Shown: in pieces, positions 1 through 64,000 of the stretch | Layout of the letters: every line of letters starts with the position of its first letter | Numbering within the stretch: the stretch's first letter is position 1 | NCBI GenBank assembly: GCA_025351005.1 | Contig: JANXWS010000040.1 | Span: 1-64,000 of the forward strand | Direction of reading: 5' to 3' | Source: Pseudomonadota bacterium | GTDB taxonomy: Bacteria > Pseudomonadota > Gammaproteobacteria > Steroidobacterales > Steroidobacteraceae | DNA length: 64,000 bases | Position numbers and translations under genes: made by a program | Notes under the pieces: generated by a model | What the model was told of the DNA's origin: nothing | Seen by the model: the letters and a program-made list of their open reading frames with translations, nothing else | Databases searched by the model: none

Positions 1-27
1 CACAGCGGTCAGGACGATTGGGTCACA

Positions 28-1098
28 ATGCGCGAGGTTCCTTCGTTGGGGCGGGTTCCAGGAGACTCGGTGCGATCGCGACTCGTCAGCCGCCGAGACG
101 TCCTGGTCGGAGGCCTCGCGGCAGCACTGCCGTTCGGCGTGGCGGCTTGTTCCGCGAACAAGCGGCACGTCCTGCAAGTCGGCGGTCTGCCGGTGACCTG
201 CAATCTGACCCTGCCGGTCGCGTGCGTGGCGCGGGCAGCGGCGAACGGAAGCGTCGCAGCCGGCAGCCCGCGCTTCGAGTATCAGTACAGCAAGTACAGC
301 GGCTGGCCGGAAATCAAAGAGTCGCTGATGGCCGCAAGCATCGAGGCCGCCTACATGCTCGCGCCGCTCGTCATGGATCTGGCGGACCGAAAGATTCCGG
401 CGAAGATCGTTTCGCTGGGCCATCGTTCGGGTGCCGTCATCATGGTGCGCAGCGACTCCCCCTATGTCCACTTCCGGGAACTCGCGGGCAAGCGGATCGC
501 AATCCCCAGCCGATTTGCCGTCGATTTTCTGTTTCTCCGCAAGATGCTGGCCCAGGAAAACATGACGCCGGCCGACATGCAGATCATCGAGATGGCGCCA
601 CCGGACATGCCCGCGGCGCTGTACGCCAAGGCCGTGGACGCCTACTGTACGGGCGAGCCTTTCGGCGCGGCCGCCGAGCGGGCCGGTTATGCGAGGACCC
701 TGCGCATGACGCGGAACGAGTGGCGCAACTACATATGCTGCGTACTGACCGTCCGCGACGAACTGATCAGGGACAACCGACCCCTGGTCCAGGACCTCGT
801 CGACCACGTGCTTGGCGCGGGCGAATGGCTGGACGCGAAGCAGGAGAACCGCTCGAAGGCCGTGACGATCGCCGCCGGTCGCGACTTCTTCAATCAGGAC
901 CCCAACATCATCCAGTTCGTCATGGAACACCCGACCGATCGCGTCACCTATGGCGACCTGAGGATGATTCGGGCGGAGTTCGAGGAGCTGATGCAGCTGT
1001 CGCTCGAGGCCGGCACGATCAAGCATCCGATTCCGTACGAAAGTTATGTCGACGAGAGCTTTGCGAAGAATGCGCAACCAACCGTCATCGCGTTGTAG
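28..1098 (+). CDS. ABC transporter substrate-binding lipoprotein, NitT/TauT (NMT1-like) type
   Basis: A periplasmic solute-binding protein of the nitrate/taurine/NMT1 class, 356 aa, and the first gene of a five-gene operon. The N-terminus has a twin-arginine motif (SRRDVLV, Arg22-Arg23), a hydrophobic stretch and a lipobox ending in Cys41 (GVAAC). It is therefore probably exported by Tat and anchored as a lipoprotein. The body has the family's 'LAGKRIAIP' segment and the usual two-lobe length. Permease and ATPase genes follow, separated by a SCO and a cupredoxin gene, which is unusual for this transporter class. The ligand cannot be read from sequence. Nitrate, sulfonate and thiamine-precursor binders share the fold, and the copper-protein neighbours suggest a copper link (inference). 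The ATG at 28 was chosen; a GTG at 70 would still keep the signal. Confidence 0.85.
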   Translation: MREVPSLGRVPGDSVRSRLVSRRDVLVGGLAAALPFGVAACSANKRHVLQVGGLPVTCNLTLPVACVARAAANGSVAAGSPRFEYQYSKYSGWPEIKESLMAASIEAAYMLAPLVMDLADRKIPAKIVSLGHRSGAVIMVRSDSPYVHFRELAGKRIAIPSRFAVDFLFLRKMLAQENMTPADMQIIEMAPPDMPAALYAKAVDAYCTGEPFGAAAERAGYARTLRMTRNEWRNYICCVLTVRDELIRDNRPLVQDLVDHVLGAGEWLDAKQENRSKAVTIAAGRDFFNQDPNIIQFVMEHPTDRVTYGDLRMIRAEFEELMQLSLEAGTIKHPIPYESYVDESFAKNAQPTVIAL

Positions 1099-1105
1099 AG
1101 TCGCA

Positions 1106-1708
1106 ATGAGCAGCGCCGTCCGCGCAGCCGTCCCGCTCGTTCTCCTGCTGCTGGCCAGCGCCGCCGGCCGCGCCGACGATGGCGCCAGCCTCAGGGCCGG
1201 CGTATTCACGCCCGCCCGGCTGGCGCCGGATTTCGCACTGCGCGGATCGAATGGCACCGAACTGAGGCTCAGCCGCTATCACGGCAAAGTCGTGCTGCTC
1301 GCCTTCGGCTACACGTCTTGCACGGAGGTCTGCCCAATTACGCTTTCGATCCTTTCGCAGGCGCACAAGAAGCTCAGGGCCGCCGGCGCGGACCTGCAGG
1401 TCGTGTATGTCACGGTTGACCCGGACCGGGACGACGTTGATCGGATGCGAACGTTTCTGGCGATCTTTGACCCGACGATTGTCGGCGGCACGGGCACGGC
1501 GGCGGAACTCGCTGCGGTGCGTCGTGACTACGGCGTCGTCGCCACGAAGCTGCCGTCCCCCGGCGGTTACTCGATCGCGCACTCGTCGTCCGTCTATCTG
1601 ATCGATCGCGAAGGCAAGTTGTGCGCGCTCATGCCCTTCGGGCACGATGCCGATGACTTCGCGCACGACGCCGGCATTCTGCTCGGGAACAAGCAGCCGT
1701 GCGCGTAA
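1106..1708 (+). CDS. SCO1/SenC/PrrC family copper chaperone
   Basis: A thioredoxin-fold SCO protein of 200 aa that normally delivers copper to the CuA site of cytochrome oxidase or similar enzymes. The CxxxC motif is Cys72-Thr-Glu-Val-Cys76 and the third copper ligand is His159 in 'YSIAHSSS', so all three SCO ligands are intact. The ATG at 1106 gives a clean N-terminal signal/anchor (VPLVLLLLASAAG). An upstream in-frame start at 1046 would lie inside the preceding gene and was rejected. It begins 8 bp after the binding-protein stop and ends 5 bp before the cupredoxin start, so it should be co-transcribed with the ABC transporter genes. No oxidase subunit is in view. Confidence 0.9.
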   Translation: MSSAVRAAVPLVLLLLASAAGRADDGASLRAGVFTPARLAPDFALRGSNGTELRLSRYHGKVVLLAFGYTSCTEVCPITLSILSQAHKKLRAAGADLQVVYVTVDPDRDDVDRMRTFLAIFDPTIVGGTGTAAELAAVRRDYGVVATKLPSPGGYSIAHSSSVYLIDREGKLCALMPFGHDADDFAHDAGILLGNKQPCA

Positions 1709-1712
1709 ATCG

Positions 1713-2156
1713 ATGCCGATGAAAATGCCGCGCTCGCGCTTGCTCTGGGTTCCGCTCCCGGCCGTCGCCCTCGCAATGGCGCTCTGGGCGGCGTGGGCGC
1801 CGCTCCCCATCGCCTCCCGCGACCAGGTATTCGCCATTCCCAAGGGCACCTGGGCGCAACGGATGGCGGGCGACAAGGTCGAGATACTGCCGTCCGAGAT
1901 CCGGCTCACGCTAGGCGTCAAGGATGTCCTCGTGCTGGTGAATCACGACGACGTGCCGCAGATTTTCGGGCCCGTCCTGATGATGCCCGGGCAGAGCTTC
2001 AAGCTGCCATTCGCGGTCGCGTCGAGCTACCAGTTCCTGTGCACGGCGCATGCGAGCGGGCAGATGACGGTGATCGTCGATCCGCAGCCGAAGTCTCCCT
2101 GGACGCGTCTCTGGTGGCGCATTGGCGCGCTCGCCAGATCCGCCCGGCGGGCGTGA
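1713..2156 (+). CDS. Membrane-anchored cupredoxin-like copper protein
   Basis: A 147-aa protein with one N-terminal hydrophobic segment (about residues 10-32) and a periplasmic cupredoxin domain. The likely copper ligands are all present: His78 in 'VNHDD', then Cys110, His113 and Met118 in 'CTAHASGQM'. This is the C-x2-H-x4-M spacing of type-1 or related sites. A Cys loop flanked by Leu and Thr suggests electron transfer or copper carriage rather than catalysis. The ATG at 1713 was chosen because earlier in-frame ATGs lie within the SCO gene. It sits between SCO and the ABC permease, 11 bp from each. It could receive copper from SCO or carry electrons; the partner is unknown. Confidence 0.75.
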   Translation: MPMKMPRSRLLWVPLPAVALAMALWAAWAPLPIASRDQVFAIPKGTWAQRMAGDKVEILPSEIRLTLGVKDVLVLVNHDDVPQIFGPVLMMPGQSFKLPFAVASSYQFLCTAHASGQMTVIVDPQPKSPWTRLWWRIGALARSARRA

Positions 2157-2167
2157 GAGGTCGGCTG

Positions 2168-2926
2168 ATGCGCAGGCCCGCCCTGATCATTCCGTCCGTG
2201 GCGGTCATTGCCGTCCTCGTCGCGGCGTGGTGGGTGCTGGTGCGTGTGACGGATAACGCCATTTTTCCGACGCCTCTGCAGGTCGTCACGGGAATGTGGG
2301 AACTGGTGAAGGACGGGAGCCTGTGGGAGCACATCGGCGCATCGCTGTTCCGCGTGGGCGCGGGATTTCTGCTCGCCGTGCTGTTCGCCATCCCGCTCGG
2401 TCTGTGGATGGGCTGGGTCCGTGGGGCGTACTCGACCCTCAATCCGCTCTTTCAGATCCTCCGGCCGATATCCCCGATTGCCTGGATTCCGATCGCGATT
2501 CTCTGGTTCGGCGTGGGCAACGCTTCCCCGATCTTCCTCATTTTCATCTCGTCCATTTTTCCGATGATCGTCCAGACGACCGCCGGCGTGCATACGATCG
2601 AGCGACGGTACCTGCGTGCGGCCGCGAACTTCGGCGTGTCGCGCTACACGGTTTTTCGCCGCGTCGTGATCCCGGCCGTGATGCCCCAGATCGTCGTCGG
2701 CATGAGGATCGGCCTGGGCGTCGCATGGCTGGTCGTCGTCGCCGCCGAGATGGTCGCACTGCGCTCCGGGCTCGGGTATCTGATCATCGATTCCCGCAAC
2801 GCGGGCAACCGTTACGATCTTGTCATCGCCGGGATGATCATCATCGGACTGATCGGTCTTTCGCTCGATGGAGCGATGCGTCTCATGGAGAAGCACCGCT
2901 CTGTCAGGTGGCGATATGCCAGTTAA
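2168..2926 (+). CDS. ABC transporter permease, NitT/TauT (SsuC/TauC) type
   Basis: An inner-membrane permease of 252 aa with about six hydrophobic helices. It has the BPD_transp_1 region and the EAA-like loop near 'RAAANFGVSRYTVFRRV', which contacts the ATPase. The start at 2168 (MRRPALII) is supported by the immediate first transmembrane helix; longer in-frame starts cover the cupredoxin gene. The stop overlaps the ATPase start by 11 bp, indicating translational coupling. It should form the membrane channel for the binding protein at 28-1098. Length and architecture are ordinary for SsuC/TauC relatives. Substrate specificity cannot be inferred from this subunit. Confidence 0.9.
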   Translation: MRRPALIIPSVAVIAVLVAAWWVLVRVTDNAIFPTPLQVVTGMWELVKDGSLWEHIGASLFRVGAGFLLAVLFAIPLGLWMGWVRGAYSTLNPLFQILRPISPIAWIPIAILWFGVGNASPIFLIFISSIFPMIVQTTAGVHTIERRYLRAAANFGVSRYTVFRRVVIPAVMPQIVVGMRIGLGVAWLVVVAAEMVALRSGLGYLIIDSRNAGNRYDLVIAGMIIIGLIGLSLDGAMRLMEKHRSVRWRYAS

Positions 2927-3662
2927 GATCGTCGTCGACGGTGTCCACAAGAGCTTCGCGTCCGATGTCGGGCCCCTGCAGGTTGTCGACGGTGTCAGCT
3001 TTACGGTCGACGACGGCGAGTCGGTAGCAATAGTCGGTCCGTCAGGGTGCGGGAAGTCGACCCTGATGAACATCGTCGCGGGATTCGAGCAGGCAGACCG
3101 GGGCTCCGTCCGCATCGACGGCGCCGAGCACGGCAGGCCGAACGCGAAGGGCATCCTGATTTCCCAGCACGGCTCGGTCTTTCCCTGGCTCACCGTGCAG
3201 CAGAACCTGATGTTCGGTCTCAATGGCCAGGCACACGGCCGCCAGACGCTCGCGGATCACTATGCGGCGATGGTCGGGCTGCAGGGATTCGAGGGAAGCT
3301 ATCCCCACGAGCTGTCGGGAGGAATGCTGAAGCGTGCTGAACTGGCGCGGGCTCTGGTCGTGAAGCCGGAAATTCTGTACATGGACGAGCCCTTCTCGGC
3401 CCTGGACGCCCTGATGAACCTCCGGATGCGAAACGAACTGCTGCGCGTGCTCGCGGAAGAACGGCACACCGTGCTGCTGATAACGCACGACGTGGAGGAG
3501 GCGATACACCTGGCGGACCGTGTACTCGTGCTTTCCCAGCGCCCGGCCCGAATCCAGGCGATGTTCGACGTGCGCCTGCCGCATCCGCGCAAGCTCTCTG
3601 GCCCTGCAGTTCAGGAACTGCGCGAGGCGATCCTGCGCGAACTCGGCGTCGACGAGGCCTAG
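2916..3662 (+). CDS. ABC transporter ATP-binding protein, NitT/TauT (SsuB/TauB) type
   Basis: A 248-aa ATPase energising the importer. Visible motifs are Walker A (GPSGCGKST, about residues 41-49), a Q-loop (ISQHGSVFPW), the signature LSGGMLKRAELARA, Walker B with catalytic Glu (ILYMDEPFSALD) and the H-loop (LLITHDVEEA). All are intact. The signature has Gly-Met after LSGG instead of the common Gln, a minor variation. The ATG at 2916 overlaps the permease gene by 11 bp and was preferred over 2868. It is the last gene of the SCO/cupredoxin/ABC operon. Confidence 0.92.
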   Translation: MPVKIVVDGVHKSFASDVGPLQVVDGVSFTVDDGESVAIVGPSGCGKSTLMNIVAGFEQADRGSVRIDGAEHGRPNAKGILISQHGSVFPWLTVQQNLMFGLNGQAHGRQTLADHYAAMVGLQGFEGSYPHELSGGMLKRAELARALVVKPEILYMDEPFSALDALMNLRMRNELLRVLAEERHTVLLITHDVEEAIHLADRVLVLSQRPARIQAMFDVRLPHPRKLSGPAVQELREAILRELGVDEA

Positions 3663-3714
3663 CGGGGCGCGATTGCAGGCGGACCAGCCGGCCGCCCGCG
3701 CTGCGGGTAATGAG

Positions 3715-3734
3715 GCTCCGGTGCCGGCCGGAGC
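3715..3734. terminator. Hairpin between converging genes
   Basis: A 7-bp GC stem (GCTCCGG / CCGGAGC) with a 6-nt loop lies in the 83-bp gap between the ABC ATPase stop and the stop of the opposing GGDEF-EAL gene. There is no clear T-tract, so bidirectional termination is plausible but not certain. Confidence 0.4.
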
Positions 3735-3745
3735 TGGCACGCGGC

Positions 3746-6370
3746 TCAGCGCGTGCGTGGCCGCAATCGCGTTACTGCTGCCGGCTCCCGTGCACTGGTC
3801 GTCGCCCTTGATCCGGCCGCCACCTTCGGCCAGATCGCAGCAACCTCCTCCGGCATGGCAGCGATGAATCGCTCGATGTCCCCGATCGGTGCCGGGCGTG
3901 CGATCAGGAATCCCTGTGCCTGGACGTCGCCACAATCGGCCAGGAACTCGAGCTGCTCCGGCCGTTCGATGCCTTCCGCCGTCACCGTCAGCCCGAAGCC
4001 CTGACACAGTCGTATCACCAGGGTCGCGATCGCCGCGGCGCCCGGGTCCGAGTCCATGTTCCGCGTCAAACTCTGGTCGAGCTTGACCCGCGTGAGCGGC
4101 AGCTCGTCGATGGACTTCAGTGACGAATAGCCGGCGCCGAAGTCATCGAGTGCCACGGCGACCCCCATCAGCCGCAGCTCCTGCAGCGCGTCCACGGCGA
4201 GCCGGCCGGTCTGCAGGGCAGTCTCCGTGAGCTCGATCTCCAGGCAGTCGGCCGGCATCTGGGCGCGACGGAGCGCGTCGGATACGGACTCGACGAAACG
4301 CCCGGTGAGGAACTGCTGGGCCGACACGTTGATCGCGACCCGTGCCTGCGGCCAGGCGCGGGCGCGCAGCGCGCGGGCGGCGTCGATCGCGCGGCGCAGG
4401 ACCCAGTCGCTCAGTTCGAGAATCAGGCCCGACTGCTCCGCGACCGCCATGAATTCGCCGGCGGCCGCGATCCGGCCGTCGGGCTGCTGCCATCGGAGTA
4501 GCGCCTCGACGACGGTAGTCTGCCGGTCGACGAGCGATACTTCGGGCTGGAAGTAGAGCAGCAGGTCGCCGGCGTCGAGTGCCCGCCGCAGCGCCTGCTC
4601 CGTGTGAAACCGGTGCGAGGCCGCGGCCAGCAGCTCGGCGTGATAGAGGCTGAAACCGTTTCGGCCGCGATCCTTCGCGTGAAACAGCGCCGAGTCCGCC
4701 GCGCGCAGCAGGGCCGCGGTCGTATCGCCGTGTTCCGGACAGAGCGCGATCCCGATGCTCAGGCTGACGAGAAGGTCGCGTTCGTCTGCCCGCACCGGCC
4801 TTTGAAACGCCTGCATGATCCTTCCGGCATAGGATTCCGCCGCCGCAGCCGAGGGGACGCCCTCGGCAATGAGCGTGAACTCGTCGCCGCCGAGCCGCGC
4901 CAGGAACGCATCCTCGCCGGCCGCCTCCAGCAGGCGGGCGGCGATTCCCTGCAGTACGAGGTCCCCAAACTGGTGACCGAGGCTGTCGTTGATGGTCTTG
5001 AAGTTGTCGACGTCCATGTAGAACACGGCGCAGCTGTCGACGCCGGCCTGCGCCTTGTCGATCGCGGCGGCAAGGTGCATTTCCAGTTCGCGCCGGTTGG
5101 CGAGGCCGGTCAAGGGGTCGTGATTGGCGAGATGGCGGAGCTGCTCCGTGCGTTCGGCCACCCGGTCCTCGAGCGCGGCCTGGTTCGCCTGCAGTGCGCT
5201 CTGGCTCGTGTGCAGGGCTGCGGCCAGGTCGTTGAACGCGAGCGCGAGCTCGTCAAGCTCGCGCAGGCCGCCGCGGGGAACGCGGGCTTCGAGTGCGCCA
5301 CCGGCCAGGCGGCGGGTGCCTTCGAGCAGACGCCTCGCGGGACCCACCATTCCGTACGCGAGGATCCCCGCGATCACGAGGACCACACCGAGTACGCTGG
5401 CGGCAACGTCACGGAGGTGAGCCTCGGCCATCTCTGCCGTGACTCGGGCCCGGCCGGCCTCGTGCGTCAGCGCTTCCCACGCTGGCTTCTGCAGATCCGC
5501 CGCAACCAGCGTCGCGAGCTGCTCGCCCGACGAGGTGAACGCCGCACGTGTCGTGGTGATCTGGCGCTGAACGTCGAGGAATCGGGTCGTGCCGCGCATC
5601 GCGGTCCCGAAATCCTCGCGCTCCAGATCTAGCCACGCTGCGCCCGGCGATTGCGAAAGCTCCGGCAGGTGTTCGCGGACGAGCGCTTCGAACGCGTTGC
5701 CGTCGCGCGCCACCGCGTGCTCGGCTGCCGCCGTGGGAGCCGCAAACAATTCGATCATGCTCGTGCGCAGCGCCGCGGCGGACCGCGACAGGTCCGCGAG
5801 CGACTTGCGGGCGAGGAGCTGGTCGCCCGATTCGACGCCGTTGCCTGCGCGAGCGCTTCGGCTTGCGAGCGCCTCGGTCGCCGCCAGTGCCCCGCGGGCA
5901 TGCTGCCCGCGCTGCCGGTAGAGCTCTGCGAGCGCGAGCCCCTGTTGCTGGAAGGCCTGCAGCCGGTCGCGGAGATTGGGCCTGACGCCTGCGGGGGGCC
6001 CGGGCGCGAGGCGCGCAAATTCGTCGTAGAGCTCGAGCAGGCGCGTGCCGGACGCCCTGGCGGCGCCGAGATCGTCGGCGGACGGGCTGCCGGACAGGCC
6101 TATGACGCGGCGATCGAAGGCCGTGAGCGCTTCGCCCAAGTCACGTGACAGCCTGAGGACGGGCTCGAAACGGCTCTCGACGGCCCCGACCAGTTCAGCC
6201 GTCTCGCTGGTGCTCCGCTGCGCGATTCGCATGCCGACCAGGAACACGCCGAGCACCGCGACGATGGCGAGCGCGAGATAGCTTGCGAGCGACAGCCGGA
6301 CGCGAAACACGGACGCCCATCGCGGCGTTCCGTCGCCAACCCCCGATTGCCCAGCTTGCCCGGTGTCCAT
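3746..6370 (-). CDS. Membrane GGDEF-EAL cyclic-di-GMP turnover protein
   Basis: An 874-aa inner-membrane signalling protein. It has one transmembrane helix near residues 28-48, a long periplasmic helical sensor region, a second helix near 320-345 and a HAMP-like linker. A GGDEF domain (about 415-580) and an EAL domain (about 600-850) follow. The GGDEF motif is intact (RLGGDEF), but the RxxD inhibitory site five residues upstream is absent. The EAL domain keeps its catalytic set: EALLRW, INVSAQQF, IELTET, DDFGAGYSS, RVKLDQS, AEGIE and the late QGF. Both synthesis and hydrolysis of c-di-GMP are therefore chemically possible. The start at 6370 follows a GAGGAG-like ribosome site, and translation from further upstream gives Arg/Pro-rich non-membrane sequence. 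It stands alone, convergent with the ABC operon. The sensed signal is unknown. Confidence 0.93.
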   Translation of the reverse strand: MDTGQAGQSGVGDGTPRWASVFRVRLSLASYLALAIVAVLGVFLVGMRIAQRSTSETAELVGAVESRFEPVLRLSRDLGEALTAFDRRVIGLSGSPSADDLGAARASGTRLLELYDEFARLAPGPPAGVRPNLRDRLQAFQQQGLALAELYRQRGQHARGALAATEALASRSARAGNGVESGDQLLARKSLADLSRSAAALRTSMIELFAAPTAAAEHAVARDGNAFEALVREHLPELSQSPGAAWLDLEREDFGTAMRGTTRFLDVQRQITTTRAAFTSSGEQLATLVAADLQKPAWEALTHEAGRARVTAEMAEAHLRDVAASVLGVVLVIAGILAYGMVGPARRLLEGTRRLAGGALEARVPRGGLRELDELALAFNDLAAALHTSQSALQANQAALEDRVAERTEQLRHLANHDPLTGLANRRELEMHLAAAIDKAQAGVDSCAVFYMDVDNFKTINDSLGHQFGDLVLQGIAARLLEAAGEDAFLARLGGDEFTLIAEGVPSAAAAESYAGRIMQAFQRPVRADERDLLVSLSIGIALCPEHGDTTAALLRAADSALFHAKDRGRNGFSLYHAELLAAASHRFHTEQALRRALDAGDLLLYFQPEVSLVDRQTTVVEALLRWQQPDGRIAAAGEFMAVAEQSGLILELSDWVLRRAIDAARALRARAWPQARVAINVSAQQFLTGRFVESVSDALRRAQMPADCLEIELTETALQTGRLAVDALQELRLMGVAVALDDFGAGYSSLKSIDELPLTRVKLDQSLTRNMDSDPGAAAIATLVIRLCQGFGLTVTAEGIERPEQLEFLADCGDVQAQGFLIARPAPIGDIERFIAAMPEEVAAIWPKVAAGSRATTSAREPAAVTRLRPRTR

Positions 6371-6861
6371 CGGCTGCGTCAGCTCCTCGCCGGCGTCGCG
6401 AGGCGGCCATCGCGTGGCCGCCCGCGCGCTGTACCCGTCACATCCCGGGCGGTTGCCTCGGTAATCGGCCGGGTCCGGGGGCGGACACCGGACCAGACCT
6501 GCCACGCTACGCCATCCAGGGCCACCGGTTGGGGGTGATGAGTCCGAATTGCGACGAGAGTCGCGATCGGCGGAGACGATGAGAATCGCGGCAGCGGCAT
6601 CGCCCGGGCGGACGGGCGGAGGACCCCCTGCACGGACTTGACGAAACGTTCCGGGTGGCGGGCCGCACGTCGGCAAAGGGCGGCGCCCTCGTACCCCGGG
6701 ACGGCGTTCCGGGGCGGGTGGGTCCCGGCGACGCAGGGCCGGCTGCTCCGGGCGTCGCGGACGCGGCACGAGCAGTCGTCGTCACCCGCCGGCCGATCTG
6801 CCCGGACGCAGGCCGTATGACGAGCTTGTATCGTTGGGTCGGAGGCGTGGCTGGCGGCCGG
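6371..6861. other. Intergenic region upstream of the GGDEF-EAL gene, nothing recognised
   Basis: About 490 bp of GC-rich sequence between the start of the c-di-GMP gene and the end of phnY. The open frames in it are Arg/Pro-rich and look non-coding. I looked for a c-di-GMP riboswitch-like fold and a strong promoter and could not support either. Confidence 0.5.
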
Positions 6862-8316
6862 TTACCAGGGAAGCGAATAGGTCTTCGTGTTGCAGAAGCT
6901 CTTCATCGCTTCGATCACTCCCTCCTTGTAGCCTAGGCCCGAATCCTTGATGCCGCCGAACGGCGTCATCTCGAGGCGGTAGCCCGGCACTTCGCGCACG
7001 TTGATGCTGCCGACGTTGAGCTCCTGGACGAAACGCGTGATCAGGTCGAGACGGTTGGTGCACAGTGACGATGACAGGCCGTACGCGGTTCCGTTGGCAA
7101 TGCGGATCGCCTCGTCGACGGTCTTGAAGCGAATGACGGGCGAGACCGGGCCGAACGTCTCCTGCCGGACGACGGTCATCTCCGGCGCGACGTGGTCGAG
7201 CACGGTCGGTGAGTACAGCGCCCCGCGGCGGATGTTGCCGATCAGCAGCCTGGCACCGCCCGCGACCGCCTCATCGACGACTGCCTCGAATCGCCGCGCC
7301 GACGCTTCATCGATCACGGTGCCCATGTCCATCGAAGGATCGAATGGGTCGCCGTACTTGACGGCACGAGTCCGCTCGACCAGCAGCTCCACGAAGCGGT
7401 CCGCCACGCTCTCCTGTACCAGCATCCGCTTGACGGCCGTGCAGCGCTGGCCCGAGTTCTTGTAGGAGCCGCTCGCCGCCAGGGTAGCTGCTTCCTCGAG
7501 GTCCGCGTCCTCGAGCACGATCAGCGGGTCGTTGCCGCCGAGTTCCAGCACCTGGCGCTTGTAGACCGCCTTGGCTGCGATGGTCTTGCCGACGGCGACA
7601 CCACCCGTGAAAGTCACCAGGTCGACGTCCCGGCTGGTCAACAGTTCGTCGGCCATCTCGGCCGGGTCGCCGGTCAGCACCGAGAGCATCTGCGGAGGCA
7701 GACCGGCCTCGTAGAGGATGTCGGCCAGCGCAAAGGCAGTCAGCGGCGTCTTCTCGCTGGGCTTGAGCACGACACGGTTGTTGGTGGCGATTGCAGGGGC
7801 CACCTTGTGAATCACCTGGTTCAACGGGTGGTTGAACGGCGTAATCGCCGTGATCGCGCCGAGCAGCGGCTCCCTCATCGTATAGACCTTGCGCCGTTTA
7901 CCGTGCGCCGTGAGGTCACACGAGAACACCTCGCCGTCGTCCACCAGCGCCTGGTTTGCGGCGAACAGCAGCACGTCACAGGCACGGCCGACCTCGTACT
8001 GCGAGTCCTTGAGGCACAGCCCCGACTCGAGCGTGATCAGCCGCGCGAGCGCGTCGCGCCTGGCCGCAACGATGGCTCCCGACTGCATCAGCAGCCGGTA
8101 GCGGTCGTATCGCGACAGAGTCGAGCGGTACGCGCGCGCGACCTCCAGCGCCCGCCTGACGTCGTCGGTGGTGGCCTTCGGAACGGTACCGACGAGTTCG
8201 GCGGTGTAGGGGTGGCGGACCTCGATGATCCGGCTGCGAGAGACTTTCTCGCCCGCGATGCGCAGCGACTCCCGGATCAACTCGCGCGGCTCGGGCCGGT
8301 CGGCTGCGACGGACAT
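6862..8316 (-). CDS. phnY: Phosphonoacetaldehyde dehydrogenase (aldehyde dehydrogenase family)
   Basis: A 484-aa NAD(P)-dependent aldehyde dehydrogenase. Visible motifs are the general-base Glu in VLELGGNDP (about residue 256), the catalytic Cys in NSGQRCTAVKR (about 292) and the late MTPFGGIKDSG element. The family alone does not give the substrate. The assignment rests on context: it directly follows phosphonoacetate hydrolase, with AEP transaminase across the regulator. Together these make the known PhnW-PhnY-PhnA route. It would oxidise phosphonoacetaldehyde to phosphonoacetate in the cytoplasm. A strong AGGAG ribosome site overlaps the phnA stop codon, 9 bp upstream of the start, so translation is probably coupled. 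Confidence 0.88.
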   Translation of the reverse strand: MSVAADRPEPRELIRESLRIAGEKVSRSRIIEVRHPYTAELVGTVPKATTDDVRRALEVARAYRSTLSRYDRYRLLMQSGAIVAARRDALARLITLESGLCLKDSQYEVGRACDVLLFAANQALVDDGEVFSCDLTAHGKRRKVYTMREPLLGAITAITPFNHPLNQVIHKVAPAIATNNRVVLKPSEKTPLTAFALADILYEAGLPPQMLSVLTGDPAEMADELLTSRDVDLVTFTGGVAVGKTIAAKAVYKRQVLELGGNDPLIVLEDADLEEAATLAASGSYKNSGQRCTAVKRMLVQESVADRFVELLVERTRAVKYGDPFDPSMDMGTVIDEASARRFEAVVDEAVAGGARLLIGNIRRGALYSPTVLDHVAPEMTVVRQETFGPVSPVIRFKTVDEAIRIANGTAYGLSSSLCTNRLDLITRFVQELNVGSINVREVPGYRLEMTPFGGIKDSGLGYKEGVIEAMKSFCNTKTYSLPW

Positions 8317-8325
8317 TGCGATCTC

Positions 8326-10306
<1,981 letters not shown>

Positions 10307-10336
10307 CGCGGCCTCGGCTGGCTGGCGGATGGCGAC

Positions 10337-10384
10337 ATCTTAGCTCAATTGCAGATTGTCGACAATATGCAATTGGAGTAGGCT
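10337..10384. promoter_or_regulatory. Divergent phn promoters with a 30-bp palindromic GntR operator
   Basis: Positions 10346-10375 form an inverted repeat, arms CAATTGCA and TGCAATTG around the perfect core ATTGTCGACAAT, with one mismatched symmetric pair (G10354/A10367). The core resembles FCD-type GntR sites. TTGTCG from the core can act as -35 on each strand with exactly 17 bp to a -10: TAAGAT on the minus strand (10342-10337, gntR) and TAGGCT on the plus strand (10379-10384, phnW). A bound dimer would block both promoters. The palindrome is seen directly; promoter function is inferred. Confidence 0.75.
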
Positions 10385-10477
10385 AGTACCAGCCCTGCGG
10401 GTGCGCGACGATGGCGATTCCTGCACGGTCCGACGGCGGCCGCCAGGCACTGGGCCCGTTTCCAGATGGAGAGCCGC

Positions 10478-11605
10478 ATGACTGCTGACCCGATCCTGCT
10501 CACTCCCGGGCCGCTGACGACGTCGCTGCGCACCAAGCAGAGCATGCTGCGTGACTGGGGCTCGTGGGACGTCGACTTCAATTCGATCACCACGCGGCTG
10601 CGCGAGTCGCTGGTCCGCATCATGCACGGACAGGGTACCCACGAATGCGTGCCGCTGCAGGGCAGCGGCACCTTTGCGGTCGAAGCGGCCATCGGCACAC
10701 TCGTGCCGCGCGCGGGCCACGTGCTCGTTCCCCAAAACGGCGCCTACTGCCAGCGCATCGCGCGTATCTGCAGGGTGCTGGGACGGCGGCTCTCGACGAT
10801 CGATTATGCCGAGGACGTGCAGGTCCGCCCCGACGACGTCGACCGCCTGCTGACGCAGGACCCGACGATCACCCATGTCGCACTCGTGCACTGCGAGACC
10901 AGCACGGGGATCCTCAATCCGCTGCAGGAGATCGCGGCGGCGGTGGCCAGACACGGCAAGGGACTGATCGTCGACGCCATGAGCACGTTCGGGGCCCTCG
11001 AAATCGACGCCAGCAGGACGCCCGTCGACGCCGTGGTCGCGGCGTCGGGGAAGTGCCTCGAGGGCGTTCCGGGGATGGGTTTCGTACTGGCGCGCCGGGC
11101 GGCGCTCGAGCGCTGCGAAGGCGTCAGCCAGTCGCTGGCGATGGACCTGTACGACCAGTGGACGTACATGACCCGTACCACGCAATGGAGATTTACGCCG
11201 CCGACTCACGTGGTGGCGGCGCTGGACGCGGCCCTCGCCCAGTACTTCGCCGAAGGGGGCCTCGCCGCGCGGGGGGCCGCATACGCCGCCAATTGCCGGC
11301 AGCTGATCGAGGGGCTGACCGGCCTCGGACTGCGCACCTTCCTGCCGGCCGCCATCCAGGCGCCGATCATCGTGACCGTGCACGCGCCGGATGATGCCCG
11401 CTACGAATTCAAGCGCTTCTACAACGCAGTCAAGGAGCGCGGCTACATCCTCTACCCCGGCAAGCTCACGACGGTCGAGACCTTCAGGGTGGGTTGCATG
11501 GGGCAGCTCGGCGCTTCGGGCATGCGTGGCCCCGTCGCCGCGATCGGCGCCGGCCTTCGCGACATCGGGATTTCCTCACCCGAGCTCGTGCGCGACATGG
11601 TCTGA
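10478..11605 (+). CDS. phnW: 2-aminoethylphosphonate:pyruvate transaminase
   Basis: A PLP-dependent class V aminotransferase of 375 aa that converts 2-aminoethylphosphonate plus pyruvate to phosphonoacetaldehyde plus alanine. Diagnostic features are the N-terminus [10 protein letters not shown], the DWGSWDxDF segment, GSGTFAVEA in the cofactor-binding part, and the PLP lysine Lys192 in [12 protein letters not shown]. Length fits the family. The ATG at 10478 has GGAGAG just upstream and was preferred over 10466. It is transcribed away from gntR-phnA-phnY. No phosphonatase (phnX) is nearby, so carbon leaves through PhnY and PhnA. No phosphonate transporter is seen in the window. Confidence 0.93.
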
Positions 11606-11695
11606 GGTCCGCACGCGGGCAGCTCATGCGGAGATGGATCCTCGCCCCTGCTGCCCGCGCGCGCGAATGAACGTGCTGCCGGCACGGCGTCACGC

Positions 11696-14236
11696 GTGAA
11701 CACCGTCGGTCGGTCCTTGCGGCAGCGCCTCAACCTGTCGCGGATCGCGCTCGCGCATCCACGATTCACGATCGGGGCGTGGTTGCTGATAGCGGTTGGC
11801 GGATCGCTCGCGGCATGGACACTGCCGATCGCGCTGTTTCCGGACATCGTCTTCCCCGTGATCGTCGTCAGCGTCGCCGCCGACGGCTTGCCGGTCGAAG
11901 CGGTCGAGCGCGACGTCACCGTACCGATCGAACGGCGGCTGCTAGCGGTCGGTGACCGCGGCGTGATCACCTCGACATCGACAGCGCAGCACGCGCTGCT
12001 GACCGTGCCTTTCAACGTCGGCGTCAGCATGGAGGACGCGGCGGGCCGTGTGCGGAGTGTGCTACTGGGAGTGCCGCTGCCACCCGCCGCGACGTGGACG
12101 ATCAGCCGCGTGGACTTGAACGAGTCACCGATCGTGACCTACGCGATCACGCCCGGGGCGACGGCTGCGGCGCTGGACCGGGACGCCGTGGGGCGGCTCG
12201 CGTCACGGCTCGGCCGCGTGCCCGGCGTCGCACGCGTCGTCGCCCTCGGCGACGCCCCACCACAACCGGGCTCGCCGCCAACGCGCGTCCGCCTGGACGG
12301 ACAGCCGGCGCTCGCCCTCGAGGTCGTCAAGCAGGCCGGCGCCAACACGCTCGAGGTGGCGCGCGGCCTGGCAGCCGCAGACCGGGATTCAGGGGTGCAC
12401 GATGCCCTCCGCGTCGTGTCCGTGCGTGCGGAGGCGCCGTTCATTCGCGAGGCGACCGGCGCCACCTTGGAGGCGTTGTGGATCGCCGTCCTCCTGTCCG
12501 TGCTGGTGATCCATCCGTTCCTGGGCAGCACCCGGGCGACCGCGATCGCGGCGCTTGCCATCCCGACCTCGCTGTTCGGAACCCTTCTCACGATGGCCCT
12601 TGCAGGGTTCAAGTTCGAGACGATCACGTTGCTCGCGCTTGCGCTCGTCATAGGCATCATCGTCGACGACGCGATCGTCGACGTCGAGAACATCTCCCGC
12701 CACCTGCCCGGCGCCGAGTCCCCCGGCCTGGCCGCGCGGCGCGCGACCGACGAAATCGGGCTGACCGTAAGCGCGGCAACTCTCACGATCGCCGCTGTCT
12801 TCGTACCGGTCGGCCTGATGGGCGGCGTCGTCGGAACATTCTTTCGGCCGTTCGGTCTGACGATCTCCGCTGCCGTGCTGACATCGCTGCTGGTGGCGCG
12901 GACGCTGACGCCCGTTCTTGCCGCGCGCTGGCTCAAGGTTCCCGACGGCCGGCCCCCGCTCGGGCGATGGACGCGATTCAGCGATGCCTATCGGCGCGTC
13001 CTGCAGTGGTCACTCCGGCATCCAGCCTCGGTGCTCGCGACGGCCGCAGTCAGCTTGGGCGCCGGAGTGGCCGTCATTCCGTTGATTCCGCAAGGGTTCA
13101 TCCCGGCGCTCGACCGCGGCGAGTTCGAAGTGCACTTCTCCATCGCGACCGGCTCCGGCCTTGCGGCTGCCGACGACGCGGCGTCGCGGCTTGCCCGGCT
13201 CGCCGGCGCCGACCGCGACGTGCTCCAGGTCCTGTCCGTAGCCGGTACCGCGGAGGGCGACCCCGACCGCGGCGTCCTGCGAGTCGCACTCCGGCCGGAT
13301 CGCACGTCCACGACCAGGGCTGTCGAGGCCCGATTGCGCCGGACGCTCGGGTATGACGCCGCGCTTCGGGTGAGCATCGACAACGTTCCAATCATCGCGG
13401 TCGCGGCGCAGCAACCGCTCGCCGTGACGCTCACAAGCGAGGACCCGAGCGCGCTAGCGGGTGCGGCGAAGGACGTCGCACGACTGATGTCCGGTTGGCC
13501 CGACGTTGCGGATCTCGCAATCGCAGGCGCAGGTCCGGATGGCGACGGGACGTGGCTGCGGCGCGACGGGCACCCGGCGGTCGTCGTGCGCGGCAACCTG
13601 ACGGGGCGCAGCGCGCTCGGGGCAATCAGCACGCGAGTCCTGGTCGACGTGCCGAAGGTCCTTCCGCCTGGCGTCGGCCTCGCCCTGGCGGGCGAATCGG
13701 CGCAGGCCGCCGAGGTGTTCGGTCATTTCGCGACGGCACTGACGCTGGCGGTCATCGGTGTCGTCGTGGTGCTGCTCATTCTGTTTCGCAGCTGGCAGGA
13801 TCCAGTGGCGATCGCGATCGCCCTGCCGTTGTCAGTCGTGGGCGCGATGCTCGGCCTGTTTGTCGCCCGCAGCGACTTCGGAATTGTGTCGTTGCTAGGG
13901 CTCGTGTTTCTCGCCGGCCTCGTGAACAAGAACGCGATCATCCTGGTCGACCGAATCAACCAGCAGCGGGCCGCCGGCCTCGATCGCGATGCGGCGATCT
14001 TGGACGCCGGGCCGGTGCGACTACGGCCGATTGCGATGACCACGGCTGCGGCCGTACTCGGCATCCTGCCGATTGCGCTCGGCTTCGGAGCCGGAGCCGA
14101 GTTGCGCGCCCCGATGGCGGTCGCGATCATCGGCGGGCTGCTCACCTCGACGCTGCTGAGTCTCATCGTCGTGCCGGTCGTCTACCAGCTTCTCGATCGG
14201 TTACGGCCGCGATTCGCGGAGTCCGGCGCACGCTAA
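11696..14236 (+). CDS. Compact RND-family efflux permease
   Basis: An 846-aa member of the AcrB/MexB-like RND superfamily with two repeated halves. Transmembrane segments include ALWIAVLLSVLVIHPF and the TM4 motif VIGIIVDDAIVDVENIS, which carries the two proton-relay Asp residues (about residue 325). The second half keeps GLVNKNAIILVDRINQQR. It is about 150-200 residues shorter than typical AcrB-type pumps. The shortage falls in both periplasmic halves, so the TolC-docking subdomains are probably reduced or absent. It starts with GTG and lies 90 bp after phnW. No membrane-fusion or outer-membrane partner adjoins it. The substrate is unknown. Confidence 0.85.
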   Translation: MNTVGRSLRQRLNLSRIALAHPRFTIGAWLLIAVGGSLAAWTLPIALFPDIVFPVIVVSVAADGLPVEAVERDVTVPIERRLLAVGDRGVITSTSTAQHALLTVPFNVGVSMEDAAGRVRSVLLGVPLPPAATWTISRVDLNESPIVTYAITPGATAAALDRDAVGRLASRLGRVPGVARVVALGDAPPQPGSPPTRVRLDGQPALALEVVKQAGANTLEVARGLAAADRDSGVHDALRVVSVRAEAPFIREATGATLEALWIAVLLSVLVIHPFLGSTRATAIAALAIPTSLFGTLLTMALAGFKFETITLLALALVIGIIVDDAIVDVENISRHLPGAESPGLAARRATDEIGLTVSAATLTIAAVFVPVGLMGGVVGTFFRPFGLTISAAVLTSLLVARTLTPVLAARWLKVPDGRPPLGRWTRFSDAYRRVLQWSLRHPASVLATAAVSLGAGVAVIPLIPQGFIPALDRGEFEVHFSIATGSGLAAADDAASRLARLAGADRDVLQVLSVAGTAEGDPDRGVLRVALRPDRTSTTRAVEARLRRTLGYDAALRVSIDNVPIIAVAAQQPLAVTLTSEDPSALAGAAKDVARLMSGWPDVADLAIAGAGPDGDGTWLRRDGHPAVVVRGNLTGRSALGAISTRVLVDVPKVLPPGVGLALAGESAQAAEVFGHFATALTLAVIGVVVVLLILFRSWQDPVAIAIALPLSVVGAMLGLFVARSDFGIVSLLGLVFLAGLVNKNAIILVDRINQQRAAGLDRDAAILDAGPVRLRPIAMTTAAAVLGILPIALGFGAGAELRAPMAVAIIGGLLTSTLLSLIVVPVVYQLLDRLRPRFAESGAR

Positions 14237-14460
14237 TGTGACGCTGCCCACCGTCCCCCGGCGAACCGCCTCACCGACGCTCCTGCGATGCATGGCCCGG
14301 CGATCGATCGCCTCGGCCGCGGCATCGCCGGGCCGTGCCGCGCCGCGGCAACACGCAGGCGCGACAACTGCGTGGGTTCGGGTCTAAATGGAGCACCGGA
14401 TGCTCGGAAGGCACCCCGCGGGCCGCCGGAACCGAGCCATGCGGCCAGGAGTCGCCCGTC

Positions 14461-15000
14461 ATGTTGCGAGACTATGCCCGCCTGGTCACTTTCGCGTGCG
14501 GCCTGCTGGTCGGCGTGCAGGTGCCTGGCTTCGTCGACCAGTACGCGAAACGCGTCAGCGCACACTACATTGAGGCGCAACGGAGCTTCAGCGGATTTCG
14601 CGCGACCGCCGACCAGTTTTTCCATGGCAGCGTCGCGGCGCTCATCGCCCATCATCGATCGAGCGGTGAGCCGGTATTCATCGACGAGGCGAAGACGATC
14701 CAGGGTCTTCAGGATCGCCTGGTTGCATTGGAAGCAGAGCACGCCGCCCTGCAGGGGTCGCTCCTTCGCCAGATCTTCCACGTCGCACTGGCATCGGACC
14801 GTGAGATCCTCTCCGAAACCACTGCCGCGTACTCGTATACGGTGCCACTTGCCCCTGCAGCGATGATCTGCGGAGTGACGATCGGATTTGGGTTCGCGTT
14901 ATTGGTCGAAGCCTTGCTCCTCGGCGCACTGCGACTCCTGGGCCTCCCGCGACGCCGCTCATTACAAAACGCCGGGCACCGAGGCACGCATCGGGTCTGA
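14461..15000 (+). CDS. DUF2937 family membrane protein
   Basis: A 179-aa protein of unknown function matching what I recall of DUF2937. It has an N-terminal hydrophobic helix (LVTFACGLLVGVQVPGFVDQY), a helical periplasmic middle (ATADQFFHGS..., ALIAHHRSSGEPVF) and a C-terminal membrane helix near residues 140-165 (AAMICGVTIGFGFALLVEA). The ATG at 14461 places the first helix at the N-terminus; the longer open frame from 14335 adds low-quality sequence. It follows the RND gene by about 225 bp on the same strand and may or may not be co-transcribed with it. Confidence 0.8.
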   Translation: MLRDYARLVTFACGLLVGVQVPGFVDQYAKRVSAHYIEAQRSFSGFRATADQFFHGSVAALIAHHRSSGEPVFIDEAKTIQGLQDRLVALEAEHAALQGSLLRQIFHVALASDREILSETTAAYSYTVPLAPAAMICGVTIGFGFALLVEALLLGALRLLGLPRRRSLQNAGHRGTHRV

Positions 15001-15423
15001 CCATCGCCGATCGAGGATTGGCGCACTACGGAGCGGGACGCGATCCCCGCTCAATCGATCCCCGGTCGCGCCAACCCATTGATTTTTCTGGTACGCGATG
15101 ACGCGACGGACGGCTCGTGACACTCAGGAGAATTAAGTAGGCTCGGGAGCAACCGCACGTCGCCCGGATCGGGTCGTCGCGATAACGATTCGCCTTCGCA
15201 GTACGGGACAGCCCGGCCTGCAAGCGCGGTTGCCGGGGCGCGTCGTTGCGCTGCAAAAGTCAGCGCGTTCATCCGTTTTGCAGCGCAGCAGCAGTTGGCC
15301 TCGACGGGCGGACCGAACGGTAATAAGTTTCGTTCCCGTCCGGTCGTATGATAGCGACGACGGGGCGGCTTGCTCGCGTCGTTCGAAGCATCTCCCAGAT
15401 CCCAATCAAGAAGGAACCTTCGT
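15001..15423. other. Leader region of the bufferin gene
   Basis: About 420 bp without a gene. It holds the 12-bp inverted repeat listed separately and, just before the bufferin gene, a possible ECF-type promoter: GGTAATAA at 15319-15326 and CGTATGATA at 15345-15353. The 18-nt gap between these is longer than usual, so this is a weak suggestion. Confidence 0.35.
15247..15287. repeat. Perfect 12-bp inverted repeat upstream of the bufferin gene
   Basis: TGCGCTGCAAAA (15247-15258) and TTTTGCAGCGCA (15276-15287) are exact reverse complements separated by 17 nt. There is no gene end close by that would need a terminator. It could be an RNA hairpin or a regulator binding site. Confidence 0.6.
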
Positions 15424-15678
15424 ATGTTGACCTCAAAGAGCGTCTCTGGAGCCGCGATTGCCACGGCCGCCGCGTTGCTGTTCAGCGCCGCGGTGATCAC
15501 GACCGCGTCGGCGGAAGAGGCGAAGATGCATTGTGATGGCGCCAACGCCTGCAAGGGCCAGTCCAGCTGCAAGGGCGCGACGAATTCCTGCAAGGGCCAG
15601 AATTCGTGCAAGGGCAAGGGCTGGAGCGAGATGAGCAAGAAGGATTGCGACGCTGCCAAGGCGCCGAAGAAGGGCTGA
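15424..15678 (+). CDS. bufA2: BufA2-like periplasmic bufferin-type metallophore precursor
   Basis: An 84-aa secreted peptide with a signal sequence ending at ASA (about residue 30). The mature part contains tandem NxCKGQ repeats: NACKG, SSCKG, NSCKG, NSCKGKGW, then KDCD. With the first 'MHCDG' this makes six Cys. The pattern matches bufferin-2 precursors, which a DUF692/MNIO enzyme with a partner protein modifies at Cys to bind copper or other metals. A ribosome site (AAGGAAC) precedes the ATG. No MNIO enzyme (BufB) or BufC gene is adjacent; only a DoxX gene lies next door, on the opposite strand. It may rely on enzymes encoded elsewhere. Family assignment is from recalled sequence pattern. 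Confidence 0.8.
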   Translation: MLTSKSVSGAAIATAAALLFSAAVITTASAEEAKMHCDGANACKGQSSCKGATNSCKGQNSCKGKGWSEMSKKDCDAAKAPKKG

Positions 15679-15692
15679 GACCAACTGACAAC

Positions 15693-15723
15693 CCGTGGGT
15701 GGGGGTTCCGCCCTCACCCACGG
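15693..15723. terminator. Bidirectional terminator between bufferin and DoxX genes
   Basis: A 9-bp stem CCGTGGGTG / CACCCACGG encloses a further G-rich/C-rich pairing, 14 bp after the bufferin stop and before the converging DoxX stop. There is no strong T-tract on either side. Confidence 0.6.
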
Positions 15724-15772
15724 ATCAGTCATCGAGGCCGCAATCCCGCCGGTCGGGTTGCGACGCCCAGGC

Positions 15773-16243
15773 TCAGGTCGCAGCGTTATCCGTCTCTGGC
15801 GCCTGCCACCGTTCCAGCAGCCGGTCGACGGACACCACTCCGGCTCCTGCAATCGCGAGCCAGAGAAACAGCGCCAGATACGAGAATTCCTCGAAACCTA
15901 GCAGAGTTTCGAGCGAGTCGATCTGATCCAGCTTTGCGCTCCAGATGGCGACGATCATCGTCACGCCAAGCGCGCCCGCTGAGATGCGCGTCAGCAGCCC
16001 GAGCAACAGGAAGAGACCGCCGAAGAGCTCGACGCCCGACACGAACGGGGCCAGGGCGTTCGGGAACGGAATTCCCCAGCCGACAAAGTTGTCGGTGATC
16101 TGTGGCAGGTTGTTGAGCTTGCCCCAGCCACTCCACATGAAGACCCAGCCGACAGTGACCCGCGCGAACAGCGGCGCGAGCCATTGGAGAGGACGCGCCG
16201 TCCGCTCCGGCCAACTTATGAGGACATCGACGAGTATTTTCAT
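15773..16243 (-). CDS. DoxX family inner-membrane protein
   Basis: A 156-aa protein with four predicted transmembrane helices. It has typical DoxX features: the WVFMWSGWGKL segment after helix 1, a GVELFGGLFLLLGLLTR helix and a final LFLWLAIAGAGVVSVDRLL helix. The biochemical role of DoxX proteins is poorly defined; they often occur in bufferin and thiol/redox loci. Here it converges on the bufferin gene instead of sharing its operon, which is unlike the bufABC-doxX arrangement known elsewhere. It is divergent from the mechanosensitive channel gene. Confidence 0.88.
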   Translation of the reverse strand: MKILVDVLISWPERTARPLQWLAPLFARVTVGWVFMWSGWGKLNNLPQITDNFVGWGIPFPNALAPFVSGVELFGGLFLLLGLLTRISAGALGVTMIVAIWSAKLDQIDSLETLLGFEEFSYLALFLWLAIAGAGVVSVDRLLERWQAPETDNAAT

Positions 16244-16385
16244 GTTCGCTCCGTTGTTGTTGTGGCGCTGCGCCCTGCCCCGTCGCTAGAGGTTTCCCGT
16301 ACGCGGACGCAACGCGTTGCTGATGACCGACACCGTGCAGGGGAGTCTACTATCTGCCCGTGTGCGATCAGGGGGAGCCTGCGCC

Positions 16386-16413
16386 TGAACAGGGCGGGCG
16401 CCTCGGCTACAAT
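16386..16413 (+). promoter_or_regulatory. Possible sigma-70 promoter for the MscS-type gene
   Basis: TACAAT at 16408-16413 has GGC just before it and a weak TGAACA (16386-16391) 16 bp upstream, about 75 bp before the channel gene's start. The -10 match is good and the -35 poor. Confidence 0.35.
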
Positions 16414-16488
16414 CCCGGATGCAGCGCGGGTCCGCGCCGCCGCATCCATTCCTTCCGTCCCCCGGATCAGAAGGCACCGTTCGCTCCC

Positions 16489-18276
16489 ATGAAATCGCTG
16501 CGTGCCATTGCCGTTATCGCGCTCGCCGCGCTGCTGGCGACGTCGGTGTACGGCTGGTGGGCGACGGCACCAACGGTGGCCCCATCCCGCCACTCGCGTG
16601 CGCTCGCCGCGGCCCCGCAACCGCTCGTCGACTCGAGTGCGCTCGATGCCGCCAACAAGCTGCGGTCGCTGGCGGGGACACCGGAGGACCAGCGTCTGGC
16701 CGAAGACGCCGTGAGCGCGGCCGACCATCTGCTCGACCTCGCGTTCGCGGCCGCGCTGCGCGAAGCGACCGAACACCCGCCACCACCCAATGCGGCGACG
16801 CGCGCTGCCCAGACGCAGCTCGATGCGGCCGCACAGCAGCTCGTGGCGGACAACCTCGAGGTGGAGCGGCTCGCCGAGGCGGTCGCCAAGAGAAAGGGCA
16901 AAGGTGGTACCGACCGGGAGGCGGAGGCCGAGGGCGAACTCGCGCTCGCGCAATCGAAGTTCGAGGTCGACCAGTACGAGTTCGGACAGGCTGGCAACGC
17001 ACTCATCGAGGCCGGCGGCGACATGCGAGGTCGGATTCAGGCGCTCGTGGCCGAACACCAGGCGGTATCGCCCAAGGCGGCGACGCCGATCGCCGAGGCT
17101 CCGATCAAGCCCGGCCTCGTGAATCTCGCCCGGCAGTGGCTCACGCTGCAGCACAAGGAAAGAGCGCTTAATTCCGCCCGGGCCCAGGTCGCGGACGCGC
17201 TCGCCGCGCTTGCCGTCGCCCGTGATTCGGCAGCCCAGCGGATCGCTGCGCTGCGGACGAGCGCATCCAGCCAGGCCGAGGGCCGCGAGGGCGGTGCGCC
17301 GCCGCGCGACCGGTCGGCGGAGCTGCTCGCGAGCACGCAGCAGATCGCGGCGGACCACAAGGCGCTCGCGAGCTTGGACGAGCGTCGCAGCGCCGAACAG
17401 CAACTGGCCAAAGTCTATGACGAATGGCTCGCGCTGGCCGCACGCCAGGCGGCGGCTGCACTCCACGGCATTTTGTTCGCGGTCGCGATCATCGCCGGCG
17501 TGTGCCTGCTGCTGTTGTTCGTCGGCAGCTGGCTCGACGCCGCACTTGGCCGGCTGCGCCTGGACCGCCGTCAGGTCGAGACGCTGCGCGCGGTGACGAC
17601 CGTCGTGCTGCAGGTCGCGGCGGTGTTGTTCGTCCTGGTAGTCATTTTCGGGCCGCCAGGCCAGCTCGGCACGTTCCTCGGCCTCGCCGGCGCGGGCCTC
17701 ACCGTCGCGCTCAAGGACTTCATCGTCGCATTCATCGGCTGGTTCGTACTGATGGGGAAGAACGGCATCCGCCTCGGCGACTGGGTGGAAATCAACGGCG
17801 TCGCCGGCGAGGTTGTCGAGCTCGGCATGTTCCATACGGTGCTGCTCGAGACGGGCAACTGGGCTGATTCCGGTCATCCGACCGGCCGTCGCGTCACCTT
17901 CACCAACAGCTTCGCGATCCAGGGCTATTACTTCAATTTCTCGACGAGCGGCCAATGGCTCTGGGACGAGTTGCAGCTCGTCGTCCCGTTGGGCCAGGAT
18001 CTGTACGCCATCGTTGATGCAATCAGCAAGAAGGTCCAGGAGGCAACTGCCGCGAACGTGCGTCTTGCCGAGGAGGAGTGGCACCGGGCCGCTCCAATGC
18101 GAAAAGTCACCGCGGTGTCGGCCGCACCTGCCATAAACGTGAAGCCCGTCGTCGGCGGCACCGAGATTCTGTTGCGGTACATCGCAAAGGCCAGCGAACG
18201 CTATCAGCTGCGGGCCACCCTCTACCAGGCCGCCGTCGACCTGCTCGCCCAGAAGCCAACCGACGCTACGCGCTGA
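16489..18276 (+). CDS. MscS-family mechanosensitive ion channel
   Basis: A 595-aa channel protein. After an N-terminal hydrophobic segment there is a long Ala/Glu/Arg-rich coiled-coil periplasmic region (about 40-320). Transmembrane helices follow (LHGILFAVAIIAGVCLLLLFVG; TTVVLQVAAVLFVLVVIF), then the pore-lining Gly/Ala-rich helix GTFLGLAGAGLTVALKDFIVAFI and the MscS beta domain NGIRLGDWVEINGVAGEVVELG. It would release solutes under osmotic downshock. The ATG at 16489 (MKSLRAIAV) gives a proper signal/anchor; the open frame further upstream is Pro/Arg-rich. It is divergent from DoxX, and no partner gene is adjacent. Confidence 0.9.
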   Translation: MKSLRAIAVIALAALLATSVYGWWATAPTVAPSRHSRALAAAPQPLVDSSALDAANKLRSLAGTPEDQRLAEDAVSAADHLLDLAFAAALREATEHPPPPNAATRAAQTQLDAAAQQLVADNLEVERLAEAVAKRKGKGGTDREAEAEGELALAQSKFEVDQYEFGQAGNALIEAGGDMRGRIQALVAEHQAVSPKAATPIAEAPIKPGLVNLARQWLTLQHKERALNSARAQVADALAALAVARDSAAQRIAALRTSASSQAEGREGGAPPRDRSAELLASTQQIAADHKALASLDERRSAEQQLAKVYDEWLALAARQAAAALHGILFAVAIIAGVCLLLLFVGSWLDAALGRLRLDRRQVETLRAVTTVVLQVAAVLFVLVVIFGPPGQLGTFLGLAGAGLTVALKDFIVAFIGWFVLMGKNGIRLGDWVEINGVAGEVVELGMFHTVLLETGNWADSGHPTGRRVTFTNSFAIQGYYFNFSTSGQWLWDELQLVVPLGQDLYAIVDAISKKVQEATAANVRLAEEEWHRAAPMRKVTAVSAAPAINVKPVVGGTEILLRYIAKASERYQLRATLYQAAVDLLAQKPTDATR

Positions 18277-18580
18277 TCAGGGGGCGACCCAGGTCACCGG
18301 ACTCCGGCCACCGTGGCCTGGCGGAAGGGCTTCCGAAAATCGAAGCGTCACGAGTCGGTTGGCGAATGGTTTGATACCGGCCGGCCGCTGCCGACGTTGA
18401 ACGAACCCGAGACGCGGGCGACCGGCCAAGAGTCATTCGTTTTCGGCACGTTTAATCTATTCTATTGGCAGACCGCTCTCGGGTCGCCGCCCGGCGCGGT
18501 AATCGACGTACCCAGCCAAGCCTTCAGGGTCGGGCGGGTCCGGGCTGCCGCCACTATCGGCGGATGTAGGAGAAACATCG
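18277..18580. other. Intergenic region before the oxalate island
   Basis: About 300 bp without a convincing gene. An AT-rich patch around 18435-18470 (CGTTTAATCTATTCTATTGG) stands out from the GC-rich surroundings and may hold the promoter of the formyltransferase-like gene. No clear -35/-10 pair can be fixed. Confidence 0.4.
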
Positions 18581-19513
18581 ATGCGCATCGCCATCATCGG
18601 CCAGCAGGACTTCGGCAAGGCCGTGTTGCACGCCTTCCTCGATCGTGGCGACGAGGTGGCGGGCGTGTTCTGTGCTCCGGAGAAGGTCGGCGCGAAGCCC
18701 GATCCCCTGAAGCTGGCGGCCCAGGAGCGCGGTGTACGGCTCCACCAGCTGTCGTCGCTGAAGACCGACGATGCCCGCGCGGCCCTGAGCGACCTCGACG
18801 TCGAACTCGGGGTGATGGCCTTCGTTCTGCAGTTCGTGCCGCAGGAGTTCGCCAAGGTCCCCCGGCACGGAATGATCCAATATCACCCGTCACTTCTGCC
18901 GCGCTACCGGGGCCCGAGTTCCATCAACTGGCCCATCATTCGCGGCGAATCGCGTACCGGACTGACGATTTTTCGCCCAACCGACGGTCTGGACGAGGGC
19001 CCTGTCATCCTCCAGAAGGAGACGTTGATCGGAGCGGATGACACGCTCGGCACCGTCTATTTCGATCGCCTCTTTCCGATGGGAGTGGCGGCGCTGGTCG
19101 AGGCCGCCGAACTCGTGATCAGCGGGCGCGCCACCGAAACCGTCCAGGATGAGTCCGCGGCAAGCTATGAAGGCTGGTGCCAGGCGGCCGAAGCCCTGAT
19201 CAACTGGCACAACCACGTCGACGTGGTCTACGACCTGATCCGCGGCTGCAATCCGGCGCCCGGTGCCTGGACGCTCCTCAACGGCAAGAAACTGCAGCTG
19301 TTCGACGCGCGGCGCCACGCGGCGCGTACCTTCTCGCAGGTCAAGGGGCCGATCGGCACCGTCACGGCCATTGGCACAGAAAGCATGTTCGTGATGGCAC
19401 AGGGCGGCCAGATCGAGGCCTTGAGGGTCCGGCACGAAGACGGCAAGAAGATGGCCGCGGCGCAATTCTGCACGGAGGCTGGAGTCCGCGTCGGCACGCG
19501 TTTCGGCTCGTAA
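18581..19513 (+). CDS. Formyl-tetrahydrofolate hydrolase/formyltransferase-like protein
   Basis: A 310-aa protein resembling the N-terminal hydrolase domain of 10-formyl-THF dehydrogenase and methionyl-tRNA formyltransferase. Motifs are YHPSLLPRYRGPSSINWPI with the catalytic His, and DGLDEGPVI with the catalytic Asp. The position that is Asn in tRNA formyltransferases (NxH) is Gln here (QYH), as this position also varies in formyl-THF dehydrogenases. A C-terminal OB-like segment is present (PGAWTLLNGKKLQLF), with no dehydrogenase domain. Next to an oxalate transporter and formyl-CoA transferase, it probably handles formyl groups on folate or a related carrier. The exact reaction is inference. 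Its start follows a GGAG-type site. Confidence 0.75.
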   Translation: MRIAIIGQQDFGKAVLHAFLDRGDEVAGVFCAPEKVGAKPDPLKLAAQERGVRLHQLSSLKTDDARAALSDLDVELGVMAFVLQFVPQEFAKVPRHGMIQYHPSLLPRYRGPSSINWPIIRGESRTGLTIFRPTDGLDEGPVILQKETLIGADDTLGTVYFDRLFPMGVAALVEAAELVISGRATETVQDESAASYEGWCQAAEALINWHNHVDVVYDLIRGCNPAPGAWTLLNGKKLQLFDARRHAARTFSQVKGPIGTVTAIGTESMFVMAQGGQIEALRVRHEDGKKMAAAQFCTEAGVRVGTRFGS

Positions 19514-19640
19514 AGACGCCGGGGCGAAGCCGCTGCGCCGCCGGCACCGGCGGGCGGGGTTGCGCGGCCACCTGCTCTGCCACCTCCGGAGAGATGGCGC
19601 TCCGCCGACTCTCGCCCCAGGCTGCCGCGGCCGCCGTCGC

Positions 19641-19961
19641 TTACGAGACCGGGTCGCCCCGGTACCGCGCCTTCACTGCGAAGACGAGGTCGCGCAGGAA
19701 TTTCTTGTCGTAGGCGCGCAGCAAGTGCTGCTGACTGCTCTCGACGTAGGCGGTCACGGGATCCCTGTCGCCCGTCACACCGAGCAGCTGGCGATACGTG
19801 TCCACGTCCCACCGCCACGGCAGCTCCAGCTCCGAAAACGCGAAGTTATAGGCACGCAGCTCCGCGGTGATCGGGTCGGTTCCGGCGTGGTTGCGGTGCA
19901 GAGGGTTCGCCACGGCTGACTCCTGTCGCGACGCATATCGCACGTCAAAAAACGTCGTCAT
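19641..19961 (-). CDS. Conserved-looking hypothetical protein beside the LysR gene
   Basis: A soluble 106-aa protein with no motif I recognise. Composition is normal for a real protein (Trp, Tyr, Phe, acidic residues), unlike the Arg/Pro-rich shadow frames nearby. Segments include LPWRWDVDTYRQLLG and QHLLRAYDKKFLRDLVFAVKARY. It is divergent from the LysR gene across about 100 bp and converges on the formyltransferase-like gene. It may belong to the oxalate island by position only; the function is unknown. Confidence 0.6.
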   Translation of the reverse strand: MTTFFDVRYASRQESAVANPLHRNHAGTDPITAELRAYNFAFSELELPWRWDVDTYRQLLGVTGDRDPVTAYVESSQQHLLRAYDKKFLRDLVFAVKARYRGDPVS

Positions 19962-20063
19962 CCAGTCTGCATCAGGCCATACGGGTGACCAAAAGAAAAA
20001 TGAAAGTTATCTATCGCGACCATATGAAATTTGGAATACATTGGCGGAACCTCAGGGGCGCCG

Positions 20064-21071
20064 ATGAAACACATCACGCTGCGGCAGCTGCGGGTCTTCG
20101 AGGCGGCCGTCCGGCACATGAACTTCTCGCGCGCGGCGGAAGAACTGCACATGACGCAGCCCGCCGTGTCGACCCAGATAAAGGACCTGGCGGCAGGGGT
20201 CGGCCTGCCATTGTTCGAGCGGATCGGGCGCACGGCATACCTGACTGCCGCCGGCAAGGAGATGCTGCAGTGCGCCAGAGCCATCACGCAGCGAGTCAAG
20301 GAGGCAGAGGACGGCGTGGCGCAGTTGAAGGGCGTGACGGGAGGACGCCTGAACGTGGCGGTGATCAGCGCCGGTGACTACTTTTTCCCGCGCGTGCTCG
20401 CAGCGTTCGCGTCCCGCCACCCGGGCGTGACGCTCAACCTGACGGTTCACAACCGCGAAGGTCTGCTGCGCGAGCTCGCCGACAATCTCACCGACCTGGC
20501 CGTCATGGTGCGTCCGCCCGCTGACGCCGACATCGTCGCGCAGGCCTTCGCACCGCACCCGTACGTCATCGTCGCGCCACCGGACCATCCGCTGGCCGGC
20601 GCACGACGGATTCCCCGGCTGGCGCTCAACCGGGAACATTTCATCCAGAGGGAGCGCGGTTCCGATACGTGGATTTCGATGCGTGAGGTATTCGGCCGGC
20701 AGTTCGGCCGCCTCCGAGTCACGATGCAGCTTCGCAGTGCCGAGACCATCAAGCAGGCCGTCGTCGCCGGAATGGGAATCGCGTTCCTGTCAGCACACAC
20801 CATTGGCCTCGAGCTGCAGGCCGGACACCTGGTCGTGCTCGATGTGCTGGGCTTTCCGGCCATGCTCAACTGGTACTTGGTGCACAACCGCACCAAGCGG
20901 CTGCCGCCCGTCGCTGTGGCATTCAGCGACTTCCTGTTGCGGGAAGGCGCGACGCTGATCGAGCGGCTGGTCCGTTTTGAAATTCGCGGGCTCGTGCGGG
21001 ATAGGGAACGGCTCCGCGAGCCCATGGCCACCGGCAGGACCCGAAGATCGGCGGCTCGCCCGTCACGGTAG
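20064..21071 (+). CDS. LysR-family transcriptional regulator
   Basis: A 335-aa LysR regulator. The N-terminal helix-turn-helix is typical (LRQLRVFEAAVRHMNFSRAAEELHMTQPAVSTQIKDL written in pieces: start LRQLRVFEA, recognition QPAVSTQI). A periplasmic-binding-fold effector domain from about residue 90 follows (GRLNVAVISAGDYF). The overall look is CbbR-like. The ATG at 20064 starts the winged helix directly (MKHITLRQL). The 100-bp region shared with the divergent hypothetical gene is AT-rich around 19985-20040 and is the likely binding site. By position it may activate the oxalate/formate genes. Its C-terminal 30 residues are Arg-rich and possibly disordered. Weak hairpins follow the stop (e.g. 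GGGCG/CGCCC at 21088-21105). Confidence 0.88.
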   Translation: MKHITLRQLRVFEAAVRHMNFSRAAEELHMTQPAVSTQIKDLAAGVGLPLFERIGRTAYLTAAGKEMLQCARAITQRVKEAEDGVAQLKGVTGGRLNVAVISAGDYFFPRVLAAFASRHPGVTLNLTVHNREGLLRELADNLTDLAVMVRPPADADIVAQAFAPHPYVIVAPPDHPLAGARRIPRLALNREHFIQRERGSDTWISMREVFGRQFGRLRVTMQLRSAETIKQAVVAGMGIAFLSAHTIGLELQAGHLVVLDVLGFPAMLNWYLVHNRTKRLPPVAVAFSDFLLREGATLIERLVRFEIRGLVRDRERLREPMATGRTRRSAARPSR

Positions 21072-21165
21072 GTCCTACCGGGAGCCAGGGCGGTCCTGAT
21101 CGCCCCGAGACGTTCGATCGGTCGTCACGGAGATGCGTGCCACGCGTGCAATGACGCCGCGACCC

Positions 21166-21885
21166 TCAGTCCAGAAAGTCGCAGTAGCGCTCGACGTGGG
21201 TTGCGAGGTCAAGCGTGTGCTGCCGCGTCAGTCTCTCGGCAAGCTCTGTGTCACGGCGCTCGAGCGCCTCGATGATCTTGAGGTGATCGACGATCGAGCG
21301 CGAGGCGCGATCGTTCTGCGAAATGGTCGCCTTGCGAATCGCCCGTACGTGGATAAAGAGGTTCTTGGTCGCCGCTGCAATCAGCCGCGAGCCACCGAGC
21401 TTGATGATCTTCTGGTGAAACGCAATGTTGGCATCGGAATACTCGCCGATGTGCTCCGCCGGCGGCGAATTCTCGAACTCGTCGAACAGGTGTCGCAGTT
21501 TGCCGATTTCGGCATCCGACGCATGCAGCGTGGCAAGGCGCGCCGACATGCTCTCGAGCGCCGCCCACATCTGAATCATCTCGATCATCTCGCGCTTCGA
21601 CTTGCGGACGATGAAGATTCCGCGCCGCGGGACGGTGCGCAGAAATCCTTCCTGCTCGAGGATCGACAGGGCCTCCCGCACCGGCGTGCGGCTGACGCCG
21701 AGCGCGGCGGTCAGCTGGCGCTCATCAAGTCGAATATCCTGCCGGCCGTTATAAATGTCGGTCGCCGCGATGGCCTCCTTCAGCAGCGCGTAGGCCTGGT
21801 CGCGGAGGCTGGTCGCGTTCAATGGCGGCAGCGTCAAGGGCGCGGCCGACCGTGTCCGTCGCGCCGGTCTGGTGATTGCTCTCAT
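21166..21885 (-). CDS. GntR/FCD transcriptional regulator of the oxalate island
   Basis: A 239-aa regulator with a winged-helix GntR domain (DERQLTAALGVSRTPVREALSIL, recognition part SRTPVREAL) and an FCD effector domain with metal-type residues (DANIAFHQKII; VDHLKIIEAL). The start at 21885 was chosen for the GGGGAGAGG ribosome site directly upstream; an ATG at 21930 is possible. It is convergent with the LysR gene and faces the region upstream of the oxalate transporter. That region contains the perfect palindrome TGATATATCA, a plausible GntR site. A role in repressing the transporter-decarboxylase-transferase operon is inferred. Confidence 0.87.
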   Translation of the reverse strand: MRAITRPARRTRSAAPLTLPPLNATSLRDQAYALLKEAIAATDIYNGRQDIRLDERQLTAALGVSRTPVREALSILEQEGFLRTVPRRGIFIVRKSKREMIEMIQMWAALESMSARLATLHASDAEIGKLRHLFDEFENSPPAEHIGEYSDANIAFHQKIIKLGGSRLIAAATKNLFIHVRAIRKATISQNDRASRSIVDHLKIIEALERRDTELAERLTRQHTLDLATHVERYCDFLD

Positions 21886-22569
21886 CCTCTCCCCTTCGCC
21901 GTCGCGTCCCTTGCCGGCGATCTCAGACAATCTACCGACTTCGCATTCCGGGGACCGGATTGTTCGAGTTCCGCCGGATCACGGTGACCTGGCGCCGGTA
22001 TTGCAAGACGAAGGAGCGTGGGCCGGCACCCGCGATCGACGCGGCGCCAGCTGTCCCGGTGTCCCCGCCGCCGACGTGCCACGCGCTGAAAAGACCACCG
22101 GCCCGGCGTTGCCCAGTGCGCTCGAACTCCTCCCATCCGCAGCCGCCTGCTGCGGCGCATCATCGTGGTCCGACGAAATCAAAGAGACCGACCGTGGATT
22201 TTCTGCCGTGGCGGCGTAACACGAATGCGCCCCGCCGCGCCGAGACACCGGCGCGCTCAATTCCTCCACACAGCCTTGATTCCCGTCGCGACCGCATCTC
22301 CCGACGCGAGTCTTGAATCGCTGCTGGTATGATGTTGACAGGATTTGATATATCACATAGGGTCGATCGGAGCCACAGATCCGCTGTTTTTTGGCGGGTC
22401 GTTCGCGGGGGTCGAGTGCGATCGGTCTGTGGAGACGTCTGCCCATGGACGCCGGGGCTTCGCAGCGGCGAAGCGCGGTCGGTTGGCACCGAACCATGGC
22501 CGCGCCCGGACACCGAGTCCGCAGCGCAATAACGACAAACGACTGCGCCATCTGACGAGGGGAAAACAA
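21886..22569. other. Long leader of the oxalate transporter operon
   Basis: About 680 bp without a recognisable gene between the GntR gene and the OFA transporter. It contains the AT-rich promoter/operator candidate at 22333-22361, giving a long 5' leader of about 200 nt. I see nothing else I can name. Confidence 0.5.
22333..22361 (+). promoter_or_regulatory. Promoter with palindromic operator candidate upstream of the oxalate operon
   Basis: A consensus -35 TTGACA (22333-22338) lies 17 bp before TAGGGT (22356-22361, weak -10). Within the spacer is the perfect 10-bp palindrome TGATATATCA (22344-22353), well placed for repression by a GntR dimer. The elements are seen; function is inferred. 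Confidence 0.55.
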
Positions 22570-24027
22570 ATGAACGCAACCTCCGGCCAGCATGCGAAAT
22601 CGCCATTGGCCAATCCGTGGGTACAACTGATCATCGGTGTCACCTGCATGGTGATGATCGCCAACCTTCAGTACGGCTGGACGTTCTTCGTTCCGGAAAT
22701 CCAGAAGAAGTTCGGCTGGGATCGCTCCGCGATCCAGGTCGCGTTCACTCTGTTCGTGCTTCTCGAGACGTGGCTGGTCCCGATCGAGGGCTGGTTCGTC
22801 GACAAGTACGGCCCGCGGATCGTGATCTTCGCTGGCGGCGTGCTGTGCGGGATTGGGTGGATCCTGAACTCGCGCGCGGACTCGCTGCAGATGTTCTATA
22901 TCGCGCAGGTGATCGCCGGTATAGGCGCTGGCGGCGTCTACGGTACGTGCATCGGTAACGCGCTGAAATGGTTTCCCGGTCGGCGCGGCCTGGCCGCGGG
23001 AATCACGGCGGGCGGCTTCGGCTTCGGTTCCGCCCTCACGGTCATTCCGATCCAGGCGATGATCAAGGACAGCGGCTTCCAGGCTACGTTCTTCAACTTC
23101 GGCCTTGGCCAGGGAATCATCATCTGCATCCTCGCGTTCATCATGTTCGCCCCCAAGCCCGGGCAGGTGCCGGAGGTGATCAACAAGGACGCGGTCCAGC
23201 AGAGCCGCCGGCAGTTTGCCCCCAACGAAATCATCGGACCCAATTCGTGGTGGATCGTCGGCGCGATCATCGCGCTGGTCGCGGGCATCGGAATGGCGGC
23301 GAGCGGCTACACGTTCTACATCCCACTCGCGCTGGCCGCGCTGATCTTCGCGTACGGCGGCTATGTCGTCTGGACCAAGGGCCAGCCGGTGTTCACCCTG
23401 ATGTACCTGATGTTCGTGCTGGTCGGTGCCGGTGGACTGATCGTGACCGCAAACCTAGCCCCGATTGCGCAGGACCTGAAAGTCGCCAAGGTGGGTGTGA
23501 CGCTGATGTGGCTTACGATGCCGGCGCTCACCTTCGCCGCGACTCTCGATCGCATTCTGAACGGCCTGACGCGGCCGTTTTTCGGCTGGGTGTCCGACCA
23601 CCTGGGGCGCGAAAACACGATGTTTGTTGCGTTCTTCCTCGAGGGGGTCGGCATCTTTGCGCTCTACCGGCTCGGCGCCGACCCGGTGTGGTTCGTCATC
23701 CTGAGCGGCTTGGTGTTTTTCGCCTGGGGCGAGATCTACAGCCTGTTTCCGACGACCTGCACCGACACCTTCGGTACCAAGTTCGCGACCACGAATGCCG
23801 GGCTGCTGTACACGGCCAAGGGAACTGCCGCGTTGCTCGTGCCCTACGCGAGTTCGATCCAGAAGGCGACTGGCAGCTGGGACACCGTGTTTCTCATTGC
23901 GGCCGGCGCAAACATGATCGCGGCCGTACTGGCGCTCACTCTGCTGAAGCCGTGGCGGCGCACCGTGGTCGCCGCGAACGATCGCGCCAGCGGAGGCGTT
24001 CCGGTTCCGGGCTCGCAGCCGGCCTGA
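22570..24027 (+). CDS. oxlT: OFA-family MFS transporter (oxalate/formate antiporter-like)
   Basis: A 12-helix major facilitator of 485 aa in the oxalate/formate antiporter family. N-terminal helix 1 and loop (VQLIIGVTCMVMIANLQYGW, then PEIQKKFGWD), the MFS motif after helix 2 (DKYGPR), and helix 5/11 Gly-rich stretches (GIGAGGVYGTCIGNALKWFPGRRG in part) are characteristic. Helix 11 contains the LYTAKGTAALL segment, where OxlT has its key Lys. It would exchange oxalate for formate across the inner membrane. The ATG at 22570 follows GAGGGGAAAA. A ThDP enzyme and a formyl-CoA transferase follow on the same strand. The family name is secure; the exact substrate is inferred from the neighbours. 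Confidence 0.87.
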   Translation: MNATSGQHAKSPLANPWVQLIIGVTCMVMIANLQYGWTFFVPEIQKKFGWDRSAIQVAFTLFVLLETWLVPIEGWFVDKYGPRIVIFAGGVLCGIGWILNSRADSLQMFYIAQVIAGIGAGGVYGTCIGNALKWFPGRRGLAAGITAGGFGFGSALTVIPIQAMIKDSGFQATFFNFGLGQGIIICILAFIMFAPKPGQVPEVINKDAVQQSRRQFAPNEIIGPNSWWIVGAIIALVAGIGMAASGYTFYIPLALAALIFAYGGYVVWTKGQPVFTLMYLMFVLVGAGGLIVTANLAPIAQDLKVAKVGVTLMWLTMPALTFAATLDRILNGLTRPFFGWVSDHLGRENTMFVAFFLEGVGIFALYRLGADPVWFVILSGLVFFAWGEIYSLFPTTCTDTFGTKFATTNAGLLYTAKGTAALLVPYASSIQKATGSWDTVFLIAAGANMIAAVLALTLLKPWRRTVVAANDRASGGVPVPGSQPA

Positions 24028-24147
24028 CGCAGATCGAGCCGTCCCTAGCCCGCCCTGCGGGACCCGGCGCCGCGGTCGCAGGCGGCGGGCCCGAGCACGG
24101 CTGCTGTCCGAGTTCGTGCGATTCCTGCGACCTTGAAGGAAGGAGCC

Positions 24148-25902
24148 ATGACTGAAGCCGTCGCCAAGTCCCGCGAGACGTCCACTGCGGACGATACGCT
24201 GAAGGCGAAGACCCGCGACGCGAGTGTCATCTCCGGCGGCCATCTCGTCGCCCGGGCGTTGAAGAACGAAGGCGTCGACACGATCTTCACGCTCTGCGGT
24301 GGCCACATCATCGACATCTACGATGGCTGCATCGACGAAGGCATCCGGATCATCGACGTCCGCCACGAGCAGGTCGCGGCGCACGCCGCGGACGGCTACG
24401 CACGCCAGACGGGGGCGCTCGGCTGCGTAGTGACGACCGCCGGGCCCGGCTGTACCAATGCCGTGACGGGCATCGCGACGGCGTTTCGATCCGAGAGCGC
24501 GATCCTGCACATCGGCGGCCAGGGCGCGCTGACCCAGCACAGAATGGGCTCACTTCAGGACCTTCCCCACGTCGACCTGATGTCGCCGATCACGAAGTTC
24601 GCGGCGACGGTCCCGGCCACCGAGCGCGTCGCCGACATGATCTCGATGGCGGCCCGGGAGGCCTTCGCCGGCGCGGGCGGGCCGGTCTACCTCGAGATTC
24701 CGCGCGACGTGCTCGATCGTGAGGTGCCGGTCGAAAAGGCGATCGTGCCGCAGCCCGGCCACTACCGGGCGTCCACGCGCTCGATCGGCGACCCGAAAGA
24801 CATCGAACGGCTTGCGGACATCCTCGTCAACTCCGAGCGCCCCGCCATCCTCTACGGCCAGCAGGTGTGGGCCGCGCGTGGCCATCAGGAAGCGATCGCG
24901 CTGCTGCGGGGGCTCGACATTCCAGGCTACTTCAACGGCGGCAGCCGCGGCCTGCTGCCACCGGGCGATCCCCACCACTTCGATCGCACGCGCAGCACGG
25001 CGTTTTCGGATGCGGACGTCATCGTCATCGTCGGTACTCCTTTCGACTTCCGCATGGGCTATGGCAAGCGCATCAGCAAGAAGCTGACGCTGGTGCAGAT
25101 CGACATGGACTACCGCACGGTCGGCAAGAACCGCGACATCACGCTCGGGCTGGTCGGCGATCCCGGCGCAATCCTCGGCGCGGTGCTGCAGGCGGCGACC
25201 GGCCGGCTCAAGCAGGACAAGCGCCAGGCTCGCCAGGGCTGGATGAAGAGGCTGAGCGAAGCCGAGGCCGTGGCGACCGACAAGCTGATGCCGCTGTTCA
25301 AGTCGGAGAGCACGCCGATCCATCCGTACCGCGTCGCCTACGAACTGAACGAATTCCTCGCCGATAACACGATCTATATCGGCGATGGCGGCGACGTCGT
25401 GACTATTTCCGCCCAGGCGGTTCGCCCGCGCCGGCCGGGTCAGTGGATGGACCCCGGCGCGCTGGGCGCGCTCGGCGTCGGCACCGGCTTCGCCATCGCC
25501 GCCGGCCTCGCGCACCCCGCCAAGGAAGTGCTCTGCTACTACGGCGACGGCTCCTTCGGCATGACCGCATTCGACATGGAGACAGCCAATCGCTTCGGCG
25601 TGCCGTACATCGCCGTCATCGGCAACAACTCGGCGATGAACCAGATCCGCTACGGGCAACTGGCGAAGTACGGCGAGGCTCGCGGCAATGTCGGCAATCT
25701 GCTGGGCGACGTCCCGTTCAGCAGGTTCGGCGAGATGCTCGGCGGCTATGGCGAGGAAGTGCGCGACGCGGCACAGATTGCCCCGGCGCTGCGGCGAGCG
25801 CGCGAGTCCGTGCAACGCCTTCGGCGGTCCGCGGTAATCAATATCTGGGTCGACCCGCGCGAGTACGCGCCGGGTACCAAAAATCAGACGATGTACAAGT
25901 AA
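24148..25902 (+). CDS. ThDP-dependent decarboxylase/lyase, candidate oxalyl-CoA decarboxylase role
   Basis: A 584-aa thiamine-diphosphate enzyme with three domains. The ThDP-activating Glu is in [14 protein letters not shown], the central nucleotide-binding-like domain has [11 protein letters not shown], and the C-terminal ThDP/Mg motif runs from [11 protein letters not shown] to IGNNS. It occupies the oxalyl-CoA decarboxylase position between the oxalate transporter and formyl-CoA transferase. However, the active-site Tyr-Glu of known oxalyl-CoA decarboxylases (GDYEE) is replaced by GSLQD, and the C-terminal Ser/Arg region differs. It looks closer to acetolactate-synthase or 2-hydroxyacyl-CoA-lyase relatives. 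It could decarboxylate oxalyl-CoA by a variant site or cleave another 2-hydroxyacyl-CoA to formyl-CoA. The AAGGAAGGAG site fixes the start. Confidence 0.72.
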
Positions 25903-25922
25903 TCGACCGACGGAGGATGGTG

Positions 25923-27170
25923 ATGGGCAAGGCGCTGGACGGCGTCCGCATACTCGACTTCACGCACGTGCAGTCGGGTCCGACGTGCACGCAGCTGCTG
26001 GCGTGGTTTGGAGCAGACGTCATCAAGGTCGAGCGGGCCGGCGCTGGCGACATCACGCGCGAGCAGCTGCGCGACATTCCGGACGTTGACAGCCTGTACT
26101 TCACGATGCTCAACCACAACAAGCGCTCGATTACGCTCGACACCAAGACTCCGAATGGCAAGGCGGTTCTCGAGCGGCTCGTCAAGTACTGCGACGTGCT
26201 CGTCGAGAATTTTGCCCCGGGTGCCCTCGACCGGATGGGCTTCAGCTGGGAGCGAATCCAGGAGCTCAATCCCAGGATGATCGTGGCTTCCGTCAAGGGC
26301 TTCGGTCCCGGACCGTACGAGGACTGCAAGGTCTACGAGAACGTTGCCCAATGCGCCGGCGGATCCGCATCGACGACCGGCTTTGACGATGGCCCGCCGC
26401 TCGTCACGGGCGCCCAGATCGGCGACAGCGGCACCGGCCTGCATCTGGCCCTGGGCATCGTCTGCGCGCTGTACCAGCGCAGGAGCAGCGGCCGCGGCCA
26501 GAAAGTGCTGGCAGCGATGCAGGACGGCGTGCTCAACCTCTGCCGCGTCAAGTTGCGCGACCAGCAGCGGCTTGCGCGGACGGGCGTGATGAAGGAGTAC
26601 CCCCAGTTTCCGAACAGCCCTTTCAGTTCGGCGGTACCGCGCGCCGGCAACGCGTCCGGTGGCGGGCAGCCAGGCTGGATCGTGAAATGCAAGGGCTGGG
26701 AGACCGATCCGAATGCGTACCTGTATTTCATTGCCCAGGCGCCGGTCTGGAAGGAGATCTGCCGGGTGATCGGCAGGGAGGACTGGATAACCGACCCGGA
26801 TTACGCGACCCCGAGCGCGCGACTGCCGAGACTGAAGCAGGTCTTCGCCGTCGTCGAGGCCTGGACCGTCACGAAGACCAAGTTCGAGGCCATGGACGAG
26901 TTCAACCGTCACGATATTCCGTGCGGTCCCATCCTCTCGATGGAGGAGCTTGCGGCCGAGCCGTCGCTGCGGGCAAGCGGGACGATCGTCGAGGTCGACC
27001 ATCCGACCCGCGGGAAATATCTCTCGGTCGGCAATCCCATCAAAATGTCGGACAGCATGACCGACGTCAAGCGATCACCGCTGCTTGGCGAGCACACGCA
27101 CGAAGTGCTGGCGGAGCTCGGTCTCGGGGATGCGGAGATCGAGGCGCTGCGCGCCGAGAAAGTCATCTGA
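25923..27170 (+). CDS. frc: Formyl-CoA:oxalate CoA-transferase (class III)
   Basis: A 415-aa CoA-transferase that moves CoA from formyl-CoA to oxalate. Similarity to characterised Frc as I recall it is strong throughout: [30 protein letters not shown], the catalytic Asp in [20 protein letters not shown], the Gly loop ([10 protein letters not shown], the first Gly of the usual four replaced by Ser), KCKGWETD and [18 protein letters not shown] site lies 6 nt before the ATG at 25923; it abuts the ATG at 25917, which was rejected. It starts 20 bp after the ThDP enzyme, in the same operon. It would sustain a CoA cycle in oxalate breakdown. Confidence 0.93.
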
Positions 27171-27274
27171 GGGCGCGGAGCAAGACCGGCCGCGCGAGGG
27201 CGATCAATTGGAACTTGTGGTCGATGAGAATAACGACGACTGGCTGAATACACTGACTCGAGGAGGGTAGATCA

Positions 27275-29050
27275 ATGCAAATCAGGAGCAAGGCCCGGCC
27301 GATGCTGGCGGCTTTCGCGGCGATGGCGACGATCCTGGCCGGCGTCGGATACGGGAGCGCAGCGCTCGCCGACGACTCGGCGCTCGCCGAGCAAGTCAAA
27401 ATCCTAATGCAGCGGGTCGAGGACCTCACCAAGGAAGTGCAGAGCCTCAAGAAGCAACCCGCCGCGGCGCCGGCGCCGGCCCAGGTGGCGGCGGCGGCGC
27501 CGGCCGCGAAGCCGGCGGCCCCGGCGGAACCGAAGTTCGATGCGTTCCTCAAGGGCATCTACGGGGTGCTCGACGTTTCGTTCGACGACGCCACGAAGGG
27601 CATGAACGGCATGGTCGCGCACCATTTCGGCCAGGACGCGAATGGCAACTGGGTCGTCACCGGCGACAAGGGCGGCAACTGCTCGGAGTTGGCCCCCGCC
27701 GCCGCGCCGGCACGCACGCCGTGCGGCCGGGTCGGCTACCTGCCGGCGCTCTCGACCAACAAGTCGCAGATCGGCATTCGCGGCTCGCACCAGATCGGCA
27801 CGTCGAACACGAACTTTATCTACCAGGTGGAGACGTCGCTGGGCATCGCGTCTGGCGCGGACCTGCGGACGTCGAACACCCGGCAATCAAACGTCGTCAC
27901 CGGAGCGATCGGCCTCGGCGACACCTTCGTCGGGCTGCAGGGCAAGGACTGGGGCCGGGTCAAGGTCGGCAGCTTCTACTCGCCGTACAAGAAAGCCACG
28001 GACGTCATGAACCCGTTCTCCGGCATGCTGGGTGACTACGCCGTCGTCATGGGCAATTCGGGTGGCGACAATCGCGTCGAGTTCGGCACGCGTCTCAACC
28101 ACTCGATTGCGTACGAGTCGTCGAAGTGGAGCGGCTTCAGCTTCGACCTGCTGTGGTCGCCCGGCCAGAATCGGACGTACGACAATATCATCCAGTCGGA
28201 AGGAGCCGGGGACTGCACTGGCGGCAACATGCCCGGCAGCGGCAACCTGATGATCGGTTGCGACGACGGCGGCTTCGGCGATGCCTTCAGCGTCGCACTC
28301 AAGTACGAATTCGGCGGCTTCTACGGCACGGCCGCCTACGAAGTGCACAAGGACGTCAACCGCAATAGCGACGGTATCGGCGCGAACAACCCGAGCTATG
28401 GAAACCTGTACACGGGTGGCCCCGGCGGGACCGCGATCAATTGCGACCCCAACCTCGACTGCGCGACCTTCAACGACCTCGTTGCGGAGTTCCCGGGTTA
28501 CGGCGGTGTCGCCTCACCGGGATATCTCACGGACATCGGCAACGAGACCGCGCTCAAGGTCGGCGTGCAATACAAGTTCGGGATCCCGCTCACCGTCAGC
28601 GCGATCTGGGAGCGCCTGCACCGCAGCATCCCTGCCGCGCTTGAGTTCCAGAACGAGCGGACTCGGAACAATGCGACGTGGTTTGCCGCGACGTACGACC
28701 TCACCGGGAACGACAACTTCAGCGTCGGCTGGGCGCACGCAGGCCGGACGCCGGGAGATCCGGGCGGCCAGCACAACTACAATCCGGGGACGACGGACGA
28801 CAGTGCCAACATGTACACGGCGGCGTGGAAGCACAAGTTCGACAAGCAGCTGTACTGGTACGTGGACTGGGCGGTGACGGTCAATCACGGCAACGTCCAC
28901 TACGACCTCGGTGCCGGCGGCCGCGCGCTCACGACCGACTGCCACGATGGCACGCACACTCCGGTCACGGACTACTCGAGCTTCGGCCCGACGACCTGGG
29001 GCGGTTGCCGCATCGAGGGGTTCTCGACAGGTCTCAACTACAAGTTCTAA
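27275..29050 (+). CDS. Outer-membrane porin with N-terminal coiled coil
   Basis: A 591-aa porin. It has a signal peptide (cleavage near ALA, about residue 32), a short coiled coil (ALAEQVKILMQRVEDL..., EVQSLKK), then an Ala/Pro linker that may span the periplasm or peptidoglycan layer. A trimeric-porin-like barrel follows, with alternating strands and the terminal Phe (LNYKF). The barrel contains several Cys (e.g. NCSEL, GDCTGG, INCDPNLDC, TDCHDG) that could form loop disulfides. It starts 105 bp after frc on the same strand behind GGAGGG and is followed by a strong hairpin. It may be the outer-membrane entry for oxalate or formate (inference). Confidence 0.88.
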   Translation: MQIRSKARPMLAAFAAMATILAGVGYGSAALADDSALAEQVKILMQRVEDLTKEVQSLKKQPAAAPAPAQVAAAAPAAKPAAPAEPKFDAFLKGIYGVLDVSFDDATKGMNGMVAHHFGQDANGNWVVTGDKGGNCSELAPAAAPARTPCGRVGYLPALSTNKSQIGIRGSHQIGTSNTNFIYQVETSLGIASGADLRTSNTRQSNVVTGAIGLGDTFVGLQGKDWGRVKVGSFYSPYKKATDVMNPFSGMLGDYAVVMGNSGGDNRVEFGTRLNHSIAYESSKWSGFSFDLLWSPGQNRTYDNIIQSEGAGDCTGGNMPGSGNLMIGCDDGGFGDAFSVALKYEFGGFYGTAAYEVHKDVNRNSDGIGANNPSYGNLYTGGPGGTAINCDPNLDCATFNDLVAEFPGYGGVASPGYLTDIGNETALKVGVQYKFGIPLTVSAIWERLHRSIPAALEFQNERTRNNATWFAATYDLTGNDNFSVGWAHAGRTPGDPGGQHNYNPGTTDDSANMYTAAWKHKFDKQLYWYVDWAVTVNHGNVHYDLGAGGRALTTDCHDGTHTPVTDYSSFGPTTWGGCRIEGFSTGLNYKF

Positions 29051-29051
29051 T

Positions 29052-29109
29052 GCCCCGACCGGTTCACCGCAGATTCCCGAGGCTGGGCCTCGCTGCGGTG
29101 AACCGGGGC
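29052..29109 (+). terminator. Terminator after the porin gene
   Basis: A 14-bp perfect stem, CCGGTTCACCGCAG (29059-29072) with CTGCGGTGAACCGG (29093-29106), encloses a smaller hairpin GAGGC-TGG-GCCTC. It starts 8 bp after the porin stop and marks the end of the oxalate island operon. No T-run follows. Confidence 0.75.
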
Positions 29110-29436
29110 GTTGCATCGCTGCCTGACGGCGGCGCCGAGTCCGGCTCGGTGCCCCGCGGCCGCGGGTAAGGGCCAATCGCCGTCGTCGGCCTTCGGGATC
29201 GACCTTGTCCGCCCGCCGATGTCATTCCCGCACCAGCAGCGCTGGCTCCGCAGGCGACGGTTTGCTGCCCTGCATCGATCCAAGGTCGGCCTCACTGGCC
29301 GCGGCAGTTACGGAAGACAGCGGAAAGTAATCCCTGTCGTACGTCATGATGTGATTGACGACGACCTCGGTTGCGAGGAACTCGACGAGCGCCCCGATTC
29401 CGCAGGGCGCGGAGCGCCGCGCCCCGAAGCCGCCGG
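29110..29436. other. Gap between oxalate and GlcNAc islands
   Basis: About 330 bp. On the minus strand, 29464-29222, a stretch reads like the tail of a PIN-domain protein (FLATEVVVNHIMTYDRDYF), overlapping the end of nagA. It is too short and isolated to call a gene. Nothing else was seen. Confidence 0.4.
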
Positions 29437-30579
29437 CTACGGGCTGTCGTTGCCGTCGATCCACGTCCGGCGGACGTGCAGCGTATCGTCGAGCAGAGCG
29501 AAGTTGGCGCGATAGCCCGGGGCGATGCGGCCGAGCTCATGGCCGAGTCCGAGGAACTCGGCCGGGTACTCGCTCGCCATGCGCACCGCCTCGGCGAGCT
29601 CGAGGCCGAGTAGCGCGACCGTATTGCGGACGGCCGTCGCCATGTCGAGCGAGGTGCCCGCGAGCGTGCCGTGCTCGTCGACGCAGACGCCGTCGACCAG
29701 CCTGATCGTGCGACCCTGCAGGACGAACGAGGTCTGCTCGGAGCCGACGGTCGGCATCGCGTCGCTGACCAGCACGAAGCGCTCGTGACGCTTGCAGCGC
29801 AGCGCGAGCCTGAGCGCGACCGGGTCGACGTGGTGGCCGTCGACGATGATCCCGCACCAGGTACTCTCGTCGTAGAGCGCCGCCCCGACGACCCCGGGCT
29901 CGCGCGGCGCGAGCGGAGACATCGCGTTGAACAGGTGCGTAAAGCCCCGCAATCCGTACGCGATCGCCGCCTCTATCTCGGCGAAGGTCGCGTTGCTGTG
30001 GCCGGCCGCGACGATGATGCCGGCATCGACGAGCTGGCCAATCACGGCGGGCGTGGTCATCTCCGGCGCAAGTGTCAACAGCGTGCGGCCGCCGCGCAGC
30101 GAGCACAACAGCGGCACCAGGTGCTCGTCGAGCGCACGCAGGTGCTGCGCGTCGTGGACGCCGCGCCGCGCCCGATTCAGGAACGGACCCTCGATGTGAA
30201 TGCCGAGGACGCCGGGCAGGCCCGCGTCCATGGCGGCCTGGGCCGCATCGATCGCGCGGCCGATCGTCGCCAGGTCATCGCTGATGACCGTCGGCAGAAA
30301 GCCCGTAGTACCGAAGCGGCGGTGTGCCTCGCCGATCGCGCGTATCGACGTCAGGCCGGGATCGTCGTTGAAGAGCACGCCACCGCCGCCGTTGACCTGA
30401 ATGTCGATGAAGCCCGGCACCAGCAGCTGACCACCGAGGTCGTCAACGCGGGCGGCGCGGCAACGGGGGTCGTCCGGCGCGACCAGCGCCTCGATGCGCG
30501 CACCGGCGAGCAGCAGCACCTGGCCGGTCACGACGCCGTTGGGCGTCATGATCCGTCCGTTCGCCAGCGCTCGGTGCAT
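29437..30579 (-). CDS. nagA: N-acetylglucosamine-6-phosphate deacetylase
   Basis: A 380-aa amidohydrolase-fold enzyme that deacetylates GlcNAc-6-phosphate to glucosamine-6-phosphate in the cytoplasm. Motifs are PGFIDIQVNGGGG, GIHIEGPFLN, AAGHSNATFAEIEA, THLFNAMSPL and VSDAMPTVG with the catalytic Asp. These match the NagA family and its length. The start overlaps the stop of the preceding SIS gene by one base (TGATG), so translation is coupled. It is the last gene of the leftward nagR-deaminase-nagA operon. Its C-terminus overlaps a possible PIN-domain remnant on the same strand in another frame. Confidence 0.93.
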   Translation of the reverse strand: MHRALANGRIMTPNGVVTGQVLLLAGARIEALVAPDDPRCRAARVDDLGGQLLVPGFIDIQVNGGGGVLFNDDPGLTSIRAIGEAHRRFGTTGFLPTVISDDLATIGRAIDAAQAAMDAGLPGVLGIHIEGPFLNRARRGVHDAQHLRALDEHLVPLLCSLRGGRTLLTLAPEMTTPAVIGQLVDAGIIVAAGHSNATFAEIEAAIAYGLRGFTHLFNAMSPLAPREPGVVGAALYDESTWCGIIVDGHHVDPVALRLALRCKRHERFVLVSDAMPTVGSEQTSFVLQGRTIRLVDGVCVDEHGTLAGTSLDMATAVRNTVALLGLELAEAVRMASEYPAEFLGLGHELGRIAPGYRANFALLDDTLHVRRTWIDGNDSP

Positions 30580-31646
30580 CAGACTGTCTCCGTGACCTTG
30601 CGCAGATGCGCCGGGCGATCCGGATCGTGGCCACGCTCGACCGCCAGCGTGACGATCAGTCGATAGGCGCTCTGGACGAGCAGGATCGGCGCGAGCGCGG
30701 CAGGGGCGACGATGCTCGGCAGCAGCGTCGCGCCGGGCACCGCCGCGCCTGCGAGCAGCACCGGCACCTTGCGGCTTGCGAGCTCCGCTGCAAGCACCTC
30801 GATGCCCGGCCGCGTCGCGTCGTCCTGGGCCAGCAACAGTGCCGGAAAGCCCGCGTCGAGCAGCGTGAACGGCCCGTGACGCACCTCGGCGCTGCTGAAC
30901 GCTTCGGCGTGCAGGCCGCAGGTTTCCTTGCACTTGAGCGCCGCTTCCTGGGCGGCGGCGAGGCCGAGGCCGCGGCCGACGACGTAGAGATGCCCGGCGT
31001 TGCGCAGGATCCCGACCGCGGCGGACCAGTCGAGCCGCCAGGCATCGTCCATGAGCCCCGGCAGCCGCGCGAGCTCCCGGCCGAGCGGCTCGTCGCGCGT
31101 CCAGGCGGCGACGAAGCGGGCGAGCGCAGCGAGCGTGGCTAGGTAGGACTTCGTCGCGGCGACGCTCTGCTCCGGGCCGGCCCGCAGGTGAATCACATGG
31201 TCGGCGGCGGCCACCAGCGGCGCGTCCTCGCTGTTGCAGAGCGCGAGAACCGTCGCGCCGGAGGCGCGCGCGTGGGCCACCGAGGCCAGCAGGTCGGGAC
31301 TGCGGCCGGACTGCGAGATCGCGATGAACAGACACTGCCTCAGGTCCTGCTCGATGCCGTACACGGAGCTCACCGAAGGTGCGGCCGAAGCCGTCAGCAC
31401 GCGTGCGCGCGTCTCGATCAGGTATTTCGCGTAGGTGGCCGCGTGGTCCGAGCTGCCGCGCGCGCAGGTGATCACCGCGCGCGGCGCAAGGCGGCGGATC
31501 GCAGCACCCAGCGCCTCGATCGCGACCGCGTCCCCGGCGAGCTGCGCACGGACGCCGGCGGAAGCGCTCGCCGCCTCGTGGAACATTCGCGTGCTCGCGA
31601 CGGCTCCGCCCGGTCCCCGGTCGTCGCGACGCTCGCTTCGACTCAC
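30579..31646 (-). CDS. nagB-II: SIS-domain glucosamine-6-phosphate deaminase (NagB-II type)
   Basis: A 355-aa protein with two SIS sugar-isomerase domains: CARGSSDHAATYAKYL and ISQSGRSPDLLASV in the first, VGRGLGLAAAQEAALKCKET and HAEAFSSAEVRHGP in the second. There is no glutaminase domain, so it is not GlmS. In nag loci such proteins replace NagB and convert glucosamine-6-phosphate to fructose-6-phosphate and ammonia. The GTG start at 31646 overlaps the nagR stop in a GTGA, and its stop overlaps the nagA start in TGATG. All three genes are therefore translationally coupled. A later ATG start (residue 21, MFHEAAS) is possible. Confidence 0.9.
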   Translation of the reverse strand: MSRSERRDDRGPGGAVASTRMFHEAASASAGVRAQLAGDAVAIEALGAAIRRLAPRAVITCARGSSDHAATYAKYLIETRARVLTASAAPSVSSVYGIEQDLRQCLFIAISQSGRSPDLLASVAHARASGATVLALCNSEDAPLVAAADHVIHLRAGPEQSVAATKSYLATLAALARFVAAWTRDEPLGRELARLPGLMDDAWRLDWSAAVGILRNAGHLYVVGRGLGLAAAQEAALKCKETCGLHAEAFSSAEVRHGPFTLLDAGFPALLLAQDDATRPGIEVLAAELASRKVPVLLAGAAVPGATLLPSIVAPAALAPILLVQSAYRLIVTLAVERGHDPDRPAHLRKVTETV

Positions 31647-32386
31647 GTCAGCGCGCTCAGCTCGGCGACGAAGTCGTAGGTGTCACCGCGGTAATAGGAT
31701 TGGGAGAACTCTATCGCACGACCATCCGGCAGCGAGCCGAGCCGTTCGACGAGCAGGCCCGCGTCACCCGGCTTGGCCTTCAGCAGTTCCGCCTGGTCGC
31801 CGGTCAGCAGCACGGCGCGCAGCCGCTGCAGCGCCCGCACCGGTCGCTGGCCGGCGCGCTCGAGTGCCTCATAGAGCGAGGTGTCGACGGCCTCGAGCGA
31901 CGGCAGCGCCGAGGCCACGACCGTCGCGAACTCGACCGCCATCGGGGCGTCGTCGGCATAGCGGATGCGGTTGAACCGGTAGACAGGCGTTCCCGGGCTC
32001 AACCGCAGCGTCAGCGACTCCTCCGGCGTGACGGTCCCGGCCGCACGCTTCAGCCAGACACTGCGCGGCGTGCGCCCGCGCGCGCGCATGTCCTCAGAGA
32101 ACGAGGTCAGCATCGCGAAGTTCTTCTCGACGCGTGCCGACACGAAATTGCCGCTGCCCTGGCGCCGCACGAGCAATCCTTCCGTGACGAGCCCGTCGAG
32201 CGCCTTGCGCACGGTGATCCGCGACACTTCAAAATCGGCGGCGAGATCGCGTTCCGCGGGCAGTGCATCGTCGGGCCCGACGATGCGGTTCTCGATCGCC
32301 TTGCGCAGCGCGCGCTGCAACTGCTGATAGAGCGGAAGGTTGCTGCGCTCGTCGAGCGGCCCGACTGCCTTGGCCAATGACGTCAT
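31643..32386 (-). CDS. nagR: GntR/HutC (UTRA) regulator of N-acetylglucosamine genes
   Basis: A 247-aa regulator. It has an N-terminal winged helix (LPLYQQLQRALRKAIENRI; PAERDLAADFEVSRITVRKAL) and a C-terminal UTRA ligand domain (VYRFNRIRYADDAPMAVEF, ending FSQSYYRGDTYDF). Related NagR/NagQ/DasR proteins sense GlcNAc-6-P or GlcN-6-P. It is divergent from the TonB receptor, so the 318-bp region between them should hold its operator(s). Candidates are TGGTCTAG (32410-32417) and two GTACCA repeats. It is the first gene of the leftward operon and probably autoregulated. Confidence 0.9.
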   Translation of the reverse strand: MTSLAKAVGPLDERSNLPLYQQLQRALRKAIENRIVGPDDALPAERDLAADFEVSRITVRKALDGLVTEGLLVRRQGSGNFVSARVEKNFAMLTSFSEDMRARGRTPRSVWLKRAAGTVTPEESLTLRLSPGTPVYRFNRIRYADDAPMAVEFATVVASALPSLEAVDTSLYEALERAGQRPVRALQRLRAVLLTGDQAELLKAKPGDAGLLVERLGSLPDGRAIEFSQSYYRGDTYDFVAELSALT

Positions 32387-32704
32387 GCGTGTATGCCGTT
32401 CGTGAGGTCTGGTCTAGGCAACCGAAGTCGTACCAAAAGAGTACCACTTAAAGAACAACAAATGGAACTGTACAGACGTAACTTCATGTAACTAAAGTCT
32501 TTACAGCATTTATTGATGTCTTTTATACGCCGCGCTGGAATTTCTGTAAGATTGGTATTATATTGGGTCTTAACTGATGCGGACCTGTGGCTTAGCCCGG
32601 ACCGCCAGAGACGAGGCCGGGGACGGGCACGGCCCAGAAGCCGTGCCAGGACGAAGGCCCACGAATTCGCAATCGGATCGGCGACAGTCAAGGGGGACAT
32701 CCAG
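32387..32704. promoter_or_regulatory. Divergent nag control region
   Basis: A region distinctly more AT-rich than its neighbours, about 318 bp. It holds TGGTCTAG (32410-32417), which equals one half of the DasR-type GntR/HutC box, and two direct GTACCA repeats at 32430-32435 and 32441-32446, spaced 11 bp, one helical turn. Further right, TATTAT and TATATT around 32550-32570 may be -10 elements for the TonB receptor. Sites are seen; regulator assignment is inferred. Confidence 0.5.
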
Positions 32705-35443
32705 ATGAATCGGATCACATTCGCGGTCAAATCGGCACTCGGGCTTGCAATGCTCGCGCCGCCTTCGCTCGTGCTCGCGCAGACGACGCCGATATCGACG
32801 CTCGAGGACGTGGTCGTCACCGGCATTCGCCGCTCGCTCGAGCAGTCCATCGAGGCGAAGCGGGCCTCCAGCGACATCGTCGACGTCGTCAGCGCCGAGG
32901 ACATCGGCAAGATGCCGGACAAGAATATCGCCGACTCGTTGCAACGGGTACCGGGCATCACGATCAGCTCGCAGGGCGCGAGCGAAGGCGGCTTCGACGA
33001 GAACGACCGCGTCAGCATGCGTGGCACCAATCCCAGCCTGACGCAGACGCTGATCAACGGCCACAACGTCGCCGCCGGCGACTGGTTCGTCCTGAACCAG
33101 ACCGGCACGGTCGGCCGCAGCGTCAGCTACACGCTGCTGCCGTCCGAGCTCGTGAGCCAGATCGTCGTGCACAAGAGCTCCCAGGCCTCGCTGATCGAAG
33201 GCGGTGTCGCGGGTTCCGTCGACATCATCACCCGCAAGCCGCTCGACTTCGCCAAGCCGTTCACGTTCGAGGCCTCGGCCGGCGCCGTCTACGCCGACCT
33301 GCCATCGAAGTCCGATCCGCAGCTGAGCGGCCTGTTCAACTGGCACAACGACGAGCGCAACTTCGGCATCATGCTGCAGGCGTTCTCCGAGACCCGGCAC
33401 TTGCGTCGCGACGGCGTCGAGCTGCTCGGCTACGACACGATTCTGCCGGGAAGCGCCATTGCGACCGCGCATCCGGATCTCTCCGGGGTCCAGTACCCGA
33501 CCCTGATCGGTGCGGCCCTGTTCGAGCAGAAGCGCGAGCGCACCGGCGGACTGGTCGACGTCCAGTGGAAGCCGAGCGACGAGCTCAATCTCGACCTGTC
33601 GGGCTTCAACTCGAAGATGAACGGCCCGAACTACAATCGCAACTATCTGCTGTGGAACACGCACTACATCAATTCGGGCGCCGGCCAGGCCCCGGACCCC
33701 GGCTACGTGGTCACCAGCAACACGCTGACGAAGGCGAACTTCACGGCCGTGCCGGGCACCTTCTACGGCATCTATGACCAGATCTCGCGGCCGAACGAGA
33801 GCGAGAGCACGTACTTCGTCAATCTCGACGCCACGCTGCATGCGAGTGACCGGCTGACCATCGACGGACAGCTCGGCGTCTCGCAGGGCGACGGCAAGAC
33901 GCCGACGCAGGACGTCTCCGAGACGTTGCCCGGCGCCGGCGCCGGCGCCGGCTGGCAGCTCAACGGCGTCAGCGGCGGTCCGAACTTCAACCTGGGTACC
34001 GCCAACAACACGACGCCCTTCCCCGGCGGCACGGCGGTGGCCTTCGGCTGGATCTTCGGCGCACAGTATGTGGACGTGAAGGACAAGGAAGACTGGATCA
34101 AGCTCGACGCCACCTTCCGGATGGACAGTGGCTCGTGGACGGACCTCAAGTTCGGCGCCCGGCACGAGTCGCACGATCGCAGCTCGCTGGGCGCGATCGC
34201 CCAGGGCCCGACCTTCAGCGGTCCGAACGGCGGCGGCACCAGCACGCTGAACTACCCGACGACCTGGCTGAACTACCCGTCCAACTTCAACAACTTCGGC
34301 GGCTCCATCCCGACCGGCATGTGGTACTGGACGCCGGCGCAGCTTGCGGCCTACAACGGCCCGGGCCTGACGCAGCGCGACCCGATCCTGCGCGCCTACC
34401 CGAACTTCTGGTTCCAGCTGCATGAGAAGACCGATGCTGCATACCTGCAGGCGGACTTCAAGGGCAGCGGCTGGAGCGGCAACGTCGGGCTGCGCCTCGT
34501 GCGGACGCAGGAGGACACGCAGACCTACGAGAACGACAGCCTGGTGACCGCGGCGACGCCCGGGGCCGTGACGACCTCGCTGTTCGGTCCGTACGTCGCC
34601 CGGCCGGTCAGCCACACCTACAACGACGTGCTGCCGAGCGCGAACCTCAAGTTCGATGTCGCTCCGGACGTCGTGGCGCGGTTCGCGGCCTCGGAGACGA
34701 TGACACGGGCCGACTACTCGGCACTCGCGGGCGCCACGGCGCTCGGGGCCCCGCCCGTGGGCGCGACTCCGGGCAACGGCTCGACCGGCAACCCGGACCT
34801 GAAGCCGGTGCGCTCGACCAACCTCGATGCCGGCATCGAGTGGTACTTCGCCAAGCGCTCGCTGCTGTCGGCGACGGCGTTCTACATGGACCTGCGCAAC
34901 TACATCAGCTACGGGACTCTGCCGCTGACGGCGCTGAGCTTCAGCAAGCAGTATCCGACCGGCACGAACCTCAACTACCTGTTGACGGTGCCGATCAACT
35001 CGCAGGGTCGCGTGGAGGGCATCGAGCTCGCGTACCAGCAGGCGCTCGGCGATCACTTCGGTGTCGCCGCGAACTACACCTACGCGGACGGCAAGCAGAC
35101 GTCGAACGTCACGAACGGCGACGACCGCCTGGTCGGCACCTCGAAGAACACCTATAACCTGAGTGGTTACTACGAGGACGCGCACTTCAGCGCGCGGGTC
35201 GCGTACAACTACCGGTCGGCGTTCTTCGCTGGCCTGGATCGCAGCACGGCGTTCTCGCAGGACTCGCTTGCGACGCTGGCGGCCTCGCTCGCGTACATCA
35301 TCAACGAGAACTTCTCGGTGACGCTGGACGGGCAGAACCTGAACAACCCGACGCTCAGGTACTACGCGCTCAATACCGACCAGCCGCGAGCGTTCTACAA
35401 GAATGGCCGGCAGTACTACCTGAACCTGCGCGTCAAGTTCTAG
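32705..35443 (+). CDS. TonB-dependent receptor for chitin oligosaccharides
   Basis: A 912-aa outer-membrane receptor. It has a signal peptide (to AQ, about residue 25), a short N-terminus including EDVVVTGIRRSLEQSIEAKR, the plug domain (EDIGKMPDKNIADSLQRVPGI) and a long 22-strand barrel ending in aromatic Phe (NLRVKF). Receptors of this subgroup, next to nag genes in Xanthomonas and Caulobacter relatives, take up GlcNAc oligomers. No separate N-terminal signalling (STN) domain is present. The ATG at 32705 follows AAGGGGGA. It heads the rightward GlcNAc operon, divergent from nagR. The ligand is inferred from context. Confidence 0.9.
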   Translation: MNRITFAVKSALGLAMLAPPSLVLAQTTPISTLEDVVVTGIRRSLEQSIEAKRASSDIVDVVSAEDIGKMPDKNIADSLQRVPGITISSQGASEGGFDENDRVSMRGTNPSLTQTLINGHNVAAGDWFVLNQTGTVGRSVSYTLLPSELVSQIVVHKSSQASLIEGGVAGSVDIITRKPLDFAKPFTFEASAGAVYADLPSKSDPQLSGLFNWHNDERNFGIMLQAFSETRHLRRDGVELLGYDTILPGSAIATAHPDLSGVQYPTLIGAALFEQKRERTGGLVDVQWKPSDELNLDLSGFNSKMNGPNYNRNYLLWNTHYINSGAGQAPDPGYVVTSNTLTKANFTAVPGTFYGIYDQISRPNESESTYFVNLDATLHASDRLTIDGQLGVSQGDGKTPTQDVSETLPGAGAGAGWQLNGVSGGPNFNLGTANNTTPFPGGTAVAFGWIFGAQYVDVKDKEDWIKLDATFRMDSGSWTDLKFGARHESHDRSSLGAIAQGPTFSGPNGGGTSTLNYPTTWLNYPSNFNNFGGSIPTGMWYWTPAQLAAYNGPGLTQRDPILRAYPNFWFQLHEKTDAAYLQADFKGSGWSGNVGLRLVRTQEDTQTYENDSLVTAATPGAVTTSLFGPYVARPVSHTYNDVLPSANLKFDVAPDVVARFAASETMTRADYSALAGATALGAPPVGATPGNGSTGNPDLKPVRSTNLDAGIEWYFAKRSLLSATAFYMDLRNYISYGTLPLTALSFSKQYPTGTNLNYLLTVPINSQGRVEGIELAYQQALGDHFGVAANYTYADGKQTSNVTNGDDRLVGTSKNTYNLSGYYEDAHFSARVAYNYRSAFFAGLDRSTAFSQDSLATLAASLAYIINENFSVTLDGQNLNNPTLRYYALNTDQPRAFYKNGRQYYLNLRVKF

Positions 35444-35536
35444 CGGCGCGCCGCGCCGACAGGCGTGTCAAGCTTGCCCGGGGACCGGCACAGGGCCGGC
35501 CCCGGGTGCCTGGTTCGATCGGCAAGGGTGCGCGAC

Positions 35537-37822
35537 GTGCGGCGACGGGCAAGCGGGCGGTGGCGGCTCGCGGTGGCGGCTTGGGCGGCCGTCGCGACCG
35601 GACTCGCTGGCCCATGTTCCGCCCTGCCCGCGCCTCCGCCGCCGGCCGCCGTGATCCCGATACCGGCGGAAGCCATTCTGGACGGCGGCTCGTTCCGGAT
35701 GCATCCCGGCCTCCGGCTCCGAGTGGCCGCCGGGGATCCCGACGCGGCTGTGGCAGCGCGATATCTCTCCGGATTGCTGGCGCGCTCCCGCGGCCTGTCG
35801 CTTGCCGTGCAGACCGGCGGGCCGAGCGCGGGCACCATCGCGTTCGAGCGCCGTTCGGGCCTCGGGCCCGAAGCGTACCGGCTTGAGGTCCTGCCACGCG
35901 GCATTACGATCTCGGCCACCGGCTTCGCGGGCCTCTTGTACGGGGCGGTCACGCTGTGGGAACTGCTGCCGCCGGGGCGCGGCGAAGCTTACGTACCGGC
36001 GCAGCGGATCCGCGACCAGCCCGCCTACCCGTGGCGCGGGCTCATGCTCGACTCGGCGCGCCACTTCCAGTCGCCGGCGTTCGTCAAGTCGATGATCGAC
36101 TGGATGGCGTGGCACAAGCTGAACGTCCTCCACTGGCACCTGACCGACGACCAGGGCTGGCGCCTCGAGATCCGCAAGTACCCGCGGCTGACGGCGATCG
36201 GCGCGTGGCGCACCCCGGCGAGCGTGGGCGCACCGTCCGCGACGCGATACGGCGGCTTCTACACGCAGCGCGAGGTTCAGGACATCGTCGCCTTCGCCGC
36301 GACGCGCAACGTCACGATCGTGCCTGAGATCGACATGCCGGGCCACGCCCAGGCCGCGATCGCGGCCTACCCGGCGCTCGGCTCGACGGACGGCGCCGCG
36401 CCGCCGGTGTCCGCCCGGTGGGGCGTGCATACTTACCTCTTCAACCCGGACGAGGCCACGCTCTCGTTCCTCGAGGACGTCCTCGCCGAAGTCGTCGAGC
36501 TATTCCCGGGGCCGTACGTGCACGTCGGCGGCGACGAGGCGGTCAAGGACCAGTGGCGAGCGTCGCCCCGCGTCCTCGCGCGCGCCCGGCAGCTTGGGAT
36601 TGACGACATGGAGGCGCTGCAGGGCTACTTCACCGATCGCATGGGGCGCTTTCTCGCCGCGCGCGGACGCCGGCTGGTCGGCTGGGACGAGATACTGCGC
36701 CCGGACCTGAATAAGAACGCCGTGGTGATGTCGTGGCGGGGCACGAGTGGCGCACGGGCCGCGGCCATCGCCGGCTACGACACCGTGCTGTCGCCGTGGC
36801 CGACGCTCTACTTCGACAACCGGCAGAGCACCCTGCCGTCCGAGCCGCCGGGCCGCACCAGCGTCATCTCGCTCGAGGCCGTCTACCGGTTCGAGATGCG
36901 CGACGCCGCACTCGACGCTGCGCAGCAGCGCCACGTACTGGGCGTCCAGGCCAACGTCTGGACCGAGCACATCCGCACCGAGGAACGAGTGGAGTGGATG
37001 ACGCTTCCGCGCGCCGCCGCGGTCGCCGAGCTCGGCTGGTCGCCGCCGTCCCGCCGCTCGTGGCCGGATTTCCTCGCTCGCCTCGCGGCGTCGCTGCCGC
37101 GATACCACGCCTTCGGCATCCATGTCGCCGACAGCGTGTTCGCCGTCGACGGCCGGCTGAAGGCCACCGCCGCGGGTGCGGAAGTCAGCCTCACGAACCA
37201 GGCGCATGTCGGCGACATCCGCTACACCACCGACGGCCACGAGCCCTCGAACGGCTCCGCGGTCTACTCGGCACCTCTGGCGCTGGCTCCCGGCGGCGAA
37301 GTGCGGGCCGCGACGTTCGTCGGTGGGGCGCAGGTGTCCGCGACGTGGTCGCGCCACATTGACCGGGCGGCCCTGGCGCGGCGCAGCAGCCGCGAGCTCG
37401 ACCTCTGCAGCGATGGGCTCGGGCTGCTGCTCGAGCCGCGTGACGCCGGCGGTGATCCGGCCGGCATCGTCGCCCTCGACATCATGAACCCCTGCTGGAT
37501 CTACCGCGCCGTCGACCTGAGCCACGGCGGACGACTCACCGCCGCGGTGGCTGCCCTGCCCTTCAACTTCGAGATCGGGGCCGACGTGAACAAGATCCGC
37601 GTCGGCGACGCGCGAACGGCGAACGGCGAGCTCGAAGTCCGCCTCGACGCCTGCGACGCGGCACCAGCCGCGACGGTGGCGCTCGGCGCTGCACGCGGGC
37701 CTGCTACGCTCCCGGCGGTGGCGCTGCCGCAGCTCCCGGGGCGGCACGATGTGTGTCTGCGCTTCGCGCGGCCGGCGCTCGAGCCGATGTGGGCGCTCGA
37801 CTGGGTCGAGATCGGGGAGTAA
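35537..37822 (+). CDS. Beta-N-acetylhexosaminidase, GH20
   Basis: A 761-aa secreted or periplasmic enzyme releasing GlcNAc from chitin oligosaccharides. It has a Tat/Sec-like Arg-rich N-terminus and hydrophobic segment, a GH20b domain, then the GH20 catalytic barrel (RGLMLDSARHFQ, KLNVLHWHLTDDQGWR). The catalytic Asp-Glu pair is in VHVGGDEAVKDQW. A C-terminal Fn3/chitobiase-like part follows (DIRYTTDGHEPSNGSAVY). The GTG at 35537 has AAGGG 8 nt upstream; starts at 35465 or 35528 are alternatives. It lies about 90 bp after the receptor and 7 bp before the PTS fusion gene, whose ribosome site overlaps its stop. Confidence 0.9.
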   Translation: MRRRASGRWRLAVAAWAAVATGLAGPCSALPAPPPPAAVIPIPAEAILDGGSFRMHPGLRLRVAAGDPDAAVAARYLSGLLARSRGLSLAVQTGGPSAGTIAFERRSGLGPEAYRLEVLPRGITISATGFAGLLYGAVTLWELLPPGRGEAYVPAQRIRDQPAYPWRGLMLDSARHFQSPAFVKSMIDWMAWHKLNVLHWHLTDDQGWRLEIRKYPRLTAIGAWRTPASVGAPSATRYGGFYTQREVQDIVAFAATRNVTIVPEIDMPGHAQAAIAAYPALGSTDGAAPPVSARWGVHTYLFNPDEATLSFLEDVLAEVVELFPGPYVHVGGDEAVKDQWRASPRVLARARQLGIDDMEALQGYFTDRMGRFLAARGRRLVGWDEILRPDLNKNAVVMSWRGTSGARAAAIAGYDTVLSPWPTLYFDNRQSTLPSEPPGRTSVISLEAVYRFEMRDAALDAAQQRHVLGVQANVWTEHIRTEERVEWMTLPRAAAVAELGWSPPSRRSWPDFLARLAASLPRYHAFGIHVADSVFAVDGRLKATAAGAEVSLTNQAHVGDIRYTTDGHEPSNGSAVYSAPLALAPGGEVRAATFVGGAQVSATWSRHIDRAALARRSSRELDLCSDGLGLLLEPRDAGGDPAGIVALDIMNPCWIYRAVDLSHGGRLTAAVAALPFNFEIGADVNKIRVGDARTANGELEVRLDACDAAPAATVALGAARGPATLPAVALPQLPGRHDVCLRFARPALEPMWALDWVEIGE

Positions 37823-37829
37823 TCGCCGG

Positions 37830-40373
37830 ATGCCGACGCTCAAGATACTGGCGCCGCTCGACGGCTGGTGCGGGCCGCTCGATGACGTTCCGGACCCGGT
37901 GTTCGCCGGCCGCATGCTGGGGGACGGCCTCGCGATCGATCCCGTCGCCGGCCTCGTGGTCGCACCCTGCGCCGGCACGATCGTCACCGTCGCGGCGGGC
38001 GGCCACGCGGTCTCGGTCCGCACTGCCGAAGGGGTCGACGTGCTGATCCACGTCGGCATCGACACGGTCCAGCTCGGCGGTCGAGGCTTCGAGGTACTCG
38101 TGCGGCCCGGACAGACCGTCGCGAGCGGTGCAGCGCTGATCCGCTTCGACCTCGACGCCGTGGCGCGCGCGGCGAAGAGCGTGATGACGCCCGTGGTCGT
38201 AGCCCCCGTCGAGGGCATCGAGATCGTCCAGCGTCACGCCGCGGGCCCGGTGCGCGCGGGCGAGGTGCTGTTCGAGCTCGCCGTGGCCGCCGCGCCGTCC
38301 GGGGCGGCCGCGGCGACGGCCGCCGTTGCGATGCGCACCCTGACCGTGAAGCTGCAGCACGGCCTGCACGCGCGGCCGGCGGCGATGCTGACGCAGAGCG
38401 TGCGTGAGCTCGCGGCCGAGGTGTCGATCGAGGCGCACGGCAAGAAGGCCAACCTCCGCAGCGTCGTCGCGATCATGGCCCTCGGCGTGCGCTCGCAGGA
38501 CGAGATCACCGTCCGGGCGAGCGGCGCGACCGCGACGGCCGCGCTCGACGCGATCGAGCTTGCCTTGGAGGAGGCGTTGCGCGCCGAGGCACGCGCCGGC
38601 CACGCCGCAGCGGCCGCCACCGCTCCGGTCGAGCGCACCGCCGGGGTATCGCCGCGCGTCCGGCCGGCACCGGCCGACGGTTCGCTCGAGGGCGTCGTCG
38701 CGGTAGCCGGTTTCGCGGTCGGCGTCGCGGCGCGCATCGACCGGCCGGAAATCGCCGTCGCCGAGCAGGGGGCCGGCGCCGGCCGCGAGAGAGCGGAGCT
38801 CGCGCAAGCGCGTGCGACGGTCAAGGCACGCCTGAAACGTGTCGGCGAGGTCGGCGGCACGACGCGCCGCGAGATCGTCGCTGCACATGTCGAGTTCCTC
38901 GACGACCCGCTGCTCAACGAGGCCGCGCAGGAACTGATCGACGCCGGCAAGAGCGCGGGCCACGCGTGGCGCGCCGCGACCCGGCGTTCGATCGCGGCAC
39001 TGGAGGCGCTCGGCGACGAGCGGCTGCGCGAGCGGGCCGACGATCTGCTGGATGTCGAGTCGCACGTGCTGCTGGCACTCGCCGGCGAAGCGCGGCCGAT
39101 GAACCTGTCGCTGCCCGAGCGCGCCGTGCTGCTCGCCGACGAGCTGCTGCCCTCCGAGCTCGTGGCGCTGGACCGCGCGCGGCTCGCGGCGATCTGCCTC
39201 GGCGGCGGCGGAACGACCTCGCACGTCGCGATACTGGCGGCGGCAATGGACGTGCCGATGCTGGTCGGGTTGGGGGCCGCGCTGCGCCTGGTCGCGGAGG
39301 GATCGATCGTCGTCGTCGACGCGGACCAGGGCACGCTGCAGGTGGCGCCTGCGGCGGCCGACGTCGAGCGCGCGGAGGCGCGCGCCGCCGCGCGGCGCGC
39401 CGAACGGGTTGCAGAGCAGGCCGCCGCGCAGCGCGAGTGCCGCGCCCGCGACGGCACGCGCGTCGAGATCTACGCGAACGTCGGCAACACCGGCGATGCA
39501 GTGGCCGCGGTCAGCAATGGCGCCGAGGGCTGCGGGCTGCTGCGGACCGAGTTCCTGTTCATCGACCGCGACACGGCTCCCGACGAGGACGAGCAGCTCG
39601 CCGCCTACCAGGCCATCGCCGGCGCGCTCGGCGGCCGGCCGCTGGTGCTGCGGCTGATGGACGTCGGCGGCGACAAGCCGCTGCGTTACCTGCCGATGCC
39701 GCACGAGGACAACCCGGCACTCGGCCTGCGCGGGATCCGCACGGCGCTGTGGCGCCCGGACCTGCTGCGCACGCAGCTGCGGGCGGCGCTGCGGGTTGTG
39801 CCGGCCGGCATCGTCCGGCTGTTGCTGCCGATGATCACCGACGTGGAAGAGCTGCGCACCGTGCGCGCGATCGTCGACGAGGTCCGCGCCGAGCTCGGCG
39901 GCCGCGCTCCCATCGAGCTCGGCGCCATGATCGAGACGCCGGCCGCGGCGCTGACCGCCGGGCCGATCGCGCGCGCGGCGGACTTCCTGTCGATCGGCAG
40001 CAACGACCTGACGCAGTACGCGCTGGCAATGGACCGCGGGCACCCGGAGCTCGCGGCACGCATCGACGCGCTGCATCCGGCGGTGCTGCAGCTGGTGGCC
40101 GCGACCGCAGCCGCCGGTAGCGCCGCCGGCCGGCTCGTGGCGGTCTGCGGCGGCGTCGCCGCAGATCTGGCCGCCGTGCCGCTCCTGATCGGGCTCGGTG
40201 TCCGGGAGCTGTCGGTCGTGCCCGCGGCCGTGCCGGGGGTCAAGCGACTGGTGCGGACGCTGGCGGTCGACGAATGCGCGGCGCTCGCCGCCCGCTGTCT
40301 CTCTCTCGAGTCTGGCGCGGACGTCCGCGCGCTGGTGGCGCGCACCATGCCACCGCCTGGGGGGCCACGATGA
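37830..40373 (+). CDS. nagF: PTS EIIA-HPr-enzyme I fusion protein for GlcNAc
   Basis: A single 847-aa polypeptide carrying three soluble phosphotransferase parts in order. EIIA of the glucose/GlcNAc type comes first (about 1-150, phospho-His in VLIHVGIDTVQ, second His in GGHAVSV). HPr follows (about 170-260, His in LQHGLHARPAA, regulatory-type Ser in NLRSVVAIMALG). Enzyme I covers the rest (active His in GGGGTTSHVAILA, PEP-binding ELGAMIETPAAAL, late AVCGGVAAD with the conserved Cys). All phospho-sites are intact, so it can pass phosphate from PEP to the EIIB domain of the next gene. Such fusions occur in GlcNAc loci of Caulobacter and Xanthomonadales. It overlaps nagE by an ATGA. Confidence 0.93.
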   Translation: MPTLKILAPLDGWCGPLDDVPDPVFAGRMLGDGLAIDPVAGLVVAPCAGTIVTVAAGGHAVSVRTAEGVDVLIHVGIDTVQLGGRGFEVLVRPGQTVASGAALIRFDLDAVARAAKSVMTPVVVAPVEGIEIVQRHAAGPVRAGEVLFELAVAAAPSGAAAATAAVAMRTLTVKLQHGLHARPAAMLTQSVRELAAEVSIEAHGKKANLRSVVAIMALGVRSQDEITVRASGATATAALDAIELALEEALRAEARAGHAAAAATAPVERTAGVSPRVRPAPADGSLEGVVAVAGFAVGVAARIDRPEIAVAEQGAGAGRERAELAQARATVKARLKRVGEVGGTTRREIVAAHVEFLDDPLLNEAAQELIDAGKSAGHAWRAATRRSIAALEALGDERLRERADDLLDVESHVLLALAGEARPMNLSLPERAVLLADELLPSELVALDRARLAAICLGGGGTTSHVAILAAAMDVPMLVGLGAALRLVAEGSIVVVDADQGTLQVAPAAADVERAEARAAARRAERVAEQAAAQRECRARDGTRVEIYANVGNTGDAVAAVSNGAEGCGLLRTEFLFIDRDTAPDEDEQLAAYQAIAGALGGRPLVLRLMDVGGDKPLRYLPMPHEDNPALGLRGIRTALWRPDLLRTQLRAALRVVPAGIVRLLLPMITDVEELRTVRAIVDEVRAELGGRAPIELGAMIETPAAALTAGPIARAADFLSIGSNDLTQYALAMDRGHPELAARIDALHPAVLQLVAATAAAGSAAGRLVAVCGGVAADLAAVPLLIGLGVRELSVVPAAVPGVKRLVRTLAVDECAALAARCLSLESGADVRALVARTMPPPGGPR

Positions 40374-42076
40374 ACGCACGATTCTCCGGCATGCAACAGC
40401 TCGGGCGTGCCCTGATGCTGCCGATTGCGGTGCTGCCGATCGCGGGCCTGCTTCTGCGCCTCGGCCAGCCGGACCTGCTCGGCTGGGCGCCGATGGCAGC
40501 GGCGGGCGATGCGATTTTCTCGAATCTCGGGCTGTTGTTCGCGGTCGGCGTCGCGACCGGCCTCGCGCGCGAGAACCACGGGGCCGCCGGGCTCGCCGCG
40601 CTCGTCTGCTTCCTCGTCACGACCCGCGGCGTCGACACGATGATGGCTGTTCCCGCGTCGGTCACGGCCGGGCTCGCCGGCGCCGCGCGCGAGGTCGCGC
40701 TGTCGACCTTCAAGGCCCGCGAGCTCGCCAAGCTCAGCGTCCCGGTCGGGCTGCTGTCCGGAATCATCTCCGGGTTCGCCTACAACCGCTTCAGCAACCT
40801 GGAGCTGCCGAGCTACCTGAGCTTCTTCGGCGGCCGCCGCTTCGTCGCGATCGCAACCGGGTTTGCCGGGCTCGGCCTCGCCGCGGTGATCGGCACGGCC
40901 TGGCCGGTCGTCGAGCACGGCATGGACGCTGCCAGCAAGGCGATCCTGGGCGCCGGCTCGCTCGGGCTGTTCGCCTACGGCGTCCTCAATCGCGTGCTGA
41001 TCGTCACGGGCCTGCACCACATCCTGAACAATTTCGCCTGGTTCATCGTTGGCGACTTCCACGGTGCGACCGGCGACCTGCGGCGTTTCTTCGCCGGCGA
41101 CCCGACCGCGGGCGTGTTCATGTCCGGGTTCTTCCCGGTCATGATGTTCGGGCTGCCCGGCGCATGCCTCGCGATGTACCACGCCGCCCGACCGGAACGG
41201 CGGGCGGGCGTCGGCGGCCTGCTGCTGTCGCTTGCCCTGACCTCGTTCCTGACGGGCGTGACCGAACCGATCGAGTTCACGTTCATGTTCCTGGCGCCCG
41301 TCCTCTACGCGGCGCACGCGGTCGCGACCGGGCTCGCGATGGTGGTGATGGACCTGTTCGGCGTGCGCCTCGGGTTCAGCTTTTCGGCCGGCCTGTTCGA
41401 CTACGTGCTCAACTTCAGCCACGCGCAGCGGCCGCTGCTGCTGGTGCCGATCGGGCTCGGTTACTCGGCGCTCTACTACGTGACGTTCCGTTTCTGCATC
41501 GCGCGCTTCGACCTCGCCACGCCGGGCCGGGAAAAGGACGAGCCGACGGCGGCGGCCACGATCGCGGTGCCCGCCGGCGACCGGGCTGGCGCCTTCGTCG
41601 CGGCATTGGGCGGGGCGGCCAACCTTCGCGAGGTCGAGGCCTGCACGACGCGTCTGCGACTCGTCGTCGCCGACGGCGCCTCGGTCGACGAGCCGGCATT
41701 GCGGCGGCTCGGCGCGCGCGGCATCGTGCGGCCGTCCCCGAACGGCCTGCAGGTCGTCCTCGGACCGGTCGCGGATCAGGTGGCCGGCGAGATCCGAGCG
41801 GCGTTGCGGCTGCACGCGCCGGAGTCCGCGGGCGGGCCGGACGCCGGGGCGCTGCTCGCGGCGCTCGGCGGTCGCGGCAACGTCGTTGATCTCGCGGCCG
41901 CGCCGGGCCGCCTGCTGATGCGGGTCGCGCGGCCGGAGGGTGTCGACGAGGCCGCGCTCCTCCGTCTCGGCGTCCACGGCGTGGGGCGGCCGGGCGAGGG
42001 CGTCGTGCACGTCCTGCTCGGCGGGCCGATCGAGGCCGTCGCAGGGCCGCTGCGGGCGCTGCTGGCCGGGGCCTGA
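40370..42076 (+). CDS. nagE: PTS N-acetylglucosamine permease EIICB with second degenerate EIIB
   Basis: A 568-aa membrane component importing and phosphorylating GlcNAc. The EIIC membrane domain covers about residues 1-390, with about ten helices and the substrate-region motifs LVTGLHHILNNFAW-like (IVTGLHHILNNFAWF) and GVTEPIEFTFMF. An EIIB domain follows with the phospho-Cys in VEACTTRLRL. A further segment of about 75 residues at the C-terminus repeats the EIIB pattern (LLAALGGRGNVVDL..., LGVHGVGRPGEGVVHVLLG), but the Cys motif is replaced by LAAAPGRLLM, so it cannot be phosphorylated there. The start overlaps the nagF stop (ATGA). It lacks EIIA, which nagF supplies. Confidence 0.92.
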   Translation: MNARFSGMQQLGRALMLPIAVLPIAGLLLRLGQPDLLGWAPMAAAGDAIFSNLGLLFAVGVATGLARENHGAAGLAALVCFLVTTRGVDTMMAVPASVTAGLAGAAREVALSTFKARELAKLSVPVGLLSGIISGFAYNRFSNLELPSYLSFFGGRRFVAIATGFAGLGLAAVIGTAWPVVEHGMDAASKAILGAGSLGLFAYGVLNRVLIVTGLHHILNNFAWFIVGDFHGATGDLRRFFAGDPTAGVFMSGFFPVMMFGLPGACLAMYHAARPERRAGVGGLLLSLALTSFLTGVTEPIEFTFMFLAPVLYAAHAVATGLAMVVMDLFGVRLGFSFSAGLFDYVLNFSHAQRPLLLVPIGLGYSALYYVTFRFCIARFDLATPGREKDEPTAAATIAVPAGDRAGAFVAALGGAANLREVEACTTRLRLVVADGASVDEPALRRLGARGIVRPSPNGLQVVLGPVADQVAGEIRAALRLHAPESAGGPDAGALLAALGGRGNVVDLAAAPGRLLMRVARPEGVDEAALLRLGVHGVGRPGEGVVHVLLGGPIEAVAGPLRALLAGA

Positions 42077-42151
42077 GCCGGCTGCGGAGGCCGCGGCCGA
42101 AGCCCGGGCCGCCAAGGAGGTACAGTTGGCTGGAGGCCAGTGGGGACTGCG

Positions 42152-43762
42152 ATGACCGCGACGCTCTTTAACTACTCCTACCGTCCGGACGACGGACTCA
42201 GCGCGGGCCCGACCACGGTACCGCCGGCGGTGCGCCGGATCGTCATCGTCGGCGGCGGCTCGGCCGGCTGGATGACCGCGCTGATCTTTGCCCGCGTGCT
42301 GATCCCGAAGGGCGTCGAGATCACCGTGGTGGAGTCGCCGACCGTCGGCATCATCGGTGTCGGCGAAGGCTCGACGCCGTGGCTGCGCGGCTTCTTCGAC
42401 AGCCTCGGCATCGAGGAGTCCGAGTGGATGCCGGCCTGCCACGCGACCTACAAGTGCGGCATCACCTTCGACGGCTGGTCGACCAAGCCGGGCTTCGAGA
42501 GCTACTTCCATCCGTTCGCCTCGATGCTCGACAACCTGACGATGACGCAGTTCGTGCACAACGCCGAGGCGCGCATCAACGGCGCCGACGTCCACGCCCA
42601 CCCGGACCGCTTCTTCATCGCCACGCGACTCGCCGACGGCTGCCTCGCACCGAAGCCGACCGAGGATTTTCCCTTCGACGTCTGGCACGGCTACCACTTC
42701 GACGCGGCGCTGCTCGGCCAGTACCTGCAGACCAAAGCCCTCGAACGCGGCGTCCGCTACCTCGTGCGGCACGTCACGCATGCGACGCTCGACGAGAGCG
42801 GCTCGATCGCTGCGCTCGCGACCAAGGAGGGGGAAACGATCGGCGGCGACCTGTTCGTCGACTGCACGGGATTCGCGGGCCTGCTGATCGACAAGGCGCT
42901 GCAGACGCCATACGTCAGCTTCGCGGAAAACCTCTTCAACGATGCCGCCGTCGCCCTGCCCTCGCCGCTCGACGGTCCGATTCCGGCCGAGACTGTGTCA
43001 TCGGCGCTCAGGCACGGCTGGGCGTGGCGGATTCCGCTGACGAGCCGCTACGGCAACGGCTACGTCTACAGCACGCAGTTCTGCTCGCCGGACGAGGCCG
43101 AGCGCGAGCTGCGCGAGCGACTCGGGCTGCTCGATTCCGCAACGCCGGCGCGGCACCTGAAGATGCGGATCGGCAGGGTAACGAAGCACTGGAACAGGAA
43201 CTGCCTCGCGGTCGGCCTCTCGCAGGGATTCATCGAGCCGCTCGAGGCTACGGCGCTGCTGTTCATCCAGCAGACGGCGGCGACGTTCGTCGAGTTCCTC
43301 GTGCAGGGCGACCTGGGCGATGCTGCGCACGAGCGCTTCAACCAGCGCGTCAACGAGCATTTCGAGGGGACGCGCGACTACATCGTGACCCATTACAAGA
43401 CCAACACCCGCACGGACACCGAGTACTGGCGTGCGAACGCCGCCAACCTGAACCTGTCCGACGCGCTCAAGCAGTTGTACACGCTGTGGATGTCCGGAAG
43501 CAGCATCGCGGCACCGATCCGCCAGCAGGCGCTCGGCAAGGGCTACCCGGTGTTCTCGTGGTACGCGATCATGGCCGGAATGGGGATCTTTCCGGACCGC
43601 AAGGACCTGCGGCCGCCGACCGCGCCGGAGGCCCGCTACAATATGGCGGAGATCGACGACCTCCTGGACCGCAGCGTCGTCCATTACCGTGACCACCGCG
43701 AGACGCTGATGGCCATCCCGAAACGGCGTAACGGCGAATCGCTGCAGATCTACTTCTGGTAG
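42152..43762 (+). CDS. Tryptophan-halogenase-like flavoprotein
   Basis: A 536-aa FAD-dependent protein of the tryptophan 7-halogenase family. The nucleotide-binding GGGSAGW motif is near residue 30. The halogenase Lys is present (ATYKCGITF, Lys101), and the WxWxIP motif of halogenases appears as GWAWRIP (about 289). FAD-dependent halogenases chlorinate or brominate aromatic groups with FADH2; this subgroup near TonB receptors and chitin genes has no known substrate. It starts 76 bp after nagE behind a GGGGA site (a GTG at 42140 is an alternative) and is followed by a JmjC/cupin gene, forming a pair. It may modify a receptor ligand or a peptide (speculative). Confidence 0.88.
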   Translation: MTATLFNYSYRPDDGLSAGPTTVPPAVRRIVIVGGGSAGWMTALIFARVLIPKGVEITVVESPTVGIIGVGEGSTPWLRGFFDSLGIEESEWMPACHATYKCGITFDGWSTKPGFESYFHPFASMLDNLTMTQFVHNAEARINGADVHAHPDRFFIATRLADGCLAPKPTEDFPFDVWHGYHFDAALLGQYLQTKALERGVRYLVRHVTHATLDESGSIAALATKEGETIGGDLFVDCTGFAGLLIDKALQTPYVSFAENLFNDAAVALPSPLDGPIPAETVSSALRHGWAWRIPLTSRYGNGYVYSTQFCSPDEAERELRERLGLLDSATPARHLKMRIGRVTKHWNRNCLAVGLSQGFIEPLEATALLFIQQTAATFVEFLVQGDLGDAAHERFNQRVNEHFEGTRDYIVTHYKTNTRTDTEYWRANAANLNLSDALKQLYTLWMSGSSIAAPIRQQALGKGYPVFSWYAIMAGMGIFPDRKDLRPPTAPEARYNMAEIDDLLDRSVVHYRDHRETLMAIPKRRNGESLQIYFW

Positions 43763-43785
43763 CACGGGGCGGCCCGGAGCAGCGC

Positions 43786-44817
43786 GTGCAGCAGCCAATC
43801 ACCCCGATGCTCGAATGCACCGGCCTCGACGACGAGGCGATCCGGCGCGACGTCATCGCCTCCGGCCGGCCGGCCGTGCTGCGCGGGCTCGTGGCCGCGT
43901 GGCCCGCCGTCGAGCGCGCGCGCGTGTCGGCGGCCGCATTGGTCGGTTACCTGCGCGGCTTCGACAACGGCGGGCTCGTCGACGCCGTCATGACGCCGCC
44001 GGAAGCGAATGGCCGGATTTTCTACAACGCGGCGATGGACGGCTTCAACTTCCTGCGCAACCGGCTGCCGCTGTCGACGGTCGCCGAACAGGTGCTGCGT
44101 TACGCCGCGTTCCCGCACCCGCCGGCCGTGGCTGCGCAAAGCGCGCTGGTCCGCGACTGCGTCCCCGGCTTCGCCGCCGAGAACCGCCTGACGCTGCTAG
44201 ACGAGTCGGTGCTGCCGCGCATCTGGCTCGGCAACGCAGTGACGACCCCTACGCACCTCGACGAATGGTGCAACGTCGCCTGCGTCGTCATGGGCCGGCG
44301 CCGGTTCACGCTGTTTCCGCCGGACCAGATCGCGAACCTCTACGTCGGGCCGCTCGACTTCGCGCCGACCGGTGCCCCGATGAGCCTGGTGCGTCTGGGC
44401 AGCCCGGACTTTGAACGCTACCCGCTCTTCCGGCAGGCGCTCGCCGCGGCCGTGGTCGCCGAGCTCGGACCCGGCGACGCGGTTTTCATACCGCCGCTCT
44501 GGTGGCACAACGTCGAGTCGCTCGAACCCTGCAACCTGCTCGTCAACTACTGGTGGCACGCGACCTCCGGCGCGCAGTCCGGCACCGACTCGGCGTTCGA
44601 CTGCCTGATGCACTGCATACTGAGCATGCGGGACCTGCCGCTGCCGACCCGTGAGGCGTGGCGCGCGTTGTTCGGGCACTACGTGTTCGGGCCGCAAGAC
44701 GGCGTGACCGGGCACATACCGGCGCCGAGGCGCGGCGTACTCGGCGACATCTTGCCGGCGGACGCCAAGCGCTTGCGCGCGGGACTCGCGCAACGACTCG
44801 ACCCCCCGGCGCGGTAG
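43786..44817 (+). CDS. JmjC/cupin-like (Cupin_8) oxygenase-type protein
   Basis: A 343-aa protein with a cupin-like double-stranded beta helix, like Fe(II)/2-oxoglutarate JmjC hydroxylases. The proposed metal ligands are His157 and Asp159 in TPTHLDEW and the distal His241 in LWWHNVESL. The upstream helical part has the GRPAVLRGLVAAWP segment typical of this family. GTG is the start, with GGAG 8 nt before it. It follows the halogenase-like gene by 23 bp. Such a protein could hydroxylate a protein side chain or a small ligand. Function is inferred from fold motifs only. Confidence 0.82.
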   Translation: MQQPITPMLECTGLDDEAIRRDVIASGRPAVLRGLVAAWPAVERARVSAAALVGYLRGFDNGGLVDAVMTPPEANGRIFYNAAMDGFNFLRNRLPLSTVAEQVLRYAAFPHPPAVAAQSALVRDCVPGFAAENRLTLLDESVLPRIWLGNAVTTPTHLDEWCNVACVVMGRRRFTLFPPDQIANLYVGPLDFAPTGAPMSLVRLGSPDFERYPLFRQALAAAVVAELGPGDAVFIPPLWWHNVESLEPCNLLVNYWWHATSGAQSGTDSAFDCLMHCILSMRDLPLPTREAWRALFGHYVFGPQDGVTGHIPAPRRGVLGDILPADAKRLRAGLAQRLDPPAR

Positions 44818-45974
44818 AGGAGTCGACTCTGGTCGTGGAGGCGATGCCACTGGCCACATCCGGAGAATGCCGAATCGCCGACGACTGTCTGGCCGTCGGC
44901 GGCGCGTTACTACGCGACCGTCCTGTCAGCCATCAACGCGGAGCAGCGCGCCGTCTGGCTCTCCGCCGCGCCCTTCGTGCCGGTCCGCGCGGAGCTGCAC
45001 GAGCTGCGCGCGGCGGCGCGCCCGTAGCTCCGTTCCCCGCCATGAACGTCCAGGGCCCCGTTGCCACCGGCTCATCCGCCGCTCCCCGTCGACCCGCCAC
45101 AACTGACTCCGGTATGACGCCCCGACCGTCGCGTGACGGTGCGCGAGCTCACGGGCATCATCCGCAGCACTCAGTACGAGGAGACCACCCGGATCGTGGA
45201 CGGCAGCCGGTCCTGGCGCAACGACATCTGAGTCACGCGCTGGTTTTCCGGCGGCGGGCTGGCGCTGAACGTGTTCCTTCTGCTCATGGTGCGTCGGCTG
45301 GTCGTGCGCGAGATGCGCAATCGCGAGAGCGAGGCGGGCTGGCTGGCGGCAAGCCGCGCACATCGTCAACTCTATCCTACAAAATCCTGTGCGGCCGATC
45401 GAGCGGCGCGAAGACCATCACTGCTGCGGACTAGGGCCGTCCCCCCGGCCGGGGTGGTCCGCTGGCTCGACGGATACTACTGCGCGGGCGACCGGGGCAC
45501 CGACCAGGCCGGCGGACCGACTGTCGCTCGCGACGTCGCACAAGAGATAAGCACTCGCCAGGTGGCGCGCGCGGCACGCGAGCGCCGCGATCTGTCGCAT
45601 ATCCGACGCGGGTTCGGCCGCGCGCCTCGTCGGCACGGACTGGTGCTCTGAAGTCTCAATCGGTACGGGCGGGCAGGCCACGGCAATTCCCAGGCTTGCA
45701 AAGGCCGCAGGGGCCAGCATGACCGTCACGGCGATCCGGTGCGAGTAGCTCGTCACGGCGTTACCCTCCCCACTGACTCGAGTGTTTCAGCTCGGATGGC
45801 CCGAGCGCCGCCAGGCTCAGGACTGCTTGTCGGTCACGCGACGCCGACGGCCCGTATCAGCGCGCCTGACCGCACTCCCGCCGGGCCGCCGCCAACGACG
45901 CCCCATCGAGTCCGCCATCCAGCGCCCGTGACGACCCGCTGGCTGGCATGCGTCACCGAGCGGCACGCTCGTGA
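44818..45974. other. Gene-poor stretch with decayed sequence
   Basis: Over 1.1 kb after the GlcNAc island with no intact gene. It contains fragments that read like protein but are broken. One is at 44905-45027 (AINAEQRAVWLSAAPFVPV, ending in a stop). The better one, at 45133-45360, is listed separately. Beyond 45400 the sequence looks non-coding. Confidence 0.5.
45133..45360 (+). pseudogene. Remnant of a membrane sensor-type protein
   Basis: One reading frame gives VRELTGIIRSTQYEETT and RIVDGSRSWRNDI, then an in-frame TGA (45229-45231), then VTRWFSGGGLALNVFLLLMV and RRLVVREMRNRESEAGW. The second part is a transmembrane helix with a cytoplasmic Arg/Glu-rich stretch. It looks like the end of a periplasmic sensor domain (CHASE3-like) running into a membrane helix. 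The stop replaces what could be a Trp codon. There is no kinase domain, so it is a decayed fragment. The family guess is tentative. Confidence 0.4.
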
Positions 45975-46238
45975 TCAGGGCTGGTCCGGATGCTCATGCC
46001 GCCAACGCCAGTAGTCGCGCTGATCGTCGGCGCTGCGCGATCGGAATGCGCCGTACTTCTCCTCCCTGTCACTGAGGTACCGCCGGTAGGCACGATCCTC
46101 CCGGTCGTCCCAGCGATGGCGGTCGTGATATACGGGATCATAGAGGCCCACTCCCGCAACGCAGCCGGTACCCAGGGCGGTGCTTGCGCACGCCGCTGCG
46201 AGGAGGATCGACAGTCGATAGTTCTTGGTCTGACGCAT
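45975..46238 (-). CDS. Small secreted/lipoprotein-like hypothetical protein
   Basis: An 87-aa protein with an N-terminal signal (YRLSILLAAACASTALG) and a possible lipobox ending in Cys26 (GTGC). A charged mature part rich in Asp, Arg, Tyr and Trp follows (YDPVYHDRHRWDDREDRAYRRYLSD in part, then DYWRWRHEHPD). A GAGGG ribosome site precedes the start. I do not recognise the family. It lies in a row of small envelope proteins on the minus strand (SYLF, WxPGYW-repeat). Confidence 0.7.
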   Translation of the reverse strand: MRQTKNYRLSILLAAACASTALGTGCVAGVGLYDPVYHDRHRWDDREDRAYRRYLSDREEKYGAFRSRSADDQRDYWRWRHEHPDQP

Positions 46239-46317
46239 GATGTGGCCCTCGGGTGCTTGCGACGCCGGGAGCCGCCGGCCGCGACGCGCACGCGCCGGGC
46301 CGGCGACCGGACCGCCG

Positions 46318-46863
46318 CTACTCGCGGAGCTTCGTCACCTTCGTGCCTTCAAGGGACACGTCGGCAATCAAGCCCTTCTCGCCGAACACGAATGCGAGCA
46401 CCGGATGCTTCATCGTCTCCGAATCGATTTCGGCACCAGCACCCTTGACGACCGCCACGTTGGCGTCGGCGCCTATGGTCCAGCCCTTGCTCTTCATGAA
46501 GTTCTCACGCGCCCCTTCGGTCATGAAGAGGATGATCTCGCTGCGGTAGGCTGCGCCGAGCGTGGCGCCGACGGAGGCGCCGGTCACCTTGTAGTAGGCG
46601 ACGGGACTGCCGTTGACCTCGAGGGCGCCCTCGCCATATTCGCCGCCGACTCCGGCGCCGGCCTTCGTGACGCGCGGGAAGACGAGCATCGCCGAGGCCT
46701 TCCCCGCCAACTCGCGATGGGTGGCGTCGTGCGCATAGAACTCTGTCAGTGCGGCTTCGACCCGCGCGTTGATGACTTTCGGCGACTCCGCGCCCGCGTG
46801 CGCGGCGAAGCCGAGCGCGGTCGCGGCGATGACGGCATTTGCGATGATTGATATGCGTTTCAT
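46318..46863 (-). CDS. SYLF-domain (Ysc84-like) periplasmic lipid-binding protein
   Basis: A 181-aa secreted protein. Signal peptide IIANAVIAATALGFAAHAGA, then a SYLF domain: LAGKASAMLVFPRVTKAGAGVGGEYGEGAL (shown in part), the YYKVTGASVGATLGAA segment, ILFMTEGARENFMKSKGW and a late VFGEKGLIADVSLEGTKV. SYLF proteins bind phosphoinositides in eukaryotes; bacterial members are exported and of unclear role. The start at 46863 has GGAGGGTCC upstream. An in-frame extension to 47088 was rejected because the signal then becomes internal. The length is normal for bacterial SYLF proteins. Confidence 0.88.
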   Translation of the reverse strand: MKRISIIANAVIAATALGFAAHAGAESPKVINARVEAALTEFYAHDATHRELAGKASAMLVFPRVTKAGAGVGGEYGEGALEVNGSPVAYYKVTGASVGATLGAAYRSEIILFMTEGARENFMKSKGWTIGADANVAVVKGAGAEIDSETMKHPVLAFVFGEKGLIADVSLEGTKVTKLRE

Positions 46864-47178
46864 GATGGACCCTCCACGTGTGAACCAAACCAGCTCGACC
46901 CAACGTCTCGCATCGTGGTCCGGGCCCGCTCGGCGGCCACCGGATATCGCACACGCAGGACGTGTGACGCCCGACCCACTCTGCCCTTCGAACACGGCCA
47001 GCCCACGTCGCGGCTGACCTGGCGCGTCATCGCGCTTTGTCTGATCTTCAGCCTGAGGCCCGGCACGCAATCGCGCAGCGGGACGCAAGTACCAGCCGCT
47101 GTCGGCGCGCGCCTACGGCGTCCTGCGCGCGGCTCCAGGCGCGTTCGCCAGTTGGCGCACCGGCACACGCGCTGGCAC

Positions 47179-48327
47179 TCAACCGGCCGTCGGACGGTGT
47201 GGCGGCTCCTTGGACGGTTGCCGCTCGACCGACGGTTGTTGCGTGCGCTCGAGCTTCTGCTGCTCGGCCGCATGCCGCTGTTGAAGCGCCTGCGTCTGTG
47301 TCTGGTGCTGACGCTCGAGAGCATCGGCCCGCGATGCGTCCGCCTTCTGCTGCGCGCCGCGTTCGTGCTCCTGCATCTGCCGGCTCTGCAGACGATCGCG
47401 CTCCTGATCGTGCCTGGTCTGCAGGTCGGCACGCTGCTTCTCGAACAACTGGTCGCGCTCGGCGCTGCCGGTGCTGACCGGCGGTCGCGCCTCCGGCCTG
47501 GGGATGTCGTTGGCGTGCACGCGCTGGGATGCCCCGCGCGTGCTCGCTTCCGCCGCCGGTCCATCGGCGGCGCGTTGCAGGACCCGAGCTCCGCCCGGCG
47601 CGCCCGTGCCGCGCGCCCGTATCACGCCACCTCCGGAGAACTGCGCCGGCTTCGCGGTCGCGGCGATCGCTGGTCTTCCGTGGTTCTCGGAGGCGAGCAG
47701 CTCGCGGTTCGAGCCCGCGGCAGTACGGTGCTGCGCCTGGATCGGCGTCGGCGCCCGATGTGGCTCACGCGCCGCCGCCTGGTCGTCGGCGTTCGGGCGC
47801 GCGCCGATGCCGCCCTCGCCTCCGTTAAAGCTGACGTGACTGGCCGTGGTGTTCTGCACGACTGTCTTCGTGTAGACGTTCGTGATGTTCGTCACGCTCA
47901 CATTGTTGACGCTGCGGTTGTAGAAGAACTCCCTGCCCCGCCACTCACCGCCTGCGTAGCCATGGCCCGCGTAGCCGAAGCCGTAATCCACGCCGCCGTA
48001 GAAGCCAACGTGCGGGCCCCAGTAGCCGGTGGTCCAGACGAACACGCCAGCGTTCCAGCTCCAGAATCCTGGCGTCCACAGGAAGCCGATCTCCGGTGGC
48101 TCGATCCAGGTGCCCGGTACCCAGAAGTAGCCGTCGGGTCCGTAGTCCCAGTAACCGGGGGTCCAGAGGTAGCCGGGCCCCGGGATCAGCGGCTGGTCGT
48201 AGAGGGGCAGCGGTGGTGGTGCGATCGTGATCGACACCGCGACGTCGGCCTGGCCGAGGGAGGGCAGCGCAACGAGCGCAAGCCCGAGCCACAGCGAAAG
48301 CGCCAATCGACTGCGTAATGCGTACAC
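47179..48327 (-). CDS. WxPGYW-repeat (YXWGXW-type) secreted protein with coiled-coil tail
   Basis: A 382-aa exported protein: signal LALSLWLGLALVALPSLGQA, then aromatic repeats LWTPGYWDY, FWVPGTWIEP, LWTPGFWSW, VWTTGYWGP. A Gly/Tyr-rich segment, an Asn-rich part, and a long Gln/Arg/Glu-rich helical tail (RHDQERDRLQSRQMQEHE) follow. The tail would form a coiled coil and may interact with peptidoglycan or another protein. The GTG at 48327 has a near-perfect ribosome site (AAGGAGGTGA) 6 nt upstream; the ATG at 48378 was rejected. The strong site suggests high expression. YXWGXW-repeat proteins have no known function. Confidence 0.82.
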   Translation of the reverse strand: MYALRSRLALSLWLGLALVALPSLGQADVAVSITIAPPPLPLYDQPLIPGPGYLWTPGYWDYGPDGYFWVPGTWIEPPEIGFLWTPGFWSWNAGVFVWTTGYWGPHVGFYGGVDYGFGYAGHGYAGGEWRGREFFYNRSVNNVSVTNITNVYTKTVVQNTTASHVSFNGGEGGIGARPNADDQAAAREPHRAPTPIQAQHRTAAGSNRELLASENHGRPAIAATAKPAQFSGGGVIRARGTGAPGGARVLQRAADGPAAEASTRGASQRVHANDIPRPEARPPVSTGSAERDQLFEKQRADLQTRHDQERDRLQSRQMQEHERGAQQKADASRADALERQHQTQTQALQQRHAAEQQKLERTQQPSVERQPSKEPPHRPTAG

Positions 48328-48888
48328 GGGAGTCACCTCCTTCGTGGCGCCGGCGCGCCGCGCCAGCGTGGAATGCAATCGTCATTCGCGAATCCGGTCA
48401 TTCGAACTACCGCCGTCGACATCGTGGCGACTGGCGCGGATCGCACCCGGCGTGCGGGCGGCAGGCCTATGTCGACCCTTGCCCGTCCCGGGATCGGTTG
48501 CATCTCTGGTTCCAGAGCCGCCTCGCTCATCCTCCAATCGTGGCGACATCCTCGCGAGGTTGCGGCCGCCAGGCTAGCGGCGCGGATCACTCAGTGGTGT
48601 CGGTCATGTCCGACGTCGTCGGCGGACGACAGCACGCGGGTTGCGCGAGGTTTCTGCTACGCCGGACCTTTGCATCGTCGGGCAGCGCCGGGATCCTGTC
48701 CGGCGATCGGCTGCAGTTGCGGATCCGGCAGCCCGCGCCGAGGTCGGAGCCGACGCGATGCCCTCCGGGATCGGACCGACGTCCCGGCGCCTCCCGCCGC
48801 ACGGTCTCGCGCTGTAAATGCGGGGTCGTCGAATGACGCTTCGGGCAGCCGTCGGCATCTGCCCGGCGCCAACCGGACTGCCCGAACG
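48328..48888. other. Intergenic, nothing recognised
   Basis: About 560 bp between the WxPGYW-repeat gene and the lysozyme-fold gene. Frames here are Arg/Ser-rich and look non-coding. The promoter of the WxPGYW gene should lie just right of 48345; no clear boxes were found. Confidence 0.45.
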
Positions 48889-49761
48889 TTACGTGTCGGT
48901 AGCCGGATCCCGAGCGGCCAGCCGGGCGAACTCGCTCTTCATAGAGTCGATGCGCGCGAGATAACCGCGCACGTCATGGTCGCCGCAGCGTTGCCCTGCG
49001 ATCAGTCGAAAGCCACGACCCGCGTAGTCATCGCCCGCACGGGCGCCGCACAGATGGATGACCGCCGCGAGATCCTGCCTGCGCTGGAGCGTCGTGGAGG
49101 CGAGCCGGCGCCGCTCGAGGATAGTCTGCACGCTCCGGTCGAGATACGCAGACGTGAGCTCGACGGCGTGGCTCGGCACGACCCGCGCATAGAGCCTGTT
49201 GAACCAGCAAGACCGCCAGTCGTTCCACGGGCCATCGTCGATCACCGCGTGGTGGCGGATGCAGTAGCGGCGCGCCTCCGCGAACGTCCCGTCGGTGATC
49301 TGGTACATCCCGACCGCGCTCGAAGCCGGCCGATAGATCTCGAACACCTGCGAAGTCCAGGACCATCGCCAGTAGGTGCGCACGACGGGATTCCCGGAAC
49401 CCTCGACCTGCGCAATCGCAGCCAGCAGCAGGGGCGTCATCGTGCTCGTCGCATGTCTGGCGAAGATCGGCGAGTATTGTCGCCACGTCTCGGCCGGAGT
49501 CTTGTAGAGCGCTCCGCTCACGGGGAACAGCAGTTCCGACGGCTTGCGCGCGACCTGATAGACGAAGTTGACGGCCAGAGCCAGGCCGAGCAGCGGCATC
49601 ACACCGACGATCAGGCGGGCAGGGCCCGGCGCGCGGCGGAACCAGCGCCACCAGCGTTCCCGCCTCCGGGCGCTTGGCCAGAATCTCGACAGACTGAAGC
49701 CGCGCTTGCGCGCGACCCGAGGCTTTCGGGGAGGGCGTTTCGCACTCCGATGACGGCCCAT
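48889..49761 (-). CDS. Membrane-anchored lysozyme-fold/lytic transglycosylase-like protein
   Basis: A 290-aa protein: Arg-rich cytoplasmic tail, one transmembrane helix (about 48-66, RLIVGVMPLLGLALAVNFVY), then a periplasmic SLT-like domain. The catalytic Glu is probably Glu120 in LLAAIAQVEGSGNP. The Gly-Met-Tyr-Gln motif of transglycosylases follows in SAVGMYQITDGTF. The C-terminal half is helical with paired Cys (RRYCIRHH, RSCWFNR, IHLCGAR, GQRCGDH). It would cut or bind peptidoglycan in the periplasm. It is flanked by a lipoprotein gene on the same strand. Confidence 0.8.
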   Translation of the reverse strand: MGRHRSAKRPPRKPRVARKRGFSLSRFWPSARRRERWWRWFRRAPGPARLIVGVMPLLGLALAVNFVYQVARKPSELLFPVSGALYKTPAETWRQYSPIFARHATSTMTPLLLAAIAQVEGSGNPVVRTYWRWSWTSQVFEIYRPASSAVGMYQITDGTFAEARRYCIRHHAVIDDGPWNDWRSCWFNRLYARVVPSHAVELTSAYLDRSVQTILERRRLASTTLQRRQDLAAVIHLCGARAGDDYAGRGFRLIAGQRCGDHDVRGYLARIDSMKSEFARLAARDPATDT

Positions 49762-49822
49762 CAGGCGGGGCTCCAGCGGCTCGCAGCATCCCGCGGGCGC
49801 ACCGTCGTCATTACTGCCGCCA

Positions 49823-50569
49823 CTATTGAAATGTCAGAGTCTCTTTGTTCCAGATCATCGTGACCGACACCAACAAAGCAGTTCCGCCGACATCGACGGT
49901 GTAGCAGTCGGTTTCCGCGCTGTCGGCAAGATTCGCTCCCGCGGAGGTCACGTTCGTGATTCCCAGAGCCAGGCAGACACGCTTGGTCGTCGCGGTGTCG
50001 GCGGTGACCGAGTAGTTCGTCGTTCCATAGCCGAACACGATGGTGCCTGGCGGATCTCGGCCCCCCTCGCCGTTGTAATAGGTCATGTTGGCAAAGGGGC
50101 CCGAATCTCCAGCTGCCAGTGAGGACGGCAGCGGGAAGGAACTCGTGACTTGAGCAAATTCAAACACGAGGCAGATGAAGCAGTTCGTGAAGCCACCGTA
50201 TTCGCTGCCCACGGGCACGTATGGATTGAGCAGGAAGTACTGCCTTGACTCGCTGCCGCCGGTGGCCACGCCGTCAACTTGCAGGGTCCGAGTGTCGTCC
50301 ATTCTGTATGCGCTGACGCCATGAAAGTTCACCGGCGTCCCGCTTGGCACCTGGTCGATCTGCAGCGTGTCCGTATGACCGGCAGCATCGGTCGCACTCA
50401 GCGCTAGGTGGTGAGATGCCTGGTAGTACGCGTTGATGGCGGCGTCGCCGGGATACGGCGGAAGCGGAGCGTGCTGTCCGTCGCCGCCGCCGCCGCAGGA
50501 TGCGAGCAGAACGAGGACGGCGGCGCCGACGCCGGCGAGCGCGCAGGGTGCTGGAGTTCGGCGTTCCAT
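49823..50569 (-). CDS. Predicted lipoprotein of unknown function
   Basis: A 248-aa exported protein. The signal ends in a lipobox (VLVLLASC, Cys25), followed by a Gly-rich linker (GGGGDG). The mature part is beta-rich with paired Cys (TNCFIC; KRVC, TDCYTV) and no motif I recognise. The start at 50569 places the signal at the N-terminus; the in-frame ATG at 50656 adds an unlikely leader. It lies 61 bp from the lysozyme-fold gene on the same strand, perhaps in one operon. The function is unknown. Confidence 0.7.
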   Translation of the reverse strand: MERRTPAPCALAGVGAAVLVLLASCGGGGDGQHAPLPPYPGDAAINAYYQASHHLALSATDAAGHTDTLQIDQVPSGTPVNFHGVSAYRMDDTRTLQVDGVATGGSESRQYFLLNPYVPVGSEYGGFTNCFICLVFEFAQVTSSFPLPSSLAAGDSGPFANMTYYNGEGGRDPPGTIVFGYGTTNYSVTADTATTKRVCLALGITNVTSAGANLADSAETDCYTVDVGGTALLVSVTMIWNKETLTFQ

Positions 50570-51339
50570 GGCGGCGAGGCGACGATCCTTGTGGCTTTCG
50601 AGCATAACCGATGATTCGTCGGTGGCACGGGACCCCAGGATCAAAAATGAAAACACTATCGTCAGACCAACCGCGCGAACGCGAAAGGTGACGTACCCGG
50701 ACGCCTGGTAGGGGTCCTTTCATTCTCCGTGCAGTAACATACGGTACCCGGCGGGCATAGTTCTCGGGAACCGTGGGGAGTGCCGGCGCAAATGGCTGAT
50801 TGAATGGGGCGGTCTGATCCCAGCAGATTGACAAATCCAGGCCGTGTTCAAGGGATTCACGATGTCCAGGCCAGGTTTTCTCGGCACCGGCGGACGGCAG
50901 GCCCTTGTCGGCGAAACGCACGACGGGGAAGCGGAAGACGCTGCGCATGTTGATGCCGTCGGTACGGGCTGGCGCGACGCGGCCGATGAGCTCGCGCGGT
51001 ACGGCGCCACCCCGGCGCGGTGGCCAGTGATGGAGGACCTGCTGCATCCGGGCGTTGTTCCAGGCCACCAGGATGTTGGCGAGCAGGCTTTGCGCATCGG
51101 CGACTGCCTGCATCTTCCACTGCGGGTCCGGGAAACGGTCACTGGCGCCTGCCGGGAATTGCTTCGCAGCCGGCAACGGCGCCGCCGCCCACATGGCCGG
51201 CGGCCGGGCCGCGTGGAATCGCACCGGGCTGCCGCTCATTGCAGCGCCTCCCGCGGCAGGCGCAGCCGGCGAACGACGCTCGCGGCCAACCCGAGGCGCC
51301 CGCGATGAGTCCGACGTTACTTGCCCGCGCCGCCTTCTC
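50570..51339. other. Intergenic region largely occupied by a Tn3-family remnant
   Basis: About 770 bp between the lipoprotein gene and the methyltransferase gene. Most of it is the transposon fragment at 50711-51137; the remaining ends hold nothing I can identify. The proximity of a promoter for the methyltransferase is likely, but none is clear. Confidence 0.5.
50711..51137 (-). pseudogene. Tn3-family transposase C-terminal remnant with terminal repeat (copy A)
   Basis: On the minus strand the frame reads DAQSLLANILVAWNNARMQ, PRELIGRVAPARTDGINMR and VFRFPVVRFADKGLPSAGAE. This matches the C-terminal end of Tn3-type transposases as I recall it (WNT region, then the PxELxxxxSPxxxxHINL pattern). 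The fragment ends at 50711 in a GGGG-starting 38-bp sequence (50711-50748), like a Tn3 terminal inverted repeat. The rest of the transposase, the resolvase and the other end are absent here. A second copy lies at 57147-57384 in the same orientation. A database search of the translated fragment would confirm it. Confidence 0.65.
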
Positions 51340-51951
51340 ATGAACGACCCCGCTGGACACTGGGATCAGCGCTACGCCGCGGCCGAGTACTGGTACGGCA
51401 CGCAGCCGAACGACTTTCTCATGGAGCAGGCGGGCGCATTGCCCACGCGCGGGCGCGTCCTGTCGCTCGGCGAGGGCGAAGGGCGCAATGCCGTGTTCCT
51501 CGCCGCCCGCGGCTTTGAGGTCGTTGCGCTCGACGCCTCGGCGGTCGGCCTCGCCAAGGCGGAGCGACTCGCGCGGGAGCGCGGCGCGCGGATTACGACG
51601 GTCCGGGCGGACCTGTCCGACTATGTCATCGAGGGCGGTGCATGGGACGGCATCGTCTCGATCTGGTGCCACCTGCCGCCGGCAGTACGGGCGCGCGTGA
51701 ACCGCGACGTGACGGTGGCGCTGCGTCCGGGCGGCGTCTTTCTGCTCGAGGCGTACACGCCCGCACAGCTCGAGTTCCGAACGGGCGGCCCGAAGACGAT
51801 CGACCTGCTCCCCACGCTCGATGCACTTCGCGCGGAACTGACCGGCCTCGACTTCGATGTTGCGGTCGAGCGCGAACGCGACGTGCACGAAGGCCGCGCC
51901 CACGATGGTCGCAGCGCCGTCGTCCAGATCGTTGCCCGCCGGCCACGCTGA
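51340..51951 (+). CDS. Class I SAM-dependent methyltransferase (TehB-like)
   Basis: A 203-aa methyltransferase. Motif I is VLSLGEGEGRNAVFLA (Gly-x-Gly-x-Gly), motif II has VVALDASAVGLAKAE with the acidic Asp, and motif post-I/IV has GIVSIWCHLPPAVRARV. The N-terminal WDQRYAAAEYWYGTQPN segment is typical of TehB/thiopurine-type small-molecule methyltransferases. Substrate is unknown. The ATG at 51340 starts just before the conserved domain; in-frame extension upstream passes into the transposon remnant. Expression signals are not obvious. It lies immediately right of transposon copy A, so it may have been carried with the region. Confidence 0.88.
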   Translation: MNDPAGHWDQRYAAAEYWYGTQPNDFLMEQAGALPTRGRVLSLGEGEGRNAVFLAARGFEVVALDASAVGLAKAERLARERGARITTVRADLSDYVIEGGAWDGIVSIWCHLPPAVRARVNRDVTVALRPGGVFLLEAYTPAQLEFRTGGPKTIDLLPTLDALRAELTGLDFDVAVERERDVHEGRAHDGRSAVVQIVARRPR

Positions 51952-52438
51952 CCCGCCGGCGGCGACTGCCCCCGCCTCGCTTCGATCTCGAAGGGATGGC
52001 GGTCGCTGGTACCCTCCAGTCCCCGCCGCCGGACCCGTCGCGCCGTCACTCGTGCATCGCCGGGCCGGAAGGCGTACGGTCATCACGGCAGCAGACGTGG
52101 AAGGCCGCGGACGGCCCGCCTGAACCGATGGTTACCGGCATGTGGCACCGATCAACGCAACCTCGTGATTCCCGCCTGGCGGCCCTGCCGCCGGGGTTCG
52201 GCCGGCCGCCCGAGAGGCCGGAACTCCGAGCCCTGTTTTCGGTCGAAATGCTAGTCGACGGCGGGACGCCCTCCGGCCTCGGGTGCCTTGTTCGAGCCCA
52301 TCATTTGTCAACTTATCGCACCCGGCCGCGCTGTTACGAAGGCGGTGCCAGCTGACGATCGCGGCGCCGACCCGGCGTCCCAATGGACGCCCGGCTGGCT
52401 GGCCGTCGCACGGACGGATCCACGCGGAGATACGGACC
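51952..52438. other. Intergenic, nothing recognised
   Basis: About 490 bp of GC-rich sequence between the methyltransferase and the DUF6515-like gene. A short AT-rich patch near 52300-52320 (CATCATTTGTCAACTTATC) may include the promoter of the next gene. No motif was fixed. Confidence 0.4.
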
Positions 52439-53191
52439 ATGACAACTCGCACGATCCCGTCAAGGAAATGGTCGTCCGCTCTCGCGTGCGCGGCGGCTTT
52501 GGCGATGGCCACCGGCGCGTTCGCCCAGCCGGGCGGCGGCGGGGGTTCGCACAGCGGTGGCGGAGTCTCCCGCGGCGGCGGCGGTGGTGTCGCGCACGGT
52601 GGCGGTAGCCATGGGGGCGTGCACTTCGCGAGCCCGCGTGCGGCCTACGGTCACGGTGGGCTGGCTCCAAGCTCTCGCTTCACCGCCAACCACGGCCACT
52701 ATGGGTACGGGCGCGGTGGCGGCTATTGGTACGGTTACCGGGGCTACGGCGGTTGGTACGGCTACCCGTGGGGCGCGCTGGCGTTCGGGGCGTTCGTGTC
52801 GGTGTTGCCGGGCTATTACCAGACGTTCTGGTGGGGAGGCGTCCCTTATTACTACGCCGACGACACCTACTACCGGTGGAACCAGCGTGTGGCGTCTTAC
52901 GAGGTCGTACCGCCACCGGCCGACGACGCCACCGACGGCGTGCCCCCGGATTCCCCGTCAGCGGGCGCGGCGCCGATGACCGAGCCCTTCGCGTATCCGA
53001 CGCAGGGCCAGTCGCCCGAGCAACTGGCAAAGGACCGCTACGAATGCCATCGCTGGGCCGCGGACCAGACGGGCTTCGACCCAACGCTGGCCTCCGGCGG
53101 CGTTCCTCCTGGGGACGCACGTGGCCGTGCCGGCGCGTACCGCCGCGCAGAGGCGGCGTGTCTCTCGGGCCGCGGGTATAGCGTCAAGTAA
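52439..53191 (+). CDS. Secreted Gly/Tyr-rich protein, DUF6515-like
   Basis: A 250-aa exported protein. Signal WSSALACAAALAMATGAFAQ, then a Gly/Ser/His-rich low-complexity region (GGGGGSHSGGGVSRGGG in part), aromatic glycine repeats (YGYGRGGGYWYGYRGYGG), a membrane-like beta segment (ALAFGAFVSVLPGYYQTFWW) and a Tyr-rich motif VPYYYADDTYYRWNQ. The C-terminal part is a helical domain (AKDRYECHRWAADQTGFDPT) with two Cys. The arrangement matches DUF6515 proteins as I recall them. The function is unknown; a surface or envelope role is likely. Confidence 0.75.
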   Translation: MTTRTIPSRKWSSALACAAALAMATGAFAQPGGGGGSHSGGGVSRGGGGGVAHGGGSHGGVHFASPRAAYGHGGLAPSSRFTANHGHYGYGRGGGYWYGYRGYGGWYGYPWGALAFGAFVSVLPGYYQTFWWGGVPYYYADDTYYRWNQRVASYEVVPPPADDATDGVPPDSPSAGAAPMTEPFAYPTQGQSPEQLAKDRYECHRWAADQTGFDPTLASGGVPPGDARGRAGAYRRAEAACLSGRGYSVK

Positions 53192-53261
53192 CAGCTCGGA
53201 CGCCGGACGTAGCCGGCGGGCCGTGCCGAGCGGGGTCCGGGTCGCAGTGCCTGCGACGAGA

Positions 53262-53351
53262 GGACCGCGCGTCTCCACATTCGAAGCGATCTGTGACGCG
53301 CTCGGGTGCCCGCCCGGTGACCTGCTCAGGTTCCAGAAGGACTCCGGCGCT
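53262..53351 (+). pseudogene. Tail fragment of a Cro/C1-type (XRE) regulator
   Basis: The frame reads RVSTFEAICDALGCPPGDLLRFQ, the well-known last helices of small XRE regulators (ISLxTLxxICxALxCxPGDLL). Upstream helix-turn-helix sequence is missing or too decayed to read. It is a remnant, probably from the same shuffled region as the transposon fragments. Neighbours do not form a toxin-antitoxin pair. Confidence 0.45.
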
Positions 53352-53614
53352 CAAGCGGCGCCCGACCCCATCAGTGCGGTCTTCCGAATCAGGGGAACTG
53401 GCATGATCGGGACCGCTTCGACGGCCGCTCCGGAGACCGTTGCGGGCGACGTCTCGCTGACACGACTCCAGCAACTTGCCATCCGAGACAAGCAACCTCA
53501 CGACCATCGCACCATCGGGTGTCGTGGCGATGTTCTGGACAATTGGGGGGTCGCCTGCGCCGTGCGTCGGGCTGTCGCGATGTGGCGAGGATCGAGGACC
53601 CCGCGCGTCGCATG

Positions 53615-53651
53615 AAAATGCGCGATGGGCGGCCTATTCCGCCCATCGCGC
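53615..53651 (-). terminator. Rho-independent terminator of the low-complexity gene
   Basis: A perfect 13-bp stem, GCGCGATGGGCGG (53620-53632) and CCGCCCATCGCGC (53639-53651), 6-nt loop, followed on the minus strand by ATTTTC. It starts 10 nt past the minus-strand stop codon. It is the clearest intrinsic terminator in the window. Confidence 0.85.
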
Positions 53652-53660
53652 TTCGCGCTG

Positions 53661-54242
53661 CTACTGATTGGCGCTGACGCTCGTGGTCCCGGCCGCTGAG
53701 CCGTTTGCACTGACACTCGCCGGCGAGGCCAGCGTCGCACCAGCCGACGTTCCACCCGCAGCATCCACCGCGAGATTCGGTGTCGCGGCCGCTGTCGACT
53801 GCGCGACGTTCGCGCCGGCGGCGGCGGTGTGGCCAACCTGGGCAGTCCCCTGGGAAGCGCCGCTCGCCGCCATCCCGGTCATCGCACCCTCGGCGCGAGC
53901 CGAGTTCGCCGTCACGGAACTCTGGTGACTGGCAGCACCCGACAACGTCGTCGAAGTAGCCGGCGGGCTTCTATCGGGGGCCGGCGTCGACGTCGAAGGC
54001 TTCGGCTGGGTTCTACCCGTCGGCTTGTCCGCCGTCGACTGCGTCGCAGGCGCATTTCGGTGAGCGCGGAGGTTCCCGGCCGCGTCGCCGTTGCCGGCCG
54101 CATCGAAGGTGCGGTGCGTGCCGGACATGGAACCCGCGAAGCCGCCGCTTCCCGCAAAGCCGCCAAAAATGCCGGCCTGAGCGGACATCGACGCGGCCAG
54201 CGCCGCGGCCAACAGGATCGATTTGACGTAATTCGAGTTCAT
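53661..54242 (-). CDS. Secreted Ala/Thr/Ser-rich low-complexity protein
   Basis: A 193-aa exported protein. Signal VKSILLAAALAASMSAQA, a short Gly/Phe repeat (GIFGGFAGSGGFAGS), then a long disordered Ala/Thr/Ser/Gly/Pro region. There is no domain I recognise and no Cys. The start has a GGGAGAAAG ribosome site; a strong terminator follows. It is 86 bp from the S8 peptidase stop on the same strand, so it may be co-transcribed or a separate product of that system. A substrate or matrix role for the peptidase is possible but unsupported. Confidence 0.72.
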   Translation of the reverse strand: MNSNYVKSILLAAALAASMSAQAGIFGGFAGSGGFAGSMSGTHRTFDAAGNGDAAGNLRAHRNAPATQSTADKPTGRTQPKPSTSTPAPDRSPPATSTTLSGAASHQSSVTANSARAEGAMTGMAASGASQGTAQVGHTAAAGANVAQSTAAATPNLAVDAAGGTSAGATLASPASVSANGSAAGTTSVSANQ

Positions 54243-54328
54243 CGCTTTCTCCCATCAACTGGCGCGGGACATCCGCGTCCTCTGAAGGGAGAACGAGCGG
54301 GGTGGGGTCTTTCTTCCCTGGCCCGAGA

Positions 54329-55618
54329 CTATTTATTGGGGGCCGTCCGGACCGCCTCGCCGACGAGCCCGAAACCGCGCGCGGAGTCCTTGTCGCGTCC
54401 GCCCACACGGATGGCTCGCTCTGACAACGCCTCGACCGCGCGGGCACCGCAGCCCGGATCGGGCTTGGTGCACCAATCGGCCAGTAGCCCTGCGACGATG
54501 GGTGCGGCATAGGAGGTTCCGCGCACCTCCTGGTAGCCGCCACCGACGGTCGCCGCAATCATGTCGGCGCCGGGTGCGGCAAAGCCGACATGCGATCCGC
54601 GGTTCGCCTCGAGCAGGACATGCCGCTTTGCATCGACTCCGGTGACGCCCACGACCCCGGGATATGCAGCCGGATAGAGCGGCGGCGCCGCGGGCCCATC
54701 ATTTCCGACGGCGGCGACGACAACCTGTCCGGCGGCCTGGACGCGAGCGATCATCATCTGCAGCCCCGCATTGCGTGGGCCGACGAGGCTCACGTTGACG
54801 ACGGGAACGGCGCTGCCGAGTAGCCAGCCCAATGCGCTGGCCATCGCGTCGACCGCGCCACCGGTCGGACGTCCGCAAAATACGTCCGCTGCGAACACAC
54901 GGGCGTGCGGCGATGCCCCATGAAACGGCGGATCGTCGCCTGCGATCAGCGACGCCACGGCCGTCCCGTGCGCAGCCGGCACCGCTGTGTCGCAGCCCCA
55001 GTTCACAACCGTCGCGCCGCGCAACGACGGGTGGGTCGCGTCGACGCCGCTGTCGATCATCCCGACGCTAGCCGGCGACCGCGCGACCTCCGGCGCCGCC
55101 CGTACCGCAGGAGCACCCGTCGGCTGTGCTGCGTCTCCCACGCCCAGATAGATGTGGTTGTAGTCGTAGACCGTCGCCGGATCGGCTCTTCGCAGGTCCC
55201 TCAGAAGTCGATGAATCGAGCGATCGGCCGGCACCGCGAGCACGAGGAGTTCGAGGTCGAGGCCGGCGATTGATTCGCGGCGTAGGACCCTGATGCCGGC
55301 GGGCCGGGCGAGCGTGTTGGCCTTGTCCGTCGAAGTGAACGCCAGGACCTCGCCGCGAACGATCAGGTTGCCGTCGCGGTCGAGGTCGAGGACGGCGCGA
55401 TTGGCCTTGAGCAGCTCTTGGATCCGGAGCTTGCGCACGTCGGTGAGCACGGTCCCGAGCGCGTCGGATGTCATCGTCGACGCGCTGCGCGCAACCGTCG
55501 AGAGCGGCGGCGACGTCGGGAGGTTGATCGTTGGCAGGCGCACTTGCGCACGGGAAGGCGCGGTGGCCACGACCAGCGCCGCCGCGACTGTGAGCGAAAG
55601 GCTTCGAGATGTCCGCAT
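54329..55618 (-). CDS. S8 (subtilisin-like) serine peptidase, exported
   Basis: A 429-aa exported peptidase. Signal LSLTVAAALVVATAPSRA, then an N-terminal region resembling an I9-like or stand-alone prodomain (about 50-175), and the catalytic domain with an intact triad: Asp189 (VGMIDSGVD), His217 (AHGTAVASLIAG), Ser369 (GTSYAAPIVAG). The oxyanion Asn306 is in AAVGNDGP. Four Cys suggest disulfides (NWGCDT, VFCGRP, DWCTKP, GCGAR). It is divergent from an ECF sigma factor across 140 bp, with the anti-sigma gene next. That pairing suggests joint control or a role in releasing the anti-sigma factor (inference). Confidence 0.92.
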   Translation of the reverse strand: MRTSRSLSLTVAAALVVATAPSRAQVRLPTINLPTSPPLSTVARSASTMTSDALGTVLTDVRKLRIQELLKANRAVLDLDRDGNLIVRGEVLAFTSTDKANTLARPAGIRVLRRESIAGLDLELLVLAVPADRSIHRLLRDLRRADPATVYDYNHIYLGVGDAAQPTGAPAVRAAPEVARSPASVGMIDSGVDATHPSLRGATVVNWGCDTAVPAAHGTAVASLIAGDDPPFHGASPHARVFAADVFCGRPTGGAVDAMASALGWLLGSAVPVVNVSLVGPRNAGLQMMIARVQAAGQVVVAAVGNDGPAAPPLYPAAYPGVVGVTGVDAKRHVLLEANRGSHVGFAAPGADMIAATVGGGYQEVRGTSYAAPIVAGLLADWCTKPDPGCGARAVEALSERAIRVGGRDKDSARGFGLVGEAVRTAPNK

Positions 55619-55715
55619 TCTAAATGGATCCGCGTCTAGCCAGTTCCCAGCTTGCTCGCAAATGCTACCATTCCAACACCTTGCAGGGCCGCGGCTGAAG
55701 TATCACGGGGCCTCA

Positions 55716-55745
55716 GGGAATAAACGCCTGCCGCGGGCCGTTTAG
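55716..55745 (+). promoter_or_regulatory. Candidate ECF-sigma promoter of the sigma factor gene
   Basis: GGGAATAA (55716-55723) and CGTTTAG (55739-55745) separated by 15 nt, ending 13 bp before the start codon. The AAT/CGT pattern is of ECF type and could be autoregulated by the encoded sigma factor. The pair is seen; recognition is inferred. Confidence 0.5.
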
Positions 55746-55758
55746 TCCACGAGGACGA

Positions 55759-56250
55759 ATGGACGATACCAAGCGGATCCAGCGCGAACTCGTGGAACTC
55801 ATTCCGCGCCTGCGGCGCTACGCGCGCTCGCTGACGCGAAACGTAGCGGACGCGGACGACGTTGTGCAGGTCGCGCTGGAGAAGGCGCTCGGTCGCCTGG
55901 ATCAATGGCAACGCGGAACGAGGCTGGATAGCTGGATGTTCACGATCGTGCGTAATAGCTGGCTCGACGAGGTGCGTTCACGCGCGCGCCGGGACGAGCA
56001 TGCACCGTTCGGGGGAGACTCCGAACTCGTCGCCGCGTACGCCGGACCGGCGGAGGAGACGCTTGCGATAGAGGAAGCCATGGCGCGACTTCCAGAGGAG
56101 CAACGCAGTTGCGTGATGCTCGTCCTTGTCGAGGGACTCTCGTACAAGGAGGCCGCCGAGGTCCTCGGCATTCCGATCGGCACTGTCACGAGCCGCCTGG
56201 CGCGGGGCCGCGAGGCGCTCCAAGCCGTGCTCGGGCCGGACACGGGTTGA
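55759..56250 (+). CDS. ECF sigma factor (RpoE-like)
   Basis: A 163-aa extracytoplasmic-function sigma factor. The sigma-2 region covers about residues 12-75 (LRRYARSLTRNVADADDVVQVAL, then SWMFTIVRNSWLDEVR), and the sigma-4 region covers about 105-155 with the helix-turn-helix SYKEAAEVLGIPIGTVTSRL. Without the extra domain found in ECF41 types, it is a minimal ECF. The ATG at 55759 has GAGG upstream. The anti-sigma gene follows 4 bp later, and the peptidase gene is divergent. A short leader separates it from the candidate ECF promoter, suggesting autoregulation. Confidence 0.92.
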   Translation: MDDTKRIQRELVELIPRLRRYARSLTRNVADADDVVQVALEKALGRLDQWQRGTRLDSWMFTIVRNSWLDEVRSRARRDEHAPFGGDSELVAAYAGPAEETLAIEEAMARLPEEQRSCVMLVLVEGLSYKEAAEVLGIPIGTVTSRLARGREALQAVLGPDTG

Positions 56251-56254
56251 CGCC

Positions 56255-57025
56255 ATGCAGATCGACGATGAACTCCTGATGCGTTACGCGGACGGCGAGA
56301 TCGATGCTGTCGGGCGAGCCCGGGTCGAGGCAGCGATGCTGGCGGATCCCGCGCTCGGCCGCAGAGTCGCGGCATTTCGGGCGCAGCGCGAGCGCCTCGC
56401 GAAGGCATTCGCGCCGCAGCTCGCGGAACCGGTCCCGGACCGCTTGCGGCTGATCGTCGAGCAAGCGCAGGCCGCGTCACCCGCGAAGGTCATCGACCTC
56501 GGCGAGCGGCGTGGCGCCAAGCGCCTTCGCCAGCGCATCCGTTCGTGGTCGTGGCCGGAGGCGAGCGCTGTCGCCGCTAGCCTGGCCCTCGGCGTTCTGG
56601 TTGCCCAGCAGGCGGGGCACAACGGTGACGACGGGCTGCGCGCCGGACCAGGCGGGCTGGTGGCCGGTCGCACGATCGCGAAGTCGCTGTCGACCCAGCT
56701 TGCTAGCACGCAGCCGGAGAACGCCTCCGTGCGCGTCGGGCTCACGTTCGAGAACCAGCATGGCGAGGTCTGCCGGACCTTCAGCCAGCGCAAGGCTGCT
56801 CTTGACGGCATCGCATGCCGCAGCGGCAACGAGTGGCGGGTCGATCTCGCGCTGAGCGGTTCCGCCGACGCAAGCTCGACGGACTCTGGTTCGGTGCGCA
56901 CGGCCGGGTCCCATCTGCCACCCGAACTCCTCAAGGCCGTCGATGCGCAGATTCGCGGCGAGCCTTTCGATGCGGGCGCGGAAGCCAAGGCGCGCCAGAG
57001 CGACTGGCGAAGTCCCAGCCACTAG
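56255..57025 (+). CDS. Anti-sigma factor, single transmembrane type
   Basis: A 256-aa membrane protein. Its cytoplasmic N-terminus is helical (DDELLMRYADGEIDAVGRARVEAAM), resembling the sigma-binding domain of anti-sigma factors without the zinc HxxxCxxC motif. A transmembrane helix (ASAVAASLALGVLVAQQAG, about 105-125) and a periplasmic tail of about 130 residues with two Cys (GEVCRTF, GIACRSG) follow. It starts 4 bp after the sigma gene, so translation is coupled. It should hold the sigma factor inactive until an envelope signal cleaves or changes it. The divergent S8 peptidase is one possible actor. Confidence 0.83.
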   Translation: MQIDDELLMRYADGEIDAVGRARVEAAMLADPALGRRVAAFRAQRERLAKAFAPQLAEPVPDRLRLIVEQAQAASPAKVIDLGERRGAKRLRQRIRSWSWPEASAVAASLALGVLVAQQAGHNGDDGLRAGPGGLVAGRTIAKSLSTQLASTQPENASVRVGLTFENQHGEVCRTFSQRKAALDGIACRSGNEWRVDLALSGSADASSTDSGSVRTAGSHLPPELLKAVDAQIRGEPFDAGAEAKARQSDWRSPSH

Positions 57026-57650
57026 GCCTGCAATTGCCGCGGGCGGCTTCTGTGCTTGCCGCGCTTGCGCCGGATAACGCAGCCCGGGCTGCAGCGCGCT
57101 GCAGGTTCGAGCCGTGATCGGGGGCCGCGTACTCTTCGTCCGGGGAGGGGTCCTGTCGTTCGCCGCGCAGTGACAGACGGTAGTCGAGGGCATATTTCCC
57201 TGGAACCGCTAGCGGTGCCGGCACACGTGGCTGATTGAATGAGGCGTTCTGGTCCCCGCAGAATTGACATATCCCGGTCGCGTTCGAGCGATTCGCGATG
57301 TCCCCCGCCATCCCTTGCTCGGCACCGGCAGACGGAAGGATTTTGTCGGCGTAGCACTCGACGGGGAACCGGAAGGCGCCGCGCCCGCCGGTATCGCTAC
57401 TTGACAATAGCCCCCCGGCGTCCGACCGCCGGGCGCCTGAAACCGGGTGTCTTAAGCCTTGGGCCATCGCCGGCCGGGCGGCTTTTCAAGCCGAGGACTT
57501 ACGGCGTAGACTTAAGCCGGTTCGCCAGAAAGTCCCTTCAAGCCAAGGAAAATTGGGACTTCCGGACTAGGCCGTGAGCACTGAACGGCAGTCGCACGTC
57601 GTTGGCGGACGGGACAATTACAACTAAATCAATGCCGGGGGTAATGACAA
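57026..57650. other. Intergenic region with second Tn3-family remnant
   Basis: About 620 bp after the anti-sigma gene. It contains the transposon fragment listed separately (57147-57384). Beyond it, GC-rich hairpin-prone sequence (57400-57560) with repeated TTAAGCC and CAAGCC words leads to the small membrane protein; no gene is evident there. Confidence 0.5.
57147..57384 (-). pseudogene. Tn3-family transposon-end remnant (copy B)
   Basis: Homologous to copy A over nearly the same length (about 238 bp) and in the same orientation. The minus-strand frame reads GAFRFPVECYADKILPSAGAE, equal to the copy A FRFPV...ADK...LPSAGAE region, then diverges moderately. The first 38 bases of the GGGG-starting terminal sequences of the two copies share 30 by my count. 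It is shorter than copy A and stops right at the conserved FRFP segment. It is a decayed relic without an open transposase gene. Confidence 0.6.
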
Positions 57651-57959
57651 GTGAATATCTACAAGATCGTCGGTCTGATCGGCGTTTTGCTTGCGGTCGT
57701 CGCCGCGTTCGTCACCGTGCCGTACGCCGCGCCGCTGATTGCGATCGCCGGTGCCGTCGTCGGCGTCAGCGTGGTCGGCGAGCATCACGTGCGGGTGATC
57801 GTCTCGGCGCTGGCCCTGCACGTGCTGGCCAACAGCTTTGACGGAATTCCCGCGGTCGGGGCGTACATCACGGCCCTGCTTGGCAACTTCGGCGTCCTTG
57901 CCGCAGGCGCCGCGCTGTTGATCATCGTGCGCAACATGTACGAGCGGATGAAGCCCTGA
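57651..57959 (+). CDS. Small hydrophobic membrane protein
   Basis: A 102-aa protein with about three transmembrane helices (VGLIGVLLAVVAAFVTV, then APLIAIAGAVVGVSVVG, then FGVLAAGAALLIIVRN), separated by short loops with His (GEHHVR). It starts with GTG, preceded by a GGGGG-type ribosome site. A strong terminator follows 17 bp after the stop. I do not recognise the family. It stands alone between the anti-sigma/transposon remnant region and the acyl-CoA dehydrogenase gene. Confidence 0.72.
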   Translation: MNIYKIVGLIGVLLAVVAAFVTVPYAAPLIAIAGAVVGVSVVGEHHVRVIVSALALHVLANSFDGIPAVGAYITALLGNFGVLAAGAALLIIVRNMYERMKP

Positions 57960-57975
57960 CGGGCCCCGACGCGAG

Positions 57976-57999
57976 GGGAGCGGGTGACCCCCCGCTCCC
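57976..57999 (+). terminator. Terminator after the small membrane protein
   Basis: A 9-bp GC stem GGGAGCGGG / CCCGCTCCC with a 6-nt loop, followed by TTCC. The T-tract is short, but the stem is strong and lies 17 bp past the stop codon. Confidence 0.7.
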
Positions 58000-58190
58000 T
58001 TCCGTCCCCTTCGGAACGCCGGAAAGCGGGGCCGCTGCGGTCCCGGGCAATGGCTGAGTCGGGAGTCCTGCGCATCGACCGCCGGCGGCCGAAAACGGAT
58101 GTCAGGCGCGCCGGACCAGTCGGATCGCTGACGGCTCCTCGTTGAGCGACCGCCGGGCGCCCGGTGAGCCGGTCGGTGTGAATCCCCGAT

Positions 58191-59444
58191 CTAGTCGCGC
58201 CGATCCGGCGGCGTGAGGTACGGCGCCGATGCGCCGCGCTCCGCGCCGGCGCGCTGCATTTCCTGCTTCGCAACCGAGCGCAGGTGCACCTCGTCGGGAC
58301 CGTCCGCGAGTCGCAGCACGCGCCCCCAGGTCCAGAGCATCGCGAGCGGCGTGTCGCCGCTCAGGCCCATGGCGCCGAAGGTCTGCATCGCCCGGTCGCA
58401 GACGGTCGTGTGCACCCGTGGCACCAGCGCCTTGATCATCGCGATCTCCTTGGCGGCGGCCTTCGAGCCGCGGCGGTCCATCATCCACGCGGTCTTGAGC
58501 ACCAGCAATCGCGCCTGGTCGATCTCGATGCGCGACAGCGCGATCCATTCCGCGACGGTGCCGTGCTGGTGCAGGTACTTGCCGAAGGCGCGCCGCTCCG
58601 CGGCGCGCTCGCACATCAACTCGAGTGCGAGTTCGCACTGGCCGATCGAGCGCATGCAGTGGTGGATGCGCCCCGGCCCGAGGCGTGCCTGGGCGATCGC
58701 GAAGCCACCGCCTTCCTCGTGGACCAGATTGCCCAACGGCACGTGCGCGTCGCGGAACAGTATCTCGCAGTGCCCTTCCGCGGAATGGGAGTTCATGACC
58801 GACAGATCGCGGACCACGGTGACTCCCGCAGTGTCCATCGGTACCAGCACCATGCTTTGGCGCCGGTGGGGCTCCCCGTCGGGATCGGTCACGCCCATCA
58901 CGATGGCGACCTTGCAGCGCGGATCCGCCGCGCCCGAGATGAACCACTTCCGGCCGTTGACCACGTACTGGTCGCCGGCGCGTCGAATCGACGTCTGGAT
59001 GTTGGTGGCGTCGGACGAGGCGACGTCCGGTTCCGTCATCGCGAAGCACGACCGGATCGCGCCGTCGAGCAGAGGCTTGAGCCACCGTTCGCGCTGTTCG
59101 CCGGTCGCGAACAGGTGCAGGATCTCCATGTTGCCGGTGTCCGGCGCGCTGCAGTTGAACACCTCCGGCGCCCACATGACGCGGCCCATGATCTCCGCGA
59201 GCGGCGCGTACTCGAGGTTGGTGAGGCGTTGCCCGGGCTCGTCGTCGCGCAGTCCCGGCAGAAACAGGTTCCAGAGCCCCTCTGCTCTCGCCCGCCGCTT
59301 CAGATCCTCGACGAACGCCGGTTGCCGGTGGCCGGCGGCGAGCTCGCGCGCATGGTGCGGGATCATCGGCACGATGTGCTCGTCCAGGAAGCCGCGGACT
59401 TGCCGACGCAGCTGCTCGACACGCGGTGAGTAGTCGAAGTCCAT
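58191..59444 (-). CDS. Acyl-CoA dehydrogenase (ACAD-type)
   Basis: A 417-aa FAD flavoprotein catalysing alpha,beta-dehydrogenation of an acyl-CoA. Motifs are SCFAMTEPDVASSDATNIQT (shown in part), with the FAD-contacting Thr-Glu-Pro, the WFISGA segment, GPGRIHHCMRSIGQCELAL, the catalytic-region FGAMGLSGDTPLA and the C-terminal RLADGPDEVHLRSVAK. It resembles the ACAD10/11 subgroup, which prefers longer or 4-hydroxy acyl chains. The ATG at 59444 starts MDFDYSPRV; a longer frame to 59711 is Arg-rich and was rejected. It is monocistronic as far as visible. Confidence 0.9.
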   Translation of the reverse strand: MDFDYSPRVEQLRRQVRGFLDEHIVPMIPHHARELAAGHRQPAFVEDLKRRARAEGLWNLFLPGLRDDEPGQRLTNLEYAPLAEIMGRVMWAPEVFNCSAPDTGNMEILHLFATGEQRERWLKPLLDGAIRSCFAMTEPDVASSDATNIQTSIRRAGDQYVVNGRKWFISGAADPRCKVAIVMGVTDPDGEPHRRQSMVLVPMDTAGVTVVRDLSVMNSHSAEGHCEILFRDAHVPLGNLVHEEGGGFAIAQARLGPGRIHHCMRSIGQCELALELMCERAAERRAFGKYLHQHGTVAEWIALSRIEIDQARLLVLKTAWMMDRRGSKAAAKEIAMIKALVPRVHTTVCDRAMQTFGAMGLSGDTPLAMLWTWGRVLRLADGPDEVHLRSVAKQEMQRAGAERGASAPYLTPPDRRD

Positions 59445-59789
59445 GGGTCGTAGTCCTTCGGCGATGAGGAGTCGGTTGCCGCCGTCGCACCGGGCGCGAT
59501 GACTCTGAAGCGAGCGCTCCGGTTCGGGCCACCGCGCAAACGGTCGCGTCGTTCTCGATCTTAGCGCACGTCCGCGACCGCCACCGCCGCCATCGGCCGC
59601 GGCGTAAGCTTGCGACGTCGGTCCGCGGAACGTGGCTCTCGGACGGAGTCGGCAACGGCGACGCCGCCGGAACGGCCGGACGCCGCTACGTAAACATCGT
59701 CCGGCATTCAAAGTCAGTCATTGAGCGCCCGCTCCTGACCCACTGCGGCCGGTCGTGAGCGGCTGCTCCGCTGGCAGACGCAATAGCGC
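59445..59789. other. Intergenic, nothing recognised
   Basis: About 345 bp upstream of the acyl-CoA dehydrogenase. Its promoter should be here. GC-rich, no motif fixed, no gene-like composition. Confidence 0.45.
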
Positions 59790-61514
59790 TCAGAACGCTG
59801 AGGCGCCTATTGCAACCGTCGCGTGACTCCACGCCTGGTGAAACCTCGTCTGCGCTGCGCGCGCTTCGGCGCGCTGTCCACCCGCTCGGAGCGCCTGTAC
59901 GAGGCCGCGTAGAGCCCATCCGTCCCTGGGTTGAAGTCTGAGCTCCTCGCGATAGACTCGATCGGCCTCGCCGGCCAATCCAGCGCGCAGGAGTTCGGCC
60001 CCGAGTATGTGTCGGACCGGGAAGAACCAATCGGAAGGCTCGTCGTAGGCGAGGCCGTCCTCCAGCCGAACCGCCTCACGCAGATCGCGCAACGTCTCCT
60101 GCTGGCTACCCTCGGCAGACTCGATTCTGGCCGCCGCCACTCGCGTCGCGATCGCGAGTACGGCGCGCAAGGTGTTCTGCCCCGCAGGCGTGTCAGCCGG
60201 GAGGCCTGCAATCAGCGTATTGAGCTGTGCCAGGCGTTCCCGTGCCTCCGTTGAACGCCCGGTAGCGGCCAGGGCGACCGCGGTCGAGTACAGATAGCCG
60301 CCCGTGAGTCCCGGCAAGGATGGGTCAGGGGCCCTCTCGGCCAGCAGCGCATCCCACTTGCCGAAGCGGACATACGCCGCGTACAGCTCCGCGACGTACC
60401 AATCGGCGCCGGGCATTTCCTTGAGCAGCGTGTCGCTCATGCTCGCTCGCGAGCGGCGCACCGCATCGAGCGTTTCGGCTTCGCGGCCCTCCATCGCCGT
60501 CGAGTACGCCAGGAACTGGTAGTTGTGGCCGAGGTACATGGGGTAGTAGTCGAGCGGCGTCGTCCTTGCCATGTAAGCAAGGTCCGCCGCGGCGCCTTTG
60601 CGGTTCGCCTCCGCGGCCTCCTCGTACCGTCCCACCCGCTCGAATATGTGCGCTGGCATGTGCTCGAGGTGCCCGGCAGCAGGCGCAAGACCGCGGAGCC
60701 GCTCGGCTGCGACTAGGGCTTTCTCGGGGTGAGGCGAGGCTTCCATCGCATGAACGTAATAGTGCATCGCCCCGACGTGCATGGGCTGGCGGGCGATTAC
60801 CCGTTCGAGAGTTGCCACTATCTCAGTCGTCCCTTCGGCAGGCGTCCCGTCCGGGTTCCAGAGCTTCCAGGCATGCAGATTCATCAACGCCTCGGCGTAC
60901 AGGGTCTGCACGTCGAGGTCATCGGGAAAATGCCTGGCCACGTCGCGCATCGCCGCGGCGTAATCGGTTAGCACGGGCAGCGCCGTCTCAGCACCGAGGG
61001 GTTGAACGCTTGGGTAACGATGAGCGACCGCCGCACCCAGAGCCTGTTCGACCGGCGTAGCCGACGCCGCCAGACCTTGCGCCCGCGTCGACGTTTCAAA
61101 TGCGATCTTCGCCCGGGACCCCACCAGTTCCGGCAGGTTGTAATTGGGGCCAATCGTCAATGCCACGCCCCAGGCGCACATCGCGCAGGAAGGATCGAAT
61201 TCGAGAGCGCGGGCAAAAGAGCGCGTGGACTCGTCGTGGTTGAACGCCCAGAGAAAGCGCATGCCTTGATCAAAATAGATCTGCGCGTCTGCCGAGCGCG
61301 TGCTGATCTGCCGGTGAAACGTCCCGATGCCGCCATAGAGTTGCGCACCGCTCGACCAATCACCCAGGGTCGTGGGCAAATGATCGCCCATGGTCACTGC
61401 GCTCGCCGGATCCGTTGACGCCTGCGCAAGTCCTGTCGGTGACAACGCCAGTACCGCGGAGACTGTCAGGCCCATCACGCTCGCGCGGACCAATATTTCT
61501 GAGACATTCAACAA
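59790..61514 (-). CDS. Exported TPR-repeat protein
   Basis: A 574-aa protein with a signal peptide (VMGLTVSAVLALSPTGLAQA) and an array of TPR-like helices. Typical motifs are AFNHDESTRSFARALEFDP, EPDPSCAMCAWGVALTIG-like (DPSCAMCAWG, a CxxC element common in this group), FERVGRYEEAAEANRKGAA and LLRAGLAGEADRVYREEL. It should be a periplasmic scaffold for protein interactions. It is not a cytochrome (no CxxCH). It lies 113 bp upstream-side from the OMF gene on the same strand. The role is unknown; many TPR proteins of this class sit near copper or transport genes, though nothing here proves it. Confidence 0.82.
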   Translation of the reverse strand: MLNVSEILVRASVMGLTVSAVLALSPTGLAQASTDPASAVTMGDHLPTTLGDWSSGAQLYGGIGTFHRQISTRSADAQIYFDQGMRFLWAFNHDESTRSFARALEFDPSCAMCAWGVALTIGPNYNLPELVGSRAKIAFETSTRAQGLAASATPVEQALGAAVAHRYPSVQPLGAETALPVLTDYAAAMRDVARHFPDDLDVQTLYAEALMNLHAWKLWNPDGTPAEGTTEIVATLERVIARQPMHVGAMHYYVHAMEASPHPEKALVAAERLRGLAPAAGHLEHMPAHIFERVGRYEEAAEANRKGAAADLAYMARTTPLDYYPMYLGHNYQFLAYSTAMEGREAETLDAVRRSRASMSDTLLKEMPGADWYVAELYAAYVRFGKWDALLAERAPDPSLPGLTGGYLYSTAVALAATGRSTEARERLAQLNTLIAGLPADTPAGQNTLRAVLAIATRVAAARIESAEGSQQETLRDLREAVRLEDGLAYDEPSDWFFPVRHILGAELLRAGLAGEADRVYREELRLQPRDGWALRGLVQALRAGGQRAEARAAQTRFHQAWSHATVAIGASAF

Positions 61515-61627
61515 AGTCGGTCTCCTGCGCCAGATGGAGCGCCCGGCCTAGAGCATGGCTGCTGGTCGAGGCGAGCTGCAGTCTGGCACAGGCGCCCCGG
61601 CGTTGGTGGCGCGGTGCCGCTCCGGCC

Positions 61628-63112
61628 TCAGCGGCCGCCCGTTCCGGTCCCGGTTTCGACCTTCATCAACGCGGCGCTGTCGCGCGACGACGGCACGTCG
61701 CCCGCGCGCCAGCCACCGCCCAGGCCGCGAATCAGCCCGACGCTCGCCGTCAATCGGCGGACTTGCAGGCTGAGCACCGCCCGGTCTGCCTGCAGCGCCG
61801 CCGTCTGCGCAACAACCACGTCCAGGTAGTTGACCGCGCCCTCGACATAACGGTTGGTGGCGAGATCGAGCGCGCGCTTGGCGGCGATCGCCGCCTGCTG
61901 CTGTTCGTCGCGCTCCTGCCGGAGCAGCTCGAGCAGTGCCAGGTCGTCGGCCACCTCCTGAAAGGCCGACAGCACGGTCGCACGGTAGTGCTCGGTGGCC
62001 TCCGTGAGCGCGCTCCGCGCGCGCGCGACCTCGGCGCGCCGGGCCCCGGCGTCGAACAGCGTGAGCGCGGCGGCCGGCCCGACGGCCCACAGTCGGTTTG
62101 GCGCGGACAGCCAGTCGGCCGCGCCGCTGCTTTCAAAGCCGCCGGCTGCCGTCAGCGTCAGGCGCGGGAAGTAGGCCGCCCGTGCGACGCCGATCGCGGC
62201 ATTGGCTGCGGCCGTGCGGCGCTCGGCGGCGGCGACGTCCGGGCGCCGCTCGACGAGCGTGGAGGGCACGGCAACCGGGATGTCCGGCAGCGGCGGCAGG
62301 GTCGCAGCCGCCGGCATCGCCAGGCCCGGTGCCGGTTCACCGACGAGTCGCGCAATCGCGTGTTCGAGCAGCGCGCGGCGCGCCGCGACGTCCGTCAGCT
62401 GCGCCGCGGCCGTATGGAGCTGCGTCTCGGCACGGGCGACGTCCAGTCCCGACGCGATGCCGCCGTCGTGGCGTGAACGCGCGAGGCCGAGCGCCTTCTG
62501 GTACGCGGCGACCGTGTCCAGCAGCAGGCTCGTCTCCAGATCGAGACCGCGAAGCGTCAGATAGTCACCGGCGAGCTCCGCCTCGAGGCTGAGGCGCACC
62601 GACGCGAGGTCGGCGGCTGACGCCTGGGCGCTCGCGCGACCGATCGTCGCCAGGTTGCGCATGCGGCCCCACAGGTCGAGCTCGTAGGACGCAGTGCCCG
62701 CGGCGACATTGTCCCGGTACTCTGCCGGCTGCGCGGCCGAACGCAGCGGGCGGCCGTCGGACTGCCGGTTGCGGGTGGCGAATGCGCCGGCGCCGACCAG
62801 CGGAAAGAGCCCGCTGTTCGCCTCGGCCGCGAGGGCGCGCGCTTCAGCGTAGCGTGCGGCCGCCGCGGCGAGGTCCGGGCTCGAGCGCTCCAGGCGCTCT
62901 TCCAGAGCGTCGAGCGCTGGCTCGCCATAGAGTTCCCACCACGCTCCTCTCGGCAGCGCATCGGCCGGCGCCGCCTGCAGCCACTCGCCCATCGCGCCAT
63001 AGCTCGCGGGCGGCGCCACGACCGGCGGTCGATAGGGCGGCGCGAGCGCGCAGCCGCCGACGGCGGCGTATGCGGCGAGCGCCGGAAGCGCGGCCCTGTG
63101 CAAGCGGCTCAC
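61628..63112 (-). CDS. Efflux outer-membrane factor, NodT/OprM-type lipoprotein
   Basis: A 494-aa outer-membrane channel of a tripartite RND pump. The signal ends in lipobox AVGGC (Cys21), then two OEP repeats of long helices and barrel segments: DLWGRMRNLATIGRASAQAS, the RHDGGIASGLDVARAETQLH motif, LVERRPDVAAAERR, and in the second repeat FPRLTLTAAGGFESSG and NRYVEGAVNYLDVVVAQTAAL. All are characteristic of NodT family proteins. It overlaps the membrane-fusion gene stop by 4 bp (ATGA). Gene order here is fusion protein then OMF; the RND pump itself should be to the right of the window. Confidence 0.92.
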   Translation of the reverse strand: MSRLHRAALPALAAYAAVGGCALAPPYRPPVVAPPASYGAMGEWLQAAPADALPRGAWWELYGEPALDALEERLERSSPDLAAAAARYAEARALAAEANSGLFPLVGAGAFATRNRQSDGRPLRSAAQPAEYRDNVAAGTASYELDLWGRMRNLATIGRASAQASAADLASVRLSLEAELAGDYLTLRGLDLETSLLLDTVAAYQKALGLARSRHDGGIASGLDVARAETQLHTAAAQLTDVAARRALLEHAIARLVGEPAPGLAMPAAATLPPLPDIPVAVPSTLVERRPDVAAAERRTAAANAAIGVARAAYFPRLTLTAAGGFESSGAADWLSAPNRLWAVGPAAALTLFDAGARRAEVARARSALTEATEHYRATVLSAFQEVADDLALLELLRQERDEQQQAAIAAKRALDLATNRYVEGAVNYLDVVVAQTAALQADRAVLSLQVRRLTASVGLIRGLGGGWRAGDVPSSRDSAALMKVETGTGTGGR

Positions 63113-64000
63113 GGCGGTGCGCCACTGGCCGGGGCCACGGCCAGTCGTACGGTATCGCCGTCGCTGAGGCTGTCCGGCGGGCTGTCGATCACCCGGTCGA
63201 GGGCGGTGATGCCGCCGACGACCTCGAGCTCCGTGCCGAAGTCGCGTCCGACGGTGATCGGGCGCAGCGCTACCTTGTTGTCCCGGCCGAGGACCGCGAC
63301 CCGGAGGCCGTCCTGGCGGAACACGACCGCGCTGACCGGCACCCGCAGCGGGCTCCCGCGGTCGTCGAGCGCGAAGCGCACTTCCACGTACGACCCCGGC
63401 AGCAGCAGGCCGCGCGAGTTGTCTGCCTCGAGCTGCACCAGCATCGTGCGGGAAGCCTCGTTGATCGCCTGCGATGAATTCGTGACCGTCGCGGGCACCG
63501 CCTCGTCCGGCCGCTCCGGCACGCGCAGCCGCGCGGCACCACCCCGGCGCAGGAGCGCGGAATAGGACTGCGGCACGTCGACGTAGATGCGCAGCTTCCG
63601 GGCGTCCGCGACCCGGAACAGCTCCTGGCCGTTGCTCGCGCCGGCGTTGATCAACGCGCCGATGTCCGTGCGGCGGGCCGTCACGACGCCGGCGAACGGC
63701 GCGACGATCGACTTGAACGACGCCGTGGCCCGCAGGCGCGCGACGTTCGCCTCGGCGGCGACGACGATCGCCTGCTTGGCTGCATGATCGCCGGCCTTCT
63801 CGTCCGCCTCCTGTCTCGACACCGAATCCGACTGCAGCATGCGCGCCCAGCGCGTTGCAGTCGTCTGCGCCAGCTGCTCGTTGGCCTGCGCCGTCGCGAG
63901 ATCGGCCTGCGCCTGCAGCAGCTGCTGGTCGAGCTCCGGCGTCTCGATCGTCGCCAGCACCTCGCCGGCCCTGACGCGAGCGCCGATGTCGACGTTCCAG
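63109..64000 (-). CDS. RND efflux membrane-fusion protein (HlyD/AcrA-type), 5' end outside the window
   Basis: A periplasmic adaptor of a tripartite pump, cut by the window edge; at least 297 residues are visible. The visible start continues the lipoyl half-motif WNVDIGARVRAGEVLATI, then a coiled-coil hairpin (QLLQAQADLATAQANEQLAQ), the second lipoyl half (FKSIVAPFAGVVTARRTDIG) and beta-barrel/membrane-proximal parts (SAVVFRQDGLRVAVLG). A GTG within it could be mistaken for a start, but the family frame continues upstream. It overlaps the OMF gene by 4 bp. Substrate unknown. Confidence 0.9.
   Translation of the reverse strand, partial: WNVDIGARVRAGEVLATIETPELDQQLLQAQADLATAQANEQLAQTTATRWARMLQSDSVSRQEADEKAGDHAAKQAIVVAAEANVARLRATASFKSIVAPFAGVVTARRTDIGALINAGASNGQELFRVADARKLRIYVDVPQSYSALLRRGGAARLRVPERPDEAVPATVTNSSQAINEASRTMLVQLEADNSRGLLLPGSYVEVRFALDDRGSPLRVPVSAVVFRQDGLRVAVLGRDNKVALRPITVGRDFGTELEVVGGITALDRVIDSPPDSLSDGDTVRLAVAPASGAPP

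Follow-up and report, generated by a model that had tools for sequence, protein, structure and literature searches.

Five genes on the plus strand fill positions 28 to 3662 of the window (the whole 64,000-nucleotide stretch of DNA analysed) and encode, in order, a substrate-binding protein, a SCO protein, a cupredoxin, a permease and an ATPase. The open reading frames and profile matches bear out the five genes and their order as given in the initial annotation. Its figure of 5-11 bp for the spacing was close: the genes are separated by 7, 4 and 11 bp, and the permease and ATPase genes then overlap by 11 bp. The window begins at base 1 of its contig (C83) and the DNA upstream of the cassette is missing, so the start codon of the binding protein and the promoter are uncertain.

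The first gene (positions 28-1098, plus strand, as are all five) encodes a binding protein of the NMT1/NitT-TauT type with an Arg-Arg export signal (NMT1_2, 94.1 bits; cut-off 24.7). It is followed by genes for a SCO1/SenC protein (1106-1708; 126.8 bits, cut-off 22.8) with a CxxxC motif (Cys72, Cys76) and His159, and for a membrane-anchored cupredoxin (1713-2156) with a hydrophobic N-terminal helix, a Cys110-x2-His113-x4-Met118 motif and Gln83 at the usual position of the first His. Genes for a NitT/TauT-type permease (2168-2926; BPD_transp_1, 80.0 bits, cut-off 26.4) and ATPase (2916-3662; 104.1 bits, cut-off 25) complete the set. With an NMT1-type binding protein, a BPD_transp_1 permease and an ABC ATPase all above their Pfam cut-offs, the locus encodes a NitT/TauT ABC importer.

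Conservation and surroundings of the cassette

We compared 80 of 95 loci, the set being limited to those detectable by one of six peptide patterns; loci L001-L005, which are SCO matches of the window's own genome, were excluded from the cassette counts. Binding-protein relatives at the 80 loci are 66-83% identical. All five genes are present at 70 loci, with an identical order in 70 of 70, which excludes chance as the source of the gene order. Eight loci are interrupted by a contig end. Two, from Acidobacteria, retain the genes for binding protein, SCO and cupredoxin, while their closest transporter genes lie elsewhere, adjoining an HMA-like metal protein. The 11-bp overlap of permease and ATPase genes recurs in 59 of the 70 loci when starts nearest to those of the window are picked. 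Outside the 80, two loci of the same family (L124 and L126) also carry all five genes; L125 duplicates the DNA of L012. The five genes thus form one conserved, compact cassette.

A search for the same order in related genomes, proposed with the initial annotation, shows that it extends well past close relatives (Gammaproteobacteria, Burkholderiales, Sphingomonas and Acidobacteria). Named isolates carrying the cassette belong to Roseateles, Massilia, Duganella, Rugamonas, Steroidobacter and Sphingomonas. Carriers are scattered among bacteria of soil and water, and the distribution is patchy (4 of 60 relatives, counting the window's own genome); the wide sequence samples were capped at 5 or 6 scored candidates per genome. 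Proteins had to reach at least 75% of the length of the window protein to enter the alignments, which retained 81 of 81 rows for the binding protein, 79 of 79 for SCO, 78 of 78 for the cupredoxin, 72 of 74 for the permease and 69 of 71 for the ATPase; alignments A1-A3 comprise 44, 43 and 27 sequences picked for diversity. Distances among the five gene sets correlate at 0.56-0.81 (69 loci, uncorrected for species relatedness). No published description of this gene order was recognised in the open-licence literature.

Supply to a periplasmic copper enzyme, raised in the initial annotation, finds no support around the cassette. No copper enzyme recurs in a Pfam scan of 39 upstream genes (from 77 listed, on the plus strand and with near-copies thinned) and 66 downstream genes, where families were ordered by member count and the largest 25 of 68 and 25 of 65, respectively, were assessed, leaving singletons beyond these unseen. 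Clustering of open reading frames around the 80 loci likewise yields no recurring copper enzyme. Thus, the cassette appears to be free-standing. Genes for OsmC, a thiol-linked protein, directly adjoin it among 5 of the 66 downstream and 2 of the 39 upstream genes, in at least two lineages (L006/L007 and, judged by eye, L042), which slightly lowers the odds of copper import and slightly raises those of a sulfur compound as substrate. EAL-domain genes (3 of 39 upstream) were dismissed as chance neighbours. A link to thiocyanate dehydrogenase was also rejected: that enzyme has copC/copD or Cus genes as neighbours (PMC6504805), whereas genes of this kind do not recur at the cassette.

At 9 of the 80 loci the exact palindrome CTGTAGTACAATTACAG stands 26-65 bp upstream, and two more loci fit the spaced pattern with one mismatch; all are from Burkholderiales. 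The pattern is expected by chance, at up to one mismatch, in 0.5% of 460-bp stretches. Genome-wide, a tolerance of two mismatches gives a single occurrence in four of eight genomes, two occurrences in one more and no occurrence in three; a control pattern occurs once in three of the eight. The palindrome says nothing about copper and was rejected as a copper-responsive promoter site, none of which was found in the upstream regions of the 80 loci.

Affiliation and residues of the binding protein

The binding protein reaches none of the named transporter models (SsuA_fam, 97.6 of the required 163.5 bits; TauA, 28.6 of 304.25; urea-type, 12.5 of 333.9), and the permease falls below the curated cut-off for ntrB (148 of 209). 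With no subunit above the cut-off of a named model, the system is not assigned to the nitrate, taurine or sulfonate importers. The closest solved relative is 3UN6 from Staphylococcus (135 bits, versus at most 48 for nitrate, bicarbonate, sulfonate or taurine proteins), and Foldseek also places it first (TM 0.87 by target). Its title ('with Zin...'), the sole pointer to zinc, describes 3UN6 as zinc-bound.

In a tree that took 18 of the 81 family rows, the family forms a clade of its own (support 100/100) joined with an Acidobacterial sister clade (99/98), and E. coli TauA and SsuA stand apart on long branches. The Ruminococcus protein and single outgroup and sister-clade rows are long-branched too, and all of these were retained in the one tree built. 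Thiamine-precursor protein and NrtA were outside the tree, and the sequence match list contained no thiamine-type protein. Placement in a nitrate or taurine clade had been named as a check on the initial annotation, and the binding protein withstands it. We assign it to a metal-linked branch within the NMT1 family. Its closest solved relative and shared motifs place it in the 3UN6-like group; metal binding by the window protein itself is putative. The description 'Tat lipoprotein' suits the window protein and does not extend to the whole family: by loose patterns, 80 of 80 relatives carry an Arg-Arg pair close to the N-terminus, and 25 of 80 match a lipobox-like motif.

According to the accessible part of PMC6344411, NitT/TauT importers with 3UN6-like binding proteins, encoded beside clade B Ni-CO-dehydrogenases, have been proposed as Ni carriers. 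The likeness extends to the binding-protein fold, the top sequence match, the GH, MPAAL and CC motifs, transporter parts from the same families and the proposal of metal import. However, the window protein falls outside the Ni-CO-dehydrogenase-linked clade and lacks its His set, as judged from one CooS-linked protein on a long branch. This Ruminococcus protein has His at 58, 161 and 166, as do 3UN6-type importers, where the window protein has Cys, Ser and Asp, and it branches outside the Cys58 clade. The one CooS-linked operon examined also lacks SCO and cupredoxin, both of which are present in the window cassette.

The mature binding protein has conserved Cys58, Cys66, Cys207, Cys237 and Cys238 and 13 Met. 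Seventeen of 18 Cys and Met residues are at least 95% conserved, versus 152 of 294 other residues (Fisher p 1.9e-4) and only 1 of 6 His; Trp (3 of 3) and Gly (12 of 16) are strongly conserved as well. Cys plus Met make up 5.9% of residues in the family, compared with 4.4% for the sister clade (15 rows) and 3.4% for the outgroup (26 rows). The codons from Cys58 to Cys66 (motif VTCNLTLPVAC) span positions 199-225 on the plus strand. Cys58 is found in 81 of 81 family members, where the outgroup has Asp in 22 of the 25 rows with a residue there; Cys66 is found in 79 of 81, where the outgroup has His in 20 of 24. Cys207 (YCTGEPF; 646-648, plus strand) occurs in 81 of 81 family rows and no outgroup row; it is also Cys in the Ruminococcus protein and not in the sister clade. 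Cys237-Cys238 (736-741, plus strand) is present in 81 of 81 family rows and 23 of 26 outgroup rows; this pair is common to the outgroup and hence was not counted as copper evidence. Relatives adjoining organosulfur-type genes share it together with His132.

Relative to the outgroup, the family has changed D58 to C, H66 to C, H109 to Y, H166 to D and H235 to Y, and has gained Cys or Met at 110, 139, 207 and 227; of the five changed His/Asp positions, only two have become Cys. The pocket would lie where the fold suggests. The sister clade (15 matches, 12 regions fetched) keeps Cys58 and lacks Cys66 and Cys207, and Cys237 is absent in all but one member, so the proposed Cys site is not common to it as a whole. 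A gene for an HMA-type protein adjoins the sister binding protein in three of the 12 regions (L167, L168 and L170), and only the protein of L170 passes the Pfam model. Two Acidobacterial genomes (G457 and G458) hold binding protein, SCO and cupredoxin, and their sole close permeases (51-55%; next 25%) lie in a permease-ATPase-permease-HMA cluster.

The SCO protein and the cupredoxin

The SCO ligands had been named correctly, with Cys72, Cys76 and His159 conserved in 79 of 79, 79 of 79 and 78 of 79 rows (one gap). The Pfam match, the CxxxC motif and the distal His identify the protein as SCO1/SenC, with Blr1131 (4wbj; E 3e-40) as its closest solved relative. It resembles these chaperones in its CxxxC plus His but is encoded in an ABC operon rather than with an oxidase. 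It is not the only SCO of its genome, which has four matches above the Pfam cut-off.

For the cupredoxin, Cys110 and His113 (78 of 78) and Met118 (73 of 78) stand as ligands, but His78, also named in the initial annotation, is His in only 2 of 78. At the usual place of the first His in type-1 copper proteins lies Gln83 (Gln in 75 of 78, His in 3), so the His-Cys-His-Met ligand set is incomplete. Gln83 was placed by eye in a motif alignment (N-x4-P-[HQ]), which the natural His in L081-L083 supports, using amicyanin numbering that we take to mark the first-His position; in a profile alignment with amicyanin only the C-terminal half was usefully aligned and the part with Gln83 was not. The match to the Pfam blue-copper model is weak (15.8 bits; cut-off 21.2). 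The predicted structure (mean pLDDT 93.2) matches 31 PDB chains at E of 0.001 or less, with amicyanin at the top of the list (TM 0.43 by query and 0.59 by target), which identifies a cupredoxin fold. The protein shares this fold, Cys-x2-His and Met with amicyanin and other type-1 cupredoxins but differs in Gln83, its membrane anchor and a C-terminal helix.

Candidate functions

We give close to an even chance to the reading that the locus is a free-standing cassette for acquiring copper, with a NitT/TauT-type ABC importer as its core, metal transport being putative. Cys58, Cys66, Cys207 and Met residues close by would let the exported binding protein take up Cu(I); SCO could hold these thiols reduced, and reduce or pass on copper; the membrane-tethered cupredoxin, with its Gln/Cys/His/Met site, might act as a copper relay near the permease; and permease and ATPase would move copper into the cytoplasm. 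The copper role suggested initially gains from the conserved Cys and Met, the zinc-bound nearest structure and the HMA-type protein encoded next to some sister-clade members, and loses one named ligand, His78. Points counted against copper import are the cupredoxin without its first His (75 of 78), the patchy cassette, the OsmC neighbours and an HMA-type gene in only 3 of 12 sister regions. Further such points are the two Cys among five changed His/Asp positions, the sister clade without Cys66 and Cys207, the sharing of Cys237-Cys238 and His132 with relatives beside organosulfur-type genes, the conservation of Trp and Gly, and the negative outcome for a copper-responsive promoter site. Most bacteria need little copper in the cytoplasm, which also counts against import.

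The available text of PMC7558416 describes CcoA as the first bacterial copper importer identified and further importers as likely. The proposed outcome, copper in the cytoplasm, is shared with the CcoA/CalT, YcnJ/CopD and chalkophore routes, but these are of MFS, CopD or metallophore type, and the portion of that review at hand names no NitT/TauT importer among them. In the SAO (Sec-assisted organometallic) system, an ABC importer is joined to thiol-redox proteins (PMC13188914, in part), and SaoP and SaoA are the top-scoring NCBIfam models for the window permease and ATPase. However, the window proteins remain below the curated cut-offs (183.7 of 295 and 194.8 of 360; SaoX, 45.2 of 300), so the cassette is not assigned to SAO; its five genes also lack an in-frame stop codon. 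The cassette may represent a copper uptake system that has not been described before, with a capture protein that keeps almost every sulfur-containing residue. If so, the NitT/TauT family, usually annotated as nitrate/taurine uptake, would include metal importers with a metal-dependent ligand set. Copper passage across the bacterial inner membrane is poorly known, and the presence of the cassette in named isolates makes the question directly testable.

An ordinary NitT/TauT importer of an organic or sulfur compound, with SCO and cupredoxin merely protecting or reducing periplasmic thiols, is rather unlikely. It would suit the OsmC neighbours and the six plasmid records with related binding proteins, four of which have an acyl-CoA dehydrogenase gene adjoining (Deinococcus; Methylocystis, with OsmC; Agrobacterium; and Synechococcus pANL, with cysteine synthase nearby), one cooS, and one of which is unannotated. 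However, the conserved cassette contains no sulfur gene, the family and its sister clade branch away from the acyl-CoA dehydrogenase-linked group, and several His/Asp positions of that group are changed in the window family. Copper could instead be a cofactor of the binding protein rather than its cargo, SCO and cupredoxin metallating the Cys/Met site and the bound Cu(I) capturing a small ligand (e.g., a thiol, cyanide, an isonitrile, CO or an unsaturated gas) to be sensed or imported. SCO proteins metallate clients with a Cys-containing copper site, and this binding protein has invariant Cys and is encoded beside a SCO; stand-alone relatives adjoin a chemoreceptor-like gene (L121-L123, by eye), and CO dehydrogenase adjoins one 3UN6-like binding protein. 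We consider this unlikely: no enzyme for such a ligand recurs among the largest families of the 39 upstream and 66 downstream genes, and the Acidobacterial HMA-type partner suits metal handling at least as well. That the binding protein is a copper-dependent solute receptor, in which its own SCO and cupredoxin load Cu(I) onto the Cys/Met site and the bound copper grips a small soft ligand for import or sensing, is quite improbable; such a receptor would add a new type to the ABC binding proteins.

Highly doubtful is periplasmic delivery of copper to an enzyme encoded elsewhere, with the ABC part powering the transfer, by analogy with NosDFY-NosL, where the ABC part is proposed to drive transfer. 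To our knowledge, NitT/TauT permeases with binding proteins are importers, and, as noted for the largest neighbouring families, no copper enzyme recurs beside the cassette. Delivery would nonetheless fit the periplasmic location of SCO and cupredoxin, the four SCO matches of the genome, and the Acidobacterial version of the cassette, which brings an extra CxxCH protein and a second cupredoxin.

Gene order and distribution

Contig C83, the own-genome contig of which the window forms bases 1-64000, belongs to a 2.71-Mb draft genome (90 contigs, estimated 85.8% complete). The region upstream of the cassette is missing because the first gene begins 27 bp into the contig. The five genes, all on the forward strand, encode a binding protein (28-1098), a SCO protein (1106-1708), a cupredoxin-like protein (1713-2156), a permease (2168-2926) and an ATPase (2916-3662). 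Spacers of 7, 4 and 11 bp separate the first four, and permease and ATPase overlap by 11 bp. All score above their Pfam cut-offs except the cupredoxin-like protein, which falls below that of the plastocyanin model (15.8 of 21.2) and is assigned from its predicted structure.

A pattern scan of 84,980 species, one genome each, yielded 95 proteins related to the binding protein; 80 of these were kept (66-83% identical to the window protein). The initial annotation marked the five-gene order as one to be sought in other genomes, and it was found in 70 of the 80 loci; wherever all five genes are co-stranded (70/80), their order is identical (70/70). The permease/ATPase overlap is again 11 bp in 59 of these 70 loci (starts chosen nearest to those of the window), and one locus (L010) carries an outer-membrane protein gene (Alginate_exp) inserted between cupredoxin and permease. 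In the incomplete loci L007, L013, L021, L031, L033, L045, L047 and L048, the contig stops 2-160 bp past the last gene found. Two Acidobacteria loci (L084 and L085) encode binding protein, SCO and cupredoxin, then a small CxxCH protein and another cupredoxin (PF13473, E 1e-17). The next gene in L084, on the opposite strand, encodes a P-type ATPase.

Hosts, as labelled, include Gammaproteobacteria (Steroidobacter, Cellvibrio, Panacagrimonas), Burkholderiales (Roseateles, Rhizobacter, Massilia, Duganella, Rugamonas, Aquabacterium), Sphingomonas and Acidobacteria; the remaining contigs bear other labels. The distribution is patchy: a family-level match (E below 1e-190) occurs in 4 of 60 relatives, own genome included, and any match at 1e-3 in 12 of 60. 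Among 398 genomes sampled from the own phylum and 297 from that of an Acidobacteria genome (G458), the only matches with E below 1e-180 came from the own genome and G458 themselves. All five genes are also carried by L124 and L126; L125 is 100% identical to L012, which is already among the 80, and does not count separately. The combination of rarity and wide spread suggests horizontal transfer.

Conserved and altered residues

We compared 81 binding proteins of the family, including that of the window, with 26 more distant outgroup binding proteins. Asp58 of the outgroup is replaced by Cys in 81/81 family members and His66 by Cys in 79/81, His109 by Tyr in 98%, and His166 and His235 by Asp and Tyr, respectively, in all; thus two of the five changed His/Asp positions, not all, became Cys. 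Met or Cys was gained at 110, 139, 207 and 227 in all members, and His132 and Cys237-Cys238 are common to the family and most of the outgroup. Conservation of at least 95% is seen at 17 of the 18 Cys and Met residues of the mature protein, compared with 152 of the remaining 294 residues (Fisher p 1.9e-4); by residue type this level is reached by Cys in 5/5, Met in 12/13 and His in 1/6, and Trp (3/3) and Gly (12/16) are also well conserved. The predicted secondary structure places residues 58, 109-113, 161-166, 207-211 and 235-238 at junctions of strand, loop and helix. Such junctions form the cleft in the binding-protein fold, and these residues would probably meet in space.

The SCO ligands named in the initial annotation (Cys72, Cys76 and His159) hold up, being present in every row with a residue there, and the best solved relatives of this protein are SCO proteins. 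Of 77 cupredoxins, 76 have an N-terminal segment that is hydrophobic. The protein also contains a Cys-x2-His-x4-Met loop, and amicyanin ranks first among PDB matches to its predicted structure (mean pLDDT 93.2). The ligand His78 proposed for it fared differently, being His in just 2 of 78 sequences. By motif alignment by eye, the place of the first His ligand is Gln83 (Gln in 75 of 78, His in L081-L083); here N77-x4-P82-Gln83 was set against the N-x4-P-His53 motif of amicyanin. Profile alignment with amicyanin confirms the Cys/His loop only. An altered site of this kind would be more in keeping with a relay for copper than with a classical electron carrier.

Relatives, metal partners and proposed function

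No NCBIfam equivalog was reached by the binding protein. A profile of 44 members gives 135 bits to 3UN6, versus 48 or less for nitrate, bicarbonate, sulfonate and taurine proteins, and comparison of the predicted model (mean pLDDT 82.3) with solved structures again puts 3UN6 first, at TM 0.87 when normalized to target length. This solved protein is titled 'Ligand Binding Component of ABC-type Import System from Staphylococcus aureus with Zin...'. A Ruminococcus albus plasmid encodes binding protein, permease, ATPase and cooS; comparison of its binding protein with 3UN6 gives E 7e-68, but that protein, unlike the family, has His at 58, 161 and 166, along with Cys at 207. A related stand-alone binding protein is directly followed by a chemoreceptor-like gene (by eye) in L121-L123, which suggests a chemotaxis role for that branch.

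The closest relatives of the family, mostly matched at E of about 1e-80, are an Acidobacterial clade that groups with it at 99/98. Of the 12 distinct members of this sister clade that have a residue at position 58, 11 retain Cys58 (motif VTC[QH]L[TA]CPVTD; no call was possible for three others); Cys66 and Cys207 are absent, and Cys237 occurs only in the one member lacking Cys58. Three of 12 regions fetched (L167, L168 and L170) encode permease, ATPase, permease and binding protein and, after these, a small protein whose motif [FY]TCITCAVG contains an HMA-type CxxC. The L170 protein passes Pfam HMA (25.8 of 24.8); at 1e-3 nothing was listed for those of L167 and L148, which are 46% and 39% identical to it. 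The Acidobacteria genomes G457 and G458 hold binding protein, SCO and cupredoxin, and their close permeases (51-55% identical) occur only in a permease-ATPase-permease-HMA cluster, the next matches being 25% identical. Thus one transporter class goes together with SCO and cupredoxin in the family and, in part of the sister clade, with an HMA-type protein. Related Acidobacterial importers in L150 and L178 adjoin FG-GAP/UnbV_ASPIC proteins (by Pfam for L178, by eye for L150), and L150 also has a halogenase-type FAD-dependent oxidoreductase (by eye).

Given the observed gene order, protein families, residue conservation and metal partners, the best-supported, though tentative, reading is a copper import system, with cargo identity and direction being what we infer. 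The binding protein would collect Cu(I) via Cys and Met, SCO would keep the thiols reduced and pass copper on, the anchored cupredoxin would relay it, and the permease and ATPase would import it. Copper might instead be a cofactor, in which case the first two steps would be kept and the binding protein would grip another molecule through the metal; we consider this improbable. Ordinary sulfur-compound import is likewise unlikely, being weakened by the tree position and the changed residues; in its favor, an acyl-CoA dehydrogenase gene adjoins related binding proteins in 4 of 6 plasmid records opened, and OsmC recurs beside the family cassette itself.

NitT/TauT importers, SCO proteins and cupredoxins are each known. 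Nickel import by a NitT/TauT-type transporter was proposed earlier (PMC6344411), and no description of the five-gene combination was found in searches of open-licence papers. Clustering of cupredoxin and SenC is reported in beta-proteobacteria, in a paper whose main text does not contain the word ABC (PMC6769254), and an account of CcoA and other copper routes describes additional importers as likely (PMC7558416).

Neighboring genes

The cassette is free-standing. ORF clustering around the 80 loci revealed, beyond the five genes and setting aside SCO shadow frames, no family in more than 11 loci. Pfam on 39 of 77 upstream genes identified glutamate dehydrogenase (5), EAL, BrkB and response regulators (3 each), and glucokinase, MsrA, a pyridine-nucleotide oxidoreductase domain and OsmC (2 each); on 66 downstream genes it identified alpha/beta hydrolases (up to 6), OsmC (5), amidase and glutathione transferase (4 each) and PmbA/TldD (2), the remainder being singletons in both sets. 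Copper enzymes, envisaged as neighbors in the initial annotation, are not among the matches listed for these genes. OsmC-type genes adjoin the cassette in L006 (9513-9956), L007 (5954-6379) and L042 (13646-14101), and OsmC is present in a related Methylocystis plasmid operon.

The palindrome CTGTAGTACAATTACAG lies 26-65 bp before the binding-protein start codon in L059-L065, L071, L072 and L076 (L062 differs by one base), in Duganella, Rugamonas and Pseudoduganella. When up to 2 mismatches are allowed, 4 of the 8 genomes searched contain a single copy and a fifth contains two; the palindrome is possibly the dedicated operator of some regulator. Downstream of a Sphingomonas cassette (L083, 13818-14201, forward strand) is a small gene that by eye resembles BlaI/MecI/CopY-type repressors, a family that includes a copper regulator. 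A small CxxCH, heme-c-like protein is joined to the Acidobacterial cassette in L079 (4050-4421), L084 (4382-4771) and L085 (11980-12369); in Pfam that of L079 matches below cut-off and that of L085 has no match, and it presumably resembles the cytochrome domain of the urate hydroxylase PuuD.

Directly downstream of the window cassette, and convergent with it, is a gene for a GGDEF-EAL protein of 1007 aa (3746-6769, reverse strand); in L016, L022, L033 and L041 the cassette is immediately preceded by an EAL-domain gene. A 2-aminoethylphosphonate degradation set of four genes occupies 6862-11605, all above NCBIfam cut-offs: phosphonoacetaldehyde dehydrogenase (TIGR03250, 865 of 636), phosphonoacetate hydrolase (TIGR02335, 604 of 408), a PhnR-type regulator (TIGR03338, 304 of 272) and PhnW (TIGR02326, 489 of 401). 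The RND efflux permease at 11696-14236 is just 846 aa long. Its top-scoring NCBIfam RND models match in separate stretches, far below cut-off, and a portion of the normal sequence may therefore be missing.
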